Shown one piece after another: positions 1 to 64,000 of a stretch of DNA of 64,000 nucleotides. The position numbers and the translations under genes were made by a program. Origin of the DNA: Mycobacterium sp. DL99. GTDB lineage: Bacteria > Actinomycetota > Actinomycetes > Mycobacteriales > Mycobacteriaceae. Each line of letters opens with the position of its first letter. Position 1 is the stretch's first letter. The stretch covers positions 1,269,672-1,333,671 of the forward strand of contig NZ_SJOM01000007.1 of the NCBI RefSeq assembly GCF_004762045.1, in the 5' to 3' direction. Under the pieces are notes generated by a model. That model did not search any database, was not told where the DNA came from, and saw nothing but the letters and a program-made list of their open reading frames with translations.

Positions 1-72
1 TATTGCAGACGTAAGTCTCGTTTGTTTGATACTGGTGGGAGCTAGGCCGCTGTGTAAGAAGCCAAAAATTGG

Positions 73-1290
73 TCAGTGCTGTTGCAGCAGCGAGCGGCCG
101 CGTTTGCGCAGCTCGTCAACGCTGGTGACGCCGAGAAGTGCCAGAGTCCGGCTGAATTGATCCGACAACAGCCCGATCGCCTTGTCGACACCGGCTCCGC
201 CGCCGGCGACCAGACCCCACAAGTAGGGGCGGCCGATGAACGCCGCATCGGCGCCCAGGGCCAGGGCGGTGGCGATGTCGGCGCCGTGGCGCACCCCGGA
301 GTCGACGAAGATGGCGAAGTCTGAGCCGGCAGCGTCGCGTACGGGTGCAACGAGATCGATTGGCGCGACCGTACGGTCGAGTTGGCGACCGCCGTGGTTG
401 GACAGGTGCACTCCGTCGATGCCCAGATCGTGGGCGCGGATGGCGTCCTCCGGGCCGAGCGGACCTTTAAGCACCACGGGTCCGGGCCACAGATCGCGGA
501 TGCGAGCCAGGTCTTGCCACGACACCGATGGGTCGAACTGCTTGGTGATGTTCTCGATGGTGTAGCCCTCGCCGCCGGTGCCACTGGTGACGTTGGCGAA
601 CTCCAGTGCCGGGCTGGCCAGCATCTTCGTCCAGTACCCCGGGCGCAGGCCGATGTCGACGAGACCCTTGAGGGTCATCTGCGGGGGGATTGTCAGGCCG
701 TTGCGCACGTCGCGGACCCGGTAGCCCGAGACGGCGGTGTCGACGGCGATCTCCAGTACCCGGTAACCGGCGGAGGCTGCGCGCGTCACCAGTTGCGCGG
801 TGAGGTCGCGGTCCTTCCAGATGTACAGCTGAAACCATCGGTCGGTGTCGCCGGCTCCGCGATGAGCGGCCAAGTCCTCCAGGGAGGTCGAGGCCATCGT
901 GGACAGCACATAGGGGATCCCGGCGCGGCCGGCGGCGCCGGCGACCGCGGGCTCGCCCAGAGCCGAGATCATCCGTGTGTAGCCGGTGGGTGCCAGACCC
1001 AGCGGCATTGTGCTGTGTTGGCCGAGCAGTGTGGTCGATGTATCGACGTTGGCGACGTCGATCAGCACGCTGGGGGTGAACTGCCAGCGCCGGAAGGCCG
1101 CGACGTTGTTGGCCAGACTCAGTTCTTCGTCGGCGCCCCCGTCGACGTAGTCGGCAACGGGGCGTGGCAGTCGTCGGCGCGAAAGCCGGTGCAGATCCTC
1201 GATGGTCCTGCAGGCGTCCAGCCGGGCGGTGCGGCGATCGATTTGTGGCGGCTTGACCTGAATGAGGGCGCGTACCTCGCGGGCCTTCAT
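73..1290 (-). CDS. FMN-dependent alpha-hydroxy-acid oxidase/dehydrogenase (LldD/glycolate oxidase family)
   Basis: A 405-aa single-domain TIM-barrel flavoenzyme that should oxidise an L-2-hydroxy acid to the 2-keto acid. Visible active-site residues are Y48 in DYVDGGADEE, Y156 in QLYIWKDR, K275 in VLKGPLGPEDA, and the catalytic H299 with R302 in LSNHGGRQLD. Length is normal for the family (about 380-410). It overlaps the upstream permease gene by four bases (ATGA), so the two are translationally coupled. The substrate cannot be read from sequence; L-lactate, mandelate or a sulfonated or hydroxylated C3 acid are all possible. The neighbourhood of dehydrogenases suggests that it removes a 2-hydroxy acid produced by them. 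The family call is firm and the substrate is open. Confidence 0.9.
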   Translation of the reverse strand: MKAREVRALIQVKPPQIDRRTARLDACRTIEDLHRLSRRRLPRPVADYVDGGADEELSLANNVAAFRRWQFTPSVLIDVANVDTSTTLLGQHSTMPLGLAPTGYTRMISALGEPAVAGAAGRAGIPYVLSTMASTSLEDLAAHRGAGDTDRWFQLYIWKDRDLTAQLVTRAASAGYRVLEIAVDTAVSGYRVRDVRNGLTIPPQMTLKGLVDIGLRPGYWTKMLASPALEFANVTSGTGGEGYTIENITKQFDPSVSWQDLARIRDLWPGPVVLKGPLGPEDAIRAHDLGIDGVHLSNHGGRQLDRTVAPIDLVAPVRDAAGSDFAIFVDSGVRHGADIATALALGADAAFIGRPYLWGLVAGGGAGVDKAIGLLSDQFSRTLALLGVTSVDELRKRGRSLLQQH

Positions 1291-2729
1291 GCCGGTGTGG
1301 CTTCCTGTTCGTCGGCCATCGCGTCGGCCTGCGGGCTAGGCGTGGACGGGATGGCGTAGGTGGGTTCGGGGTAGTTGGCGCGTGTCGGGAATTTCTTCAT
1401 GAGGAAGATGTAGAGGCCGCCGGCAATGAAGATGCCGAGGATCCAGGAGATGTCGGCGCCGCCAAGCGCAGTGGCGATCGGGCCGGTGTAGAAGGGGCTG
1501 GCGATGAACGGGATCTCGACAATGATGCCGACAAGGTAGGCGGTCATCGCGCGCCAGTCCACACCGCCGTAGTGCCCGTGCGGCTTGAACATGTCGTCGA
1601 TGCTGTAGCGCTCCTTGCGTATGACGTAGAAGTCGGCCAAGTTGATCGAGGTCCACGGGATCAGGAAGTAAGCCAGCAGCAGGATGAAGTTGCTGAAGTT
1701 GATCAGGAAGTTGTCCTTGCCGAGGATGCCGATCGTCGTGGCCACCGCGGCCACGGCCACGATCAGCCCCACGCGCATCGACGGGGAAACCTTCATCTTG
1801 AACACCGAGTTGAGCACCGTGCTGGTCGACATGAACATGCCGTAGACGTTCAGGGAGTTCACTCCGATGACGCCGGCGATGATGATCAGGAAGAACAACG
1901 CGTGCCACCCGGCAGCCTGGGCGACGATGAAGTCCACCGATCCGCCATCGAATGCATCGGCGGCGACGGCGGTCGCGGTGGCGCCGAAGGCGAACATGAA
2001 CGTCGTCGACAGCACCGCGCCGGCGTAGGTGTACCAGAATGCGGCGCGTACCGAGGTGTCGGCGGGCAGGTAGCGCGAATAGTCGGCAACGTAGGGTGCG
2101 TACGTCAGCTGCCAGGTGGCCGCGATCGCGGCGGCGGCCAGGAACAGCGCCCAGGAGAAGTCGTTCATCGTCCATACCGCGGCGAGGTCGTTGGCCGTCA
2201 CCAGCCGGTAGCTCAGATAGAGGAAGGCCAGGCCGCTGATCACCGAGAGCCATTTCTCGGCGGCGTGAATAAGGCGGTACCCGACGATGGCCAGCGTGGC
2301 GGTGACGACCACGACGACGATGATCGAGGCGTCGATATTGACGCCGGTCAGGCTGGAGAAGGCGGCTCCGCCCTGCACGGCGGTGGTGGCGAAGTAGCCG
2401 ATGTACATCAGGAGCACCAGAATGAGCGGCAGCACGGCACCGTAGAAGCCGAACTGGGCGCGCGACTGGATCATCTGCGGAATGCCGAGGATGGGGCCTT
2501 GCGCGGAATGCAGGGCCATGAAGACCGCGCCGATGAGGTTGCCGACCAGGCTAGCCAGCAGCGCCCACGGTAGCGACAGGCCGATGGCGACGGAGATGGC
2601 GCCGGCGGCGATCGCGGTGACTTGCAGGTTGGCGCCAAACCAAAGGGTGAACAGGCTGCGGACCCGTCCGTGTCGCTCGTGATGAGGCACGTACTCGATC
2701 GAGCGCTGCTCGGGGTTGAGGATGGACAT
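1287..2729 (-). CDS. NCS1-family (purine-cytosine permease type) transporter
   Basis: A 480-aa integral membrane protein with about 12 hydrophobic segments spread over the whole length, typical of PF02133 proton or sodium symporters for nucleobases, hydantoins and related small polar compounds. The N-terminal cytoplasmic stretch is short and the C-terminus is hydrophilic and acidic. It is the first gene of a two-gene unit with the FMN oxidase, which starts within its stop codon. A strong hairpin separates it from the HisD-like gene upstream, so it probably has its own promoter in the 140-bp gap. I infer that it imports the substrate of this catabolic island, which need not be a nucleobase. 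Confidence 0.85.
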   Translation of the reverse strand: MSILNPEQRSIEYVPHHERHGRVRSLFTLWFGANLQVTAIAAGAISVAIGLSLPWALLASLVGNLIGAVFMALHSAQGPILGIPQMIQSRAQFGFYGAVLPLILVLLMYIGYFATTAVQGGAAFSSLTGVNIDASIIVVVVVTATLAIVGYRLIHAAEKWLSVISGLAFLYLSYRLVTANDLAAVWTMNDFSWALFLAAAAIAATWQLTYAPYVADYSRYLPADTSVRAAFWYTYAGAVLSTTFMFAFGATATAVAADAFDGGSVDFIVAQAAGWHALFFLIIIAGVIGVNSLNVYGMFMSTSTVLNSVFKMKVSPSMRVGLIVAVAAVATTIGILGKDNFLINFSNFILLLAYFLIPWTSINLADFYVIRKERYSIDDMFKPHGHYGGVDWRAMTAYLVGIIVEIPFIASPFYTGPIATALGGADISWILGIFIAGGLYIFLMKKFPTRANYPEPTYAIPSTPSPQADAMADEQEATPA

Positions 2730-2820
2730 GGTGTGTGGTCCCTTCGGTGCGCCCGCGGGCTATCGGGGAAGTGGTGTGAAAAGGCAAGTGGGATAGCACA
2801 ATTTGAGTTGTGGGAGAGGT

Positions 2821-2866
2821 GACCTCCGTGAGCCGCGGGGAGGACCGGGCCGGGCTCACGGAGGTC
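2821..2866 (-). terminator. Hairpin terminator after the HisD-like gene
   Basis: Perfect 14-bp inverted repeat (GACCTCCGTGAGCC at 2821-2834 and its complement at 2853-2866) with an 18-nt loop, placed seven bases past the HisD-like stop codon. There is no U-tract, as is usual for mycobacterial terminators. It isolates the HisD-like gene from the permease/oxidase pair. Confidence 0.75.
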
Positions 2867-2872
2867 GGCCTG

Positions 2873-4210
2873 TCAGTGCCGGTTCAGTCGGCGGGTGACG
2901 GCGAACTCGTGGGCGGGGAAGCCCTCGTGGCGGGTGAAGGCGATCACCGTGTCCGACATCCGTTTGAGCGCCTCGGGCGTGGACTTTGCCACAGCGGTGC
3001 GCTTGCGGAAGGCGTCGGCGGTGACGCCGCTGCTGACCTTGGCGTAGCCGCTGGTGGGCAGCGCGGCGGGGCAGCCGATGATGAAGTTGGCCATCGACAC
3101 CGTGGTGTGTTGACCGATAAGGATTTCTCCGGCATCCACCAGCAGGTCCAGGGCGTGGTCTTCGTCGCGGACGGCGATCTGCATGTGCTCGGGGGCGAAC
3201 GCGTTGGCGACTTCGGCGGATTCCTCGACTGATGTGGTCAGGACGGCGCCGCCGTTCTTGCCCAGTGCCTGACGGGCGTACTCGGCGCGGTTGTCGGGCA
3301 GATCGAGCAGCTGCTTGGCGACCTCGACCTGGACCGCGTCGATGAGGGCCTGGCTGTCGGTGACGAACACGCTCGTGGAATCGGCGCCGTGCTCGGCCTC
3401 GTTGAGCAGGTCGGCGGCCAGCAGGTACGGGTCAGCGGAGTCGTCGGCCAGGATCAGTGACTCGCTGGGACCCAGCAGCATCACGCTGACGGTGCCGTAG
3501 CGCTGCACCTCGACCTGGGCGCAGGTGACCGGCGGGCTGCCAGGTCCGCAGACCTTGTGGACCTGCGGCACGCTCTCGGTGCCGAACGCCAATGCGGCGA
3601 TACCGGCCGGACCGTTGGCGCGGAACACGTCGTGGATGCCCAATTCGTCGGCCACGACCAGAACGGCCGGGTCGACCTCTCCGTCCCCGCCGGGGATGGG
3701 CGGCACGACCACGGCGATCTTCTGCACACCTGCCACCACCGCTGGGGCGCCCAGCTGAGCCATCACCGACGGGTAGGAGCCCTTGCCGCTGGGCACGAAC
3801 AACCCGGCGCTGGCGATCGGGGTCACCTTCTCGCCGACCATCAGACCCGGCTCGCTTTCGAAGCTCCAGTCGCCGTGAGCGGTGAGCTGTTCGTTGAACG
3901 ACTTCAGGTGTGCCAGGAGGTCCCGGATCGCGGTGAGCAGTTCGGGGCTGATCTTCTCCCGTGCCGCGGCGAATTCTTCGGGCGAAACCCGGATGCGATC
4001 CGGGGTGATGGAGATCTTGTCCCATTTTTCCAGGGCGCGGATCAGGCCGGCGTCACCGTTCTGGCGGACGTCTTCGATGATTTCCAACACGCCTTCGCGC
4101 AGGTTGGGGTCGAAGATCTTGGCGCTGCCGCGGTCGATGAGATCGGCCCGGTCTGCGGTCGACATCTCCTGCCAGAGGCCGCGCTCGAGGATGGGGCGGT
4201 CGGTTGACAT
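2873..4210 (-). CDS. Histidinol-dehydrogenase-like NAD-dependent alcohol dehydrogenase, probably not a true HisD
   Basis: A 445-aa member of the HisD superfamily (zinc-dependent oxidation of an alcohol to an acid). EAEHG (271-275), APEH (339-342) and the C-terminal H434 are kept. The substrate-loop motif GDYASGTNHVLPT of true HisD reads ANFIIGCPAALPT at 374-386, so the zinc-ligand Asp becomes Asn and the histidinol-contacting His becomes Ala. This pattern, plus the setting among an SDR, an MDR and an IclR regulator, points to a catabolic paralogue. The best-known precedent is HpsN, the sulfopropanediol 3-dehydrogenase. The start at 4210 (MSTDRP) gives normal family length; in-frame ATGs at 4216 and 4225 are also possible, and longer extensions lie in the operator region. 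Substrate is unknown. Confidence 0.8.
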   Translation of the reverse strand: MSTDRPILERGLWQEMSTADRADLIDRGSAKIFDPNLREGVLEIIEDVRQNGDAGLIRALEKWDKISITPDRIRVSPEEFAAAREKISPELLTAIRDLLAHLKSFNEQLTAHGDWSFESEPGLMVGEKVTPIASAGLFVPSGKGSYPSVMAQLGAPAVVAGVQKIAVVVPPIPGGDGEVDPAVLVVADELGIHDVFRANGPAGIAALAFGTESVPQVHKVCGPGSPPVTCAQVEVQRYGTVSVMLLGPSESLILADDSADPYLLAADLLNEAEHGADSTSVFVTDSQALIDAVQVEVAKQLLDLPDNRAEYARQALGKNGGAVLTTSVEESAEVANAFAPEHMQIAVRDEDHALDLLVDAGEILIGQHTTVSMANFIIGCPAALPTSGYAKVSSGVTADAFRKRTAVAKSTPEALKRMSDTVIAFTRHEGFPAHEFAVTRRLNRH

Positions 4211-4269
4211 GTGCATGACTCCCATTGGTTCGGTGACTGTAGGTGAGGCAAGCGTCACACTCGCCGCAC

Positions 4270-4305
4270 GTCTTGTATACGAGACATTGATCTGTAATGC
4301 AAGAC
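4270..4305. promoter_or_regulatory. Tandem palindromic operator, probable IclR binding sites (hisD-like promoter)
   Basis: GTCTTGTATACGAGAC (4270-4285) is a near-perfect palindrome (7 of 8 arm positions). A second, weaker copy follows at 4290-4305 (ATCTGTAATGCAAGAC), centred 20 bp away, about two helical turns. The same 16-mer recurs before the MDR gene and before iclR. It lies about 60-95 bp upstream of the HisD-like start. Confidence 0.6.
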
Positions 4306-4359
4306 TCGACGACGGATCGGGGAACATTCTGAAGGGGTTGGAATGCGGCGGGACGCGAA

Positions 4360-4394
4360 CCGCCAGGCGCGCGCCGGATGCGCGGGCCTGGCGG
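4360..4394 (-). terminator. Hairpin terminator after the SDR gene
   Basis: Perfect 9-bp stem CCGCCAGGC (4360-4368) / GCCTGGCGG (4386-4394), 17-nt loop, just beyond the SDR stop codon at 4408. It probably ends the MDR-SDR transcript before the hisD-like promoter. Confidence 0.6.
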
Positions 4395-4407
4395 GCAACA
4401 GCGTCGT

Positions 4408-5142
4408 CTAGATGTTGCTGGCCCCGGCGATCGGAATAGTCGCACCGCTGAGGAACGGGGCCTGGTTGGCGAGCAGGAAGGCCACGGTGGCGCCGATGTC
4501 GGCGGCTTCGCCGAATCTGCCCGCCGGTATGCGGGCCAGCAGCTCAGCCCGGACCTGTGGATCGTCGAGGTACTGGGCGGTCATGTTGGTGCGGAAATAA
4601 CCCGGGCACACGCACGTGACGCACAGGCCGTCGGTACTCCACTCCTGGGCCAAGGTGCTCGCCAGCGCGGCCGCGGCGGCCTTGCTGGCGTTGTAGTCGG
4701 CGAAGTGCGCTTCGGGTCGCATCGCGTTGACCGAGGCGTTGACGACGATGGCCCCCGGCCGGGTCAGGACGCGGTGCGCGGCCTGGGCTCCGTGCAGGAT
4801 GCCGAGCACGTTGACGTCGAGTACCCGGCGAAAGGTCGCAGGATCAAGCTGCTCGGCGGGTTTACCCTCCCCGTCGATCCCGGCATTCAGGAAAACTCCG
4901 TCGAGCCCTCCGAACGCTGTCGCGGCGTCGTCAAACGTCTGATGGACGGCCGCGGCATCCGCGGCATCGCAGATGCTGCCGCCGGCAGCGCCACGTCCGA
5001 GGGCGGCGGCGACGGACTGTTCGCTGGTACCGGTCACCCACACCTGGTGGCCTTCGGCGCTGAGGTACTGGGCGCACATGTCGCCGATGCCGCTGGTGCC
5101 GCCGGTGATCAGGTAGCGCCGTGGAGTGGTCATGCGGTGCAC
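4408..5142 (-). CDS. Short-chain dehydrogenase/reductase (SDR)
   Basis: A 244-aa classical SDR. The N-terminal cofactor motif is TGGTSGIGDM (residues 13-22), an NAG-type motif reads LNAGIDG, and the catalytic Tyr-Lys pair is in YNASKAA. It oxidises or reduces a secondary alcohol/ketone with NAD(P). Its start lies 13 bp inside the upstream MDR gene, so the two form one operon. In known diol-degradation clusters an SDR and an MDR interconvert stereoisomers ahead of a HisD-like enzyme; that role is an inference here. Confidence 0.9.
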   Translation of the reverse strand: MHRMTTPRRYLITGGTSGIGDMCAQYLSAEGHQVWVTGTSEQSVAAALGRGAAGGSICDAADAAAVHQTFDDAATAFGGLDGVFLNAGIDGEGKPAEQLDPATFRRVLDVNVLGILHGAQAAHRVLTRPGAIVVNASVNAMRPEAHFADYNASKAAAAALASTLAQEWSTDGLCVTCVCPGYFRTNMTAQYLDDPQVRAELLARIPAGRFGEAADIGATVAFLLANQAPFLSGATIPIAGASNI

Positions 5143-6143
5143 CGAATCAGGACTTTGATGGCTTCTCGCATGCCACCGTCGGTCATGAAGGACGGGATCT
5201 CGGCGAGGTCGACGGTGTGGGTGACGATGGCGTTGTACCGCTCGGGCTTCTCGGCGAGGGCGGCGAGCGCCTCGTCGACGTGGTGGTCGTCGAATCCGAC
5301 GCTGCCCACGACGTGCAGGCTGTGCTCGACGATTGTGGCCGGCAACACGGTGGCCGATGCGTGGCCCAGCGCGATGAGCAGAATGGAGCCGCCGAACGCG
5401 GTGGCGGCGATGGCGGTCTCCAAAGAGCCGTCATAACCTGCGGCATCGATCACCACGGAGTACCGGTCCGTCCCGGTCAGTACTCCGACGCGAGCACCCT
5501 GGGTGTGCGCCAGCTCGGCGCGTAGGGCGTTCGGCTCGACCACGGTGACGGCGGCGTGCGGCCACCGGCGTGCGACCTCGGCGTGGGCCAGCGCCCCGAT
5601 CGGACCGTAACCGAGAATGCCCACGGTCTCGGGGTGGTCGACGGGAATCTGGTCGATGGCGCACATGACGACGGCCAGCGGCTCGGCCAGCACGGCATCG
5701 GCCGTGCTCAGACCGGGCGGCACGCGATAGAGGCTGTCGCCGGGGATCACCATGGCCCCGGCGTAGCCGCCAGGTCGGGCTTCGCCGAGCCATTGGAGAT
5801 CCTCGGCCAAGCGGTCGGATTGCTGGCGGCCATCGACGACACGACACGGTATCCGTGAATCGGCCACCACCGCTTCGCCCGCGGCGAAGCTCGCATGCCG
5901 CGACTGGCGCACCCGCCCGGCCACTTCGTGCCCCAACGTGGCCGGCCAGTAGGCCACCCAGTCACCCGTCTGCAGCACGTGCAGGTCCGATCCGCAGATC
6001 CCGGCATAGTCGACGTCAACGAGGACGTCACCGTCGGCCAGGTCGGTCAGCTCGCGCGTGCCGACGCTCAGGGACAAGTTCTCGCCCAATAGCAAGGCTG
6101 TGGTTTGCGCCGGCCCGCCACCGGGATCTGTGATCCAAGACAT
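5130..6143 (-). CDS. Zinc-type medium-chain alcohol dehydrogenase (MDR)
   Basis: A 337-aa MDR protein. Catalytic zinc motifs CGSD and GHE are present near residues 50-75 and a Rossmann motif GYGPIG lies in the middle. The four-cysteine structural zinc lobe of classical ADHs is absent, as in sorbitol/threonine dehydrogenase relatives. It is the first gene of the MDR-SDR operon. The ATG is only two bases from a palindromic operator (6146-6161), which leaves no room for a Shine-Dalgarno site; the mRNA may be leaderless, or the true start may be internal. Substrate unknown; probably a polyol or diol. Confidence 0.85.
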   Translation of the reverse strand: MSWITDPGGGPAQTTALLLGENLSLSVGTRELTDLADGDVLVDVDYAGICGSDLHVLQTGDWVAYWPATLGHEVAGRVRQSRHASFAAGEAVVADSRIPCRVVDGRQQSDRLAEDLQWLGEARPGGYAGAMVIPGDSLYRVPPGLSTADAVLAEPLAVVMCAIDQIPVDHPETVGILGYGPIGALAHAEVARRWPHAAVTVVEPNALRAELAHTQGARVGVLTGTDRYSVVIDAAGYDGSLETAIAATAFGGSILLIALGHASATVLPATIVEHSLHVVGSVGFDDHHVDEALAALAEKPERYNAIVTHTVDLAEIPSFMTDGGMREAIKVLIRCTA

Positions 6144-6145
6144 GA

Positions 6146-6161
6146 GTCTTGATTACCAGAC
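6146..6161. promoter_or_regulatory. Palindromic operator abutting the MDR start codon
   Basis: GTCTTGATTACCAGAC, inside a longer imperfect dyad GAGTCT...AGACTC. It shares 13 of 16 bases with the site at 4270. Its position directly before the MDR ATG would let a bound repressor or activator control the MDR-SDR operon. Confidence 0.55.
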
Positions 6162-6209
6162 TCGGGGGCAAAGTGGAATGGCAAAGTGGAATAGCGTGCC
6201 CGGCGATGG

Positions 6210-7019
6210 TCAGGCGAGGCCGGAGGCGCCTCCATCGCCCGGCGCCTCATTCACCCGCGCGCCGAAGCTTTCCGAGAAGTCTGCTGCGGTAGCGACCACC
6301 GTCTTGGTGATCTCGGCAGCCTGTTCGGCTGTCTTGGTGGCCGACATGTACGCCACGCCGAGTGCCGCGACAGCGCGGCCGTCGCGAGTGAGCACGGGGC
6401 TGGCGATGCAGTCAATACCTGAGGTGGTGGTGCCCTGTTCGTGGGCGTAGCCGTGGGCGCGCACCTCGTGGAGCACCTCGCGCAGCGCCGACAACGAGGT
6501 TGGCCCCTCGCCTGTGCGCGACTGCCAGGCGTAGCCGTCATACAGCGTCGAGAGCTGCTCGACATCCAGACGGCTGAGGATGGCCCGGCCCACCGCGGTC
6601 AAATGTGCCGGTAGCCGCGAACCGACCTCGGTCACCAGTCGAACGCCGGGTGTCAGGGGCTCGCGCTTGTCCAGGTAGATGACGTCGGTGCCCTGCAGTA
6701 CGGCGAGGTGTGATGTTTCGTTGACAGCATTGGTCAAGGCGAGCATGTAGCGCTGGCCGGCGCGATGTAGTGGTCCTGACCGCATATAGGACGCGCCAAC
6801 CTCGAAGGCCGACACGCCCAGAGTCCAGGCTCGTTGATCGGGCCAGTACGAGACGAAGCGGCGTTCCCGCATGACGTTGAGCAGATGGTGGGTGGTGCTT
6901 TTCGGCAGGGACAGCGTCTCCGCGATCTCCATGGTCGCCATCGGAACTCCTCGTCGCGCAAGCAAGTCCAGCACGTCCATGACGCGCTCAGCTGACTTCA
7001 CGCGACTTGCCGTGGCCAC
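6210..7019 (-). CDS. IclR-family transcriptional regulator
   Basis: With a GTG start at 7019 the protein is 269 aa, the usual IclR size. The N-terminal winged helix (SAERVMDVLDLLARRG, then SLPKSTTHHLLNVM as the recognition helix) is followed by the IclR effector domain. A longer reading to 7127 would bury the palindrome at 7046-7061 in coding sequence, so I prefer the GTG, which has a purine-rich GAGAGGGGGA upstream. It is transcribed in the same direction as the catabolic genes it follows on the map, and the shared palindrome suggests autoregulation and control of the MDR and HisD-like promoters. The ligand is probably an intermediate of the pathway. Confidence 0.88.
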   Translation of the reverse strand: MATASRVKSAERVMDVLDLLARRGVPMATMEIAETLSLPKSTTHHLLNVMRERRFVSYWPDQRAWTLGVSAFEVGASYMRSGPLHRAGQRYMLALTNAVNETSHLAVLQGTDVIYLDKREPLTPGVRLVTEVGSRLPAHLTAVGRAILSRLDVEQLSTLYDGYAWQSRTGEGPTSLSALREVLHEVRAHGYAHEQGTTTSGIDCIASPVLTRDGRAVAALGVAYMSATKTAEQAAEITKTVVATAADFSESFGARVNEAPGDGGASGLA

Positions 7020-7045
7020 AGCCCGTCCCCCTCTCGCCCCTAGTC

Positions 7046-7061
7046 GTCTCGGATACAAGAC
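7046..7061. promoter_or_regulatory. Palindromic operator in the iclR promoter
   Basis: GTCTCGGATACAAGAC, the complement-strand version of the site at 4270 (15 of 16 bases). As at 4270, an ATCTGT half-site begins exactly 20 bp further on (7066). It ends 27 bp from the GTG chosen for iclR. Confidence 0.6.
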
Positions 7062-7257
7062 AACAATCTGTGGTAATAGGTTAGCCGACCTGGGCTCTGG
7101 CCCGTTCCCGGTGAATGAGCCCACCAAGTTCTAGAGTCCTGAGCGCGATTCACAGCTCACCCATAAGGCCAAGAGAGCGCTTAGCTAGCCCCTCGCCCTA
7201 CGTTGACCTCGCTCGAACCGATTCGTGGTTCGACGAAGCCGCAAGGAGGCGGTGAAG

Positions 7258-7539
7258 ATGAGCCCAATCAGGATGCGGTTCAGCGGCTTAGGTGTCGTAG
7301 CGGCTGCGCTGGCATCGTCGATCAGCAAAACGCAATCGACGAGTCGATGACGGCTGGGAACAACTAACGGATCTGGCACTTTGTGACTACCGACCGATCA
7401 CCGATCTTGCGCCGGCCAGATTGGTTGTCGCCTGGTCGCAGCAGTCCCGCTCCACTGCGGTCGCCGCATTCGTCAACTCTGCGACCGCCGTTGCCGCACG
7501 CGCACGAGGAGACAAACCACTCTCAAGGTCGTGGTGACC
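7258..7539 (+). pseudogene. Possible decayed small secreted protein gene
   Basis: AAGGAGG at 7243-7249 stands eight bases before ATG 7258. The reading begins with a signal-peptide-like stretch (MRFSGLGVVAAALASS) but stops after 30 codons. A neighbouring frame then stays open for about 65 codons with plausible codon use (from VDDGWEQLTDL to ARGDKPLSRSW, stop near 7539). This looks like one gene broken by an indel near 7330-7345. The rest of the 670-bp gap between iclR and rtcB holds only the operator at 7046-7061; I see nothing else in it. No family was recognised. Confidence 0.3.
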
Positions 7540-7687
7540 TGACAGTCTCTGTCCCAGGGGCCGCTCGTACCGGGGTTGCCGTCGCTCAGGCGTGGCGGTG
7601 AAATGCTGCCCCGGGGGCCTGATTGGTTTCAGCGGCCGCGCAGCCGTGGCTGATAATCGACTCGACACCGTCGGGAGAATCGACGTC

Positions 7688-8899
7688 ATGACCGCGCACC
7701 ACCACGTCGCCGACCACAAGCTGGTGAACTTCGCCAGCCACATCGACGACAACACCATCGAGCAGGCGAAGCAGACCGCCTCGATGCCGTTCGTGCATCC
7801 CCATGTCGCGCTGATGCCGGATGCTCACAGCGGCAAGGGGTCAGCCGTCGGCACGGTGATCCCGACCATTGACGCCGTGATCCCGGCCGCGGTCGGCGTC
7901 GACATCGGCTGCGGCATGATCGCTGCCCGCACGGAATTCACCGCCGCCGATATTCAGGGCCGTGACCTGGCTGCCCTGCGTACCGCGATCGAGACGACGA
8001 TTCCGCTGTCGCCTGGCAACTACAACGACACGCTCGCCCGGTTCCCGTTCACGGAGGGCCGCATCGCCGACCTCGAACACTTGGCAGGAGACGGCGGAAT
8101 CGACCTCTCCCACTCACCCAAGTGGCGCGAGCAACTCGGTTCCCTCGGCGGCGGCAACCACTTCATCGAACTGTGCCTGGATCAGGACGATCGGGTGTGG
8201 CTGTTCCTGCATTCCGGTTCTCGTGGTGTGGGAAACAAGATCGCCCAGAAGCACATCAAGGTTGCGCAGAAGCTCATGAAGCGGTGGTGGATCGACCTGC
8301 CCAACCCGGACCTCGCCTACCTGCCTCAGGGCACACCGGAGTTCACCGACTATCTGCGGGAACTCAACTGGGCGCAGCGATTCGCCTTCGAGAACCGCGC
8401 CGAGATGATGGATCGTTACATGTGGGTGTTCGCCGCGTGGATGGGTTATGCCCAGTTGGACCAGCCACGTACGGCGGGCGACTTCGAGGTCGAGCGGATC
8501 AACACTCACCACAACTACACCCGCAAGGAACACCACGGTGGCCGCGATGTGTGGCTGACGCGTAAGGGTGCGATCGACGCCCACGCAGGCGTCATGGGGC
8601 TGATTCCCGGCAGCATGGGGACGCGTTCGTATGTGGTGCGCGGCAAGGGCAACCCCGCCGGCCTGTGCTCAGCGCCGCACGGTGCCGGGCGCCGGTTCTC
8701 CCGTAACGAGGCGCGTCGCCGGTTCACTGCCGACGACCTCGCACAGCGGATGCAGGGTATCGAGTACCGCCATGGCGCGGAGTGGGTCGACGAGATCCCC
8801 GACGCGTACAAGGACATCGACGTCGTCATGGCGGACGCCGCCGGCCTCATCGAAGTTGAGCATGAGCTGCGTCAGGTGCTCAACGTGAAGGGCACGTAG
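7688..8899 (+). CDS. rtcB: RtcB-family 3'-phosphate RNA ligase
   Basis: A 403-aa RtcB protein that joins RNA 2',3'-cyclic phosphate or 3'-phosphate ends to 5'-OH ends using GTP and Mn2+. Diagnostic segments in order are MPDAHSGKGSAVGT, GVDIGCGM (metal-binding Cys), GGGNHFIE, HSGSRGVGNKIA, and APHGAGRRFSR, which carries the histidine that is guanylylated. The ATG at 7688 gives the family's normal N-terminus; an in-frame extension upstream has no family similarity. It is a stand-alone gene and there is no adjacent archease or rtcA. Likely role is RNA repair. Confidence 0.93.
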   Translation: MTAHHHVADHKLVNFASHIDDNTIEQAKQTASMPFVHPHVALMPDAHSGKGSAVGTVIPTIDAVIPAAVGVDIGCGMIAARTEFTAADIQGRDLAALRTAIETTIPLSPGNYNDTLARFPFTEGRIADLEHLAGDGGIDLSHSPKWREQLGSLGGGNHFIELCLDQDDRVWLFLHSGSRGVGNKIAQKHIKVAQKLMKRWWIDLPNPDLAYLPQGTPEFTDYLRELNWAQRFAFENRAEMMDRYMWVFAAWMGYAQLDQPRTAGDFEVERINTHHNYTRKEHHGGRDVWLTRKGAIDAHAGVMGLIPGSMGTRSYVVRGKGNPAGLCSAPHGAGRRFSRNEARRRFTADDLAQRMQGIEYRHGAEWVDEIPDAYKDIDVVMADAAGLIEVEHELRQVLNVKGT

Positions 8900-8926
8900 G
8901 TCCTGAGCTGCCAGGTCAGGGCCTAC
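8896..8926. terminator. Bidirectional terminator shared by rtcB and the convergent small gene
   Basis: GTAGGTCCTGA (8896-8906) pairs with TCAGGGCCTAC (8916-8926), one mismatch, 9-nt loop. The stem contains the stop codons of both converging genes (8897-8899 and 8916-8918). Confidence 0.6.
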
Positions 8927-9140
8927 GCCCGGCAACCAGATAGGCCACGGGCAGCACACCCGAGGTGCTCAGCAGTCCGAGTGCGCTGCCCCACAACCAC
9001 TTTGGTCCCTTGATCTGGTTCGCCTGGCGGCCCGCGAGGTCACGCAGCGCCCAGGCCCGCAGCCCGGCGTCGACTGCGGCCACGGCGATGACGGCCTTCT
9101 TGGCATTGGGGGACAGGTCATTCCAGCGCTTCTTGGCCAC
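8916..9140 (-). CDS. Small membrane protein of unknown function
   Basis: A 74-aa protein: a short basic N-terminus (MAKKRWNDLSPNAKK), a first hydrophobic/amphipathic helix (AVIAVAAVDAGLRAW), a Q/K-containing linker and a second hydrophobic segment (WGSALGLLSTSGVLPVAYLV). It resembles small two-helix actinobacterial membrane proteins, but I cannot assign a function. It ends in the hairpin shared with rtcB and lies downstream of the DUF7159 gene on the same strand with a 28-bp gap, so it may be in that transcript. Confidence 0.65.
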   Translation of the reverse strand: MAKKRWNDLSPNAKKAVIAVAAVDAGLRAWALRDLAGRQANQIKGPKWLWGSALGLLSTSGVLPVAYLVAGRRP

Positions 9141-9168
9141 TAGGGCGTTCCTTTCGAGGAAGTGGGAG

Positions 9169-11091
9169 CTACGGACTGAGGGGCATCGTCGTCACCGGCG
9201 AGCCTCCGGAGCCGGAGCCGCTGCGGCTGCCGCTGTCTGAGCCACTTCCGCGACCGAAGAGTCCGCCGCCGGACGAAGACCCACCAAACGGGGAGTCACC
9301 ACCAAACGGGGACTGTGGCGCCACCGTCGTGACCGGAGCCTGAGTCACCGGAGCCTGAGTCACGGGCTGTTCGACCGGGGGGGTGTACGCCGGCGCGGTG
9401 TGGGCCGGAGCCTCGATCGTCGGCTCCGACGCTTCCGTGGACGTGTGTGTCGGCGGCACGGTGGTGGTCGGCGGCGCCACCGTGGTGGTGGGCGGTGCCG
9501 TCGTCGTGGGTGGCGCGGTAGTGGTCGGCGGCGCGGTGGTCGTCGTCGGCGTTGCCGTTGTCGTCGTGGGTGGCGCAGTGGTCGTGGTCGGCGGGGCTGT
9601 CGTTGTCGTCGGCGGTGCCGTAGTGGTGGTGGGTGGTGCGGTGGTCGTGGTCGGCGGGGTCGTCGGAGGTGTCGTCGGCACCCACGTCGGCACAGTCGGC
9701 CACACAACCGGTGGAAGCGGGACCGGAATGGGCACAGGAATGGGCACAGGTACTGGAACTGGTCCCGGTGCAATCTCGACCGGAGGGGGAGCCGGCACGG
9801 CCGGCGGTGCGGCCGGCGGCACCACCGCAGGAGCCTGGTTGACCGGCTGGTTGCCGGTGTCAGAGCGCACCTTGGGCGCAGCCGGAGCGGCCGGTGGCGG
9901 GGTGAGCACCGACACGGGCAGTGCAACGGGATCCGGCTCGTGCGGCACCGGCGGAAGGTAGTTACCTGGAACGGTGTTCGCCTGCTGGGTGGGCGCGGGC
10001 TGGGCCCGCACATCGGCTGTCGGCCGGACATTGATCGCGACGGTGACGGCCAATGTGGCGAAGCTGACCACCACGAATGCCAAGGCGCTGCCCATCAGCA
10101 GCATCCGCGGCGGTGGCGGCGCGATGACGGTCGTGTAATCCGGGTCGTCTTCCTGCTCGGGGACGAACTCGTTGACCGCGTCCATGGGCATCTCGTCGGC
10201 CCAGGGCTCGTCATCGGCCGCCTGTGAGTAGGCCAGGTCCGGCCCGACGGCGGCGGCGTCCCCACGGGCGGGTGCGATCTGGGTGGCATCGGCGGCGGCA
10301 GGAGCCATTTGCGTGGCATCAGCGGCAGCTGGCGCCATCTGCGTGGCATCGGCTGCGGCGGGAGCCATTTGGGTGGCCTCCGATACAGGTGCCATCTGCG
10401 TCGCCTCGAGGGCAGGTGCCATCTGGGTGGCCGCGCCGGCCGGTGCGACATCGCCGACCAGTTGGGCCGCACCCCGGGCGATCGCGTAGCCCGCGTCCGG
10501 TGCCACCTCCACCGGTGCGGTCGAACGAAGCTCTGCCGCAACGGAATCAAGATCGAGGCGCTGTCCGACCAACAGCACGCGCCCCGGGGCTTCGCCAGCG
10601 GGTACCCGGTGCAGCACGGCTGCACACGCGGCGGCCGGCCCGGCAGTGCCGATCGGCATGGTGGCCAATGTCGTCAATGTCGACGCGGGCGTCTCGCTGC
10701 TCTGGCCGACCGTCGTCAGCGACACGGTGTCGTCATCGGCGAGCAGCAGTGCGGCGTCGGCACCTACGCTGCGCGCCAGGGCTGCGGCGGCCTCGGCTTC
10801 GGTCACCACTTCGACGTTGGGCACCCCGGCGTCGAGCACCGTCCGGCGCAACGTATCGGCGGCCGAGTCGTCGGGCACGCACAGCCGGGTCGCGGCGACC
10901 TGATTACCGGACTCGGTCACCGCGCGATAGGTGCCGATGATGGTCTCGGCCAACTCCGACATCTCGGCAACCAGGTCGTCGGGCAGATCGAGCGCGTACT
11001 GGTCCAGAACCTGGCCGCCACTCGCGGGCGAACCGATCATGGCCAAGCGCGCCACACGCCCGGTGACCGCCACCCCGAGGACTACGTCCAC
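9169..11091 (-). CDS. DUF7159-type membrane protein with TQMAP repeats and a long Pro/Thr tail
   Basis: About 640 aa. The N-terminal domain (VDVVLGVAVTG...) matches a mycobacterial DUF7159-type fold that looks like a degenerate actin/Hsp70-type ATPase (LLLADDDTVSLTTVG). It is followed by six or seven ATQMAP-type repeats (10265-10440), an acidic stretch, one transmembrane helix (LLMGSALAFVVVSFATLAV) and an extracytoplasmic tail rich in Pro and Thr with many (A/P)PTTTT units, ending in Gly/Ser. The GTG at 11091 is preferred over the ATG at 11115 because AAGGAG sits at the right distance and the paralogue at 20307 begins MDLVLGLAM. The tail is a plausible O-mannosylation target. A paralogue lies 10 kb away. 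Function unknown. Confidence 0.75.
   Translation of the reverse strand: MDVVLGVAVTGRVARLAMIGSPASGGQVLDQYALDLPDDLVAEMSELAETIIGTYRAVTESGNQVAATRLCVPDDSAADTLRRTVLDAGVPNVEVVTEAEAAAALARSVGADAALLLADDDTVSLTTVGQSSETPASTLTTLATMPIGTAGPAAACAAVLHRVPAGEAPGRVLLVGQRLDLDSVAAELRSTAPVEVAPDAGYAIARGAAQLVGDVAPAGAATQMAPALEATQMAPVSEATQMAPAAADATQMAPAAADATQMAPAAADATQIAPARGDAAAVGPDLAYSQAADDEPWADEMPMDAVNEFVPEQEDDPDYTTVIAPPPPRMLLMGSALAFVVVSFATLAVTVAINVRPTADVRAQPAPTQQANTVPGNYLPPVPHEPDPVALPVSVLTPPPAAPAAPKVRSDTGNQPVNQAPAVVPPAAPPAVPAPPPVEIAPGPVPVPVPIPVPIPVPLPPVVWPTVPTWVPTTPPTTPPTTTTAPPTTTTAPPTTTTAPPTTTTAPPTTTTATPTTTTAPPTTTAPPTTTAPPTTTVAPPTTTVPPTHTSTEASEPTIEAPAHTAPAYTPPVEQPVTQAPVTQAPVTTVAPQSPFGGDSPFGGSSSGGGLFGRGSGSDSGSRSGSGSGGSPVTTMPLSP
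9440..9690. repeat. Low-complexity Pro/Thr-coding repeat tract
   Basis: Degenerate 12-15-bp units on the minus strand encode repeated APPTTTT. The tract lies wholly inside the DUF7159 gene; copy number is likely to vary between strains. Confidence 0.7.
10265..10440. repeat. Tandem repeats encoding ATQMAP units
   Basis: Near-identical units of 27-30 bp, each containing the complement of GCCACCCAGATGGCACC-like sequence, encode ATQMAP followed by variable spacers such as AAAD. Six repeats keep Met and a seventh reads ATQIAP. It is a protein-coding repeat, not a CRISPR. Confidence 0.75.
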
Positions 11092-11274
11092 GGTTCCACT
11101 CCTTGCTTCGTGCATGTTGTTCGAGCCCCGACGGACAAATCCAAGCTACCGCACAGCTGCGACACCCCTTGGTGGTCAAACGGTGCGGCTGCCTGCGCTG
11201 CTTGTGCGTCGGGGCAAAAGTGAGCACGCTGGTTGAGTCCCGTTGCGTTGTCACTCATAGAGAGGAATCGGTAC

Positions 11275-12933
11275 GTGAGCGACGAACGTTACGACGCGTC
11301 CGCCACCATCCAGGTGGCGACGACGGCCGCTCGGGTCGTGGAGCGGCCCCCGCGGGTCGGCTACGTACCCAGCCGGACCAACCGGGTGCGTGACGGCCTC
11401 GCCGTGGCGCTGCTCGTCGTCGCGATGCTGCTCCCGTGGAACCTTGAATTCGGTCTCGGGGTGCCCGGCAGTGCCGGGTCGACGTTCGGCGTGCTGGCCG
11501 TCGTGACGCTGCTGGCCATCGGTGCCGCGCTCGCCCCGCACCTCGGTCCGTTCCGCCTGGCCGGCCCCAAATCCGACGTCCGTCGAACCAGCCGCATCCG
11601 GCTCGTGCTCAGCGTCGCCTACCTCGTGGTGGTCATCTGTTTTGTCGGCTACCACCTGGCGCAGACGGTGAGCAGCGGCGGAACCGGGGCCGTGCCGCCG
11701 GGGGTGGGGCCGGGCATGCTGCTCGGCCTCGCCGGTGCACTGCTGGCCGCGCAGCCGCCCATCACCTCGATCACGATCGAGGACAACAAGTTTCGCCGCT
11801 GGTACGCCATCGCCCGGGTGATCGGTTTCCTCTCGATCGCGCTCGCGACGCTGTCGGTGGCGTTCAACCTCTACTGGCGGCTGCGGTACCTGTTCGTCAC
11901 CCAGGTCGAGTTCGGCGGTCACGACATCGCCGTCATCGTCACCACCCTGCTGTACGGCGCGGAGGCGATGATCGCGCTGGTCATCGCTTCACGCTGGCTG
12001 ACCGAGCGGACCGGGGCGGCACGGCTGGCCACGACGGCCGTCGGTGTCTCGGGCGCGATCGCCGCCACGCTGGTGTGGCTTGCCGGCATCGGCCGCGATA
12101 TCGACGCCTTCCACGGCATCGCCCAGAACACCTCGACGGCGGCCGTGGGCTACGAGGGCTACCTCGCCTGGGCCGCCGCGGCCGCGATCGTGGCGCCGAC
12201 GACGCTGTACGCCGTCTTCCTGATCAAGCCGCCGACCATCGGGGCCTACCGCGGTGCCGCGCAGAAGTGCCTGACGCTCATCGCCTTCTGGGCGTTCGCG
12301 GCGGCGGCGCTGCGGATCGTCGACTTCTTGATCGCCCTGTCACTCGACCTCCCTCGGGCGCCGTACGACACCGTCGCGATGACGGTGTTCAACCTGGTCA
12401 CCGCACTGGTCGCACGGTGGCTGCATCGCCAGCTCGACCAGGGGCTGACCTCGACGACCGTGGCCGCCGCCTTCAGCGCGGTGCTATTCGTCTTCACCGT
12501 GGCGAACGTGGCCATTGGGGTGGCTCTGGCGCCGCGTTACGCCGGTCCGGCGCCCGCGGCGATCTACGGCAACAACCTGGCTCAGCAGATCACCAGCACC
12601 TTCGATGTCACCGTGTGTGTGCTGAGCCTGCTCGTGCTGGCGGTGATGGTGTTCACCGGGCCGTTCGCCGGCTACCTGGTGCGACGCGAAACCCGTTCCG
12701 CCAAGCGGGTGCCCGAGCCACCGACGGAGGCCGTGCCGTCGAAGCCTGCCGTCGAAGAGTTCGCACCGCCGACCATCGTTCGGCAACCCCGGGCGGCGTC
12801 CGTCCCGAGAATCGTTCGCCTGAAAGAGGATTCGACGACGGTGCTGGCCGCCCCGCCGACCGCCGATCTTCAGGTTCCGACGCGGGCGCTGCGGATTCAG
12901 CGTCGTCCGCAGCGCCCGCCGTCAGAGCGTTAG
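11275..12933 (+). CDS. Polytopic membrane protein, DUF7937-like
   Basis: 552 aa from GTG 11275, chosen because AGAGGA lies six bases upstream. A 50-residue cytoplasmic N-terminus is followed by about ten hydrophobic segments between residues 50 and 470 and a hydrophilic basic C-terminus rich in Pro, Arg and Glu. It is of the mycobacterial DUF7937 kind and no catalytic motif is visible. It is divergent from the DUF7159 gene with about 180 bp between them, so the two may share regulation and perhaps act together in the envelope. Its TAG stop overlaps the TAA stop of the convergent PE-PPE gene. Confidence 0.7.
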   Translation: MSDERYDASATIQVATTAARVVERPPRVGYVPSRTNRVRDGLAVALLVVAMLLPWNLEFGLGVPGSAGSTFGVLAVVTLLAIGAALAPHLGPFRLAGPKSDVRRTSRIRLVLSVAYLVVVICFVGYHLAQTVSSGGTGAVPPGVGPGMLLGLAGALLAAQPPITSITIEDNKFRRWYAIARVIGFLSIALATLSVAFNLYWRLRYLFVTQVEFGGHDIAVIVTTLLYGAEAMIALVIASRWLTERTGAARLATTAVGVSGAIAATLVWLAGIGRDIDAFHGIAQNTSTAAVGYEGYLAWAAAAAIVAPTTLYAVFLIKPPTIGAYRGAAQKCLTLIAFWAFAAAALRIVDFLIALSLDLPRAPYDTVAMTVFNLVTALVARWLHRQLDQGLTSTTVAAAFSAVLFVFTVANVAIGVALAPRYAGPAPAAIYGNNLAQQITSTFDVTVCVLSLLVLAVMVFTGPFAGYLVRRETRSAKRVPEPPTEAVPSKPAVEEFAPPTIVRQPRAASVPRIVRLKEDSTTVLAAPPTADLQVPTRALRIQRRPQRPPSER

Positions 12934-14603
12934 CCGGCCTTCGCGCTCTCGTGCTTCGAGGGCCGGTTGTTCTGAGTGTCCGCCGACTTCGCGGCCTGCT
13001 TGGCCGCACGCTTCGCGGCGCGAACGGACGTCCGGTCTGGCTTGTCACTGTCCGACCCGGCGCTCGGCGCGGACTCATGGGCTGACTCGCCGGCGGGCGA
13101 AGCCTTCCCGTCGCGCGCCTGCGAATCGTCCGTGTCGCGGACCACCTTCAACCGCGGCGCCGAGTCGGTGCGCGGGGAGTCCGATCGTGTCAGCGTCGGA
13201 CGACCGATCGATGTTGACTTCGTCTCGTTGCCGGTCTCGACCGTGGCGGCAACAGTGCTGTCCGCCTTGATTTCTGCCGGAACGGGGCTATTGGCCGGGA
13301 CAACCGTCTTGTGCGGCGCTGTCGCGCTGCCGATCGCCTGCAGCACCTTGGCCAGTGGCCGGGTGGCGTCGGACAGCGCTGCCGCGACGTCCTCGACCGC
13401 GTGGCGCACGCCTTGCTCGAACGGCGAGTTGCCCACCGGGTCGATGGGATGGTCGGTCACTGGTGTTTCGGGTTCGGTGCCCGACACAACGGGCTGGGGC
13501 AGGGTGGGGGTGTACTTTTCGCCGCCCAGAATCGCCAGTGACTGTGCGAACGCCGCCGGCAGCTCGTTGAGTGCCTCGTGGATCTTCTCTGGAGGCGTGA
13601 CCCAGCTGAACTCCTTGACCTGACTGGGATCTGCGGTGCGGTCGTAGCCCATTTCGATGAACACCCGCAGGATCGGGTCCATGGCGTCGACGAATCGTTC
13701 CGCGCCGATCAAGGATGCGGGAATGCGCAGCGGTGCCAGCAGTGGCAGGAACTGGGGCAGCATCACGTAGGTGGTGTTGCCGACCTGTGTGGTGACGGCG
13801 TTGGGTGCGTCAGGGTGCTCCAGCACGTAGCCGGGAAAGACATGCTGGAACAAGATCCCGGCAACAGCGTTCGCGACGGACAGCACGTTGAAATATGCCG
13901 GGAAATCAGCGAATCCGTCGTACTGGTTCTGGTAATAGGTCGTCTTGAAGGGGCTGTCGGACGGCCCCGGCCGGCCGAACGGGAAGATGTCGCCGAGCAC
14001 GGGCAGATCGCTCCACGAGGTGAAGCGGGTCAGGATGCCGCCGTTGGGCTGGTACGGGTCGCCGATGAAGACGAACTCGTAATTGTCGGCGTTGGCAACA
14101 TAATTCGGGTCTTTGGCCATGCTGGCGCGCACGATCTCGGCGACTTGGGTACCCTGCGACATGCCGATGATCGTGACCTTGTCGTCTGCGGGGGTGTTGG
14201 CGATGTCCTGTTGGAGGTAGCCCGCCCCGATCTCCTCGGATCGTTTGAGCGACTGCGGCCAGTACGGAATGTCGGACAGCCCAGGCAGATCGGAGATGAT
14301 CGGGAAGCTGAGGTTGATCTGCGCCGGGTAGGGGACTGTGTGGAACGAGTCGCCTTCGGGCACCGTGCTCCCGTAGAAGAACATCGGGATGCTCAACCCG
14401 AATCCGTCGAAGGAGGGCCCGACGCCGATCGTCGTACCGATCAGTCGAACGGCGGCGCTGTATGTGGCCGTCGGGGTGCTGACCGTGACTCCCGCCGATA
14501 CCGCGACGACGACGCCGCCGGTCAGCAACATCGACCCCCAACGGCGTGAACCGCGCTGTCGGCGCGCACCGCGCGACGACTCCCCCCGACCCCAACCCCG
14601 CAT
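12930..14603 (-). CDS. PE-PPE domain-containing secreted hydrolase (copy 1)
   Basis: 557 aa from ATG 14603 (AGAAGGA upstream). A twin-Arg-rich basic N-terminus (RGARRQRGSRRW) and a hydrophobic segment (MLLTGGVVVAVSAGVTVS) form an export signal or anchor. The PE-PPE domain (PF08237, a serine alpha/beta-hydrolase fold) spans roughly residues 60-300, with the nucleophile in GMSQGTQ. The C-terminal 150 residues are disordered, Ser/Asp-rich, and end in Lys/Ala repeats. No PE or PPE N-terminal module is present. A close paralogue lies at 15561-17135 with a TetR gene between them. Expected to be an envelope esterase or lipase. Confidence 0.88.
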   Translation of the reverse strand: MRGWGRGESSRGARRQRGSRRWGSMLLTGGVVVAVSAGVTVSTPTATYSAAVRLIGTTIGVGPSFDGFGLSIPMFFYGSTVPEGDSFHTVPYPAQINLSFPIISDLPGLSDIPYWPQSLKRSEEIGAGYLQQDIANTPADDKVTIIGMSQGTQVAEIVRASMAKDPNYVANADNYEFVFIGDPYQPNGGILTRFTSWSDLPVLGDIFPFGRPGPSDSPFKTTYYQNQYDGFADFPAYFNVLSVANAVAGILFQHVFPGYVLEHPDAPNAVTTQVGNTTYVMLPQFLPLLAPLRIPASLIGAERFVDAMDPILRVFIEMGYDRTADPSQVKEFSWVTPPEKIHEALNELPAAFAQSLAILGGEKYTPTLPQPVVSGTEPETPVTDHPIDPVGNSPFEQGVRHAVEDVAAALSDATRPLAKVLQAIGSATAPHKTVVPANSPVPAEIKADSTVAATVETGNETKSTSIGRPTLTRSDSPRTDSAPRLKVVRDTDDSQARDGKASPAGESAHESAPSAGSDSDKPDRTSVRAAKRAAKQAAKSADTQNNRPSKHESAKAG

Positions 14604-14805
14604 GCTGTTCCTTCTTTCCTCATCGTGGTGAGTCGGCCGTCCAGATGGCACGGCCGGAACATCTGAGCCTGCGACCAGCACGTCAACAGCGGAATGTGAC
14701 GTGCGCCACTTCGCATGCTGCCGGAAAGCTACCAGTGGGTAGAGATGAATGACAAGAGTCGCTTTTTGAAACAAGGGCTCTTGTTGCAAACCGGGGTTTG
14801 CAGAT

Positions 14806-15519
14806 TCAGCGGGTGGACGCCGCGATCCCGGCGCGAACCACCGCCACAAAGCTCGCGAGATTGCCGATCAGCGTGTCGATGGTCGGCGGTGAAGCGCTGT
14901 CGGTCTCCCGCTGGTGCAGCCAGTCGGCCACGCTTTCGAACAGCCCGCCCACGGTCGACACCGCCAAGGCGTGATAGTCGACCGCGCCCGTATCGGGCAG
15001 GCAGGGAAACTCGCGCTGCCGCCACAGATTTTCGAGAAACGCCGCAGTCCAGCGGCGATTCTCGCGGCGCAGCCGCTCGACGCGCGGCGAGATGCCGGCA
15101 CATTCCCCGAAGGCGACCACAGCCACCCGGGGGTCGTCGACGAGAGCGTGGGCGAAGGCCGACAACAGTCGGTGGACGGTTTCGTCGGGATCGTCCGGCG
15201 CATCGGCGAGCGCCTCGACCGCTTGCTTCTCGATCCGTGCTGCTATCTGGGCGAGCAGGGCCAGGTAGCAGTCTTCTTTGCTGTCGAAGACTTCATAGAA
15301 CGCCTTGTTGCCGACATACGCCGTCTGGCAGATCTGCTCGATCGAGGTGTTGGCATACCCGTCGCGCGCAATCAGGTCAAAGGCCGCCGTCAACAACTGC
15401 TCACGGCGATACGCACGACGCTGCTCGGCGTCGAGTCCGCGGATCGTGCGCTGCCCGCGGGGCTTTGCAGCCTGGCCCGGCGTTGTGCCTGCGCCGGGCG
15501 CCGCCGGCGGTCTATCCAT
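14806..15519 (-). CDS. TetR-family transcriptional regulator
   Basis: 237 aa. The N-terminal helix-turn-helix is clear (RREQLLTAAFDLIARDGY, then SIEQICQTAYVGNKAFYEVF), followed by a helical ligand domain. It lies between the two PE-PPE paralogues on the same strand (about 200 bp from copy 1, 41 bp from copy 2), so local control of these lipase-type genes is a reasonable guess. No operator palindrome was identified. Confidence 0.88.
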   Translation of the reverse strand: MDRPPAAPGAGTTPGQAAKPRGQRTIRGLDAEQRRAYRREQLLTAAFDLIARDGYANTSIEQICQTAYVGNKAFYEVFDSKEDCYLALLAQIAARIEKQAVEALADAPDDPDETVHRLLSAFAHALVDDPRVAVVAFGECAGISPRVERLRRENRRWTAAFLENLWRQREFPCLPDTGAVDYHALAVSTVGGLFESVADWLHQRETDSASPPTIDTLIGNLASFVAVVRAGIAASTR

Positions 15520-15560
15520 GGCCCGGAGTGTAGTGCGGTCGGTATCCCGAGGTCGGACGG

Positions 15561-17135
15561 TTAGCCCGCGCGCTTGCGCTTGCGATCCGAAGGGCGATGG
15601 CGTTCAGCGGGTGCAGACTTCGCGGCCTTCTTGGCCTTGGCCGCGCCGACAGCCGAGCCAACCGACGAGCGAACAATCGAGCGAACGGAATCCCGGTCGG
15701 AGCCCTTCGCCTGCAGGGCCGCCCTCAACCGCTGCACCGAATCGCTGCGGGGCGAGCCCACTTGCGTGTGCGTCTTCGGGGCGCGCAGTGACGTCGGCGC
15801 GTTGACGGCGTCGGTCGGCTCGGTGGGCTCGGTGGGCTCAATGGTCTTCTGTGTCCTCGTCGCCTCGCCGATGGCTTGAAGCACTTTGGCAAACGGCCGG
15901 GTGGCGTTCGACAACGTTGCCGCCATGTCCTCCACCGCGCGGCGTACGTCCTGCTCGAACGGCGAGGTGCCCACCGGCACAATCGGATGCTCGGTCACCG
16001 GTGTCTCGGGTTCGGTGTCGGAGACGACCGGCTGGGGCAGCGTGGGGGTGTACTTTTCGCCGGCGAGGATGGCGATCGATTGCTTGAACGCGCGCGGCAG
16101 TTCGTTCAGTGCTTCCTGCACCTTCTCCTGAGGCATGACCCAGCTGAATTCCTGGGCGTGACTGGGATCTGCGGTGCGGTCGTATCCCATCTCGACGAAG
16201 ACCCGCAGCACGGGGTCCAGGGCGTCGACGAATCGTTCCGCGCCGACCAGGGATGCGGGTATGCGAAGCGGTGCCAGCAACGGAAGATACTGGGGCAGCA
16301 TCACGTAGGTGGTGTTGCCGACCTGTGTCTTCACCGCGTTCGGGGCGTCGGGATACTCCAGGACGTAGCCGGGGAATGCATGCCCGAACGCCTGGCCGGC
16401 AAAGGAATTTACGAGCGACAGCACGTTGAAATAGGCGGGGAAGTCGGCGATGCCGTCGTATTGATTCTGGTAGTACGTGGTCTTGAAGGGGCTGTCGGAA
16501 GGCCCCGGACGGCCGAGCGGGAAGATGTCGCCCAGTACCGGAAGGGTGCTCCACGATGCCAATCTGGTGAGAATGCCGCCGTTTGGTTGATAGGGGTTTC
16601 CGATGAAGACGAACTCGTAATTCTCGGCATTGGCAACGTAATTCAGGCTTTTGGCCATTGCTGCCCGCGCCAGTTCGGCGACCTGGTTGCCCTGCGATAC
16701 GCCGATGATCGTGATCTTCTCACCGGCCGCCGTGTTGGCGATGTCCTGCAGCAGGTAGCCGGCGCCGACCCCCTCGGATCGTTTCAGGGACTGCGGCCAG
16801 TACGGAAGACCCGACAGCACCGGCAGATCCGAGATGATCGGGTAGTTGAGGTTGATCTGTGCGGGGTAGGGGAGGGTGTGGTACGAGTCGCCTTCCGGGA
16901 TGGTGCTTCCGTAGAACAACATCGGGACGGTCAATCCGAATGCGTCGAAAGAGGGCCCCACGCCGATCGTCGTGCCCACCAGCCGAATCTCAGCACTGTA
17001 AGTGGCTGTTGGTGTGCTGACCGTGATTCCTGCCGATACCGCGACCACGACGCCACCGGCCAACAACATCGAAGCCCACCGATGCGAAAAACGCTGCCGG
17101 CGCGGACGGCATGACGATATCCCCCGACCTTTCAT
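15561..17135 (-). CDS. PE-PPE domain-containing secreted hydrolase (copy 2)
   Basis: 524 aa, strongly similar to copy 1 over the whole PE-PPE domain (the run VSTPTATYSA and the region around SPFKTTYYQNQYDG are shared). The nucleophile motif reads GVSQGNQ. The N-terminal signal is basic then hydrophobic (MLLAGGVVVAVSAGITVS) and the C-terminal tail is Lys/Ala/Arg-rich but diverged. The ATG at 17135 has GAAAGGAA upstream. It is divergent from the cutinase gene with only 48 bp between starts, so the promoters overlap. Confidence 0.88.
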   Translation of the reverse strand: MKGRGISSCRPRRQRFSHRWASMLLAGGVVVAVSAGITVSTPTATYSAEIRLVGTTIGVGPSFDAFGLTVPMLFYGSTIPEGDSYHTLPYPAQINLNYPIISDLPVLSGLPYWPQSLKRSEGVGAGYLLQDIANTAAGEKITIIGVSQGNQVAELARAAMAKSLNYVANAENYEFVFIGNPYQPNGGILTRLASWSTLPVLGDIFPLGRPGPSDSPFKTTYYQNQYDGIADFPAYFNVLSLVNSFAGQAFGHAFPGYVLEYPDAPNAVKTQVGNTTYVMLPQYLPLLAPLRIPASLVGAERFVDALDPVLRVFVEMGYDRTADPSHAQEFSWVMPQEKVQEALNELPRAFKQSIAILAGEKYTPTLPQPVVSDTEPETPVTEHPIVPVGTSPFEQDVRRAVEDMAATLSNATRPFAKVLQAIGEATRTQKTIEPTEPTEPTDAVNAPTSLRAPKTHTQVGSPRSDSVQRLRAALQAKGSDRDSVRSIVRSSVGSAVGAAKAKKAAKSAPAERHRPSDRKRKRAG

Positions 17136-17183
17136 TCATGAATTCCTTTCTTAAGAGTTCTCGTTGGTTCTTGAGGGACCTTT

Positions 17184-18143
17184 ATGCCTCCGCCTTCTCG
17201 GGGCGCGCTCCATGCTGCGCTGTGTCACAGTGAATTGGTGGGGAAATTCGGAAGTGCCGGATTAGTTGCCGTCATGGCGGCGGCGGCTTCCGTGATGAAC
17301 AACGTGGCGATTCCGTCCGCCAATGCGACACCGTGTCCGGATGCAGAGGTGGTTTTCGCCCGCGGCACGATGGAAGCGCCGGGCGTAGGAGACACCGGGG
17401 AGGCGTTCATCAATTCTCTGCGCGCCAACGTCGCTCCGAAATCGGTGGGGGTCTATCCCGTCGATTACCCGGCGACCACCGATTTCCCAACTGCCGTACA
17501 AGGAATCGCTGATGCTCGGGCGCGCATCATGACCACCGCCGCCAACTGCCCGGACACCAAGATGGTGCTCGGCGGGTTCTCCCAGGGTGCGGCGGTCATC
17601 GGGTTCGTGACGGCAAGCGTTGTGCCGGACGGGGTTTCACCGGCAGATGTGCCCGCACCGATGCCGTCCGATGTGGCGGACCACGTGGCGGCCGTCGCGT
17701 TGTTCGGCAAGCCGTCGCCGCGATTCATGAAGGTGCTCAACAACCCGTCGGTCGTCGTCGGGCCGAACTACACGGCCAAGTCCATCGACCTCTGCGTCGA
17801 CAACGATCTGGTGTGCGACCCGCAGGGCAGAAGCTTCGGCATCCACACGCAGTACGCGGAAGCCGGCCTGGTGAACCAGGGCGCCGCGTTCGCGGCGAGC
17901 AAGCTTCAGGACGACTGGGCGCAGCAGTCAACCCAGCCCGCTGCGCCGGCGATATTGGGCGGCACCGGCCCGGCGCAGCCTGCGCGTGTCCAGCCGGCCC
18001 AGCCCGCCCAGGCCGCCCAGCACATGGGCCCGGCGCCGCAGTCACTTCCCGGTCCGGCCCCTGCTCAAAGCCCGCCGGCGACTTCGCCGACCGCGCCCTC
18101 GCCGGCACCGGCCGCACCGGCGCCCGTCGCGCCGCTGGCCTGA
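17184..18143 (+). CDS. Cutinase-family esterase (Culp type)
   Basis: 319 aa. A signal peptide ends near PSANA-TPCPDAEVVFARGT. The cutinase domain has the nucleophile in GGFSQGAA, and the Asp/His pair fits CVDNDLVCDPQ and the following HTQYAEAG; paired cysteines are present. After the domain comes a Pro/Ala/Gln-rich tail of about 80 residues. ATG 17184 is preceded by GAGGGACC. Mycobacterial cutinase-like proteins are secreted esterases, lipases or thioesterases acting on acyl chains rather than on cutin. Together with the divergent PE-PPE genes it forms a block of secreted serine hydrolases. Confidence 0.9.
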   Translation: MPPPSRGALHAALCHSELVGKFGSAGLVAVMAAAASVMNNVAIPSANATPCPDAEVVFARGTMEAPGVGDTGEAFINSLRANVAPKSVGVYPVDYPATTDFPTAVQGIADARARIMTTAANCPDTKMVLGGFSQGAAVIGFVTASVVPDGVSPADVPAPMPSDVADHVAAVALFGKPSPRFMKVLNNPSVVVGPNYTAKSIDLCVDNDLVCDPQGRSFGIHTQYAEAGLVNQGAAFAASKLQDDWAQQSTQPAAPAILGGTGPAQPARVQPAQPAQAAQHMGPAPQSLPGPAPAQSPPATSPTAPSPAPAAPAPVAPLA

Positions 18144-18149
18144 GCCGGC

Positions 18150-18437
18150 CTAGCGGTGCGCGTTACCGCCGAACAGGTAGACGCCGGTGTGATGGCCGAT
18201 GAAATTGTTGGCGATGAACAGCACGCCGGCGACCACCACGACCAGCACCAACGCGAACATCACCCAGCTGAGGCCCGTCAGCAGACGGCGACGGCCGACG
18301 TCTGAGGCGTCGTCGGCGACATCACCCGCGATGTGCAGGCGCACACCGATCGCGAACAGGGTCGGCACGGATGCGCCCACTGCCAGGCCGAACAGCAGGA
18401 TCTTGCCGACGGCCACGAGATTGATCCAGTTACTCAT
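18150..18437 (-). CDS. Small membrane protein, Rv0544c-like, partner of PitA
   Basis: 95 aa from ATG 18437 (MSNWINLVAVGKILL), which overlaps the pitA stop by four bases (ATGA). Two transmembrane helices (GKILLFGLAVGASVPTLFAI and WVMFALVLVVVVAGVLFIA) flank a short charged loop. The same arrangement, a small two-helix protein after pitA, occurs in M. tuberculosis as Rv0544c/Rv0545c. It may assemble with or modulate the transporter; its biochemical role is unknown. Confidence 0.75.
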   Translation of the reverse strand: MSNWINLVAVGKILLFGLAVGASVPTLFAIGVRLHIAGDVADDASDVGRRRLLTGLSWVMFALVLVVVVAGVLFIANNFIGHHTGVYLFGGNAHR

Positions 18438-19597
18438 GCGATGTTCCCGCTCCGGTCCTCGACCGCGGTCAGGCTGCCCTGCCACGCGTCGTTCACGTTC
18501 TTGTGGTCGATCGGGGGCTTACGCGACCTGAGCCAGATGGGCACGGTCGAGGCGATCAGGGCGACGAACCCGACCAGCGGCCCGGCGAAGCCGCCGATCC
18601 CGTGCACGAGGACGTAGGTCAGTGCGCCGATCAGGCCCGCGGCCGGCAGGGTGATCAGCCACGCGGTGGCCATGTTGCGGGCGACGCCCCAGCGCACCTC
18701 GGTGCGACGGCCCAATCCGCTGCCGAGGATGGACCCGGTCGCGACGTGCGTGGTGGACAGCGAATAGCCGAAGTGACTGGACAGCAGGATGGTTGCCGCC
18801 GAGGAGACTTCGGCGGCCATGCCCTGGGGAGCCTCGGTGTCGACCAGTCCCTTGCCGAGGGTGCGGATGACCCGCCAGCCACCCGAGAGCGTGCCGAGGG
18901 CGATGGCGATGGCGCAGGCGGCGATCACCCAGAACGGCGGCATCGTCGCGGAGTCGTCGACGGCGCCGTAGGAGATCAGGGCGAGGAAGATGATGCCCAT
19001 TGTCTTCTGCGCGTCGTTCGTGCCATGCGCCAGTGAGATCAGGGATGCCGAGCCGATCTGTCCGTAACGAAAGGCGGCGATCGTGCGGTCCTTCGGAAGG
19101 CCCCGGATCAGCCGGTAGACCAGCCAACTGGCGATGCAGGCCACCACACCGGCGATCAGTGGTGACAACACCGCGGGCACGATGACGGTCGAGACCACGC
19201 CGTGCCAGATCACGCCATGGCCTCCGACGGCGGCGATCATCGCGCCGACGATGCCGCCGATGAGGGCGTGCGACGAGCTCGACGGAATACCCATCAGCCA
19301 GGTGAGCAAGTTCCACAGGATGCTGCCGACGAGCCCGGCGAACACCAGCTCCAAGGTCACGAGATTCGCGTCGACGAGACCCTTGGCGATCGTTGCGGCC
19401 ACAGCGGTGGACAGAAACGCGCCGACGAGGTTCAGCAGCGCTGACAGCGCTACTGCCGTACGTGGTTTCAGTGCTCCGCTGGCGATCGACGTCGCCATCG
19501 CATTGCCGGTGTCGTGAAACCCGTTGGTGAAGTCGAACATCAAAGCGGTGAAAACGACAATGCACAGCAGGAGGAACTGTAACGACACGGTAAACAA
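18434..19597 (-). CDS. pitA: Low-affinity inorganic phosphate transporter PitA
   Basis: 387 aa, PiT family (PF01384). The duplicated signature is visible: FDFTNGFHDTGNAMATS near the N-terminus and HGTNDAQKTMG in the second half, set among about ten transmembrane segments. It moves phosphate with protons or as a metal-phosphate complex across the inner membrane. It is the first gene of a two-gene unit with the small membrane protein. Confidence 0.9.
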   Translation of the reverse strand: MFTVSLQFLLLCIVVFTALMFDFTNGFHDTGNAMATSIASGALKPRTAVALSALLNLVGAFLSTAVAATIAKGLVDANLVTLELVFAGLVGSILWNLLTWLMGIPSSSSHALIGGIVGAMIAAVGGHGVIWHGVVSTVIVPAVLSPLIAGVVACIASWLVYRLIRGLPKDRTIAAFRYGQIGSASLISLAHGTNDAQKTMGIIFLALISYGAVDDSATMPPFWVIAACAIAIALGTLSGGWRVIRTLGKGLVDTEAPQGMAAEVSSAATILLSSHFGYSLSTTHVATGSILGSGLGRRTEVRWGVARNMATAWLITLPAAGLIGALTYVLVHGIGGFAGPLVGFVALIASTVPIWLRSRKPPIDHKNVNDAWQGSLTAVEDRSGNIA

Positions 19598-19714
19598 TTC
19601 TTGAACACAATCGCTACGGAAGCCTAATTAACTGGCTGAGGTCTCTGTCACGTTCGGGACCCCGAGGTGTGGCTCCGAAAATGGCTCGCGTGTGGTAGCC
19701 GGTTTGGTGGGCCG

Positions 19715-20161
19715 TCAGCGTTTCGGGATTTCGATGCCCAGCAGCTTGAGCCCCTCGTTCATGCGGAGATGGGCCTCATCGATGGTGGTGCCCAACTTCG
19801 TCAACCGGGTGGCACTGTTTGCCGGGGTCAAGGCCACGCATTGGTCGGCCATGCTGCGGAAGCCGTCGAAGCCGTCCCCGAGGGCGGCGTTGACCAGGAC
19901 GTCGGGCCCGGGCAGTACTTTCGGCTGTGTCGAGTCGACGTAGGCGCGCATATCGGTGCAGGCGCGGTGCAGTGCCGGGTAGTCGGTGACGGGAGCCGTC
20001 ATCGCGTCGCCGATCGGGCCCAGTTGCGTGCCCAGTCCCGCGACCGCGTCCATTACCGCTTGGCGCCATTCATCGTCCACCGGGGCCGCGGTCGGCCTGC
20101 CCGCGACTGCGCACCCGGCGAGCACGGACATGGTGGCCAACGCGGCGGCGAGGTACCTCAT
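19715..20161 (-). CDS. Small lipoprotein of unknown function
   Basis: 148 aa. The N-terminus MRYLAAALATMSVLAGC carries a lipobox (VLAGC, Cys17), so the protein should be lipid-anchored outside the inner membrane. The mature part is mostly helical, with two further Cys that could form a disulfide (RACTDM and DQCVAL). No family was recognised. It stands alone between pitA (minus strand) and the DUF7159 gene (divergent). Confidence 0.7.
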   Translation of the reverse strand: MRYLAAALATMSVLAGCAVAGRPTAAPVDDEWRQAVMDAVAGLGTQLGPIGDAMTAPVTDYPALHRACTDMRAYVDSTQPKVLPGPDVLVNAALGDGFDGFRSMADQCVALTPANSATRLTKLGTTIDEAHLRMNEGLKLLGIEIPKR

Positions 20162-20306
20162 ATGCAGCGAGCTTATGGTGTGCGGCCGCGTGGGTGCGGG
20201 CCGATATCAGACGGAGGAGTTTGCGCGCAGATCGCCGCACCCACGTGTAACCGGCGTCACACCGGTAACCTGATCAACGACTGACTAGGCAGATCGGGGG
20301 ATCGGT

Positions 20307-21428
20307 ATGGATCTCGTGCTCGGCCTCGCGATGACTTCGAGAGCCGTTCGGTGGGTGCTCGTCGAAGGGACGACGGGCGAGGGGCGTCCGCTCGATCGCG
20401 GCGCGATCTCGTTCGAGGATGTCGCCGGTTATGACCCCGACGGCCTGCTGCGGGGCTTGGTGGACGACACCGAACTCGACGGCGGACACCGTATCCATGC
20501 CATCGGCGTGACGTGGACGAATGATGCCGCGCCACTGGCCGGTCACATCATGCAATCTCTGGATAACCGCGGCTACGGAAATGTCTTCGCGGTCTCGGAG
20601 ATCGAGGCGGCCGGGATGCTGGCCAGTGGCATCGCCGAGATCACCGAGCACGACGACATCGCGGTGTGCATCGTCGAACCCGACGCCGCGGTGGTGGCGA
20701 TCGTGACCCCCGACGACGTCAGTGCCGACCGCATCGAGCGGTCCGACACGTTCGTCGCCGACATCACCGGACTGTTGGCGCTGACCGGCCGACCGATCAG
20801 CGCGATGTTCGTCCTGGGCTCCGACGCCTGCGGTCCGATCGTGTCGGAGCTGGCCGATTCCGTCTCGACTGCGGTGATCACCGCGGCCGAATCCGATCTG
20901 GCGTTTGCGCGGGGCGCAGGACTGGCGGCGGCGCTCGCGGTGAACACCGCGGCCACACCGGCCAAGGCGGTGCACTGGACCAAGGTCGGCGCATTGTCGT
21001 CGGTCGTCGGCGGGGCACTGGTGACGCTCGTCGTCGCGACCTCAGCCGCCATCGGGCTGCACCTGCATCCGGGCGCGGTATCGGAAACCGCGCACGCCGC
21101 TGGAATCCAGGAATCGGCGCCCGCTGCCGGGCCGGCACCGAAACCGGTGCACAAGCCGGTCGACAAGCCCGCCGTCAAACCGGCCCCCGCGGCTCCGCCG
21201 CCGGCTCAGGCGGTCGAGGCCGCCAATCCGCCGGCACACCAGCCACCCGCCCAGATCCCGCCGGCCCCGGCAGCTCCGGCCCCGGCGCCCGCGCCCGCCT
21301 ACGTTCCGCCCGCACCCGCGCCGGTCTATGCACCGCCGCCGTATGTTCCCCCGCCGGTGACCTACCCGCAGCCGCGGCTGCGGGACCGGATCATCGAGCG
21401 CATTCCGATCATCAACCGGTTCCACTGA
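20307..21428 (+). CDS. DUF7159-type membrane protein (second copy)
   Basis: 373 aa, paralogue of the protein at 9169-11091: the same start (MDLVLGLAMTS versus VDVVLGVAVTG) and the same N-terminal domain of about 210 residues. A transmembrane segment follows (ALSSVVGGALVTLVVATSAAIGL without repeats before it), then an Ala/Pro-rich external tail with Lys-Pro repeats, ending in a conserved-looking RDRIIERIPIINRFH. It lacks the TQMAP repeats and the Thr-rich tract. It overlaps the convergent helicase gene by 17 bp. Function unknown. Confidence 0.75.
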   Translation: MDLVLGLAMTSRAVRWVLVEGTTGEGRPLDRGAISFEDVAGYDPDGLLRGLVDDTELDGGHRIHAIGVTWTNDAAPLAGHIMQSLDNRGYGNVFAVSEIEAAGMLASGIAEITEHDDIAVCIVEPDAAVVAIVTPDDVSADRIERSDTFVADITGLLALTGRPISAMFVLGSDACGPIVSELADSVSTAVITAAESDLAFARGAGLAAALAVNTAATPAKAVHWTKVGALSSVVGGALVTLVVATSAAIGLHLHPGAVSETAHAAGIQESAPAAGPAPKPVHKPVDKPAVKPAPAAPPPAQAVEAANPPAHQPPAQIPPAPAAPAPAPAPAYVPPAPAPVYAPPPYVPPPVTYPQPRLRDRIIERIPIINRFH

Positions 21429-23361
21429 ACTTGGCGGTCAGCCCCGCTCGGGCCAGCCGGGCCTGCTCGGCTCGCACGACCTCGTCCTGATGTGGTGGGG
21501 CCTGCTCGGGATGCTGCGCCAGGCGACGGATCGGCTCATCGACGGTGCCCCTGGCCAGCAGCCGGTACACCCGCACGGTGTGCAGTTCGCTGAGCCGCTG
21601 GGTGCGTCCGATCACCTGCCGCTCGGTGCGCGGCTGCCACTGGGGTTCGGCGATGATGAACACCACCGGAGCATTCAGCCGGCGCAGGTCCAGCGCGCCG
21701 GCCCCGATGTGGGCCAACAGGGTGGCCGGGCCGCGGTCGGTTGCGAACGCGTCGACGACGGCCTGCTGATCGGGTACCGACGCGTCCACCGGTCCGAAGA
21801 TGTTGCCCGGCAGGGCTTTCCGGATCACCTCGAGTACCGCGGGAAAATGCGAGAACACCACCACCCGGGCGCCGTTGATGTGGGCCTCGTTGGTGAGTTC
21901 GATGAGCCGGTCCAGCTTGGCTCCCGGTGTCGGTGAGCCCGACGGCCAGGCGCCTTGCCGAATCGCGCTGAAGTTTCCGCTGGAGACGCACTGTCGGTAG
22001 CGCTCACGGTCGGCTCGGCTGAGTCGCACCCACTCCTCGGTGGCGATCCGAACCGGCAGTTCGTCGACAACATCGCGGTAGTCCCGTCGCAGGTACACCC
22101 GGTCCACGGCGCGGCGGAAGGCGATCGATCCGCGTTCGCCGGCGTTGGGCGCGACCTTGCCCGCGACGTCGGGTTGCAGAAAGTCGGCGAGATGGCGAAA
22201 ACCGCCGATCCGCTGGTGCATCGGCACGCCGGACAGGAACAGCACGCGGTTATCGGAGGTCAGCACGTTGCGGACGGCCCGGGACCGGTCGGACTTCGGG
22301 TCCCGCAGCAGGTGTGCCTCGTCGATGATGACCAGCCCGGGGCGTTCGGGCAGTTTGATGCGTTGCAGGGTGTTGTAGGACACGATGGCCACACCGCCGG
22401 AGGTCTTCCAATCCTCAAGGCGCGCATCGCGTTCGCTGCCGCGGATCTCGATTGCCCGCAGCGCGGTGTGCTTGGCGGTCTCTGCGGCCCAATGGATTCC
22501 GGTGTTGGGCTGGCACACCACCAGGGTGTGGCGTAGCTGTGCGGCGGCGGCCAGGTGTGCCACGATCGCCAGGGCCTGCAGGGTCTTGCCCAGGCCGAGC
22601 TCGTCGCACAGCAGCACCCGCTCGCGGGCCAGCGCGTAGCGGGCGCCGAATTCCTGGTATCCGCGCAATTCGGTGCGCAGCAGTGATCGGTTCAACGGGG
22701 TCTGCTCGACCTGTACGGCCACCTCGGCCCCGACGAATCCCTGGGCTGCATCCACATCGGTTGTCCCGGAGGCGAATTCACTGAGAAGCTGGTCGATGGG
22801 GCGAGGGTCGGCGCGGTAGTGTGCCCACACGTCGCCGTCGTGGTGGTGGGCATCGTCGATGCGGTCCAGCAGTCCGCGCGCCGACTCGAGCAGCGGATCC
22901 GACGCGGTGTGGCTGCGCAGCCGCGGCATCAGCCGGCGCAACTGCTTGACCGGCACGTCGGTCTCGGCCAGCGTCAGCAGCGAGGACAGCAGCTCGGTGT
23001 CCTCCCCGGCGCGCAGCCGGGGCCGGGTGGTGGTGCGGATGTGGTCGGCCATGGCCTGGGCTGCGGCCTGCACCGATTGCGCGGCCTCGATGTCGACGCC
23101 GGGAACCTGGGTCAACAGCCGGGCGGGCACCGTGTGGATGTCGGCGACCCTGCGGTACTCGGAGTTGGCCAGCCCGCCGAGACGCGCGCCGGGCGCCAGA
23201 TACGGGCGCAGGTGCTGCAGCGGCGCCGAGTGCAGGGTCTGCGTAACCACCTCGTCGGTGCGGGCGCGGATACGGTCGGCGATCTCGGCGCGGAGTTTGC
23301 CGACACCGGCGAGCGCGGAGTCGGCATGGCGGATCAACTCGGTGAGATCGGCGCCGTCCAT
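21412..23361 (-). CDS. SNF2/DEAD-box superfamily II helicase-like protein
   Basis: 649 aa. A non-motor N-terminal region of about 210 residues precedes the ATPase. Motif I is CDELGLGKTLQA, motif II is IIDEAHLLRD and motif III is LSGVPMH. The C-terminal lobe keeps GAGALDLRRLNAPVVF (motif V region) and RQVIGRTQRLSELHTVRVY (motif VI, Arg fingers). This is SNF2/Rad54-type chemistry, ATP-driven translocation on double-stranded DNA. It stands alone with no adjacent methyltransferase or nuclease gene, so it is not obviously part of a restriction or defence set. Role unknown, perhaps DNA repair or chromatin remodelling. Confidence 0.85.
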   Translation of the reverse strand: MDGADLTELIRHADSALAGVGKLRAEIADRIRARTDEVVTQTLHSAPLQHLRPYLAPGARLGGLANSEYRRVADIHTVPARLLTQVPGVDIEAAQSVQAAAQAMADHIRTTTRPRLRAGEDTELLSSLLTLAETDVPVKQLRRLMPRLRSHTASDPLLESARGLLDRIDDAHHHDGDVWAHYRADPRPIDQLLSEFASGTTDVDAAQGFVGAEVAVQVEQTPLNRSLLRTELRGYQEFGARYALARERVLLCDELGLGKTLQALAIVAHLAAAAQLRHTLVVCQPNTGIHWAAETAKHTALRAIEIRGSERDARLEDWKTSGGVAIVSYNTLQRIKLPERPGLVIIDEAHLLRDPKSDRSRAVRNVLTSDNRVLFLSGVPMHQRIGGFRHLADFLQPDVAGKVAPNAGERGSIAFRRAVDRVYLRRDYRDVVDELPVRIATEEWVRLSRADRERYRQCVSSGNFSAIRQGAWPSGSPTPGAKLDRLIELTNEAHINGARVVVFSHFPAVLEVIRKALPGNIFGPVDASVPDQQAVVDAFATDRGPATLLAHIGAGALDLRRLNAPVVFIIAEPQWQPRTERQVIGRTQRLSELHTVRVYRLLARGTVDEPIRRLAQHPEQAPPHQDEVVRAEQARLARAGLTAKFSGTG

Positions 23362-23519
23362 GACTCATCATCATGGCACCTCACCTCGGTGGCCGGGTGC
23401 ACGGAATGTCGGGAATTCTTCGGCGGAATCTCGCCTCCGCTCAGTTTCGCCACGGGGAATGCCCAGGTCGCAGCGATAGCTTGAGGTGACCGTACATAAA
23501 CGTATGGAAGGTGCGGATC

Positions 23520-23767
23520 ATGCGAATAATCTCTGCCGCCGCGCTGGCTGCGGCCGGCGCCGCGACGTCGATCATCCTCGCGCCCCTCGCGGGAGCCACT
23601 GTGGCGGGAGTGCCGATGGCAGTCAGCACATTGCGCCGGCGCCGCAGTCGTGTACCACCACCAACGTCGGCAGTGAGTGCATCTCGCCCGGCAATGCGCA
23701 GATCAACGACTCTCCGTCGTTCGTCGACGCGTTCCCGATGTACGGGGCCTTCCCGTGGATTCTGTGA
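23520..23767 (+). pseudogene. Frameshifted small secreted protein
   Basis: ATG 23520 opens a clear signal peptide (MRIISAAALAAAGAATSI). The mature part, with paired Cys (CTTTNVGSEC), ISPGNAQINDSP and the end FPMYGAFPWIL, lies in a different frame that closes at 23767. A single indel near 23600-23612 would join them into a protein of about 80 aa. The join is either a real frameshift mutation or a sequence error; no homopolymer is present there. The mature sequence looks like a mycobacterial small secreted protein of unknown function. Confidence 0.6.
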
Positions 23768-23794
23768 TGCGCACTGTTTCTAGGAGGTCGGGGC

Positions 23795-23944
23795 ATGGCC
23801 GTCGACAACGAGTTGGAGCTCGGCTTCAAACAGGTGAAGTGGATCGAGGCGGTCGAATTCGTGTCTGATTTCCGTGAAGTCGGTTGGGGCCGTGGTGGGT
23901 ACAACGAGGACCACGAGTATTTCGGCTACCGCATGCCGATTTAG
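23795..23944 (+). CDS. 49-aa hypothetical protein
   Basis: ATG 23795 is preceded by AGGAGG at 23782-23787, an ideal Shine-Dalgarno with seven-base spacing, 28 bp after the frameshifted gene. The product is acidic and aromatic-rich (starts MAVDNELELGFKQVKW, ends EDHEYFGYRMPI) with no signal peptide or membrane helix. It may be translated as part of the same transcript, or be the stump of a longer gene cut by the repeat element that begins at 23968. No family was recognised. Confidence 0.45.
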   Translation: MAVDNELELGFKQVKWIEAVEFVSDFREVGWGRGGYNEDHEYFGYRMPI

Positions 23945-23967
23945 CCGATTCGGACGATTGATCGATG

Positions 23968-24260
23968 TGCCCGCCTGTCAGCGACTTTTCAGCGACAATT
24001 GCCACACGGCTAACTCCTAGCTCGTCAAACCCATTGTCGCTGACCGTTTTCGCCAATCCGGCACCGCTGACCTCATCAGTCTCACTGGTCCAGTGCCCGC
24101 GTATCAGCGACACTGTCGCTGATAACCGGGCACCTCGAAATCTGTGACGAATGAAACTGGTATGCATTCGAGTGGCACAAGTTCACTTCGGGCGCGCGGC
24201 ACATGGTGCTCACGGTGTGGATGTGGCGATTGTCGCTGAAAAGTCGCTGATAGCCGGGCA
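23968..24260. repeat. 293-bp intergenic element with 38-bp terminal inverted repeats
   Basis: The left end (23968-24005) and the complement of the right end (24223-24260) match at 35 of 38 positions, beginning TGCCCG and containing CAGCGACTTTTCAGCGAC. In the middle, 24093-24133 is a 41-bp palindrome (arms match 18 of 20) built from the same TGCCCG..TATCAGCGACA unit. Seven copies of CAGCGAC or its complement occur in 270 bp. No ORF or clear target duplication is seen. It resembles a MITE or REP-type element and fills most of the 375-bp gap between genes. Confidence 0.65.
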
Positions 24261-24319
24261 ACTCGGCACTCCCGTCCCGCCCGCGACACGCCGATCCCGC
24301 CGGGCAACACGCGAAAGCC

Positions 24320-26695
24320 TCAGATCATGTCGTTCTTCGTGAGCCAGCGCATCACCGGCCAGCCGATGAACACCGGCAACCAGCAGGTCAGCACCCGGTA
24401 GAGCAGCACCGCCGGCACTGCGATCCCGGCAGGCACGCCGAATGCCGCGAGACCACCGATCAGGGCCGCCTCGACCGCGCCCACACCGCCGGGGGTGGGG
24501 GCTGCCGAGGCCAGGGTGCCGCCGACCATGGTGACGACCGTGACGGTGATGAATGAGGTGGTTCCGCCGAACGCCTCGACGCTGGCCCACAGTGCCAGGG
24601 CTGCGCCGAGAGTCGTGCCCGCGGCGCCCAACACGATGAGCGCCAACCGTTGTGGTTCGCGGGCCAGTTTGACCAGGTCGTCGGTGACCTCTTTGAGTTT
24701 GGGGCGCAACGAGGACGACAGCCAGCGCCGCAGTTTGGGCACGGCCAGGAACGCCCCGATCAGCCCGAGTGCGAGCCCGGCGATGAGGTACAGGACGGTG
24801 GAGCTCGGGACGAAATGCGACAGGTCGGCCGAGGCCCCGGCCATGGTGCTGAAGAAGATCAGCAGGATCACGTGCACGATCACCTGTACCGACTGCTGCA
24901 GGGCCACCGCCGCGGTGGCACGCGTCGTGCTCAGCCCGCCCTTCTGCAGGAACCGGGTGCTCAGTGCCAGGCCGCCGACGCCCGCGGGCGTGGTGGTGGC
25001 GGCAAAGGTGTTGGCCACCTGCATGATCGAGAGGTTGCGGAAACTCACCAGCCCGTCGGCACATGCCCACAGCGCGGCCGCCGCGCCGACATAGGTCAGG
25101 GCCGAGACGGTCAGCCCGAGCAGGGCCCACGACCAGTCCACGGTGCGCAGTTCGGAGAAGAACGTCGGCACCGTGCTGATGAACGGGTAGGCCACGTAGA
25201 CCAACGCCACCAGCAGCACCAGCTGGATCACCTGGGTGCGGGTGAACCGGGTGATGGTCTCGGCCTGGATCTGGTCGGCACCGGTCTGGCGTTTCACCTC
25301 ATCGCGTGCGGCGGCCATCACTGCTTTGGCGTCGGGAACGGCGTCGCGCACCCGGGACGGCACCGCGGCCTTGGTCAGCCGGCGTGATGCGGTGAGCACG
25401 GTGTCGCGGCCGAACGCATCGATCGCCGCGGTGACCGCCGCCTTCGCGTCGTACAACGCCGTGGTGGTGACGAGCAGTTGCGCGATGTCGGACTGCAATT
25501 GGGCGTCGGTGGCACCGTATTCGGCGCTGCCGAACCCGCCGAACAGCACGGCGCCGTCGTCGACGGTGATCTCGTTGCTGCACAGGTCGCCGTGGGATAT
25601 CTGGTGGTCGTGCAGGGTGCGCAGCGCGTTCCAGACGCGACCGACGGTGGTTTCTTCGGTGCTGTGGTCCAGCGGGATGCCGCGTTTGCGGTTGTGTGCG
25701 TAGAGCGTCCACCCGCGGTCCAGCGCCGCCACCGACATGGTCGACGTGCTCGCCAGGCCCAGGTCGCCGATGGCGATGGCCATCAAGGCCCGGTGCTCGA
25801 CGGCGCGGCGCATCGAGGTCTGCAGGGGCGCGGTCTCATTGGAGCGCAGCCGTAGCTTGCGCCACACCTGCCGTACGGCGCCGCCACTCTGTTGGTTGGG
25901 GCCGTAAAGCTCGACGATGGCGCTGGAGTCGGGATCCGGCGACTGCGCGGTCAAAGTCAACGGGCCGGCGCCGGCCGGGCGCACCACGGTGAACGCCGAG
26001 ACGACGAACCCGCGCCGGGCCAGCGCGCGCACCGCGCCGTCGAGCGGGACTTCCAGGGCGGGGGTGCCGACGAGCCACACCACCAGGGCGCCGACGAACC
26101 AGCCCGCGGTCAGGCCCAGCAGGGAGCGGGCCGGCACGACGGCGCTGACCACCAGATGGATCGGGACAAATGCCAGCAGCAGCGTCCACCACCAGCGGCG
26201 CAGCCGGCGTGACAGCCACGGCCCGGAGACGGTGAGGACAGCGGCGAGCATGCCGATCCAGCGCGGGTCATCGAGGAACTGCGAGAGCTGGGAGCTGAGC
26301 CGGTCCGAGAGATCGAAATGCCATCTGGGCGCGGCGATGCCGTTGGCGGTGATCGACAGCGACAGCATGGTGATCAGGGCCGCGGCGGCATAGGCGCCGA
26401 GCAGTTTCCACTGGCGTCCCAGGACCAGGCTGACCAGGATCACGAACGGCAGTGCCAGGATCGCGATGCCGTACGCCAGGTAGACCAGGTTGGACTGGGT
26501 GGGCGTCAGCACGCCGACGATCTCGGAGATCGACTTCTCCAGCGCCACCCACTCGTAGCGGGTGATCAGCGAGCTGGTGATGACGGTGGCCAGGAAGATC
26601 GCGGCCAGCGTCAGCCGCAGGATGTCGTTGGTGCGACGGGTCGGCGGTTGCAGGAGGCTGCCGGTGACAGTGATGTCCCGTCCGTCAACGCGCAA
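24320..26695 (-). CDS. LPG-synthase-TM/flippase-like membrane protein with a kinase-like cytoplasmic insert
   Basis: 791 aa in three parts. Residues 25-210 form about six hydrophobic helices. Residues 220-475 are a soluble region resembling a small-molecule/protein kinase fold: YAHNRKRG, then HGDLCSNEI (368-376) where kinases have HxDxxxxN, and LFGGFG (384-389) where they have the DFG Asp. Residues 485-785 form an eight-helix PF03706-type domain (the AglD/MprF flippase module), with the family hallmark TPGGVGAVEA near the end. The Gly in place of the metal-binding Asp suggests a pseudokinase. A likely role is lipid-linked sugar or lipid translocation controlled by the insert. No operon partner; the upstream kinase gene is divergent. 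Confidence 0.75.
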   Translation of the reverse strand: MRVDGRDITVTGSLLQPPTRRTNDILRLTLAAIFLATVITSSLITRYEWVALEKSISEIVGVLTPTQSNLVYLAYGIAILALPFVILVSLVLGRQWKLLGAYAAAALITMLSLSITANGIAAPRWHFDLSDRLSSQLSQFLDDPRWIGMLAAVLTVSGPWLSRRLRRWWWTLLLAFVPIHLVVSAVVPARSLLGLTAGWFVGALVVWLVGTPALEVPLDGAVRALARRGFVVSAFTVVRPAGAGPLTLTAQSPDPDSSAIVELYGPNQQSGGAVRQVWRKLRLRSNETAPLQTSMRRAVEHRALMAIAIGDLGLASTSTMSVAALDRGWTLYAHNRKRGIPLDHSTEETTVGRVWNALRTLHDHQISHGDLCSNEITVDDGAVLFGGFGSAEYGATDAQLQSDIAQLLVTTTALYDAKAAVTAAIDAFGRDTVLTASRRLTKAAVPSRVRDAVPDAKAVMAAARDEVKRQTGADQIQAETITRFTRTQVIQLVLLVALVYVAYPFISTVPTFFSELRTVDWSWALLGLTVSALTYVGAAAALWACADGLVSFRNLSIMQVANTFAATTTPAGVGGLALSTRFLQKGGLSTTRATAAVALQQSVQVIVHVILLIFFSTMAGASADLSHFVPSSTVLYLIAGLALGLIGAFLAVPKLRRWLSSSLRPKLKEVTDDLVKLAREPQRLALIVLGAAGTTLGAALALWASVEAFGGTTSFITVTVVTMVGGTLASAAPTPGGVGAVEAALIGGLAAFGVPAGIAVPAVLLYRVLTCWLPVFIGWPVMRWLTKNDMI

Positions 26696-26943
26696 TGTTC
26701 CCCCTTTCCCAGCCGGTTATCGAGACCCGCTATCAAAGCCCGCGACCAAAGTAGCGGGATCGGATGCGGATATCGGCATTTGGTGGGGATCTGGACCGTT
26801 ACGAATTCACATCGGTCTCATTCGTCACCGAGGGCGACAATTTTTGCTCGCGCGTTGTGATCCAGGGCGACGCATGCGGCAAACGTGATGTAACTTCGAT
26901 CGACATGCCGACGCCGAATTGGCCGCTCCGGAGGAGTTGAACG

Positions 26944-28743
26944 GTGGATTCGACCCCATTCGGGCACTATCAGCTGCAGAAGCTGATCGGTCGGGGCGGG
27001 ATGGGTGAGGTTTACCAGGCCTACGATTCCGACACCGATCGCGTCGTCGCGCTCAAGGTTCTGCCGCCGCACCTGGCCCAGGACCGGGCTTTCCAGGAGC
27101 GGTTCAGGCAGGAATCGCATGCCGCGGCCGGGGTCAACGATCCGCATGTGGTGCCGATCCACGGCTACGGCGAGATCGACGGCCGGCTCTACCTGGACAT
27201 GCGGCTGATCGAGGGACGCAACCTCGGCGCCATGCTCGCCAACACCGGGAAGCCGATGGAGCCGGCTGCTGCGGTGAGCATGGTCGAGCAGGTCGGAATG
27301 GCGCTCGACGCCGCCCACCGGGTGGGGCTGGTCCATCGGGACGTCAAACCGTCGAACATCCTGATCGCTGACAACGACTTCGTCTATCTCATCGATTTCG
27401 GGTTGGCTCGCTGCGCCGACGACGTGGGGGTGACCACCGCGGGCAGCACGGTGGGCACGCTGGCGTACATGGCCCCGGAGCGGTTCGAAGGCGGGAAGGC
27501 CGATCCGCGCTCGGACATCTACGCACTGGCGTGCGTGCTCTACGAATGCCTCACTGGAGTGCGGCCCTATCCAGGGGACAGTCTTGAGCAGCAGATCGCC
27601 GGGCACATGGTGTCCCCGGCGCCGCGGGCGTCCGACAAGGATCCGCGCCTGGCGGCCTTCGACGAGGTGATCGCCAAGGGCATGGCCAAGAAGCCGTCCA
27701 AGCGCTATCAGACCGCTGGGGATCTGGCAGCTGCGGCGCGCGCCGCGTCGGCGGTGCCCGTGCGCCCGGGCGGGCGGTCGGGGCGCCATTCGGCACAGCG
27801 GGTTCCGACCCGGGCGCGGGTGTCCAAGAAGGTGGCTGTTATCGCCGGAGCGACCGTTCTGGTGGCGGCGCTGGGCGCGGTGGGGGTGTGGCAGCTGCGC
27901 GATGACGGTTCGGGCCGTGTTGCCAATGTGGCCGGTTCAGCCGGGTCCGGTCCGGTGCAGGTGCCGACGGGTGCGGTGGACGAGATCGCGCAGACGGTGC
28001 CGTCAGGGATCCGCGGCTCCGGGCGACTGGTGATCGGGGTGAATGTGCCCTACGCGCCCAACGAGTTCAAGAATTCCAGCGGCGAGATCGTCGGGTTCGA
28101 CATCGATCTGATGAAGGCCGTCGCGCGCACGATGGGGTTGGTGCCCGACTTCCGCGAGACCGGTTTCGAGGGGATTCTGCCGTCGGTTCAGGACGGCAAC
28201 TTCAACGTCGGGATGTCCTCGATCACCGACACCGCCGAGCGCGAGAAAGAGGCCGACTTCGTCACCTACTTCCAGGCGGGCACGCTGTGGGCGCGGCGGG
28301 CCGGATCGTCGGCCGATCCCGGATCCCCGTGCGGGCTGCGAGTAGGCGTGGCGTACAGCACGATTCAGGAGACTCAGGAGATCCCGGCCAAATCGGATGC
28401 CTGCGTGGCGGCCGGGCTGCCGCCCATCGAGAAAGTGGTGCGCACCCATCAGGACGAGGTGACGGCCGCGCTGATCGCCGGCGAGGTCGACGCGATGACC
28501 GCCGATTCACCCGTCGCGGGATTCGCAATCAAGCTCAGCGGCAGTGCGCTGGAGCCGGCCGGTGAGGTGTTCGACTCCGCGCCTTACGGCTGGCCCGTGG
28601 CCAAGGGGTCCGGTTTGGCCGAGTCGCTGCGGCTGGCGCTGGAGCACGTGATGAACACCGGGGAGTACCGCACGATCGCCACCATGTGGGGCGTGGAGAA
28701 GGGCATGATCACCCAGCCGGTGATCAATGGTGCCTTCCACTAA
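26944..28743 (+). CDS. Receptor Ser/Thr protein kinase fused to an extracellular solute-binding domain
   Basis: 599 aa from GTG 26944 (GGAGGAG upstream). A cytoplasmic Hanks-type kinase occupies residues 8-265: GRGGMGEVY, K38, HRDVKPSN with D133, DFG at 151-153, MAPER at 176-180. A basic juxtamembrane stretch and one transmembrane helix (about 297-318) follow. Residues 360-590 form an SBP_bac_3 domain, the fold of polar amino-acid ABC receptors (IGVNVPYAPNEF, GFDIDLMKAVA, two Cys for a disulfide). The kinase therefore probably senses an amino-acid-like ligand outside the cell. All catalytic residues are intact. It converges on an LppH-like lipoprotein gene with a 12-bp gap. Confidence 0.92.
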   Translation: MDSTPFGHYQLQKLIGRGGMGEVYQAYDSDTDRVVALKVLPPHLAQDRAFQERFRQESHAAAGVNDPHVVPIHGYGEIDGRLYLDMRLIEGRNLGAMLANTGKPMEPAAAVSMVEQVGMALDAAHRVGLVHRDVKPSNILIADNDFVYLIDFGLARCADDVGVTTAGSTVGTLAYMAPERFEGGKADPRSDIYALACVLYECLTGVRPYPGDSLEQQIAGHMVSPAPRASDKDPRLAAFDEVIAKGMAKKPSKRYQTAGDLAAAARAASAVPVRPGGRSGRHSAQRVPTRARVSKKVAVIAGATVLVAALGAVGVWQLRDDGSGRVANVAGSAGSGPVQVPTGAVDEIAQTVPSGIRGSGRLVIGVNVPYAPNEFKNSSGEIVGFDIDLMKAVARTMGLVPDFRETGFEGILPSVQDGNFNVGMSSITDTAEREKEADFVTYFQAGTLWARRAGSSADPGSPCGLRVGVAYSTIQETQEIPAKSDACVAAGLPPIEKVVRTHQDEVTAALIAGEVDAMTADSPVAGFAIKLSGSALEPAGEVFDSAPYGWPVAKGSGLAESLRLALEHVMNTGEYRTIATMWGVEKGMITQPVINGAFH

Positions 28744-28755
28744 GGATTTTGGATC

Positions 28756-29436
28756 TCAGACCGCGTTGCGGCCGGCGATGGCCTTGGCCAGTTGCACCAC
28801 CTGGCCGTCGGTCAGGTTGGTTCCGGTGATCCGCACATCGACGACGACGTTGTCGACGGCCAGGATCGCTCGGCGGCTGCCCTGCTGCGGGCTGGTCGGT
28901 GACTGCTCATTGGTGACGTCGATGTCGTCGACGACGCTCGGGTTGCCGAGCACGAAGGTACTGGGCCGGCGATTGCTGTCGTAGCTGATCGTAAGGTTGT
29001 CCCCGGCGCATTGCCGCCAGGTGTCCACCGTGCGGGCGACGAGTGTCTTTGCGGCCGTGGGGGTATCGAAGGCCGTGACGGCCTGATCGACCTCCAGGTC
29101 GTCGCCCTCGTCGGCGAACAGGGACTCGCGGAACTGCCGGAATCCGCTGTCGCGGTACACCTCGTCCATGGCATTGCCGATGACAGCCAGGCACACCGGC
29201 CGCGACGCGTGCTCGTCGGCGTCGAGCCTGGCGGGCTGACGTAGTGCGGTCTTGGAGCGCAGCCCTGTGGTGGCCAGGATCGTGTTGAGCTCGGATTCGC
29301 TGGCGAGCATGCTGCCGAGGACGTCGACATGTGGACTGCCGTCGTCGCCGGTTTGCTTGGTGCTGCACCCGCTGAGGGCGGCACCCGCCAGCGCGATAGC
29401 CGCGATGACGGGGACGACCACTCGTTGCACGTCCAT
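28756..29436 (-). CDS. PknH-type sensor domain lipoprotein (LppH-like), copy 1
   Basis: 226 aa. Signal peptide with lipobox (ALSGC) followed by the PknH_C extracellular sensor domain: VDVLGSMLASESELN, ...VDTWRQCAG..., ending RITGTNLTDGQVVQLAKAIAGRNAV. In M. tuberculosis the same domain is the outer part of kinase PknH and of lipoprotein LppH. Here it stands alone, convergent with the kinase gene. Copy 2 at 35827 shares the motif HVDVLGSM.ASESE and the C-terminus AKIIAGRNAL. Four conserved Cys likely form disulfides. Confidence 0.85.
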   Translation of the reverse strand: MDVQRVVVPVIAAIALAGAALSGCSTKQTGDDGSPHVDVLGSMLASESELNTILATTGLRSKTALRQPARLDADEHASRPVCLAVIGNAMDEVYRDSGFRQFRESLFADEGDDLEVDQAVTAFDTPTAAKTLVARTVDTWRQCAGDNLTISYDSNRRPSTFVLGNPSVVDDIDVTNEQSPTSPQQGSRRAILAVDNVVVDVRITGTNLTDGQVVQLAKAIAGRNAV

Positions 29437-29858
29437 CTGACCCCCTTGCCCGTGTTTGCTGATCGTAATCTGTCAGAGGGGCCGGGCGCAGCGTTCGAGG
29501 ATGCGCTGAACATCCGCAATCACACGGGTCACAGCAGCACCAGGGGGAGTGCCCATATTCGATCCCGGGAAGCGGTATCGCGGGTGATGCCAGTTCCGGG
29601 CAAGGCGGACCCGTGCAGTTGACAATGCCTGTGGTGCAGCGTTGACTAGGGTTCTGGCCCGGATCCCGTCACTAGGCACAATCGATCCAAGCGCTAGCGG
29701 AGAGCAATCAGTTTTCCTGCGGTATCGCGAAATTCGGTTCAGTTCATTCACGTCGGTCTTGACGTGCTCGGAGTAGCCCGAGATGTCGGCCGCGAGCCGA
29801 AGCGAGGGCAGTCATTACGCACATCACCGAGCCGCGGGTAATCGGCAATCACGCAGAC

Positions 29859-29963
29859 ATGGGGCCGTCAAAGCCGAAAAGCGCTGACGATTCAGAAGTT
29901 TCAATCGCGGCCTTGACCGCCGGGGAAGTGCTTCGCGCCCAGATCATGTCGGGTTCATCTTGA
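29859..29963 (+). CDS. Possible 34-aa leader peptide coupled to the glycosyltransferase
   Basis: ATG 29859 to TGA 29963 encodes a short polar peptide (MGPSKPKSADDSEVS... to IMSGSS). Its TGA overlaps the TTG start of the glycosyltransferase (TTGA), which fits translational coupling. No good Shine-Dalgarno site is visible, so the call is weak. The remaining 400 bp back to the lipoprotein gene show no other gene or obvious site. Confidence 0.35.
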   Translation: MGPSKPKSADDSEVSIAALTAGEVLRAQIMSGSS

Positions 29964-31138
29964 GTGCTCCGTCCGTTCTGCACTTGCCGGCGGGCCCTAC
30001 CGCGGTGCGCGCCTATCCCGACTCTCTCAGGGTTGGGATCCTCAGCACGTATCCGCCGACTCCTTGCGGTCTGGCGACGTTCAGCGCATCGCTCACGCGC
30101 GGTTTGTCCGCGACCGGTGCGGATGTGAGTGTCGTTCGAGTCTCTGATGGTTCGCCGTCCGGCGACGGTCGGGTGGTCGGCGAGTTGGTCAACGGATCCG
30201 AGGCATCGATGGCTGCCAGTTCGGATCTGCTCAATCACAACGACATTGCCGTCATCCAGCACGAGTACGGCCTCTACGGGGGATTGGACGGCGACGAGAT
30301 TGTCGACATCATCGGTGACCTCGACATCCCGTCGATCGTCGTTGTGCACACCGTTCTCAAAGATCCGACGCCCCACCAGCGTTCACTACTCGAGGTAGTG
30401 GCGGCGCTGGCGGACCGGGTCGTCGTCATGTCCGAGGCGGCCCACCGGCGACTGTGTCTCGGCTTCCACGTTGACCGACACAAGGTCACCACGATCCCGC
30501 ACGGTGCGATGGTCCCGGCACCCGCGCAGACCAAGCGCGGCGGCAGACCCACCCTGTTGACCTGGGGGTTGCTCGGGCCGGGAAAGGGTATCGAGCGGGT
30601 CATCGACTCAATGGGCGAGCTGCATCAGCTCAACGGCCGACCACGGTACCTGGTGGCCGGCCAGACCCATCCAAAGGTGCTGGCTGCCGATGGTGAGGAG
30701 TACCGCGACTTCTGTATCGAGAAGGCACGGTTGAGTGGCCTCGCCGACGCAGTGCACTTCGACTCCGGCTACCTCGATGCGCGGTCGCTGACTGCTCAGC
30801 TCCGGGCCGCGGCTGTGGTGGTACTGCCCTACGACTCGACCGAGCAGGTCACGTCCGGGGTGCTGGTCGACGCGATTGCCCATGGGCGGCCTGTTGTCGC
30901 TACCGCCTTTCCGCATGCCGTCGAGCTACTCGGGAGTGGGGCCGGCATTGCGGTCGAGCACGGGAATCCGGAGGCGCTCACCGCCGCCCTGCGCAGCGTG
31001 CTCACCCAACCGCGCCTCGCCGGCGCGATGGCCGCCGAGGCTCGTCGGCTGGCGCCCGCGATGTCGTGGTCCGTCGTCGCGAATTCGTACCAGTCGGTGG
31101 CACGGCAGATCCTGGCCAAGCGATCGGAACGCCAGTGA
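29960..31138 (+). CDS. GT4-type glycosyltransferase
   Basis: 392 aa from TTG 29960 (a later GTG near 30005 is possible). The N-terminal Rossmann domain has the usual LSTYPPTPCGLATF loop, and the C-terminal GT-B domain keeps LLGPGKGIERVI and the E-x7-E-like region around LPYDSTEQVTSGVLVDAIAHG, which binds the sugar nucleotide. It heads a three-gene operon (start/stop overlaps GTGA and ATGA) with an alpha/alpha-barrel protein and a GH130 enzyme. The donor is probably GDP-mannose or UDP-sugar; not determinable from sequence. Confidence 0.88.
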   Translation: MSAPSVLHLPAGPTAVRAYPDSLRVGILSTYPPTPCGLATFSASLTRGLSATGADVSVVRVSDGSPSGDGRVVGELVNGSEASMAASSDLLNHNDIAVIQHEYGLYGGLDGDEIVDIIGDLDIPSIVVVHTVLKDPTPHQRSLLEVVAALADRVVVMSEAAHRRLCLGFHVDRHKVTTIPHGAMVPAPAQTKRGGRPTLLTWGLLGPGKGIERVIDSMGELHQLNGRPRYLVAGQTHPKVLAADGEEYRDFCIEKARLSGLADAVHFDSGYLDARSLTAQLRAAAVVVLPYDSTEQVTSGVLVDAIAHGRPVVATAFPHAVELLGSGAGIAVEHGNPEALTAALRSVLTQPRLAGAMAAEARRLAPAMSWSVVANSYQSVARQILAKRSERQ

Positions 31139-32154
31139 CCGACCTGCCGATTCCGCGGTTCGACCACCTGCTGCGGATGACGGACGGCAGCGGCACCTTC
31201 GAACATGCCCGACTGGCTGAACCGAGAGCCGAAAACGGTTACTGCACGGACGATATGGCGCGCGTATTGATCGTCGCCACCCGCGCACCCGGCCCCGACA
31301 GTGACCTGAACCGTCTGGCGGGTGTGGCGATGCGCTTCCTCAACGAGGCGCAGACGCTCACCGGCGCCTGCCACAACCGTATGGACCGCACCGGCACGTG
31401 GGTCGACGAACCGGCGCTGGAGGACTCTTGGGGCCGCTGCCTGTGGGGCCTGGGCACCGCGGCTGCGCACAGTGATGTCGGCATGGTCCGCCAGATGGCG
31501 GTCATCCAGTTCAAGCGTGCCGCGCAGCAGCGGTCGATATGGCCACGGGCGATGGCGTTCGCTGTGCTGGGAGCGGCTGAGCTGCTCTCCGCCCAACCCG
31601 GGCACAGTGCCGCCCTCGCACTCATCACCGACTACGTCGCCGGTATCCCCGCGCCCACCGGTAACCCGGCCTGGCCCTGGCCCGAACCGCGACTCGCCTA
31701 CGCCAATGCGGTTCTCGCCGAGGCCATGATTGCCGCGGGCGTCGCGATCGACGACTCGGCGCTGTACAACCGGGGCCTGGACCTGCTGGCATGGCTGGTC
31801 GAGCGCGAGACGGCCGACGATCACCTGTCGGTCACACCCGCCGGCGGCTGGGGTGCCGATGACCCGCGACCGGGATTCGACCAGCAGCCGATCGAGGTCG
31901 CTGCACTGGCGGATGCATGTGCCCGCGCCGCAGCTGTTGATCCGAGCGCCATCTGGCCGGAAACCGTGCGGGCCGCTGCCGCCTGGTTTCAGGGTGCCAA
32001 CGACATCGGCGAGCTGATGTGGGATCCCGAGACCGGAGGCGGATTCGACGGGTTGCACGCCGATGGGGTGAACCGCAACCAGGGTGCCGAGTCGACGCTG
32101 GCGGCGCTCTCGACTTTTCTGCAGGCGCAACGCTTTTCTCATGTCACCCCATGA
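31135..32154 (+). CDS. Alpha/alpha-barrel glycosidase-like protein
   Basis: 339 aa from GTG 31135, which overlaps the glycosyltransferase stop (GTGA). Repeated helix pairs with conserved aromatic and acidic positions (ENGYCTDDMARVL, EDSWGRCLWGLG, WPWPEPRLAYANAVLAEAM) indicate an (alpha/alpha)6-toroid carbohydrate-active fold. No catalytic pair can be named safely. Proteins of this type frequently sit between a glycosyltransferase and a GH130 enzyme, as here. There is no signal peptide, so it acts in the cytoplasm. Confidence 0.7.
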   Translation: MTDLPIPRFDHLLRMTDGSGTFEHARLAEPRAENGYCTDDMARVLIVATRAPGPDSDLNRLAGVAMRFLNEAQTLTGACHNRMDRTGTWVDEPALEDSWGRCLWGLGTAAAHSDVGMVRQMAVIQFKRAAQQRSIWPRAMAFAVLGAAELLSAQPGHSAALALITDYVAGIPAPTGNPAWPWPEPRLAYANAVLAEAMIAAGVAIDDSALYNRGLDLLAWLVERETADDHLSVTPAGGWGADDPRPGFDQQPIEVAALADACARAAAVDPSAIWPETVRAAAAWFQGANDIGELMWDPETGGGFDGLHADGVNRNQGAESTLAALSTFLQAQRFSHVTP

Positions 32155-33629
32155 CGTCGATCCGGCCGGTAGCCCTCACGCGCAGTCCGCAGTGGTTGAG
32201 AGCTGACCATTCACGGGTGATCACGCAGCTGTTCGTACCGGGTCAGGAGGGTTTCGAGCATCAGGAATCCCGGGCGGGCAAGGTCCTCACCCGGATCCTG
32301 GATCTGGACGAGACCCAGGTGCTGTCGGCGCTGGACGACGTCCTTCTCGGATACGGTGATCGCCACCGCGGCCTCATCGACACGTTCCGGCGTCACGCCG
32401 CCGAACTGGCCGACCGGCTCGCTTCCGGTTCGAAACTGTCCGAGTCTCGAATGTTGTTGCTCGGCGCGGTGTTCACCAACGAATACGCGATCGAGGGTGC
32501 CGCATTGTGCAACCCCAGTATCGTCGTGCACCCGGACCAATCCGGAACCGCCACAGGCAGTGTGAGATTCGTGATGAGTGTGCGGGGGATCGGGGAGGGG
32601 CACCGGTCTTCGATCGGGTTCCGGACCGGCACCGTGGACGATGACGGCGGCGTCGTGGTCGACGACCCGGTACCGTTCGCCTCCGCCGGTGCGACCGTGC
32701 CGACACTCCTCGATGCGGATGTGTTCCGCAGCGAGCTGGCCTGGCTGCACGATGGCGGCGAGGCGTCCGACTATGTGCTCGATGCGCTCGGCGATCGGTT
32801 CACCCGTGCCGACCTGGATGAGCGGCTGGAGCAGTTGCAGCGACATCGCAGCACCCGCAGGCATGCACCGGCGACGATCGCGTCGATCCGAGCGATCGCG
32901 GACCGCGCGTACGGGGTCGAGTTCTCCGGCGATACCGCACTCTCCGAACGCGTGCTGTGGCCCGCTACCAGTGCTGAAGCCGCCGGAGTGGAGGACGCGC
33001 GGTTCGTGCGGTTCGTCGACGACGACGGTGCGGTCAGGTACTACGCGAGCTACACGGCGTACAGCGGCTCGCAGATCAGCCAACAGCTTCTTGCGACCAC
33101 TGATTTCCGGTCGTTCACTTCTGTGCCGATGGTCGGACGGGCCGCCGCGAACAAGGGACTTGCCCTGTTTCCGCGCCGGATCGGCGGACGATTCGCGGCC
33201 ATGTCGCGATCCGACCGGGAATCGAACACCATCGCCTATTCGGACCACCCGGCGGTGTGGACGAGCTCGTTGCCGTGCCAGCGGCCGACACAGGCCTGGG
33301 AGGCGCTCCAGCTGGGAAACTGCGGTCCACCCATCGAGACCGAGGATGGGTGGCTGGTGCTCACTCACGGCGTCGGCCCGATGCGCACCTACCGGATCGG
33401 GGCCCTTCTGCTCGACCTCGACGATCCAACCCGGATTCTCGGTCGGCTGACCGAACCGCTGCTGAGTGCGGCGGACGACGAACGCGACGGTTACGTGCCC
33501 AATGTCGTGTACTCCTGTGGCGCGCTCGTGCACGCCGGCACCTTGGTGCTGCCGTTCGGGGTCGGTGACTCCGCCATCCGCATCGCCACCGTTCCCCTGC
33601 CCGAACTGCTGGGCGCATTGCGCGCATAG
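32151..33629 (+). CDS. GH130-family glycosidase or mannoside phosphorylase
   Basis: 492 aa from ATG 32151, overlapping the previous stop (ATGA). Five-bladed propeller features of GH130 (PF04041) are visible: FNPSIV-like CNPSIVVHPDQ, GVEDARFVRF (carrying the family's key Asp/Glu region), NKGLALFPRRIGGRFAAMSR, and the late VPNVVYSCGAL. GH130 enzymes act on beta-mannosides by phosphorolysis or hydrolysis. With the glycosyltransferase and the barrel protein it suggests a cytoplasmic synthesis and turnover system for a small mannose-containing glycan. Confidence 0.85.
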   Translation: MTSIRPVALTRSPQWLRADHSRVITQLFVPGQEGFEHQESRAGKVLTRILDLDETQVLSALDDVLLGYGDRHRGLIDTFRRHAAELADRLASGSKLSESRMLLLGAVFTNEYAIEGAALCNPSIVVHPDQSGTATGSVRFVMSVRGIGEGHRSSIGFRTGTVDDDGGVVVDDPVPFASAGATVPTLLDADVFRSELAWLHDGGEASDYVLDALGDRFTRADLDERLEQLQRHRSTRRHAPATIASIRAIADRAYGVEFSGDTALSERVLWPATSAEAAGVEDARFVRFVDDDGAVRYYASYTAYSGSQISQQLLATTDFRSFTSVPMVGRAAANKGLALFPRRIGGRFAAMSRSDRESNTIAYSDHPAVWTSSLPCQRPTQAWEALQLGNCGPPIETEDGWLVLTHGVGPMRTYRIGALLLDLDDPTRILGRLTEPLLSAADDERDGYVPNVVYSCGALVHAGTLVLPFGVGDSAIRIATVPLPELLGALRA

Positions 33630-33717
33630 CGCAGCATGGGCACCGGTCACGGGTGCTCGACCTGGTGTGGTGGCAGGGATCGGTATCACCCCTTAGGCTG
33701 AAAGTACTTTCATCCAG

Positions 33718-34863
33718 GTGGCCCGGACTATGCCGCCGTACACAGACGGACCGGGAATTCTGACAATCAGGGATATTGCGGCGTACGCGAAGTTGAGCCG
33801 TGCGGACATCGACGCGATCGGTGCCGAGTTCGACGCCATCCGCAGCGACATCGAAGAGTCGCTGGGGGCAAGGGACGCCGCCTACATTCGGCGCACCATC
33901 GTGTTCCAGCGGGCGCTCGAGGTGGTCGCACGGCTGCTGATCGCAGGCACCCGGTCGAAGACCGGCCTGTTGGCTGGGACGGCTGCGCTGGCCTACGCGA
34001 AATCCGTCGAGAACATGGAAATCGGGCATAACGTCGGCCACGGTCAGTGGGACTGGATGAACGATCCCGAGATTCACTCCGCCACCTGGGAGTGGGACAT
34101 GGTGGGCCCGTCTGCGCAGTGGCGTTACTCGCACAACTACCACCATCACGTGTTCAGCAACGTGCTGGGCGTGGACGACGACCTCGGCTTCGGCATCCTG
34201 CGGATGAGCCGTGACCAGCAATGGGAACCTCAGCACCTGGTGCAACCACTGCGAAATGTGTTGTTGGCCATGATCTTCGAGTGGGGAATCGCGCTACACG
34301 ACTTCTACTCGGCCCGGGACCGGGCGGACACCGAGGACGGGAAGAACGCCGCGCGAGCACTGTTGCGCGCCAAGATCGGGCGCCAGCTCACCAAGGACTA
34401 CATCATTCTGCCGGCGCTGAGCCTGCGGCGCTGGAAGCGGACGCTCGTCGCGAATCTGGGTGCGAACGTGCTGCGCAATCTGTGGGCGTACCTGGTGATC
34501 TTCTGCGGTCATTTCCCCGACGGCGCGGAGAGGTTCGGCCCGGAAACGTTGCAGGAGGAGAGCCGCGGCGAGTGGTACCTGCGACAAATGCTGGGTGCGG
34601 CGAACTTCAAAGCCGGTCCGGTGCTGGCATTTTCAAGTGGAAACCTGTGCTATCAGATCGAGCACCACTTGTTCCCGGATCTGCCGAGCAACCGAATGGC
34701 AGAGGTGAGCGTGCGGGTGCGCGACGTGTGCGACAAGTACAACTTGCCCTACACCAGCGGTTCTCTGGCCCGCCAGTATCTGCAGACGCTGCGGACGATC
34801 TTCAAACTCGCACTGCCCAATGCGGGGTGGCGATCACTGTTTCGAGCTGCGCCACCCGTCTGA
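33718..34863 (+). CDS. Membrane fatty-acyl desaturase (DesA3-like)
   Basis: About 381 aa from GTG 33718 (or 377 from ATG 33730). The three histidine boxes of the membrane di-iron family are present: HNVGHG, HNYHHH and QIEHH. Hydrophobic pairs lie around the first box and around residues 240-300. It introduces a double bond into an acyl chain, probably stearoyl-CoA delta-9 as in M. tuberculosis Rv3229c, using an electron-transfer partner that is not encoded nearby. It lies about 90 bp after the GH130 gene on the same strand and may have its own promoter. Confidence 0.88.
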   Translation: MARTMPPYTDGPGILTIRDIAAYAKLSRADIDAIGAEFDAIRSDIEESLGARDAAYIRRTIVFQRALEVVARLLIAGTRSKTGLLAGTAALAYAKSVENMEIGHNVGHGQWDWMNDPEIHSATWEWDMVGPSAQWRYSHNYHHHVFSNVLGVDDDLGFGILRMSRDQQWEPQHLVQPLRNVLLAMIFEWGIALHDFYSARDRADTEDGKNAARALLRAKIGRQLTKDYIILPALSLRRWKRTLVANLGANVLRNLWAYLVIFCGHFPDGAERFGPETLQEESRGEWYLRQMLGAANFKAGPVLAFSSGNLCYQIEHHLFPDLPSNRMAEVSVRVRDVCDKYNLPYTSGSLARQYLQTLRTIFKLALPNAGWRSLFRAAPPV

Positions 34864-35059
34864 CCGGGATCCCGAAAAGGAACTTCACTTCTGCAGTCCC
34901 TGTGCCGTTGGTGGTCGAACAGGGAGAAGCTGTCGATCATCGGGTGGCGCGCCCTGTACCCCCAGTACACGCCGTTGTGGGAGCCGTGTCAACGTGGCCG
35001 GATGACCGATTGTAATCCATTGTGGTGCAGTGTGTTTCGATGTCGTCTGACCGTGCCCG

Positions 35060-35788
35060 TCAGACGAGCTCGGTGCCATCCGGCGATGGGGTAGAGACAC
35101 CGCAGGCCGCGGCGAATTGCACCGGGTTGAGGCCGTCGGCCGAGTTCATGTCGCAGCTGCCGAACGGCGGTGCGCCCTGCGGCAATCCCGGGCTGAAACC
35201 GCGCCCGTCGGTGTATTGGTGGGCGACCTTGCCGGGATAGTCGGGATTGCTGCCGTACGCCGCGATGATGAGCCTGATGCCGCTGGGTTTGGTGGGCCAC
35301 ATGTTGTTCAGGTCGCCCACGTTGCCATAGCCGATGATGCGGGCACGGTTGCCGGTGTACCCGGCCAGGTTCCAGTACATCCGGTTGATCCAATCCGACC
35401 CGTCACCGCGCGGGTTGCCGCCCTGTTCGACGTCGAGCATGAGCGCGACGCGGGGGTGCAGCCCGCCGTTCGCCTCGATCATCGAGCGCACGGTGTCGGC
35501 GTTGGCCTGCCAGTTGGGCCGGCAGTAGGTGTAGACGATGCCGAACACGAGCCGCCCGGAATCCAACGCGCTGCGCATCCAGGCGTAGTTGGCCGCGAAA
35601 TTGTGGTCGCGGTAGGTGCCGTCGCTGACCCGGATCGACAGCACCTGGTACGGGTACGTGTCGTCGACCGGGCGTTGCCACTCGGAGACGTCGGCGAACA
35701 GGGTGTCGGTGATGACGGCGGCGCTGCGCACGATCCACCGGGAACGCAGGGTCTTCGGGACCCTTTGATTCACCACATCGCTCGTCAT
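35060..35788 (-). CDS. GH25-like lysozyme-fold protein
   Basis: 242 aa from ATG 35788. The barrel begins FADVSEWQRPVDD, where DVSxWQ is the GH25 signature, and has a second acidic site LMLDVEQGG, matching the catalytic Asp/Glu arrangement of muramidases. AHQYTDGRG near the end is the typical last strand. There is no signal peptide, as in phage endolysins, and it may be phage-derived. It starts about 40 bp after the upstream lipoprotein gene on the same strand. Predicted activity is hydrolysis of peptidoglycan between MurNAc and GlcNAc. Confidence 0.7.
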   Translation of the reverse strand: MTSDVVNQRVPKTLRSRWIVRSAAVITDTLFADVSEWQRPVDDTYPYQVLSIRVSDGTYRDHNFAANYAWMRSALDSGRLVFGIVYTYCRPNWQANADTVRSMIEANGGLHPRVALMLDVEQGGNPRGDGSDWINRMYWNLAGYTGNRARIIGYGNVGDLNNMWPTKPSGIRLIIAAYGSNPDYPGKVAHQYTDGRGFSPGLPQGAPPFGSCDMNSADGLNPVQFAAACGVSTPSPDGTELV

Positions 35789-35826
35789 GTCGTCGTCCTC
35801 GCACTTCTGTGACCAGCGTAGGCCGG

Positions 35827-36489
35827 TCAGAGTGCGTTGCGGCCGGCAATGATCTTGGCCAGCTGGACCGTCTGCTGGTCGTTGATGGTGTAGCCGCTGA
35901 TCCGCAGGTCGACGACGAAGGCGTCGACAGCCAGGATCGCGCGGTGGGTCATGCGGTCGGTGACATCCGTCGGGTCGTCGTGGGTGATGTTGACACCGTC
36001 GAGCACGGTCGGGACGGCCATCCGGCGGGCGTCCCGCGTCTCGCCGCCGTCGTAGCTGAACGTCAGGGTGTCGTCGCCGCAGCGGCGCCAGATGTCGACG
36101 GTGCGGGCCACCATGGCCTCGGCGGCCTTGGGGGTGTCGAACCTGGTGATGGCCTGGTCGACTTCCACATCGTCGGCGTCGTCGGCGAGCTGGGTCTCGC
36201 GGAACTCTTTGTAGCCGCTGTCGCCGTAGACCCACTCCATCCCGTTGCCGATGACGACGATGCACTCCGGACGGGAGAGCGGCTCGTAGTTGGCGTTGGT
36301 CATCGGGCTGCGCAGCGCGGTCTTGGGCCGGACCTTGGCGTTCATCACGGTGTTGATCTCGGATTCGCTCGCCATCATGCTGCCCAGGACGTCGACGTGA
36401 GTGCCGTCGGAGCCGGGGACGGTCGGGGTGCAGGCGGCGAGTAGGACCGCGCACAGCGTGACGCCGGCCGCCTTGAGATCGATGCCCAT
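35827..36489 (-). CDS. PknH-type sensor domain lipoprotein (LppH-like), copy 2
   Basis: 220 aa. The signal peptide ends in a lipobox (LLAAC), followed by HVDVLGSMMASESEIN and the PknH_C fold, ending SGYTINDQQTVQLAKIIAGRNAL. It is clearly homologous to copy 1 at 28756 over its full length. Its partner gene downstream encodes the GH25-like protein. The ligand is unknown; the PknH sensor domain has a deep polar cleft in the known structure. Confidence 0.85.
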   Translation of the reverse strand: MGIDLKAAGVTLCAVLLAACTPTVPGSDGTHVDVLGSMMASESEINTVMNAKVRPKTALRSPMTNANYEPLSRPECIVVIGNGMEWVYGDSGYKEFRETQLADDADDVEVDQAITRFDTPKAAEAMVARTVDIWRRCGDDTLTFSYDGGETRDARRMAVPTVLDGVNITHDDPTDVTDRMTHRAILAVDAFVVDLRISGYTINDQQTVQLAKIIAGRNAL

Positions 36490-36617
36490 CAGGTCCCCCC
36501 TTGGATCTGTTTGCTGATCCTAATCGCGAACCCGGAATGCGCCAGACGGCAATTTGGTGGCCAGTGGGTGACAACTGGCTCGTTCCTTTGCACCGGCCAG
36601 CAGGTCTCCCTTGCCGT

Positions 36618-36759
36618 CGTTTTCTACGCCACGGCTGCTCGTCTGCGTAGTCAACGACCCGTGGGTGGAAATCGGTGAGCTGCTCTGTCGGATGTTCGCG
36701 CCCGTTTCTACGCCCGCGTCGTGATGGTCGAGTTGCCACGACCCGGGGGTAGAAAACGG
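36618..36759. repeat. Two related imperfect hairpins (direct repeat of a stem-loop)
   Basis: Unit A (36618-36675) and unit B (36703-36759) are about 57 bp each and share CGTTT(T)CTACGCC at the left end and CGACCCG.GGGT.GAAA.CGG at the right. Within unit B the ends are complementary (36703-36723 with 36737-36758), so each can fold. They look like REP-type palindromes. Confidence 0.55.
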
Positions 36760-36760
36760 C

Positions 36761-36795
36761 GCAGCCCGCAGCCCGCAGCCCGCAGCCCGCAGCTC
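36761..36795. repeat. Five tandem GCAGCCC heptamers
   Basis: GCAGCCC starts at 36761, 36768, 36775 and 36782, with GCAGCTC at 36789. A simple tandem repeat likely to vary in copy number. Twenty-seven bases on, TCCCCCGATCGGGGGA (36822-36837) is a perfect 16-bp palindrome. The rest of this 476-bp gap holds no gene. Confidence 0.8.
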
Positions 36796-36965
36796 GCACG
36801 CGCGCCGGCGAGCCTGCTCGTTCCCCCGATCGGGGGACACGGGATTCGTCCGGTGGAGGGGCCGGTCGGTCGATACAGCCGCGGATCAGATCGGCGCATT
36901 CTTATTTCAACGCCGGAACACACCGGACAAAAACACCAAAAGCCTTATCCGACAAAGGAGTCGAC

Positions 36966-37178
36966 ATGAGCACCATCACCCGCCGCATCGCCGCCGGTTT
37001 CGCCCTCGCCGCCGCCCCCGCGTTGATCGCCCTGGGCGCCGCCACCGCTCACGCCGACGCTTCCGTCGCCAACACCGGCCCGTCGGTCAGCTCGCACAAG
37101 GCTTTCCCGAACCAGCACAACATGCCGCAGCCCGGGTCCTCGATTCATCACCACCACCAGAACAACCACGCCAAGTAG
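36966..37178 (+). CDS. Small secreted protein with a His-rich C-terminus
   Basis: 70 aa. Signal peptide MSTITRRIAAGFALAAAPAL... with a probable cleavage after AHA-D. The mature peptide is about 39 residues, has no Cys, and ends with QPGSSIHHHHQNNHAK. AAGGAG lies eight bases before the ATG. The clustered histidines suggest metal binding (Zn, Cu or Ni), but this is an inference. It stands alone downstream of the repeat cluster. Confidence 0.75.
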   Translation: MSTITRRIAAGFALAAAPALIALGAATAHADASVANTGPSVSSHKAFPNQHNMPQPGSSIHHHHQNNHAK

Positions 37179-37356
37179 GCCAGGGGAGGCGGGGCCCGGA
37201 CGCAGCCAGCGTCCGGGCTTCCGGCTGTGCGGCCTTCCGCCCAGGAACGAGTAGCGCACTACTCTATTGCCGCCGGGCAGTTCGGTGTGAGCATCGCAAT
37301 GCAGGAACCGAACATGCCGTGGAGGGCCACGGTACAGCCCAGTAGGAGTGCCTGAA

Positions 37357-37671
37357 ATGACCGAGAAATCCGATACTCACCAGGCCGTCGACCCTGTCCA
37401 GAAGGAAGCCGACCGGTTGCGCAAGAAGTTCAGCTCCTCCGAGGAAACGACGTTCACAGTGCAACGTGCCACCCTCGGAGACGGTGACATCGAGTCGGTG
37501 GCAGTGACTTTCACTGTGCCGAGCTCAGCTCTCCTCGACAAGATGGTGGTCACCACCGGCGCGGCCCGATCACAACGCCGACACAAAGATCCGTTCTGGG
37601 CCGACAACGACGACGGCACCGACGCTTTCAACGACGGTGGTCCTGAACACGGCGGTGATCTTCCGCATTAG
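37357..37671 (+). CDS. 104-aa protein with acidic/His tail, possible substrate of the adjacent oxygenase
   Basis: ATG 37357 with AGGAG eight bases upstream. Residues 1-35 are polar and helical (VQKEADRLRKKFSSSEE), 36-70 look like beta strands (TTFTVQRATL, SVAVTFTVPSS), and 72-104 are a flexible tail with RSQRRHKDPFWADNDD and an ending rich in Gly, His and Asp. No signal, membrane segment or Cys. It lies 94 bp before a JmjC/cupin oxygenase on the same strand, so it may be its substrate, a RiPP-like precursor, or a partner. No family recognised. Confidence 0.7.
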   Translation: MTEKSDTHQAVDPVQKEADRLRKKFSSSEETTFTVQRATLGDGDIESVAVTFTVPSSALLDKMVVTTGAARSQRRHKDPFWADNDDGTDAFNDGGPEHGGDLPH

Positions 37672-37765
37672 CTCGGCAGCGCAATCGATTTGACCAGCGG
37701 TCGCATGGTGGCAGCGAGGGGTTGCCGCCATGCACTCCGTTCACGATCCGTTCGAGGAGAACTCG

Positions 37766-38926
37766 ATGACTGATACCGAGCTGACTTTGGCGAGTCTGAT
37801 CCATCCGTTCAGCCCCGAAGACTTCAAACGTCGGCACTGGGAGCAGTCGCCTCTGGTGATCAAACGTGAGGAGCCCGGTTACTACCACGATTTGATGACG
37901 CTCGCGGGTTTCGACGACCTCCTTGCGTTGCCGCTGAGATCTCCACGTCTGCGCATTCTGCGCAAAGGCGACGAAGTGTCGGTGGGGAGCCCGGGGTACG
38001 TCGAGGACACCTATGGGCAGTTTCAACAGGGATGCACCATTGCGCTGCAGTTCCTGCAGGAGCGGGTATCTTCACTGGCCCGTCTCTGCCGGGCATTGGC
38101 GGCTGAGCTTTCCGCTACTTTCCAGGTCAATGCCTACCTGACCCCGCCGGACGAACAAGGGCTCGACACCCACTACGACACTCACGACGTGTTCGTCCTT
38201 CAGATCGCCGGCGTCAAGCATTGGCGTCTGTTCAACGAAGCCGTGAGGTTGCCCTTGCCGGGGCAGGAGATGCGACCCGTCAGCGCGACGCAGAGCGATC
38301 TGATCGCCGAGGTCGACTTGTACCCGGGAGATGCCATCTACATCCCGCGGGGCTTCGGCCACGACGCGGTGTCGGTCGGTTCGACATCGCTGCATCTGAC
38401 CGTGGGCGTCCGGCCGATCACATGGGCGTTCGTGTTGCTCGCGGCCATGGAGGAGGCCATCGAGCGGGACCCGCAACTGCGGGAATCGCTTCCGGTGGGC
38501 TTCGCCTGTGGCGGCGAAGCGCGGGTGGACGCCGAGCGTCGACTGGCTGGCCTGATCGAGACCTTCGGCCCGCACGTCGATGTCCCGCACATGATCGAGA
38601 ACGCCGCTGCGGTGATAGCCCGTCGAACCGGGGCGTCATTGGACAGGCACCTGGTCGATCTGACCGCGACGCCTGACCTGCGGCTCGACACCCGCGTGCG
38701 GCGCCGGCCGACTCCGTCTACCTTCGCAGTCGCCGGCGGGAAGGCTGAGCTGACCTTCCACGGCAAGACGCTGCGGATGCCGGAATTCGTCTCTGAAGAC
38801 CTGGAATTCATCCGCGGCACCGGTGCCTTCACCCCGCAGGACCTACCGGGGAATCTGGACGATCCGGGCCGCCTGGTTCTGGTCAAACGTCTTGTCCGGG
38901 AAGGGCTCCTGACGATCGATGCCTGA
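37766..38926 (+). CDS. JmjC/cupin-4 family Fe(II)/2-oxoglutarate oxygenase (ribosomal-oxygenase type)
   Basis: 386 aa from ATG 37766 (GAGGAGA upstream). The iron triad is H136 and D138 in THYDTHDVF and H199 in PRGFGHDAVS, with VLQIAGVKHWRLF completing the jelly roll. This is the PF08007 pattern of YcfD/RoxA and related protein hydroxylases. The C-terminal 170 residues form the dimerisation and winged-helix region usual in this family. Expected reaction is 2-oxoglutarate-dependent hydroxylation of an amino-acid side chain in a protein or peptide. The small protein encoded just upstream is a candidate substrate. Confidence 0.85.
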   Translation: MTDTELTLASLIHPFSPEDFKRRHWEQSPLVIKREEPGYYHDLMTLAGFDDLLALPLRSPRLRILRKGDEVSVGSPGYVEDTYGQFQQGCTIALQFLQERVSSLARLCRALAAELSATFQVNAYLTPPDEQGLDTHYDTHDVFVLQIAGVKHWRLFNEAVRLPLPGQEMRPVSATQSDLIAEVDLYPGDAIYIPRGFGHDAVSVGSTSLHLTVGVRPITWAFVLLAAMEEAIERDPQLRESLPVGFACGGEARVDAERRLAGLIETFGPHVDVPHMIENAAAVIARRTGASLDRHLVDLTATPDLRLDTRVRRRPTPSTFAVAGGKAELTFHGKTLRMPEFVSEDLEFIRGTGAFTPQDLPGNLDDPGRLVLVKRLVREGLLTIDA

Positions 38927-39011
38927 CGGTCGCGGCCGGAGAATCGCATGCTCCAGCATCACGGCGTCGGTATCCGCAGCAACAGGTGGCAACGGCTCGT
39001 AGGGTGGAGGC

Positions 39012-40352
39012 ATGGTGGGGTTACCCCCGGGGCCTCCGTTGCCCCCTTTGGTGCAGGCGTTGTTGATGTTGCGTTACTGGCCGCGATTCGTTTCGGCCTG
39101 CCGGCGCCGCTACGGCGACGTATTCACATTGCGGGTCGCGGCGATGGGCACGATGGTGTATCTGGCAGACCCCACTGACATCAAGGTGGTGTTCGCCGGA
39201 GATCCGACGATCTTTCATGCCGGAGAAGCAAATTCGGTGCTGAGTTCACTACTCGGTGACAGCTCGGTGCTGGTGATCGATGAGGATGAACACCACGAAC
39301 GCCGGCGGCAGATGCTCCCGCCGTTTCACCGCGACGCGGTGGTCCGCCAGACCGAGATCATGACGGAGATCGCCGCCGCGAACATCGCGGGCTGGCCGGT
39401 GGGCACTTCCTTCCCGGTAGCCCCGAAGATGGCCGAGATCACCCTTGAGGTCATCCTGCGGACCGTGATCGGGGCGTCGGATCCGGCCCGGCTGGCCGCG
39501 TTGCGGTCGGTCATGCCACGGCTGCTCAGTGTCGGCCCTTGGGAGACGCTGGCGCTGGCCAGCCCGGGCCTGCGGCAGCGGCGCCCGTGGCGGGCCTTGC
39601 AGCGCAACGTCGAGGAGGCCGACCGGCTGCTGTACGCCGAGATCGCTGACCGGCGGGCTGACCCAGAGGTCGCGACCCGCACCGATGTGCTGGCCATGCT
39701 GGTGCGATCCGCCGGCGAGGGCGGGCACACCATGACCGACCGTGAGCTGCGCGATCAGTTGATGACCCTGCTGGCCGCCGGGCATGAGACGACCGCGACG
39801 GCACTGTCGTGGGCGCTGGAACGGTTGACCCGTCATCCCGCGGTGCTGGACAAGGCGGTGCGGGCCGCGCGCGACGGCGATGACGAGTACCTCGACGCGG
39901 TGGCCAAGGAAACCCTGCGGATCCGGCCGGTGGTGTTCGACGTGGGCCGGGTGCTCAAGCAGCCGGTCGAGTTGGCGGGCTACCGACTGCCGACCGGGGT
40001 GATGGTGGCGCCCGGCATCGGCCTGGTGCACGAACGTGACGACGTGTATCCCGACGCCGACCGGTTCGACCCGGACCGGATGCTCGGCGTGGCGCTCGGC
40101 CCCACCACCTGGTTCCCGTTCGGTGGTGGCAACCGTCGCTGCCTGGGCGCGACGTTCGCGATGGTCGAACTGCGGGTCGTGCTGCGCGAAATCCTGCGCC
40201 GGGTGGACCTTTTCACCACCACAGCTGCCGGCGAGCAGCAGCGCGTGAAGCACGTGACGTTGGTCCCGCACCGCGGGGCGCGGATCTGTGTGCGGGCGGT
40301 TCGGGAGCCGTTCGAGGTTGAGGGCAATCGGGCGGAGTCGGCCCGCCGCTAG
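39012..40352 (+). CDS. Cytochrome P450
   Basis: 446 aa. The I-helix oxygen motif is AAGHETTAT, the ExxR motif lies in KETLRIRP, and the heme-thiolate loop is FPFGGGNRRCLG with the proximal Cys. The N-terminus has PPGPPLPP and is not a strong membrane anchor. The overall look is closest to mycobacterial CYP135/CYP138-like enzymes, but I do not assign a family number. No ferredoxin gene is adjacent. The stop overlaps the convergent FAD monooxygenase by four bases. Confidence 0.92.
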   Translation: MVGLPPGPPLPPLVQALLMLRYWPRFVSACRRRYGDVFTLRVAAMGTMVYLADPTDIKVVFAGDPTIFHAGEANSVLSSLLGDSSVLVIDEDEHHERRRQMLPPFHRDAVVRQTEIMTEIAAANIAGWPVGTSFPVAPKMAEITLEVILRTVIGASDPARLAALRSVMPRLLSVGPWETLALASPGLRQRRPWRALQRNVEEADRLLYAEIADRRADPEVATRTDVLAMLVRSAGEGGHTMTDRELRDQLMTLLAAGHETTATALSWALERLTRHPAVLDKAVRAARDGDDEYLDAVAKETLRIRPVVFDVGRVLKQPVELAGYRLPTGVMVAPGIGLVHERDDVYPDADRFDPDRMLGVALGPTTWFPFGGGNRRCLGATFAMVELRVVLREILRRVDLFTTTAAGEQQRVKHVTLVPHRGARICVRAVREPFEVEGNRAESARR

Positions 40353-41521
40353 TCGATCCGGTAGTCGGGCAGGTCGAGGTCGTCGCGCACGCTGCCGGTG
40401 AACAGGCCCGCCACCGGGCGGCTCAGGTTCATCGCCCGCAGCGCCACGTTGCGGAACCACAACCCGAACCTTGTTCTGGTGGCGAAGAAGCCGAGCATCC
40501 GTTCGGCCCCAGCCTGCTTTCTCTCGATGAACGGCCGCAGCAGCGACTGATAGTTCTCGAAGGCGCGGCGGTGGTCGCCGTCGGCGCGGGCGAGTTCCCC
40601 GGCCAAGGCGTAGGCCTCGGTGATAGCCAGCCCGGTGCCCTCGCCGCCGAGCAGCGAGATGCAGCCTGCCGCGTCACCGATCAGCAGCACCCGGTCATCT
40701 GACCAGCGCTCCATCCGGATCTGGCTGACCACGTCGAAGAAGAGGTCGTCGAAGCCGTCCACCGCGGCCAGGATCTGTCTGCATTCCCAGCCCGCATCGT
40801 CGAACTGCTTGTGTAACTGCTCTTTTGGCGTCATGCCGTGGTCATCGTGCTCGTCACGGAACACGAACAGGAACATGGTGCGGTCGCCGCGCAACGTGAA
40901 CTGCCCGACCTGCCGGCCCGGAACGCTGTACGTGAGATAGGCATCCGAAGTCCCGCCGCGATACCCGTCGACCACGCAGGCGGCGACCTTGCAGCCCAGG
41001 TAGTGCTCGAACCGCTCCTCGGGCCCGAAGACCAGGCTACGCACGTTGGAGTGCAGGCCGTCGGCGCCGATGACGAGGTCGAAGTCGTCGGCCGGGCCGT
41101 TCTCGAACGTCACCCGCACCCCGCCGGGGCGTTGATCGATGCCGGTGATGCTGTCGCCGAACACGGTCGGCACGCGGCCCTCGATCGTGCGGTAGATCGC
41201 CGCAGCCAGATCACCGCGCGGCAGGCTGGTGAAGTCATTGCCGATGATGCGCCGGAACACGTCGACGCGGAGTGCCGCGCGCGTCGTGCCATCGGGTCCG
41301 ACCGAGTGCACCGATTGCACGTCGTAGCCCGCCTCGCGGATCGCCGACTCGATGCCCATCTGCCGGGCCGTCCGGTAGCCGATGCCCCAGAAGTCGATCA
41401 TGTAGCCGCCGGTGCGGAACGCCGGCGCCCGCTCGATCAGTGTGGGGATGTGGCCGGTGCGGTGCAGCCAATGTGCCAGCGCCGCCCCGGCAACCCCGGC
41501 CCCACTGATGGCGATTCGCAT
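40349..41521 (-). CDS. FAD-dependent monooxygenase (PF01494)
   Basis: 390 aa. The N-terminal dinucleotide motif is ISGAGVAGAALAHWL, the DG motif is VIGADGLHSNVRS, and the second FAD motif is LLIGDAAGCISLLGGEGTGLA. This is the aromatic-hydroxylase/geranylgeranyl-reductase-like group A flavoprotein fold, probably hydroxylating or epoxidising a hydrophobic compound with NAD(P)H. Mycobacterial relatives such as Rv1260 are uncharacterised. It converges on the P450 gene; a shared pathway is possible but unproven. Confidence 0.88.
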   Translation of the reverse strand: MRIAISGAGVAGAALAHWLHRTGHIPTLIERAPAFRTGGYMIDFWGIGYRTARQMGIESAIREAGYDVQSVHSVGPDGTTRAALRVDVFRRIIGNDFTSLPRGDLAAAIYRTIEGRVPTVFGDSITGIDQRPGGVRVTFENGPADDFDLVIGADGLHSNVRSLVFGPEERFEHYLGCKVAACVVDGYRGGTSDAYLTYSVPGRQVGQFTLRGDRTMFLFVFRDEHDDHGMTPKEQLHKQFDDAGWECRQILAAVDGFDDLFFDVVSQIRMERWSDDRVLLIGDAAGCISLLGGEGTGLAITEAYALAGELARADGDHRRAFENYQSLLRPFIERKQAGAERMLGFFATRTRFGLWFRNVALRAMNLSRPVAGLFTGSVRDDLDLPDYRID

Positions 41522-41578
41522 AGCGATTCGATGCTACGTGAGCGGCGGTTTCGGGCATGCCGCGCCTTTACGTCGAAA

Positions 41579-41605
41579 GGCCCGGACGTTGAGTACGTCC
41601 GGGCC
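41579..41605 (-). terminator. Strong hairpin terminator
   Basis: Perfect 11-bp stem GGCCCGGACGT (41579-41589) / ACGTCCGGGCC (41595-41605) with a 5-nt loop. On the minus strand it is followed by TTTC, so it fits termination of the 44-aa gene. Confidence 0.75.
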
Positions 41606-41649
41606 CCTCCTACCCCCTGGCTTATCTGGCGAGCCGCGTTGGCGAAGTC

Positions 41650-41784
41650 TCAGCGCCTCTTGTGGTGTAGGACTTCCTCGGTCGAGTGCGCGTCGACTGC
41701 CTTGTCCCGCTTGGCCGCGCGTTTCTCCTTGAGCGACTTGCCCGATTTCTTGGTCATGCTCTGGCGTGGCGACTTGTCAGCCAT
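41650..41784 (-). CDS. 44-aa highly basic protein
   Basis: ATG 41784 has AAAGGGG six bases upstream and a strong terminator follows the stop at 41650. The product is lysine/arginine-rich (MTKKSGKSLKEKRAAKRDK) and ends EEVLHHKRR. It has no hydrophobic segment and resembles small basic mycobacterial proteins that may bind nucleic acids; function unknown. The own promoter, Shine-Dalgarno and terminator make it a convincing gene in spite of its size. Confidence 0.65.
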   Translation of the reverse strand: MADKSPRQSMTKKSGKSLKEKRAAKRDKAVDAHSTEEVLHHKRR

Positions 41785-41871
41785 GGTTGGCCCCTTTGAC
41801 TCGGGGGCCTGTGCGGTCCCGATGGCTCGACCCTACGCGCGGTCCACCGCAACCGCAACGATGTATGCCTA

Positions 41872-41889
41872 CACTGTTGACAGTGCTTA
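41872..41889. promoter_or_regulatory. Palindrome and TetR-type motif upstream of the 42068 TetR gene
   Basis: CACTGTTGACAGTG (41872-41885) is a perfect dyad. The 15-mer TGTTGACAGTGCTTA (41875-41889) is identical to the complement of 57787-57801 in the OYE/TetR promoter. TTGACA could also act as a -35 box. The rest of the 280-bp gap shows nothing else definite. Confidence 0.4.
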
Positions 41890-42067
41890 TCGGAGCGCGT
41901 TGACTTGAGTACTGATCGAGCTTGCGACAAGGGTGCGATCTGGCGGTCGTGCGCGAAACCAACCGGGCCCGTGGAGAAGTGTTCGGGCTGCTGTCAAGAT
42001 GTAGACGTTCCGTTGTGGGCATGCGATGTAATCTGGCGCTCCCCAGTCAGGTGGAGGAGTCGTCACG

Positions 42068-42760
42068 ATGGTCAAACAGGCGACCGCGGCACGGCGTGGT
42101 GTGGAGGGGCAGATAAACCGTTCGGTGATCCTGCAGGCTGCCCTTCGTCTTGTGGACCGCGACGGTGTCGACGGCCTGTCCATGCGCCGGCTCAGTGAGG
42201 AGGTCGGCCGGGATCCTGCCGTGCTCTACCGGCATGTGCCCAACAAGGCCGCTTTGCTCGATGGTGTCACCGAGATGGTGATCGGCCAGTTGCGCGTCGA
42301 CACCGCCGATCCCGATTGGGTCGGCCAGCTCCGTACGGTGGCGCGTGATTTTCGGCAGTTGGCTCTGGCGCACCCAAATGTGGTGCCGCTGATGGTAACT
42401 CGTCCGCTCGCCACCCCGTTGGGGCAGCGTCCGCCGGGAATGCTGCGGCCGCTGGAGGACGTCCTGACGCTGCTGACGGCGGCCGGATTCTCCGGGACCG
42501 ATGCCCTGCATATCTACCGAATGCTCTTCGGCTACCTGCACGGCCACATCCTCACCGAGTTGCAGGAGGTCGTCGAACGGCCAGAGGAGCCCGACGATGT
42601 GCTGCGGCTGGGTCTGCACCGACTGTCCATCACCGAGTTCCCACAGGTACGCGCACTGGCTTCCGCGCTGGGTTCCTACGACGGCGCAGCCGAACTCGAC
42701 CGCGGGCTCGACGTGCTGTTCACCGGGTTGGAGACCACCATGGGCTCACACCCCAGCTGA
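42068..42760 (+). CDS. TetR-family regulator with TetR_C-type effector domain
   Basis: 230 aa. The helix-turn-helix reads INRSVILQAALRLVDRDG then SMRRLSEEVGRDPAVLYRHV. The C-terminal domain (KAALLDGVTEMVIGQL, then ALHIYRMLFGYLHGHIL) resembles the TetR_C_1 group that includes tetracycline-responsive repressors. It is preceded by a 280-bp gap with a palindrome and followed by patatin and galactokinase genes after 210 bp with nothing recognisable except the dyad GGGTCACCGTGACCC (42810-42824). Target genes unknown. Confidence 0.88.
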   Translation: MVKQATAARRGVEGQINRSVILQAALRLVDRDGVDGLSMRRLSEEVGRDPAVLYRHVPNKAALLDGVTEMVIGQLRVDTADPDWVGQLRTVARDFRQLALAHPNVVPLMVTRPLATPLGQRPPGMLRPLEDVLTLLTAAGFSGTDALHIYRMLFGYLHGHILTELQEVVERPEEPDDVLRLGLHRLSITEFPQVRALASALGSYDGAAELDRGLDVLFTGLETTMGSHPS

Positions 42761-42972
42761 GGACTGTCCGGGGTCGGGGTGGTCCTCACGCAAGAGTGCT
42801 ACGGCGTCAGGGTCACCGTGACCCCGCCCGAGAACATCGAGTCATGCAGTTCGATGCGTGCCGGCACCCACGCCAGGCGAACAGGAGAACGTACAAACCG
42901 CCACCGACAAGTACGCGCCATGCGTCACGCGATCTGCGGCTGATTGTCAGGCAGGCGTGCCAAGCTGGGGCT

Positions 42973-44007
42973 ATGGCTGCGAATCGTTCCCCGCACCGTG
43001 CCGACCTCGTGCTCTCCGGGGGCGGGGTCAAGGGCATTGGCCTGGTGGGCGCCGTCGTCGCGCTCAAGGACGCGGGATACGCGATCGAGCGGATCTCGGG
43101 CACCTCGGCCGGCTCACTGGTCGGCGCGGTGGTGGCCGCGGCGGTGCATAGTAACGAGTTGACCAGTGACCAACTGCGCGAGTTGGCGCTGAGCGTGCCG
43201 TACCGCAAGTTTCGCGACAGTGGGCCGATCGAGCGCATCCCGGTGCTGGGCACGGCGTGGGGCCTGCTGTGCGAGACCGGTATCTATCGCGGTGACTTCG
43301 CGTACGACTGGATCCGCAGCGAGCTGAAGAATCTGGGCGTCAAGACCTTTGGCGATCTGGCCATCGACGACAAGAACCTACTGCCCGAGCGGCGCTACCG
43401 GCTGACGGTCACGGTGACCGACGTGACCACCGGGCAACTCGTGCGCCTGCCGTGGGACTACCGGCGAGTCTACGGACTGGACCCCGACGAGCAACTCGTC
43501 GCCGACGCGGTGCGGGCCTCGATGGCGATACCGTTCCTGTTCCACCCGGTGACGCTGAAAACCGCTGACGGGCAGGCGTGCACGCTCGTGGATGGCGGGG
43601 TGTTGTCGAACTTCCCGATCGACACCTTCGACCGTCCCGACGGCGCCGAGCCGCGCTGGCCGACGTTCGGGGTGACGGTGGTGCCGTACCTGCCCGCGCC
43701 GACGGCCGAGCAACTCATCCCCGGGTTGGGCATGTTGCGCTTCGGCCGCCCGACCTTTCTGGAAAGCCTGATCACCACCATGCTGGTCGGCCACGACCAG
43801 GCCTACCTCAGCCAGCCGTGGGTGAAGGTGCGTGCGATCCAGGTGGATTCGACCGACGTCGGGGTGCTCGACTTCGACATCACCCTCAATGAGGCCGAAG
43901 CCCTGTACGAGAAGGGCTACGCGGCGACGACGGAGTTCCTGTCCACCTGGGACTGGCCGGCCTACCTGGACCGCTTCCGCCGGGCCCATCGGGTGAATCG
44001 GCGCTGA
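42973..44007 (+). CDS. Patatin-like phospholipase
   Basis: 344 aa from ATG 42973. The oxyanion hole is SGGGVKGIG (15-23), the nucleophile S45 is in ISGTSAGSL, and the catalytic Asp is in LVDGGVLSNFPID. All elements of the Ser-Asp dyad are intact, so acyl-lipid hydrolase activity is expected. It has no signal peptide. Galactokinase begins 15 bp after its stop on the same strand, so the two may be cotranscribed, though no pathway link is evident. Confidence 0.9.
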   Translation: MAANRSPHRADLVLSGGGVKGIGLVGAVVALKDAGYAIERISGTSAGSLVGAVVAAAVHSNELTSDQLRELALSVPYRKFRDSGPIERIPVLGTAWGLLCETGIYRGDFAYDWIRSELKNLGVKTFGDLAIDDKNLLPERRYRLTVTVTDVTTGQLVRLPWDYRRVYGLDPDEQLVADAVRASMAIPFLFHPVTLKTADGQACTLVDGGVLSNFPIDTFDRPDGAEPRWPTFGVTVVPYLPAPTAEQLIPGLGMLRFGRPTFLESLITTMLVGHDQAYLSQPWVKVRAIQVDSTDVGVLDFDITLNEAEALYEKGYAATTEFLSTWDWPAYLDRFRRAHRVNRR

Positions 44008-44022
44008 CCGAGGAGTTCGGCT

Positions 44023-45108
44023 ATGACGGTCCGCTACTGTGCGCCCGGCCGGATCAATCTGATCGGCGAGCACACCGACTACAACTCCGGGTTCGCGCTG
44101 CCGATTGCATTGCCGCAGCGGACCTTTGTGGGTTTCGATCCGGACTCGTCGGGTGTGCTGTCGGTGTCGAGTGTGTTCGGTGACGCGCGGATCGGCCTGG
44201 ACACCGCGCCGGGAGGAGTGACAGGCTGGGCGGCGTACGTCGCCGGGGTGGTATGGGCCCTGCGGCGTGCCGGGATCGAAGTGCCGGGCGGGACCATGAC
44301 GATCACCAGCGACGTCGAGATCGGTTCGGGGTTGTCGTCATCGGCCGCGCTGGAATGCGGGGTGCTCGGTGCCCTGCTCACCGCGGCCGGTGTCGATCTC
44401 GATCGCGTCGCGCAGGCTCGGGTCGCCCAGCGGGCCGAGAACGAGTACGTCGGCGCGCCAACGGGACTGCTCGATCAGCTGGCGTCGTTGTTCGGCGCGC
44501 CGGGGGAGGCGATGCTGATCGACTTCCGCGACGTCACCGTGCAGCCGGTGCGCTTCGACCCCGAGGCCTCCAGGGTGGCCCTGCTGTTGATCGACTCGCG
44601 GGCCCGGCACGCGCACGCCGGTGGCGAGTATGCGGCGCGGCGGGCATCCTGCGAGCGGGCTGCCGCCGATCTCGGGGTGGCCTCGCTGCGTGAGGTGTCT
44701 GGCACGTCAGCGGTCGGGGCGGTGAAGGATCCGGTCGATGCCCGGCGCGCACGTCATGTGTTGACCGAGAACCAGCGGGTACTCGATTGCGTTGCCGCGA
44801 TGGAATTTTCGGACTTCGCCGCGGTTGGTGAGCTGTGGACCGCATCGCACGTCTCGATGCGCGACGACTTCGAGATCACCACCCCGAACCTCGACCTGAT
44901 CGCGGAAACTGCGGTTCGGGCGGGCGCGATCGGGGCCCGGATGACCGGTGGCGGGTTCGGCGGCTGTGTCATCGCGCTGGTACCGGATGCGCGGGTGGAT
45001 GCCGTCGGTGACGCGGTGGTCCAGGCGGTGCGCGATGCCGGATATCCGGAGCCGGCCATCACCAGGACACATGCGGGCGCCGGTGCGGGGCCGGTTACCG
45101 CAGCTTGA
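44023..45108 (+). CDS. galK: Galactokinase
   Basis: 361 aa, GHMP kinase family. The galactokinase signature is [19 protein letters not shown] at residues 8-26, the ATP-loop motif is [16 protein letters not shown] and motif 3 is [13 protein letters not shown]. It phosphorylates alpha-D-galactose at C1 (Leloir pathway). GAGGAG stands before the ATG. No galT or galE lies alongside. Its 3' end overlaps the convergent NYN gene by 14 bp. Confidence 0.93.
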
Positions 45109-45928
45109 CCAGCCGCGTCGTCGAACTCTCATCCAACTCGACCACATCGGAACGTGATCGCAGGAAATCACTGAACGACTTGAAGCCCAACGACTTCTCA
45201 TTGAAGGACGGGTCCATCCGCTTCATCTGCGCTTTGACCGCGGAGTTGTGTAGCCACTCGGCATCGTCCTTCTCCAGGCCGATCTGCAGGGCGCGGGTGA
45301 GCAGCGCGGTGGCCTCTGCCTGCGGATCGGGTTCTTCCTGCTTGCGGGTTCGCTTCTGCGGTTTGGGTTCGGGCTCGGTACTGAGAGAAGGGACGCCAGG
45401 CAGCGAGTCGTAGACGACGAACTCGTCGCACGCGGCGGCCAGCACCCGGCTGGAGGACCCGGCCACCCCGATGCCGACGACGTAGCGCCCCAGCCGTTTA
45501 CAGCGTTGGGCCAGGGGAATGTAGTCGGAGTCGCCGGCCACGATCACCACATGGGTGAGGTCGGGGAGCCGGAACATGTCCTCGACCGCGTCGACGGCCA
45601 GCCGGATGTCGGCGCCGTTCTTGCCATATGCGGCGGCGGGGAACAGCTGCACCAGGTCCACGGCACGGCCGACCAGCTGCTCGCGGTATCCGGCGTTGAG
45701 GTCGGCCGACCAGTCCGCGTATGCGCGGGTGAGCACCAGCGTGCCGAAGGACGAGGCGAAGTCGAGGATGGCACCGAGGTCGACGGTGGCCTTGGTGAGC
45801 TTGTCGGTCTCCAGGCCTTTGGCCTTGTCCTTTTGAAAAGAGTTGCGGCCGTTGACCTGGTCGTAACGGGAGATGACGATGTTGTCGAAGTCGAGGTAGA
45901 CCGCGACGCGGGTGTCGAGTTCGGTCAC
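45095..45928 (-). CDS. NYN-domain putative ribonuclease with C-terminal OST-HTH/LOTUS-like domain
   Basis: 277 aa from GTG 45928, one base after the stop of the ABC gene. The N-terminal PIN-like NYN domain carries the acidic metal-site residues: [24 protein letters not shown] and [13 protein letters not shown] charged linker with [11 protein letters not shown] leads to a helical C-terminal domain of about 75 residues like LOTUS/OST-HTH RNA-binding modules. It probably acts as an RNase or RNA-binding regulator. The tight coupling to a cyclic-nucleotide-regulated ABC transporter is notable. Confidence 0.8.
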
Positions 45929-45929
45929 A

Positions 45930-46919
45930 TCAGTCCTCTGATTCGGATCGCCCGATGAGGTTTCGAGCGCCGGTGGGGCCGAGCAGTTCCCGGAATGCCT
46001 GCACCGTGTAGCCGATGACGGTGGCGTCCGTCTTGGCGCGTGCGGTGGCCGACCGGGGCAGGCTGAACAGCGGCCCCATCTCGCCGAAGTAGTCGCCGGG
46101 ACCGACGATTTTGATGACTTCCTCACCACCGCTGGCCAATTCGCGAGCGAGCTCGATGTCGCCGTCGGTGATGATGTAGATCAGATCGCCCATCTCGCCC
46201 TGCGCGAACAGCACCTCGCCGGCTTCGATGGTCACGGTTTCGGGGCCTTGATGCTCGACGGCAACGTGCGGGACGAGCTCCACCACCTGGTCGGCGAGCG
46301 GGAGGATGCGGGTGTCGTGGGTGGCGACGACAACGACGTGCTCACCGCTGGCGAGCTCACGGATGAGCCGGAGTACCTCCTCGACCTGGATGAAATCAAG
46401 GTGTGCAGTCGGCTCATCAGCCAGGATCAGCGGCGGATCGAGGGCGATCGCGCGGGCCACCGCGACGCGCTGTTGTTGTCCGCCGCTGAGATCGCCGGGG
46501 CGGTGGTGCAGTCGGTCCTCAAGGTTGACGCGGGTCAGCAGTTCCGTGGCGCGTTCGCGGGCTGCGTGCCTCGTTCTGCCGGCGGCGCGCAGCGGCACCA
46601 TCACGTTTTCCAGCGCGGTCAGGCTGGGTACGAGGTTGAAGGCCTGGAACACGATGCCGACAGTGTCGCGCCGGTAGTCCGACAGCTCCTTCTTGTTCAG
46701 GGTGGTCACATCGACATCGCCGAACTCGATGCGGCCCGCGGTCGGTTTGAGGATCCCGCCCAGGCAGGACAGGAGGGTGGTCTTCCCACAGCCGCTGGGG
46801 CCCAGCAGGATTGTCAGTGATCCGGCTGGAACCTCGAGGTCGAGTCCGTCGATCGGGCGCAGCGCGTAGCCGCCGCTGGAGTACTCCACGACGAGGTCTT
46901 TGACGAGTAGGTCGGCCAT
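45930..46919 (-). CDS. ABC transporter ATPase with a C-terminal cyclic-nucleotide-binding domain (Rv0073-like)
   Basis: 329 aa. MacB/LolD-type ATPase at residues 1-225: Walker A GPSGCGKTTLL, Q-loop VFQAFNLVPS, signature LSGGQQQRVAVARA, Walker B LILADEPTA, H-loop ATHD. Residues 235-320 are a CNB domain (GEVLFAQGEMGDLIYIITDG, then GPGDYFGEMGPLFSLPRSATARA with the phosphate-cassette pattern). The M. tuberculosis homologue Rv0073 has the same fusion. The tail suggests that cAMP or another nucleotide modulates the transporter. Operon: permease, this ATPase, NYN protein. Confidence 0.9.
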   Translation of the reverse strand: MADLLVKDLVVEYSSGGYALRPIDGLDLEVPAGSLTILLGPSGCGKTTLLSCLGGILKPTAGRIEFGDVDVTTLNKKELSDYRRDTVGIVFQAFNLVPSLTALENVMVPLRAAGRTRHAARERATELLTRVNLEDRLHHRPGDLSGGQQQRVAVARAIALDPPLILADEPTAHLDFIQVEEVLRLIRELASGEHVVVVATHDTRILPLADQVVELVPHVAVEHQGPETVTIEAGEVLFAQGEMGDLIYIITDGDIELARELASGGEEVIKIVGPGDYFGEMGPLFSLPRSATARAKTDATVIGYTVQAFRELLGPTGARNLIGRSESED

Positions 46920-46920
46920 G

Positions 46921-48075
46921 TCAGGGTCCTCGGAATGCCAGGGCAGGGTCGACGGTGACGGCGCGGCGCAGCCCGGCCACGCTGGCCAGCAGGCCGATCA
47001 CGACGGCGACGATGGGCAGCGCGATGAACGCCAGGGTGGGGACGTCGCAGCGCATCGGGAACGGCGGCCCGAGCACGAGTGACAGCCCCGCGCCCAGCAG
47101 GGCGGCGAGCAGGGCGACGGCGACGGCCTGCATCGCCAATCCGGCCATGATGGATCGGGTGGCCACGCCGACGGCCTTGAACACCGCGAAGTCGCGGGTG
47201 CGTTCCAGGGCGGACAGGTAGATCACCGAGCCGACGATCAGCGCCGCGACCGCCCACAGCAGGCCGGCCATCAAGCTCATCGCCTGGTTGGCGCCGCGCA
47301 GTGGGCGGACCATGTCGTCGATGGCGCCGGCCCGGTCGACGATGCGGAATTCTGGCGGTGCCGCGCCCGGGTTGCCGACGATGCCGACCGACGAGATCAG
47401 CTTCTGCCCGGAGAACAGCAGTTGTTGGGCGCCAGGCACCGTCAGGTAGATGTTGTCCTGGGCGGCCAGGGCGGTGAGGTCGTCGACCAGCCCGACGACG
47501 CGCAGTTTGGACGCGCCGACGTCGATATCGGCGCCGATCGGGCGGTCCATCGTCGTCGAGACCGCGACCTCGTCGGGGGCGTGGGGCGCCCGGCCGTCCT
47601 TCAATGCCGGAGTGCCGGGGCCCTGGTCCGGGACTCCGAACACGTTCACATTGCGCGGGGTGCCGCCGGCCGGGATGGTCGACGAGCCGTACACCAGTGG
47701 GACGGCTGTGACGACACCCGGAAGCTTGGCCGCCAGCTGAACTGAAGTGGGCGGCAACGGCGCCGAGCCGAGGAACGGGCCGGCTGCACCCGACTTGATC
47801 ATGAATGCGTCCAGGCCCAGGGCGTCGACACTGCGTTCGGCCTCGACGCGGAAGCCATGGGCCAGGCCCGTCAACACCAACGTCATGGCAAAAACCAACG
47901 CGGTGCCGACCGCGGCGATCATGAATCGCCGTCGCCGCCACTGCAGATCGCGTAACGCCGCGATCAACACGTCGGTGCCCCGCTCATCGTGTGTGACGTT
48001 ACCGAGGTGGGTGTGGCGGGTGGCGGTTATTGGGGCATTTGGTGAGGGGTGTGGGTGGCCAGTCGCGATCGTCAT
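46921..48075 (-). CDS. MacB/FtsX-type ABC permease (Rv0072-like)
   Basis: 384 aa. One N-terminal transmembrane helix (FMIAAVGTALVFAMTLVLTGLAHG), a large external domain (about residues 80-240) and three C-terminal helices, the FtsX/MacB arrangement. It precedes the ATPase by one base. Such mechanotransmission transporters drive export or extraction of lipids, peptides or cell-wall-hydrolase activation rather than solute import; the older label glutamine transporter for this family is doubtful. Confidence 0.88.
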   Translation of the reverse strand: MTIATGHPHPSPNAPITATRHTHLGNVTHDERGTDVLIAALRDLQWRRRRFMIAAVGTALVFAMTLVLTGLAHGFRVEAERSVDALGLDAFMIKSGAAGPFLGSAPLPPTSVQLAAKLPGVVTAVPLVYGSSTIPAGGTPRNVNVFGVPDQGPGTPALKDGRAPHAPDEVAVSTTMDRPIGADIDVGASKLRVVGLVDDLTALAAQDNIYLTVPGAQQLLFSGQKLISSVGIVGNPGAAPPEFRIVDRAGAIDDMVRPLRGANQAMSLMAGLLWAVAALIVGSVIYLSALERTRDFAVFKAVGVATRSIMAGLAMQAVAVALLAALLGAGLSLVLGPPFPMRCDVPTLAFIALPIVAVVIGLLASVAGLRRAVTVDPALAFRGP

Positions 48076-48200
48076 GGCAGCTGCGACGGATCGGCCGGGC
48101 CGGTTCGGGCGGTATGCGCGGCTGGGACATCGTCAAGATTCTTGACGATCTCTCCCGGCTGACTTTGACCACACAAATCCTCGCTCGGTCGCCGCCGGCG

Positions 48201-48492
48201 GTGACCGGTCTTGTGGCTGCCGCTCTGGCGACGAGCCCGGTGGCGGTGGCGTCGTCGTCGTGGACCATGCCGAATCTGATCGGGATGGATCTGCAGGGCG
48301 CACAGGTGCCAGTCGCTGACGGGCGCTCAGGTGTGGTTCAGCAGCTCGATCGATCTCACCGGCAAGGGCCGGGCCCAGATCAGCGACCGCAACTGGCAGG
48401 TGTGCAGTTCGACGCCGCCGGGGGCCAAGTTCTCGGCGGTGACCGACATCGACTTCGGCGTGGTGCGCATCAGCACGGAGAAGTGTCCGTGA
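48201..48492 (+). pseudogene. PASTA-like small secreted protein, disrupted copy A (5-nt deletion)
   Basis: Signal-like VTGLVAAALATSPVAVA, then SWTMPNLIGMDLQGAQ, identical to copy B at 54084. After GAQ the frame is lost: compared with copy B, 5 nt are missing around 48305-48312 (49 versus 54 nt over the same stretch). The rest of the protein (VWFSSSIDLTGKG... to TEKCP, stop at 48490) continues in another frame. The start could be GTG 48201 or an upstream ATG at 48113. Confidence 0.75.
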
Positions 48493-48503
48493 CGCTGTTA
48501 CTC

Positions 48504-48535
48504 ATGGGGCTCGAGGCCGTCGCTTCGAGCCCCAT
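48504..48535 (+). terminator. Hairpin after PASTA-like copy A
   Basis: Perfect 11-bp stem ATGGGGCTCGA (48504-48514) / TCGAGCCCCAT (48525-48535), 10-nt loop, 12 bp past the old stop codon. Probably the terminator of the disrupted gene. Confidence 0.65.
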
Positions 48536-48602
48536 GATTCTCTGAGTCGGTAGTAGGCCGGCCCGCTTTAATCTGGTTGACGACGGAACCGGGGGGGACC
48601 AG

Positions 48603-49781
48603 ATGTTGCGAGCGATCGTGTGTACGTCCGTGCTGTTGGCATTCGGTGTATCGGTGACGGCGTGCCGCACTCAGGCTGCCCCACCCGTTCAATCGCCCGC
48701 CGGCACTGCGCCAGTGCATCCGGATCAATCGAAGGTCTTCTTTCCGGGGACGGTGCAGACCTACGGGCTCGACCTCACACCGACCGACCAGGACCACCTG
48801 GCCGAGTTGTACGCGGTTCGTCAGATCGATCCGTGCGGCTTCGTCGACCGGAAAGCCCTGGAAGACAACGGCCACAAGGACTTCAGCTATACCTACACCG
48901 CCGCGCACGCGATCGCGGTGGAGGGCGTGTCCCCGGTGTTCCCGATCGGCGGAGACGGCTGCACGATCGCCTTCCCGTCGATGACGGTGGGCCTCGAACT
49001 CTCGGTCGCAGCGGGTGAGCGTCGGGGCAATGACATGCAATTCGGCCCCGACCCTGCGCACCCGGGTGTCATGCAGCGGACGTCGATGTGCACGTTCCGC
49101 GCCCCGATTCCACTGACGGGGTTGGAAGGCGCGCCCGCGTCGATGCGCGATCCCGTGCTCGAGGTGACTCCGATCAACATCGCCGATGGACGGGTGGAAT
49201 TCGACGACTTCGCGCTGTGTGAACTCGGTGGCGTGATCGCGGGTGGCGTCGCGGCACACGTCGAAACGAACGGGGTGCCGGTGCATTCCGACAAGTCCTC
49301 AAGTGCTACGCGGTTTCTCACTGCCGATCCGTGTGCCGCTGCGGCGGACGTTCACGCGGTGAGCTTCAAGTGGTGGGAACCCAATCCAGAGGCGCAGTGG
49401 CCGACCACCTGGCGGCATCCCAGTGTCTGTGAGCTGCAACGGGAAAAGGCCGCTGACGGCCCCGCGGCCCGGTCGGCCATCGTCAAGTACGGGCTCGCCG
49501 TCTGGTCCGACGATGTTGTCCAGTCTCCGTCAGGCAATGTTCCTGTCCGCAGCGAGCAGGACGGTGTGCAACTGCTCGACTTCAGTTCTGCCGACTCACC
49601 CAGCTGTTCCGTCATCGCCAAGACCGATGTCACCATCGAACCGACCGACGTCCAAACCGGTGCACCCGACCTGGCGCCACCAATTCCCGTGGTCTCGGTC
49701 TGGCTGAACGCGCCCGCGGGGGAGAACTGCGGTGACAGCGCCAAGCGGGTGGCACTCGCGGCTGTCCAGCGTGCCAGCTGA
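48603..49781 (+). CDS. Lipoprotein, DUF3558-like
   Basis: 392 aa. Signal peptide with lipobox (SVTAC, Cys21). The mature protein contains two similar halves, each with DPCGFVD/DPCAAA-like starts and paired Cys (DGCTIAFP, TSMCTFRA, HPSVCELQ, SPSCSVIA), resembling two DUF3558-type domains in tandem. GGGGGG-rich sequence precedes the ATG and no clean Shine-Dalgarno was found. It is envelope-anchored; role unknown. It converges on the membrane-protein gene at 49789 with a 7-bp gap. Confidence 0.72.
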   Translation: MLRAIVCTSVLLAFGVSVTACRTQAAPPVQSPAGTAPVHPDQSKVFFPGTVQTYGLDLTPTDQDHLAELYAVRQIDPCGFVDRKALEDNGHKDFSYTYTAAHAIAVEGVSPVFPIGGDGCTIAFPSMTVGLELSVAAGERRGNDMQFGPDPAHPGVMQRTSMCTFRAPIPLTGLEGAPASMRDPVLEVTPINIADGRVEFDDFALCELGGVIAGGVAAHVETNGVPVHSDKSSSATRFLTADPCAAAADVHAVSFKWWEPNPEAQWPTTWRHPSVCELQREKAADGPAARSAIVKYGLAVWSDDVVQSPSGNVPVRSEQDGVQLLDFSSADSPSCSVIAKTDVTIEPTDVQTGAPDLAPPIPVVSVWLNAPAGENCGDSAKRVALAAVQRAS

Positions 49782-49788
49782 GCGTTGT

Positions 49789-50844
49789 TTACCGCCTGCA
49801 TTCGTCGAGCAGCTGCGTATCCGCGTCGACCAGTCGATGAACGATGTTGAGGTAACTCATTTGTCGGATGCCGATCTCGCCGTTGGACATTCCGGGTGTG
49901 CGGGCCTGCTTGACGATGTCGACCGCCTCAGCCGACAGGTCACTGATCTGTTGCAGATGCCGGCCGAGCGCCGGGTCGTCGACCCGATCGGCATTACGGC
50001 CCAATTGAGCTGACCACGCTCGGTACTCGGACAGGTCTGGACCGCCGGGGGCGATCCGGCCGGGGTCGAGAAGATCCTGGTGGTCACTGATGTAGCCCAC
50101 CACTGTCCGCGCGGTGCGGCAGTCGCGGCCGGAAACGTGGCTGAGCCAAGCGGTTGCGAGTCCGGCTGCGACAACCAACACGAGGACCAGACCGACTCGA
50201 AGCCAGCGCTGACGGGCCGTCGGTACCGCAGGCGCCACGGCCTGAGCGACCGCGGCGGCGACCTCTGGATCGGCGTCGGCCGCGGCACGCAACCGTGCCA
50301 GATGTGGCTCGCGGCGACGCCGGGCCCATTCCGGCCACACCTGGAGGACGACCAACACCACGGCGAGACCCAGATAGGTCAGCCCCAGCCGCGGCCGGTC
50401 CGCGACGAATTCGAGGACCGGAAGCAGAACCGCGAACAATCCGATGAGCACCCAGCTGAGACGGCGACGCGCCGGGGTGACACGGTTCCGATATGCGTGG
50501 GCGAGGTCGGTGGCCCGCACGGTCGCAGTCAGGACGGCCCGGTCAGTGGGTATCGGTTCGCCGCGTACCGCACGGGCGACAGCGGTGCGTTGCGGCGCGG
50601 TGAGCCCGTTCAGCACGGTGGCGTAGGTGTTGACGACGGGCTGGGTGAGCAGGGTGATCGGGATGCCGGCCAGCAGCCCGAACACGGCCAGGCCGGACAC
50701 CATGACCCAGGCCGGCCATGGTGTCCACCAAAGGTATTGCGGCTGCAGTACTGCCCAGCAGAACAGCAAGGACCACACCGTCATCCACGCCGACGTGACG
50801 AGCCAACGAGCCCACCACGGGGCGATGTTGTACCAAACCCACAA
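49789..50844 (-). CDS. Membrane protein of unknown function
   Basis: 351 aa. Two N-terminal transmembrane helices rich in Trp (WWARWLVTSAWMTVWSLLFCWAV), a cytoplasmic middle domain with GLTAPQRTAVARAV, two more hydrophobic helices (LSWVLIGLFAVLLPVLEFV, YLGLAVVLVVLQVW), a fifth helix near residue 220, then an external helical domain ending MSYLNIVHRLVDADTQLLDECRR. The last 38 residues are echoed by a gene remnant at 54500. No family recognised. It lies downstream of the kinase gene on the same strand. Confidence 0.7.
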   Translation of the reverse strand: MWVWYNIAPWWARWLVTSAWMTVWSLLFCWAVLQPQYLWWTPWPAWVMVSGLAVFGLLAGIPITLLTQPVVNTYATVLNGLTAPQRTAVARAVRGEPIPTDRAVLTATVRATDLAHAYRNRVTPARRRLSWVLIGLFAVLLPVLEFVADRPRLGLTYLGLAVVLVVLQVWPEWARRRREPHLARLRAAADADPEVAAAVAQAVAPAVPTARQRWLRVGLVLVLVVAAGLATAWLSHVSGRDCRTARTVVGYISDHQDLLDPGRIAPGGPDLSEYRAWSAQLGRNADRVDDPALGRHLQQISDLSAEAVDIVKQARTPGMSNGEIGIRQMSYLNIVHRLVDADTQLLDECRR

Positions 50845-50945
50845 CGGACGACGTCCTTTCGACGGATGGCGCTGCGTTCAGCAGACTTCCTGCGATTGTG
50901 ACATCGCTCGTCGAGGGCTGGTTGCGCCAAATTTCCGTTACCAGG

Positions 50946-52520
50946 TCAGTTGAACGCGGTGCTACCGGACACGGCGTGGGTCTTGCTGATGAGCTTGGCG
51001 TAACAGTGGTTGGAGTCGAAGCCGTGGGAGCTGCACCAGGCCAACGCCCCGCTCGCGTCGGGATAGGTGATCGGCGCGATGGTGACCCAGAAGTTGGGCG
51101 CATCGAACGTCGACCAGTCACCCGACCACAGCAGCTTGGCGTCGTACTCCTGGCGCAGGCGCAGATGTTCCTCCAGCGTCAATGCGTTGTTCCATACGAC
51201 ACCCTCGTCGACGACTCCTGGCCGCTTGGAACTCAATTGCGGCACCCATCGATCGGAGCCCTGCGTGCTGACGACGGTGTGGTCTTCCAGTGAGATCTGC
51301 CGTAGCTGCGCGGAACTCGACACTTCGGGGTTGCGGGCTGCCGTCGGTGTGTAGGACGGCGTCGTCGGCGCCGGCACCGTCTTGTATACGGTCGGCCCGG
51401 CGACGGTCACGCTCGGCGGCGGCGCGAGCGCTGATGTCTGTGCCGGTGACGAGTTGACCGTCGGCGCAGAGTTTTTCGACACCAGCAGACCGATGACGAG
51501 TCCCACGGCGCCGAGCAGAAGTGCAGACACCAGCCCGACGACCGCCAACGGCACCAGCGGTTGCCGCGAAGGCGTGCCGGCATCCGGGGTTCCGGATGCC
51601 ATGTGCGCGAAGACCGGTGGTGCCGTGAACACTGGCGGTGAAAGATACGGCGCCATCATGGTTTCGGCGCTGGCCGCGATCGCCTCGTCCGTCGTGTGCA
51701 ACGCGCGTTGCGCGGCGCGACCCAATGCGCCGGCGCTGCCGTAACGGTCGTCGGGTTCTTTGGCCATGCCGCGCGCGATGACGGTGTCCAGGGATGTGGG
51801 GATCCCCGCGTGGGCCGTACTAGGCCGTGGTGGCGGGCTGGAGAGGTGCGCCGCGATCAGCTGTTCGTGGCTGTGGGTGGGAAAAGGTGCATCGGCGGTC
51901 AGCGCCTCGTAGAGCACGCAGGCCAGCGAGTAGGTGTCGGCGGCGGGCGAGCACGGCCCGTCGCCGAACCGTTCCGGGGCCATGTAGCTGAACGAGCCGA
52001 TCCGCATGTCTGCCTGCGTGATCCGCGAATCGCCTTGGGCCTGAGCGATTCCGAAGTCCAGCAGGTAAGCGAAGTCCGTGGGGGTGACGATGATGTTCTG
52101 GGGCTTGACGTCTCGATGGATCAGTCCTTGAGCGTGCGCGGCGTCCAGCGCGGCGGCGATCTGCTCGATGATCGCTACCGCGCGGCGCGGTTCGAGAGGA
52201 CCTGTGTTGATGAGGTCGTGCAGGGTCTGTCCGCGGACCAGGCGCATGTCGATGTAGAGGTTCCCATCGATCTCGCCCCAGTCGTGAATCGGCACGACGT
52301 GGGGCTCCTCCAAACCTGCCGCGGCCTGCGACTCGCGTAGGAACCGGGTCCGGAACAGCTCATCATGCGCAAACTCCGCGCGCAGGATCTTCAGGGCGAC
52401 GGTCCGGCCCTTGTCGACGTCGACGGCCTCGTACACCTCGCCCATGCCGCCTCGGCCGAGCAGCGCGGTCAGCTCGTACTTGCCGAAACGACCACCCACG
52501 CGCGGGTTGTTCTCGACCAT
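50946..52520 (-). CDS. Membrane Ser/Thr protein kinase (PknE/PknF/PknJ-like)
   Basis: 524 aa. The kinase domain has GRGGMGEVY, K44 in VALKIL, HRDVKPQN with D137, DFG at 155-157 and SYMAPERF. One transmembrane helix lies at about 323-350. The extracellular part starts with a Pro/Thr linker and ends in a domain of about 100 residues with WSGDWSTFDAPNFWVT and a Cys pair (AWCSSHGFDSNHCYA). The outer domain is unlike PknB PASTA repeats and unlike PknH. The C-terminal domain presumably senses a cell-wall or small-molecule signal. Confidence 0.9.
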   Translation of the reverse strand: MVENNPRVGGRFGKYELTALLGRGGMGEVYEAVDVDKGRTVALKILRAEFAHDELFRTRFLRESQAAAGLEEPHVVPIHDWGEIDGNLYIDMRLVRGQTLHDLINTGPLEPRRAVAIIEQIAAALDAAHAQGLIHRDVKPQNIIVTPTDFAYLLDFGIAQAQGDSRITQADMRIGSFSYMAPERFGDGPCSPAADTYSLACVLYEALTADAPFPTHSHEQLIAAHLSSPPPRPSTAHAGIPTSLDTVIARGMAKEPDDRYGSAGALGRAAQRALHTTDEAIAASAETMMAPYLSPPVFTAPPVFAHMASGTPDAGTPSRQPLVPLAVVGLVSALLLGAVGLVIGLLVSKNSAPTVNSSPAQTSALAPPPSVTVAGPTVYKTVPAPTTPSYTPTAARNPEVSSSAQLRQISLEDHTVVSTQGSDRWVPQLSSKRPGVVDEGVVWNNALTLEEHLRLRQEYDAKLLWSGDWSTFDAPNFWVTIAPITYPDASGALAWCSSHGFDSNHCYAKLISKTHAVSGSTAFN

Positions 52521-52649
52521 CCTGTGCCTCCTCGACTGGCGAACAGGCGAACGTAGCGTGGGGTGCCGACAAGTTTATTCTCGGTTGCCGATTCCGTAGT
52601 GGGAATTGACGCGTAATTGCTGCCGGCACGCCTGACCTTCGGGCTGCCG

Positions 52650-53141
52650 TCAGGGTTGGCCGGACGGGGTCAGCTTGATCGCGGTGAGGTGCAGACGATC
52701 GACCGCCTCGGTGAACTCCTCCAGCGTGGGGATGCGCTGATCGCGGAACGTCAACCCCATCATGCGTTGGGCGCGTTTGACGCCGTAGGACTCGGCGCAG
52801 CGCCGAAACAGATCGGCGACGCTCGCGCGGTCCTCGATGAGTTCGCCCCGCATGGTCGTTGTCTTGCCGTCATGGAGGACCTCGGCGGTGGCACCGTCGC
52901 GAAAGTTGCGCTTCCATCCGGCATCGGTCATCGCATAGAGGGTGTTGTCGACGACGTGTGCGCTCAGCGGAATCACATACTGCCGTCCGGTTTTTCGGCC
53001 GCGCACGGTCAGAACCATGAACTGGTGGCGTGCGGGGCCGGCGAGGGGCGTGCGCAGCATGAACCCCAGGGCCGGGTTGACGACGCGCATCATCGCTTTC
53101 GGCGGATGCGTCACGGTGATCGCGGGTGATTGCGCTGTCAT
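52650..53141 (-). CDS. F420-dependent nitroreductase/quinone reductase family (Ddn-like, DUF385)
   Basis: 163 aa. The split-barrel fold shows the DUF385 pattern: FMVLTVRGRKTGRQYVIPL (RKTG is the core motif that contacts F420), then AMTDAGWKRNFRDG and MRGELI. Mycobacterial family members use reduced F420 to reduce quinones or nitro compounds. It stands alone and is divergent from the Mut7-C gene. Confidence 0.85.
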   Translation of the reverse strand: MTAQSPAITVTHPPKAMMRVVNPALGFMLRTPLAGPARHQFMVLTVRGRKTGRQYVIPLSAHVVDNTLYAMTDAGWKRNFRDGATAEVLHDGKTTTMRGELIEDRASVADLFRRCAESYGVKRAQRMMGLTFRDQRIPTLEEFTEAVDRLHLTAIKLTPSGQP

Positions 53142-53230
53142 GACCTCACGCTAGGCCGATTGTCCGACGTTGCCCAGGGTTCCGGTGGATCCCGATTGCT
53201 CGCGGCGGCCCTGCGCGGGACCATGGCGGT

Positions 53231-53977
53231 ATGGCCGGCTTCGTTACCGTCCGGGCCTACGCCGAGCTCAACGACTTCCTGGGCCCCGAGTCACGGGGTC
53301 TGCCCGTGCACCGGCCAGTCCGGAGTCATCAGACGGTCAAGGATGTGCTCGAGGCGATGGGCATCCCGCACACCGAGATCGACTTGATCCTGGTGAACGG
53401 GGAGCCGGTGGGCTTCGAGCATCGCCCAGTCGTCGGCGACCGGATCGCGGTGTACCCGATGTTCGAGGCGCTCGAGATCGGGGCGACGGCCCGGCTGCGT
53501 CCGGTGCCGCTGCGGGATCCGCGGTTCGTGATCGACGTCAATCTCGGCCGGCTGGCGCGGCTGCTGCGCCTGCTCGGGCTCGACGTGTGGTGGTCCAACG
53601 ACGCCGATGATCAGAGCTTGGCCGATATCAGTGTCGAGCAGCAGCGGATCTTGCTGACTCGGGACCGTGGTCTGTTGAAGCGCCGTGCGATCACCCACGG
53701 CCTGTTCGTGCACTCCCAGCTTCCGGAGCAGCAGACCCTGGAGGTGCTGCGACGACTGGATCTGCGGCGTCGGGTCGCGCCATTCACGCGGTGCGTGCGA
53801 TGCAACGGCAAGCTGGCCGCGGTGCCTAAGGAGGCGGTGATGGAGCGTCTTGAGCCGTTGACCCGCCGCTACTACGACGAGTTCAGTCATTGCCCGGATT
53901 GCGGGCAGATCTACTGGCCCGGGACGCATTTCGCGAGATTGAACAAACTCGTCGACCGGCTGCTCGGCCAACTCTGA
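53231..53977 (+). CDS. Mut7-C RNase-domain protein with N-terminal ubiquitin-like fold
   Basis: 248 aa. The N-terminal 85 residues form a beta-grasp ubiquitin-like domain (VHRPVRSHQTVKDVLEAMG, VNGEPVGFEHRPVVGDRIAVYP). The rest is Mut7-C (PF01927), a PIN-like nuclease: FVIDVNLGRLARLLRLLG with the key Asp, WSNDADDQSL, ILLTRDRGLL, then a zinc ribbon CVRCNGK...CPDCGQIYW. Predicted metal-dependent RNase; targets unknown. A hairpin terminator follows. Confidence 0.88.
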   Translation: MAGFVTVRAYAELNDFLGPESRGLPVHRPVRSHQTVKDVLEAMGIPHTEIDLILVNGEPVGFEHRPVVGDRIAVYPMFEALEIGATARLRPVPLRDPRFVIDVNLGRLARLLRLLGLDVWWSNDADDQSLADISVEQQRILLTRDRGLLKRRAITHGLFVHSQLPEQQTLEVLRRLDLRRRVAPFTRCVRCNGKLAAVPKEAVMERLEPLTRRYYDEFSHCPDCGQIYWPGTHFARLNKLVDRLLGQL

Positions 53978-54015
53978 TCGCCGGTGCCCTCGGGGGTTGA
54001 GGCGCCATGACGAGC

Positions 54016-54037
54016 GGCACCGAGATTTGTCGGTGCC
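54016..54037 (+). terminator. Hairpin terminator after the Mut7-C gene
   Basis: Perfect 8-bp stem GGCACCGA (54016-54023) / TCGGTGCC (54030-54037), 6-nt loop. Confidence 0.6.
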
Positions 54038-54083
54038 TGGTGCGACGATGCCCGGTTCACTCAAATGAGGACTGGAGGTTCTG

Positions 54084-54407
54084 ATGAAGACTGGTGTGTG
54101 TGGTGTGGCGGTGCTGCTGACGGTGGCGGCCCTGGCGGGGAGCCCGACGGCTGCGGCGGCGCCGTCGTGGACGATGCCAAATCTGATCGGGATGGATCTG
54201 CAGGGTGCGCAGGATGCGATTCAGTCGCTGACCCGTGGTGAGGTGTGGTTCAGCAGCTCAACCGATCTCACCGGGAAGGGCCGGGCGCAGATCAGCGATC
54301 GCAACTGGTAGGTGTGCAGTTCGACCCCGCCGCCCGGGACGAAGTTCTCTGCGTCGACCAAGATCGACTTCGGGGTGGTGCGCATCGATACCGAGGAATG
54401 TCCCTGA
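54084..54407 (+). pseudogene. PASTA-like small secreted protein, disrupted copy B (nonsense codon)
   Basis: 107 codons if the internal stop is ignored. Signal peptide (MKTGVCGVAVLLTVAALAG) then SWTMPNLIGMDLQGAQDAIQ, a PASTA-like start. TAG at 54309-54311 follows DRNW where copy A has CAG (Gln); after it the frame continues with VCSSTPPPG and FGVVRIDTEECP to TGA at 54405-54407. The truncated product would lack the second half and both late Cys. A sequencing error or readthrough cannot be excluded. Confidence 0.7.
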
Positions 54408-54499
54408 GGTAATCGGACCGGCTGTCCCGTCTGCACAGCGCCTGGTCGAAGGCCAGGTGTGGAATCCGGGCGGGGCAGCCGGGGGAACTCGGCCTGGGT

Positions 54500-54614
54500 T
54501 CACGTCTTGCAGTCCTCGACCAGCTGTGTGTCTGCGTCGATGAGCCGTTGAACAGTGTTGAGGTAGTTCACCTTTCGGATCCCGTCACTGCCATTGGATG
54601 CGCCAGGTAGCACC
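54500..54614 (-). pseudogene. 3' remnant of a duplicate of the 49789-50844 membrane protein gene
   Basis: Read on the minus strand to a TGA at 54500, the sequence encodes LPGASNGSDGIRKVNYLN then RLIDADTQLVEDCKT, closely matching the last 38 residues of the intact protein (TPGMSNGEIGIRQMSYLN, RLVDADTQLLDECRR). The 5' nine-tenths of the gene is missing. Confidence 0.75.
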
Positions 54615-54617
54615 TGC

Positions 54618-54965
54618 TTACTGTGCTGCGGTCTGATTGTGGCGATGCTGGGACGCAGCCAGACGAAGCAATTTCTCGAGCGGTGGTTGAAACGCCGAAC
54701 GTGTGTCCGGATCCAGTGTTTCGAGGTGGGTCGGTAGCTTCTCGATGATCGTCGTGACGATGATGTCGTTCGACGGCTCGCGCAAATCCATCATGAGCAC
54801 GTTGTTGTCGTGCAGCTCAACGACTTCTGATCTTTTCGCCCCTTCCGGTAGCTGCTCGGCGAGGAAATCGAACAAGAAGTGGGTCACCGACGAATTCCAT
54901 GACCAGCCATCGTCGACAAATCGGAAGTATCCGCTCATTTGCCCCCTCGGGAACTCGTTGCCCAT
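54618..54965 (-). CDS. Hypothetical 115-aa protein
   Basis: No signal peptide or membrane helix. It begins MGNEFPRGQMSGYFRF (a second in-frame Met follows at residue 10) and has mixed alpha/beta character with acidic patches (VVELHDNNVLMMDLREPSND) and a His/Gln-rich end. AT content is higher than in its neighbours, and it sits directly against a gene remnant, both hinting at recent insertion. The size resembles immunity or antitoxin proteins, but no toxin gene adjoins. Unrecognised. Confidence 0.55.
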   Translation of the reverse strand: MGNEFPRGQMSGYFRFVDDGWSWNSSVTHFLFDFLAEQLPEGAKRSEVVELHDNNVLMMDLREPSNDIIVTTIIEKLPTHLETLDPDTRSAFQPPLEKLLRLAASQHRHNQTAAQ

Positions 54966-55196
54966 AGATTAGTTCCGGTCAGCGTGGGGTGGAGTCGGTA
55001 GTTCACGAGGTCAGCCCGGGGCCCACTGCGGAATGCCACGTGAGGGTCGGCTGTGCGGATGCCGCCGAATCGGATGGGCTGGGCGCGAAGGAATTTGAAT
55101 CCGTTCCCACTCTCAATATACGGCGGGGGGTGGGGCTTGCGGCAAGGCCCCTGACGTGCTGCACAATCTTTCGATCCGTGACGAGATGGGGATGTT

Positions 55197-55625
55197 GTGA
55201 CGAGTACGCCGAAACCGTTTGAGGTGCATGAGTCCGGTGCGCTCCTGCACGGCACCAAGGCCGACCTGGCGGTGGGTGATTGCTTGGTGCCTGGACGCGA
55301 GTCGAACTACGAAGCTGGGCGGATCATGAACCATGTGTACGTCACCCGCACATTGGACGCCGCGGTGTGGGGAGCCGAGATGGCCGTCGGCGAGGGGCGA
55401 GGCCGCATCTACATCGTCGAACCCGAAGGCGCGATCGAGGACGACCCGAACGTGACCGACAAGAAGCTTCCCGGAAACCCGACCCGCTCCTACCGAACCC
55501 GTGAGCCGGTGAAAATCGTCGGTGAGATCACCGACTGGGTGGGGCATTCACCCGAGCAGCTGCAGGACATGCGCGACGGCCTGGCTGACCTTCGGCGGCG
55601 AGGGCTGGACGTCATCTACGACTGA
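55197..55625 (+). CDS. arr: Rifampin ADP-ribosyltransferase Arr
   Basis: 142 aa from GTG 55197. The sequence is very close to M. smegmatis Arr as I recall it: FEVHESGALLHGTKADL, PGRESNYEAGRIMNHVY and DDPNVTDKKLPGNPTRSY are nearly unchanged. H18, Y48 and an Asp at 82-83 fit the family's NAD-binding/catalytic positions. It transfers ADP-ribose from NAD to the C23 hydroxyl of rifamycins and inactivates them. It is a chromosomal gene with no integron or transposon sequence around it, so an intrinsic resistance gene. Strand-independent from its neighbours. Confidence 0.95.
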   Translation: MTSTPKPFEVHESGALLHGTKADLAVGDCLVPGRESNYEAGRIMNHVYVTRTLDAAVWGAEMAVGEGRGRIYIVEPEGAIEDDPNVTDKKLPGNPTRSYRTREPVKIVGEITDWVGHSPEQLQDMRDGLADLRRRGLDVIYD

Positions 55626-55700
55626 TGTATCGGGGCCGCTTCGTTGTGCCGCTGTTCGCTCGATACGGGGATTTGTGCCCACCCCCCGTACCCTTCCATC

Positions 55701-57119
55701 GTGAACGCGATCGATCCTGACCAGCTCAGCACGTGCCTGCGGGTGCTGTCCGAGGTGCAAGAACTGCCTCCCGAGCACCCCGACGCCGTTGCTGTGCGCC
55801 AGGCCACCGCGAAGATGTTCAAGGCGCTGAAGAAGGCCCGCCGGACCGCCAAGCGTGACGCGATCGCGGCTGCTGACCGCGCTGTCATCGCCGCCACCGC
55901 CACGGGTGCGCCGGGGCGGATCGACGACGAGACCCAGGGCTTGCCGTTGGTGTCCACGGCGGTCGGGGCCAGTGCGGGCACGTTGCTGCGCTCGCGGGCC
56001 TGCTACATCTGCAAGAACCACCACACCGTGGTCGACGCCTTCTACCACCAGCTTTGTCCGGACTGTGCCGCAATGAACCGGGCCAAGCGCGATGCCCGAA
56101 CCGACCTGACCGGGCGCCGGGCCCTGCTGACCGGCGGGCGCGCCAAGATCGGCATGTACATCGCGCTGCGGCTGTTGCGTGACGGTGCGCACACCACGAT
56201 CACCACCCGGTTTCCCAACGACGCGGTGCGCCGCTTCGCCGCGATGGAGGACAGTGCCGACTGGTTGCACCGGCTGCGGGTGGTGGGGATCGATCTGCGT
56301 GACCCGGCTCAGGTGGTCGCCCTGGCCGACGAGGTGGCCGCGCAGGGGCCGCTGGACATCCTGATCAACAATGCGGCGCAGACGGTGCGCCGCCCGCCGG
56401 GCTCGTATGCCGCACTGGTCGAGGCCGAGCGGACGCCGCCACCGGCATTGGTGGACGTGATCACCTTCGACCATGTCAGTGACGCACACCCGCATGCTCT
56501 GGCCGGGAGTCTCGGCGAGCACCCGTCGGCGCATGCGTTGACCGAGCTCGCCTTGACCGCGCGCAGCGCCTCGCCCGAGCGGATCTCCGCCGGGGTTGCC
56601 ATTGACGCGGGTGGGCTGCTGCCGGATACCGCGTCGGTGAACAGTTGGACCCAACGCGTGCACGAGGTCGACGCGATGGAGCTCCTCGAGGTGCAGCTGT
56701 GCAACCAGACCGCGCCGTTCATTCTGGTGAGCCGGCTGCGCCCGGCGCTTGCCGCTTCACCCGCCCGGCGCAAGTACGTGGTGAACGTGTCAGCGATGGA
56801 AGGCCAGTTCGGCCGCGGCTACAAGGGGCCCGGGCACCCGCACACCAACATGGCCAAGGCCGCGCTGAACATGCTGACCCGCACGAGTTCTGGGGAGATG
56901 CTGGAGCAGGACGGGATCTTGATGACCGCCGTCGATACCGGGTGGATCACCGACGAGCGTCCGCACCCGACGAAGCTACGGCTGGCCGAAGAAGGTTTCC
57001 ACGCACCGCTGGATCTGGTGGATGGTGCTGCGCGCGTGTATGACCCGATCGTGCGCGGGGAATTGGGCGAGGATCTCTATGGGTGCTTCTTGAAGGACTA
57101 CTCGCCGGCTAGTTGGTAG
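55701..57119 (+). CDS. SDR-fold oxidoreductase with an N-terminal zinc-finger domain
   Basis: 472 aa from GTG 55701. Residues 1-85 are helical and Lys/Arg-rich. A four-Cys zinc site follows (RACYICKNHH and QLCPDCAAM, about 95-120). The Rossmann domain begins ALLTGGRAKIGMYIA and has LINNAAQT. The usual Ser-Tyr-x3-Lys site is altered: VNVSAMEGQF then GYKGPGHPHTNMAKAALN, with a longer Tyr-to-Lys spacing. This is a distinct actinobacterial/eukaryotic-like SDR group. It is 75 bp downstream of arr on the same strand; a functional link is unlikely. Confidence 0.75.
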   Translation: MNAIDPDQLSTCLRVLSEVQELPPEHPDAVAVRQATAKMFKALKKARRTAKRDAIAAADRAVIAATATGAPGRIDDETQGLPLVSTAVGASAGTLLRSRACYICKNHHTVVDAFYHQLCPDCAAMNRAKRDARTDLTGRRALLTGGRAKIGMYIALRLLRDGAHTTITTRFPNDAVRRFAAMEDSADWLHRLRVVGIDLRDPAQVVALADEVAAQGPLDILINNAAQTVRRPPGSYAALVEAERTPPPALVDVITFDHVSDAHPHALAGSLGEHPSAHALTELALTARSASPERISAGVAIDAGGLLPDTASVNSWTQRVHEVDAMELLEVQLCNQTAPFILVSRLRPALAASPARRKYVVNVSAMEGQFGRGYKGPGHPHTNMAKAALNMLTRTSSGEMLEQDGILMTAVDTGWITDERPHPTKLRLAEEGFHAPLDLVDGAARVYDPIVRGELGEDLYGCFLKDYSPASW

Positions 57120-57141
57120 GGGCTTCCTCGCTCTGAGCCGG

Positions 57142-57720
57142 TCAGGCGCGTTGGCCGAGCGCCGCTGCGACCGCCGCGCGGACCGTCGCGGCGACGGTCT
57201 CGGGGGAGGACGCGTCGAACTTGCCGTCGAGGTGCAGGAAAGCCAGGCCGTGCACGAGCGCCCACACCGCGTTCGCCATAGCGTCCGGGTCTGACGTGGG
57301 AATCGCCTGCCGCACAATCGATCTGAGGTACTCGCTGATCGCCGCGACCGCGGCGACCCGCTCCGGGCTGGTGGGGTCGCACGGTTCGGCGAACATGGCC
57401 CGGAACAGGCCGGGGCGTTTCAGTGCGAAGTTCACGTAGGCGATGGCGATGTCGGCGAGGTCGTCGGGCGTATTCGGTGACGGGCTGGCTGCTGCCAACT
57501 GGGTGGCCAGATCGCGATAGCCCACCGCGGCGACCGCCGACAACAGCGCGTCGCGGTCGGCGAAGTGCCGGTAGGGCGCGGCGGTCGAGACTCCCGCACG
57601 CCGGGCCGCTGCGCGCAGCGACAGTTCGGTCGCGCCGCCCTCCTCGAGCAGCTCCAGGGCCGCCTGCACGAGCGCGCTGGGCAGGTCGCCGTGGTGATAC
57701 GACCTCGTTGACGTGGGCAT
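57142..57720 (-). CDS. TetR-family regulator of the OYE/DJ-1/ADC operon
   Basis: 192 aa. HTH: ALVQAALELLEEGGATELSLRAAARRAGVSTAAPYRHF, shown here only to mark its two helices, residues 14-50. A TetR_C_13/WHG-type effector domain follows (residues 80-185). It is divergent from the flavin oxidoreductase gene with 97 bp between starts, in which a large inverted repeat lies, so autorepression and control of the operon are likely. The inducer is probably an electrophilic or enone compound reduced by the operon's first enzyme. Confidence 0.88.
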   Translation of the reverse strand: MPTSTRSYHHGDLPSALVQAALELLEEGGATELSLRAAARRAGVSTAAPYRHFADRDALLSAVAAVGYRDLATQLAAASPSPNTPDDLADIAIAYVNFALKRPGLFRAMFAEPCDPTSPERVAAVAAISEYLRSIVRQAIPTSDPDAMANAVWALVHGLAFLHLDGKFDASSPETVAATVRAAVAAALGQRA

Positions 57721-57740
57721 TCGGGACTTACCTCACAAGT

Positions 57741-57800
57741 GTTGACACCGCTTACATCCTGGTCGTATGTTAGCACCCATCGTAAGTAAGCACTGTCAAC
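57741..57800. promoter_or_regulatory. Divergent promoter with inverted-repeat operator
   Basis: GTTGACACCGCTTAC (57741-57755) and the complement of 57786-57800 (GTTGACAGTGCTTAC) match at 13 of 15 positions, one arm for each direction. Each arm contains TTGACA. For the plus-strand operon TTGACA (57742) with TATGTT (57766-57771), spacing 18, makes a good sigma-A promoter. A regulator bound at both arms would cover both -35 boxes. Confidence 0.65.
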
Positions 57801-57817
57801 ATCGGTAGGGAGTTCCC

Positions 57818-59095
57818 ATGTCGAAAGCGTCGGAGGCGTTGTTCGCGCCCCTGCAGCTCAAGTCCGGCGAGGTCTTGGGTAACCGGATCGCCAAGGCGGC
57901 CATGGAAGAGGGCATGGCCGGGCGGGCGCAGCTGCCCGACGAGCGCCTGATCGCGCTGTACCGGCAATGGGGCTCCGGCGGAACGGGCCTGCTCATCACC
58001 GGCAACGTCATGGTCCACGCCGAGGCGATGACCGGGCCAGGTGGCGTCGTGCTGGACGCCGACTCCCCGCTGGAGCCCTTCGTGGCATGGGCACGTGCAG
58101 GCAAGGGCGACGGTGCGGCGATGTGGATGCAGATCAGTCATCCCGGCCGTCAGGTCCAGGCCAACATGCCTGGCGTGGTGTGGGGACCGTCGGACGTCGC
58201 GGTCGACCTGGGCCGGCACTCGAAGCGCTTCGGGCAGCCGATGGCGATGACGGCCGAGCAGATCGCCGACACCATCACGCGCTTCGCCACCACCGCGCGC
58301 CGCGCCGAGCAGGCCGGGTTCGACGGGGTCGAGGTCCATGCCGCGCACGGATATCTCTTGTCGCAGTTCCTGTCTCCGCTCGTCAACACCCGTACCGACG
58401 AATGGGGCGGCTCGCTGGACAACCGGGCCCGACTGCTGTGCGAGATCGTGCGCGCCATCCGCGCCGAGGTGGCACCGGGCTTTTCCGTTGCGGTGAAACT
58501 GAATTCAGCGGACTTCCAGCGTGGCGGATTTGACGCCGACGACGCCCGAAATGTGATCGACATGCTCGCGCCGCTGGGTGTCGACCTCATCGAGCTGTCT
58601 GGCGGCAGCTACGAAAGCCCTGCCATGACCGGCCGCCCGGCCGATGATCGCACCGCGGCCCGCGAGGCGTACTTCCTGGAGCTGGCCGCCGAGCTCGCCG
58701 TGAGCAGTCCCATCCCGCTCATGCTGACCGGCGGGATCACCCGGCACCAGACCGCCGAGCGGGTGCTGGCCAGTGGCGTCGCGGTGGTCGGCATGGCCAC
58801 CGCGCTGGCCGAAACCCCCGACCTCCCCGCACGGTGGCGCCGGGGCGCGGAGGCCACCGGACGACTGAAGCCCGTGACCTGGTCGGACAAGCCGCTGGCC
58901 TCCATCGCCAGCATGGCGATGGTGCGCTACCAGATGCGTCGACTCGGTGCGGGGAAGATGCCTGCGCTGGGTGTCGGACCGGCTTTCGCGCTGGTCGTCG
59001 ATCAACTGGTGTCGCGACGTGCCCTGCGTGGGTACTCACGGTGGTTGAAGACCCGGCCGCGGCCGGCTCGCGTTGTTGGTGCCCAACACATCTAA
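57818..59095 (+). CDS. Old-yellow-enzyme family NADH:flavin oxidoreductase
   Basis: 425 aa from ATG 57818 (GGTAGGGAG upstream). TIM-barrel OYE: NRIAKAAMEEGMAG at the start, WMQISHPGRQVQ, the substrate-binding pair in GVEVHAAHGYLLSQFLSP, and DEWGGSLDNRARL for phosphate and FMN. The last 60 residues form a small C-terminal extension. Only the single FMN domain is present, without the FeS/NADH domains of 2,4-dienoyl-CoA reductase. Expected to reduce activated C=C bonds of enones or nitroesters. First gene of a three-gene operon. Confidence 0.9.
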   Translation: MSKASEALFAPLQLKSGEVLGNRIAKAAMEEGMAGRAQLPDERLIALYRQWGSGGTGLLITGNVMVHAEAMTGPGGVVLDADSPLEPFVAWARAGKGDGAAMWMQISHPGRQVQANMPGVVWGPSDVAVDLGRHSKRFGQPMAMTAEQIADTITRFATTARRAEQAGFDGVEVHAAHGYLLSQFLSPLVNTRTDEWGGSLDNRARLLCEIVRAIRAEVAPGFSVAVKLNSADFQRGGFDADDARNVIDMLAPLGVDLIELSGGSYESPAMTGRPADDRTAAREAYFLELAAELAVSSPIPLMLTGGITRHQTAERVLASGVAVVGMATALAETPDLPARWRRGAEATGRLKPVTWSDKPLASIASMAMVRYQMRRLGAGKMPALGVGPAFALVVDQLVSRRALRGYSRWLKTRPRPARVVGAQHI

Positions 59096-59108
59096 GGGGA
59101 GAGGGGCC

Positions 59109-59813
59109 ATGACGAAAGTTCTGATGGTGATCTCGGCGGCCGACCGCTGGACACTCAACGAAGGGGAGGTCCATCCGTCGGGGTACTGGGCCGAGGAAGT
59201 GGCGCGGCCCCACCAGATCTTCACCGAGGCCGGGTGGCAGATCACGGTGGCGACACCGGGCGGTAGGACGCCGACGCTGGACAAACTCAGCCTCGGCATT
59301 GCCGGCGGCCTGCCGTGGAAGCGCCGCGAGGTCAAGAGCTACCTCGACAGCATCGCCAACGTGCTGGCCCATCCCGTGGCCCTCGACACCGTGAACGCCG
59401 ACGACTACGACGTGGTGTTCTACCCCGGCGGGCACGGCCCGATGGAGGACCTTGCCTACGACCGGGTTTCCGGTGCACTGCTGGCGCATCGATTGGCGTC
59501 CGGCAAGCCACTGGCCCTGCTGTGCCATGCGCCGGCGGCGATCCTGGCTGCTTCTGGGCCGGACGGGGTGTCACCGTTCGCCGGGACGCGGATGACCGGG
59601 TTGTCGAACCGGGAGGAGTTGTTGAACAGCTTCGGGCGCAAGGCGCCATGGTTGTTGGAGGACAAGCTGAAAGAGGCCGGGGTTGACTACTCCAAGGCCT
59701 TGTTGCCGCTGCGGCCCCATGTCGTGGTCGACGGGAATCTCTACACCGGGCAGAACCCGCAGTCCTCGGAGAAGTTGGCGGAGCGACTGGTGGCCGACGT
59801 GGGGAGAGGCTGA
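59109..59813 (+). CDS. DJ-1/PfpI-family protein (type 1 glutamine amidotransferase-like)
   Basis: 234 aa. The nucleophile elbow is LALLCHAPAAI with Cys and adjacent His, and a conserved Glu in the N-terminal part (LNEGEVHPSGYWAEE). HPGGHGP-like YPGGHGPMEDL is typical of the Hsp31/DJ-1 glyoxalase III group. Likely roles are detoxification of glyoxal/methylglyoxal or deglycation. It starts 13 bp after the OYE stop and overlaps the ADC gene (TGATG). Confidence 0.87.
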   Translation: MTKVLMVISAADRWTLNEGEVHPSGYWAEEVARPHQIFTEAGWQITVATPGGRTPTLDKLSLGIAGGLPWKRREVKSYLDSIANVLAHPVALDTVNADDYDVVFYPGGHGPMEDLAYDRVSGALLAHRLASGKPLALLCHAPAAILAASGPDGVSPFAGTRMTGLSNREELLNSFGRKAPWLLEDKLKEAGVDYSKALLPLRPHVVVDGNLYTGQNPQSSEKLAERLVADVGRG

Positions 59814-60718
59814 TGTCTGTTCAGGATGTGGTCGAGGTTGATCTCGGTGGGCGTCTGATGACTGTGCCCAAAGGTGGCCTGTATGACCAGTTTCGGATGC
59901 GGACCGACCTCGACGAGGTGGAGCGCGATCCCCGGGTGTCCAGCGTCGACTTCTTCCGGCGGCTGCCCAAGACCGAGGTGAACTCGGCGATCGGTCCGAC
60001 GCTGACTCCGAACTTCTACTACCGCATCTCGACGGCACGGCTCGTGATGCTGGCCCGGTCCCGTGACATCCGCACCCGGCTGCCCAAAGCACTTGCGCCC
60101 CTGGAGGTTGCGCCGGGACTCGGGATCGTGTCGGTGATGTTCTTCCGGTACGACGTCTGCGACATCGATTTCTACACCGAGGCCGCCGTCGGCGTGGCGG
60201 TACGGCCAGCACGGCACGGCAAGCTGGGCTTCGCCGACCTGGCGAGCAGTCTGGCCAACGATCACCTGCACTCCTATGTGCCGTCGTTGCCGGTGAGCAC
60301 GCAGATCGCCCAAGTGCGCGGGCATGACGGGTATGGCTTCCCGAAGTGGGTGGCGGAGCTGGATGTCTGTATCGACTCGGATCGCGCTGTGGCGCGCGTT
60401 GCTAATGACGCCGGTGGGGTGGACCTGGCGCTCTCTGCTGTCACCCCGCCTCAGGTGAAGTATCGGACGGGGGAGCGGGTTTCGACGCTCACGTCCTATA
60501 CGTCATTGGGCGGCGCCTGGCATTCCACGCTGAGCCAGACCAATGTGCTCTCGGCCGGGACGGCGCGGTTCCCGCGAGGTGTGGACCTGCAGATCGGGCA
60601 GGGGCGGATGGCCGATGACCTGCGGGCACTGAGACCGATCAAGACCATTCAGCTCGATGTCGTGACGGAAGGTCAACTGGCCCTGCATATGCCGGTGCCG
60701 GTGTCGGTGCGTGGCTGA
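59813..60718 (+). CDS. Acetoacetate decarboxylase-fold protein
   Basis: 301 aa, PF06314-like. DGYGFPKWVAELDV carries the FPK lysine that corresponds to the Schiff-base Lys region of acetoacetate decarboxylase, and VKYRTGERVSTLTSY follows. The length exceeds the classical ADC (about 245) by an N-terminal extension. Homologues with altered active sites act as aldolase-dehydratases or hydrolases. As third gene of the TetR-controlled operon it probably processes a keto acid or ketone along with the OYE and DJ-1 proteins. Confidence 0.82.
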   Translation: MSVQDVVEVDLGGRLMTVPKGGLYDQFRMRTDLDEVERDPRVSSVDFFRRLPKTEVNSAIGPTLTPNFYYRISTARLVMLARSRDIRTRLPKALAPLEVAPGLGIVSVMFFRYDVCDIDFYTEAAVGVAVRPARHGKLGFADLASSLANDHLHSYVPSLPVSTQIAQVRGHDGYGFPKWVAELDVCIDSDRAVARVANDAGGVDLALSAVTPPQVKYRTGERVSTLTSYTSLGGAWHSTLSQTNVLSAGTARFPRGVDLQIGQGRMADDLRALRPIKTIQLDVVTEGQLALHMPVPVSVRG

Positions 60719-60896
60719 TCGGACCGAGTTATCTCGGTGTTGTGGGGCACTCGTCGCGTGATGGAGGTGGGATATCTGCGGGCTACGGGTTGGGGTCGAG
60801 TTGGCTCGGCGGCGGCGCGGGTCGGTTCGGACATCCGTCAACGACAGCGTATGCGGCGCGCGCATTCAGCGACGAACGCCGATTCGCTAGGTCTGC

Positions 60897-61616
60897 TCAC
60901 TGACCTTCTAGCGAATGGCGGAGAGATGCGACAAAGCGATCTATCTCCGCATCGTCTAGCGCATCAAGCAGGCGGACTCCGCTTTGGAACGTAGCCGACT
61001 TGTACAGCCCGCGGGCCCACTGCGATCGATTGGGTCCGTCGTACGCTTGGACTCTGCCAGCAAGGGCTCGGGCCAGTCGCCGATTGCGAACCAGAGCGCT
61101 TCGTTCGGTAAGGCCGACCAATTCGTCTTCTCCCAACGGACGACCGCGGTCTTCGGGCAGGTCACCTAGGATCTCTTGCCGCTGCCACGGGCGTCTCAAG
61201 GCGTTTCGGGCGGTCCCGATGAAGCGGTTGATATGGAAATCAGGAAAGCGGACTGCTGCAATATCGGGGAACACGACGAGGGTGAGGAAACTCCAAGTCC
61301 CCTCGTGCGCTGCATCTGCGGGAACAATGTTGAGCACGCCGTGGAGCGAACGCCCAAGCGCCCCATCGAATCCTGCCTTGTCCGATATGCGTTCCTGCAC
61401 GAGCCAAGATGCCATGTGCTCAAGCACAGATTGCCGTACTCCCGCTATCTCCTCCGGAGTCGCAATCCTGCCAGTTGCAACTGGAACCTTGCGCTCGTGA
61501 TCAAATCTCACCTCGTCGGCGAGCGCTGCACGGCCGCCTACCGCATATCTCGTGCGAAGTTCGTCGAAGATCGCCTCAGCGTCGCCTCGATTCAATCGCG
61601 GATAGCAGAGTTTCAT
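60897..61616 (-). CDS. DUF6339-family protein
   Basis: 239 aa from ATG 61616 (MKLCYPRLNRGDAEAIFDEL), which overlaps the upstream gene's stop (ATGA). The sequence has TWSFLTLVVFPDIAAVRFPDF followed by DR-less NRFIGTARNALRRPWQRQEIL and a helical C-terminus. This is the pattern of DUF6339 proteins, which I recall next to DNA-methyltransferase, Z1-helicase and PD-(D/E)XK genes in restriction-like islands. Biochemical role unknown. Last gene of the three-gene operon; base use is visibly more AT-rich than the flanking core genes. Confidence 0.7.
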   Translation of the reverse strand: MKLCYPRLNRGDAEAIFDELRTRYAVGGRAALADEVRFDHERKVPVATGRIATPEEIAGVRQSVLEHMASWLVQERISDKAGFDGALGRSLHGVLNIVPADAAHEGTWSFLTLVVFPDIAAVRFPDFHINRFIGTARNALRRPWQRQEILGDLPEDRGRPLGEDELVGLTERSALVRNRRLARALAGRVQAYDGPNRSQWARGLYKSATFQSGVRLLDALDDAEIDRFVASLRHSLEGQ

Positions 61617-62476
61617 GGGCCCACCCCCGCAAACAACAGTCTGTCGAACTTCAAAGGGTTTCGTGTGTATGTCTGAATGGCCTCGTGCAGCGAGCGGTTC
61701 AGGAACAACTTGCACATCGAATCGACCACTTGGCCAACGGAGTCTGCCGGAAAATCGTCATCGTCAGAGATTTCCTGCGCGCTCGTGAGCGCGACTAGAG
61801 ACCGAAGCACCTCGAGCTTGAGCCTGGCCTCGAGTTGTGGCTCAACGGGAGGTGCGAGTAGCGCACGGCCAAGTTCGTGTTCTTCGTTGACCAGGAGTCG
61901 AACAGACCCCATGAACGAATCACTCACGTCATCAAACACCGCGCTGATCGTCCAAGGTGCGTTCTCGAGATGGAGCGCCGAGAACGAAACTGCCTCGGTT
62001 GGGAATCGCGAGGCGTCACCTTCTAGCAAGATGTTGCGAGGCGGTCCCACGCAGAGCCGTGATCCGCGCCGCGACGCGGCGCGGCCCTTGGGAATGACGT
62101 CCTCAGCCAGGAGCAAAAACGCCGAAAGTTCGAGCCTTTGTGCGGCTTCGCCTGGAGGCAGCTCGATCGACAACTCCACTGTTTGGGTGTCGTCAGTCGA
62201 CAAGCGCTTCTGAGCGACGAAGCGTCGCAACATTGCCGGACAATCTGCAACTGCGACCGCCTCGATCAGATCGATCTGTTCTAAGCCTGTGGCCTCGAGA
62301 ACCGTTGAACTCGTGACTTCGACGGAGAGCCCGATGGCATCGGTCGAGGCGTAGTCCCACCCTGGAAGAAGATCTGGAAGGGGTTCGCGAAGGCCGTTCC
62401 GTTCCAGCCACCACCCACCCCACGAAACATTGCTGGAGACAAGAGATCTGTATGGCAGCAGGCGTGTCTTACTCAT
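61613..62476 (-). CDS. Unknown protein of the GHKL/DUF6339 operon
   Basis: 287 aa from ATG 62476, eight bases inside the 3' end of the GHKL gene. Mixed beta-rich N-terminus with SSNVSWGGWWLERNGLREPLP, a central beta region (VELSIELPPGEAAQRLELSAF) and a C-terminal helical part (RLKLEVLRSLVALTSAQE, LNRSLHEAIQTY). No catalytic motif, signal peptide or membrane helix seen. Its position between an ATPase and DUF6339 with overlapping reading frames says the three work together. It could be the adaptor or effector of the system. Confidence 0.6.
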   Translation of the reverse strand: MSKTRLLPYRSLVSSNVSWGGWWLERNGLREPLPDLLPGWDYASTDAIGLSVEVTSSTVLEATGLEQIDLIEAVAVADCPAMLRRFVAQKRLSTDDTQTVELSIELPPGEAAQRLELSAFLLLAEDVIPKGRAASRRGSRLCVGPPRNILLEGDASRFPTEAVSFSALHLENAPWTISAVFDDVSDSFMGSVRLLVNEEHELGRALLAPPVEPQLEARLKLEVLRSLVALTSAQEISDDDDFPADSVGQVVDSMCKLFLNRSLHEAIQTYTRNPLKFDRLLFAGVGP

Positions 62477-64000
62477 GACTTCCTTCGTCGACAATCCGGA
62501 CTGTGATGTCGATGGCAACTTCGTCACTCGAGTCGAACCAATACTCAAGCGATTGACCAGGCATGATCACCGCCGTCGCGTTACCGTCAGCGCCCTCCCA
62601 GCCGCCGTCTCGCAAGTAGTCTGGATCGATCGATCGTTCGGTGCCGCCGTCTGTCCCGATGCCAATCTCGACCTGGACGCGGGATCCGTCTGACGGGCCA
62701 CCATCTACGCGGATCGGCAGTGTCGTTCGCGTCCATCCCGGTATGCCACAGTCTGTCCAGCGGGGATCGCCTAATTGCGCCCTAGCTTTGGAGCTCCGGC
62801 TAGCACCGGCGCTTGGCTTCGAGCCGCCTGCCAGCGTCGGCGCGGAGCCGATCGACCCAGTCACTAGGCCGGCCAACATATCGCCAACTGCGGCGGCCGA
62901 GGCTGAGGACTGGCTTGGCCTAGTAGTGCTGAAAGGCTCGACGAACTTGTCTGCAGCTTCTTGGATTCGTTGGATCGCTAGCTTGACTTGGCTGCGCTGA
63001 GTCTTGTCCTGCAGTGATGCGGGGGACCAGTCGTCGTGCGCGGGTGGTTCTGATTTGGCGAATGTGGGATCTAGGTCTGACACCGGCTTGAACACGCCGG
63101 CCCATTGGAAGCCTGGCTCAGCGAGCGCCGATCGCTGTATCTGTCGGACAACCAACTCGGCACCGTTGCGCATAAGCGTGATAGCCCGGCTCGGCTCTAC
63201 TTCTGCAGCTGTGCCGCGAGGCGCGGGGTACTTCGTTAGGGCTAGATGCCCGAGGACCTCGTTGTACCGTTTGATCTCGATGACGTCCACAGCGAATAGC
63301 GAGGGTGTAGGAGTACTTCCAGCTTGGATGGCTCGCACTGTGCGTAGACACGAGACCGGGCCACAAAGGACTGGGTGGCTCGATGGATCCGGAATCGGGT
63401 AGTCAACGCCGTCGACCTGTACGCGCACGTCCATCGGGTGCATTCCGGAGTTATCGGGAAGCAGCTTCGGCCACAAGTTCCAGAGCACTGCTTCCGTTAG
63501 TACCTCTGCGTCATCTTCTGGGCCAGGCGCGCCGAGTTCGGGAGCGAGGATCAGAATGCTGGTGCCAAGCTCATCGTCCCCGAATGTTTTTGCGAAGATT
63601 TGGCTTCCAAGCTCCCGGGCGAATGGGCCTACTACCGGTTCTGGGCGTCCCTCGATTGTTCGGCCCCACCAATGTCTACCGGTGTAGCGGTATCCATCCA
63701 GCTCGAATACGTCTCCAATAGCAGACGCGATCAAGCGATCTTCCGGTCCTTTGTCCGTAGCACATCTGGACCAGACAATGATGGCGCTGACCTGGCTGAC
63801 CATGTACGCGATCGACTTACCGAATCCGTATGTCCCCCCGGATGTCGGGTCGCCCTTGGTAGCACCAATGTTAAAGATGAGGTCGATGAAGTGGGTGACG
63901 GAGTTCGGAGGGATCGCGCGATCGTTCCGAACTGGCCCGCCTAGGCCAACCGTCCCGCGGTCGGAGATTTCGACCGCCCAGACCTCGTCAGCCGTTAGCG
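62469..64000 (-). CDS. GHKL (MutL/MORC-type) ATPase, 5' end outside the window
   Basis: 509 codons are visible on the minus strand from the window edge to TAA at 62469; the start is missing. A Met at 63803 is not the start, since the frame stays open upstream with the ATP lid motifs. VEISDRGTVGLGGP is the DxGxG motif of Bergerat-fold ATPases and GGTYGFGKSIAYM is the G2 motif. The N-box lies outside. A second domain spans about 150-330 from the edge (DVRVQVDGVDYPIP), then a linker rich in Ser/Ala and a C-terminal beta-sandwich. It resembles MutL/MORC-like ATPases of restriction-type defence operons. Confidence 0.75.
   Translation of the reverse strand, partial: LTADEVWAVEISDRGTVGLGGPVRNDRAIPPNSVTHFIDLIFNIGATKGDPTSGGTYGFGKSIAYMVSQVSAIIVWSRCATDKGPEDRLIASAIGDVFELDGYRYTGRHWWGRTIEGRPEPVVGPFARELGSQIFAKTFGDDELGTSILILAPELGAPGPEDDAEVLTEAVLWNLWPKLLPDNSGMHPMDVRVQVDGVDYPIPDPSSHPVLCGPVSCLRTVRAIQAGSTPTPSLFAVDVIEIKRYNEVLGHLALTKYPAPRGTAAEVEPSRAITLMRNGAELVVRQIQRSALAEPGFQWAGVFKPVSDLDPTFAKSEPPAHDDWSPASLQDKTQRSQVKLAIQRIQEAADKFVEPFSTTRPSQSSASAAAVGDMLAGLVTGSIGSAPTLAGGSKPSAGASRSSKARAQLGDPRWTDCGIPGWTRTTLPIRVDGGPSDGSRVQVEIGIGTDGGTERSIDPDYLRDGGWEGADGNATAVIMPGQSLEYWFDSSDEVAIDITVRIVDEGSHE

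What the first reader, a model, noticed from the sequence alone, without database searches (positions are those of the whole stretch)
60897..64000. Three-gene overlapping operon with a MutL/MORC-type ATPase, an unknown protein and DUF6339: candidate phage-defence system
The sequence shows a Bergerat-fold ATPase (DRGTVGLGG and GGTYGFGKS motifs), an unrecognised 287-aa protein and a DUF6339 protein, with overlaps of 8 and 4 bp. By eye the region is more AT-rich and uses rarer codons than the flanking genes. MutL/MORC-like ATPases next to Z1 helicases, nucleases or methyltransferases are established as restriction-like modules (Iyer and Aravind's MORC analysis; MZA-type systems). The middle protein has no family I know. 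The upstream part beyond the window may hold a methyltransferase or nuclease.
Basis: partly seen in the sequence, partly recalled or inferred. Interest (0 to 1): 0.75.

Follow-up and report, generated by a model that had tools for sequence, protein, structure and literature searches.

The report
Swappable helicase-ATPase restriction cassette
A low-GC island in this bacterial chromosome carries five tightly packed genes (a helicase, a nuclease-like protein, an ATPase and two uncharacterised proteins) beside a DNA methyltransferase; together they likely form a restriction system that would destroy unmarked foreign DNA, and relatives keep the cassette (a few lack the nuclease-like gene) while they appear to exchange the methyltransferase.

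The parts
60897..61616 (-). DUF6339 protein, 239 aa, last gene of the cassette; predicted all-alpha
   Evidence: conserved positions
61613..62476 (-). MID, 287 aa, no known family; predicted Ig-like beta sandwich (strands at residues 23-197) plus C-terminal helices (213-285)
62469..64000 (-). ATP1, GHKL ATPase; the gene runs past the window edge (625-639 aa in all). The rest of the locus lies beyond 64000 and is listed with extended coordinates in the full report.
   Evidence: PADLOC PDC-M33A 1.8e-8 over residues 101-226 only

Best explanation
[not shown]
Against: No experiment on a trio-type system was found. The C5MT link is loose in L013 and L027: it lies about 9 kb away among genes of what looks like another restriction system; in L012 it belongs to a second, helicase-free set. 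In the window the C5MT is divergent from the cassette. DUF4420 is missing from 3 of 17 trio loci (L013, L027, L052) and carries an in-frame stop in L005, so it cannot be the only effector everywhere. Vsr was not found in L012 and L052. MID and DUF6339 folds gave no convincing match, so their roles are guesses. MzaB correlates with the cassette (0.63-0.86, 15-21 pairs) and C5MT correlates with Vsr only weakly (0.36, 36 pairs), so 'cassette plus one movable modification module' is too simple. The DUF6339-methyltransferase fusion is a single case.
Confidence: 0.65

Rival explanations
1. Abortive defence: the cassette senses infection and kills or arrests the cell (through DUF6339, MID or the GHKL ATPase) instead of cutting phage DNA; the methyltransferase only sets the trigger.
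For: AIPR, the protein that the trio replaces in sister loci, is named after abortive infection; DUF4420 can be missing while the trio stays (L013, L027, L052); a TIR gene lies nearby.
Against: No toxin-like family matched MID or DUF6339; a C5MT is present in 16 of 17 trio loci, though loosely in two; helicase and nuclease-like motifs are kept.
Confidence: 0.17
2. Modification-dependent (type IV-like) restriction: the cassette attacks DNA with foreign modified cytosines and the methyltransferase is an unrelated neighbour.
For: The system at the same site in congener G021 contains a GmrSD_N protein, a family known for cutting modified cytosines (recalled). The C5MT is distant in L013 and L027.
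Against: A C5MT is present in 16 of 17 trio loci and follows DUF6339 on the same strand in three; DUF6339 is fused to a C5MT domain in one genome.
Confidence: 0.08
3. DNA-repair locus: GHKL ATPases, Vsr and helicase repair mismatches at 5-methylcytosine, with no role in defence.
For: Vsr and MutL-like ATPases are present; the C5MT tail weakly resembles mismatch glycosylases (1kea, E 0.0044).
Confidence: 0.05
4. Inactive genomic relic.
For: One relative (L005, a draft assembly) has an in-frame stop in DUF4420.
Against: The genes of the window locus are open and keep the motifs examined.
Confidence: 0.05

Closest known systems
'Type I' putative defence system of PMC9523054 (Nat Commun 2022; section 11 read whole; other parts as passages)
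   Different: The text read does not name the three additional genes, and its figures and supplement could not be opened, so identity with ATP1-MID-DUF6339 is likely but unverified. The window locus adds a second GHKL (MzaB) and an HNH gene.
mzaABCDE (MZA; Gao et al. 2020, not held; known here through PMC9523054 and PADLOC models)
   Same: PADLOC MzaB, MzaC and MzaD all match
MORC/paraMORC restriction operons, third type (PMC2292703, Biol Direct 2008, parts 1-2 of 4 read)
   Same: GHKL ATPase with a helicase carrying a DThhQXuRhFG motif and an RE-fold protein; cytosine methylase and Vsr nearby
   Different: ATP1 lacks the MORC motif GhXhhpXXRhl (0 of 11) and mostly lacks the paraMORC2 ExxxH motif (3 of 11); MID and DUF6339 are not named in the parts read
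[not shown]

Membership tests
[not shown]
   PADLOC MzaC 1.9e-79
MZA (mzaABCDE) | MzaD (DUF4420) | tested here: met
   PADLOC MzaD 7.6e-18
MZA (mzaABCDE) | MzaB (MutL-like ATPase) | tested here: met
   [not shown]
MZA (mzaABCDE) | MzaE (AIPR) | tested here: not met
   No AIPR match among the twelve different proteins of the locus and its right flank scanned by Pfam and PADLOC
MZA (mzaABCDE) | MzaA (sigma factor) | tested here: not met
   No sigma factor among the same twelve proteins; PMC9523054 says mzaA is present in only a few of its Type II systems
[not shown]
Type I of PMC9523054 | three particular additional genes | not testable with these tools
   Genes are not named in the section read; figures and supplement not held. 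ATP1, MID and DUF6339 make the count right
Type I of PMC9523054 | association with DNA-repair endonucleases | tested here: met
   Vsr in the window locus and in 8 of 8 MID loci
MORC (sensu PMC2292703) | GhXhhpXXRhl motif in the S5 domain | tested here: not met
   0 of 11 ATP1 proteins
paraMORC2 | conserved ExxxH at the end of the S5 domain | tested here: not met
   Glu and His both present in 3 of 11 at the aligned place
GHKL ATPase superfamily | N box, D box and GxGK-type motifs | tested here: met
   N box (QNS) and GTYG[FY]GK in 11 of 11; DxGT.GLGG in 10 of 11, one variant
DUF6339 (PF19866) | match to the Pfam profile | tested here: met
   Precomputed PF19866.5 on the identical protein; the 19866.4 model stays below cut-off (17.7 of 23.2 bits) and does not find the window genome at E <= 0.001
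Restriction-modification system | methyltransferase that protects host DNA from the linked nuclease | not testable with these tools
   Gene linkage only (C5MT in 16 of 17 trio loci, loosely in L013 and L027)

The most novel reading that the evidence does not exclude
Probability: 0.35. Interest if true: 0.72.

Novelty: new member of a known kind. Interest (0 to 1): 0.5.

Full report

LINKAGE TO A METHYLTRANSFERASE. Of 17 distinct trio loci (own, L004-L013, L026, L027, L049, L051-L053; L050 has the contig length and scores of L009 and is counted with it), 16 have a C5MT in the DNA read; L007 ends inside MzaB at the end of its contig. In L013 and L027 the C5MT is about 9 kb away, among genes that look like another restriction system, so the close link is shown in 14; in one of these, L012, the C5MT belongs to a second set (below).

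HOST.

Noticed in passing
L049:15269-17191 (genome G277): DUF6339 fused to a C5-methyltransferase domain (Pfam 6.8e-38) that lacks the PCQ cysteine motif, followed by a complete C5MT: a possible DNA-reader fusion.
   Followed up: partly
extended window coordinates 68303-70543 (L002:7975-10215): C5 methyltransferase with a C-terminal Cys4 tail like endonuclease III/MutY; such a tail is in 9 distinct loci of those read, 7 of which also have a strong MzaB match.
   Followed up: partly
[not shown]
   Followed up: partly
L002:15184-16074 (extended window 75512-76402): TIR-domain gene of low GC (0.566) beside pnuC, PADLOC PDC-S66 3.7e-16, with no match in the fetched region of congener G021: likely a second defence islet.
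   Followed up: partly
[not shown]
   Followed up: partly
L005 (Nocardioides halotolerans): The DUF4420 reading frame holds an in-frame stop in this draft assembly; the other four cassette genes are open.
   Followed up: no
[not shown]
   Followed up: partly
window 54001-55000: A second dip in GC (0.605) with short open frames, left of the finding.
   Followed up: no
P0170 and P0176 (homologues of DUF6339): Longer DUF6339 proteins (388 aa) with a similar C-terminal extension in the alignment; P0170 has no Pfam match there.
   Followed up: no
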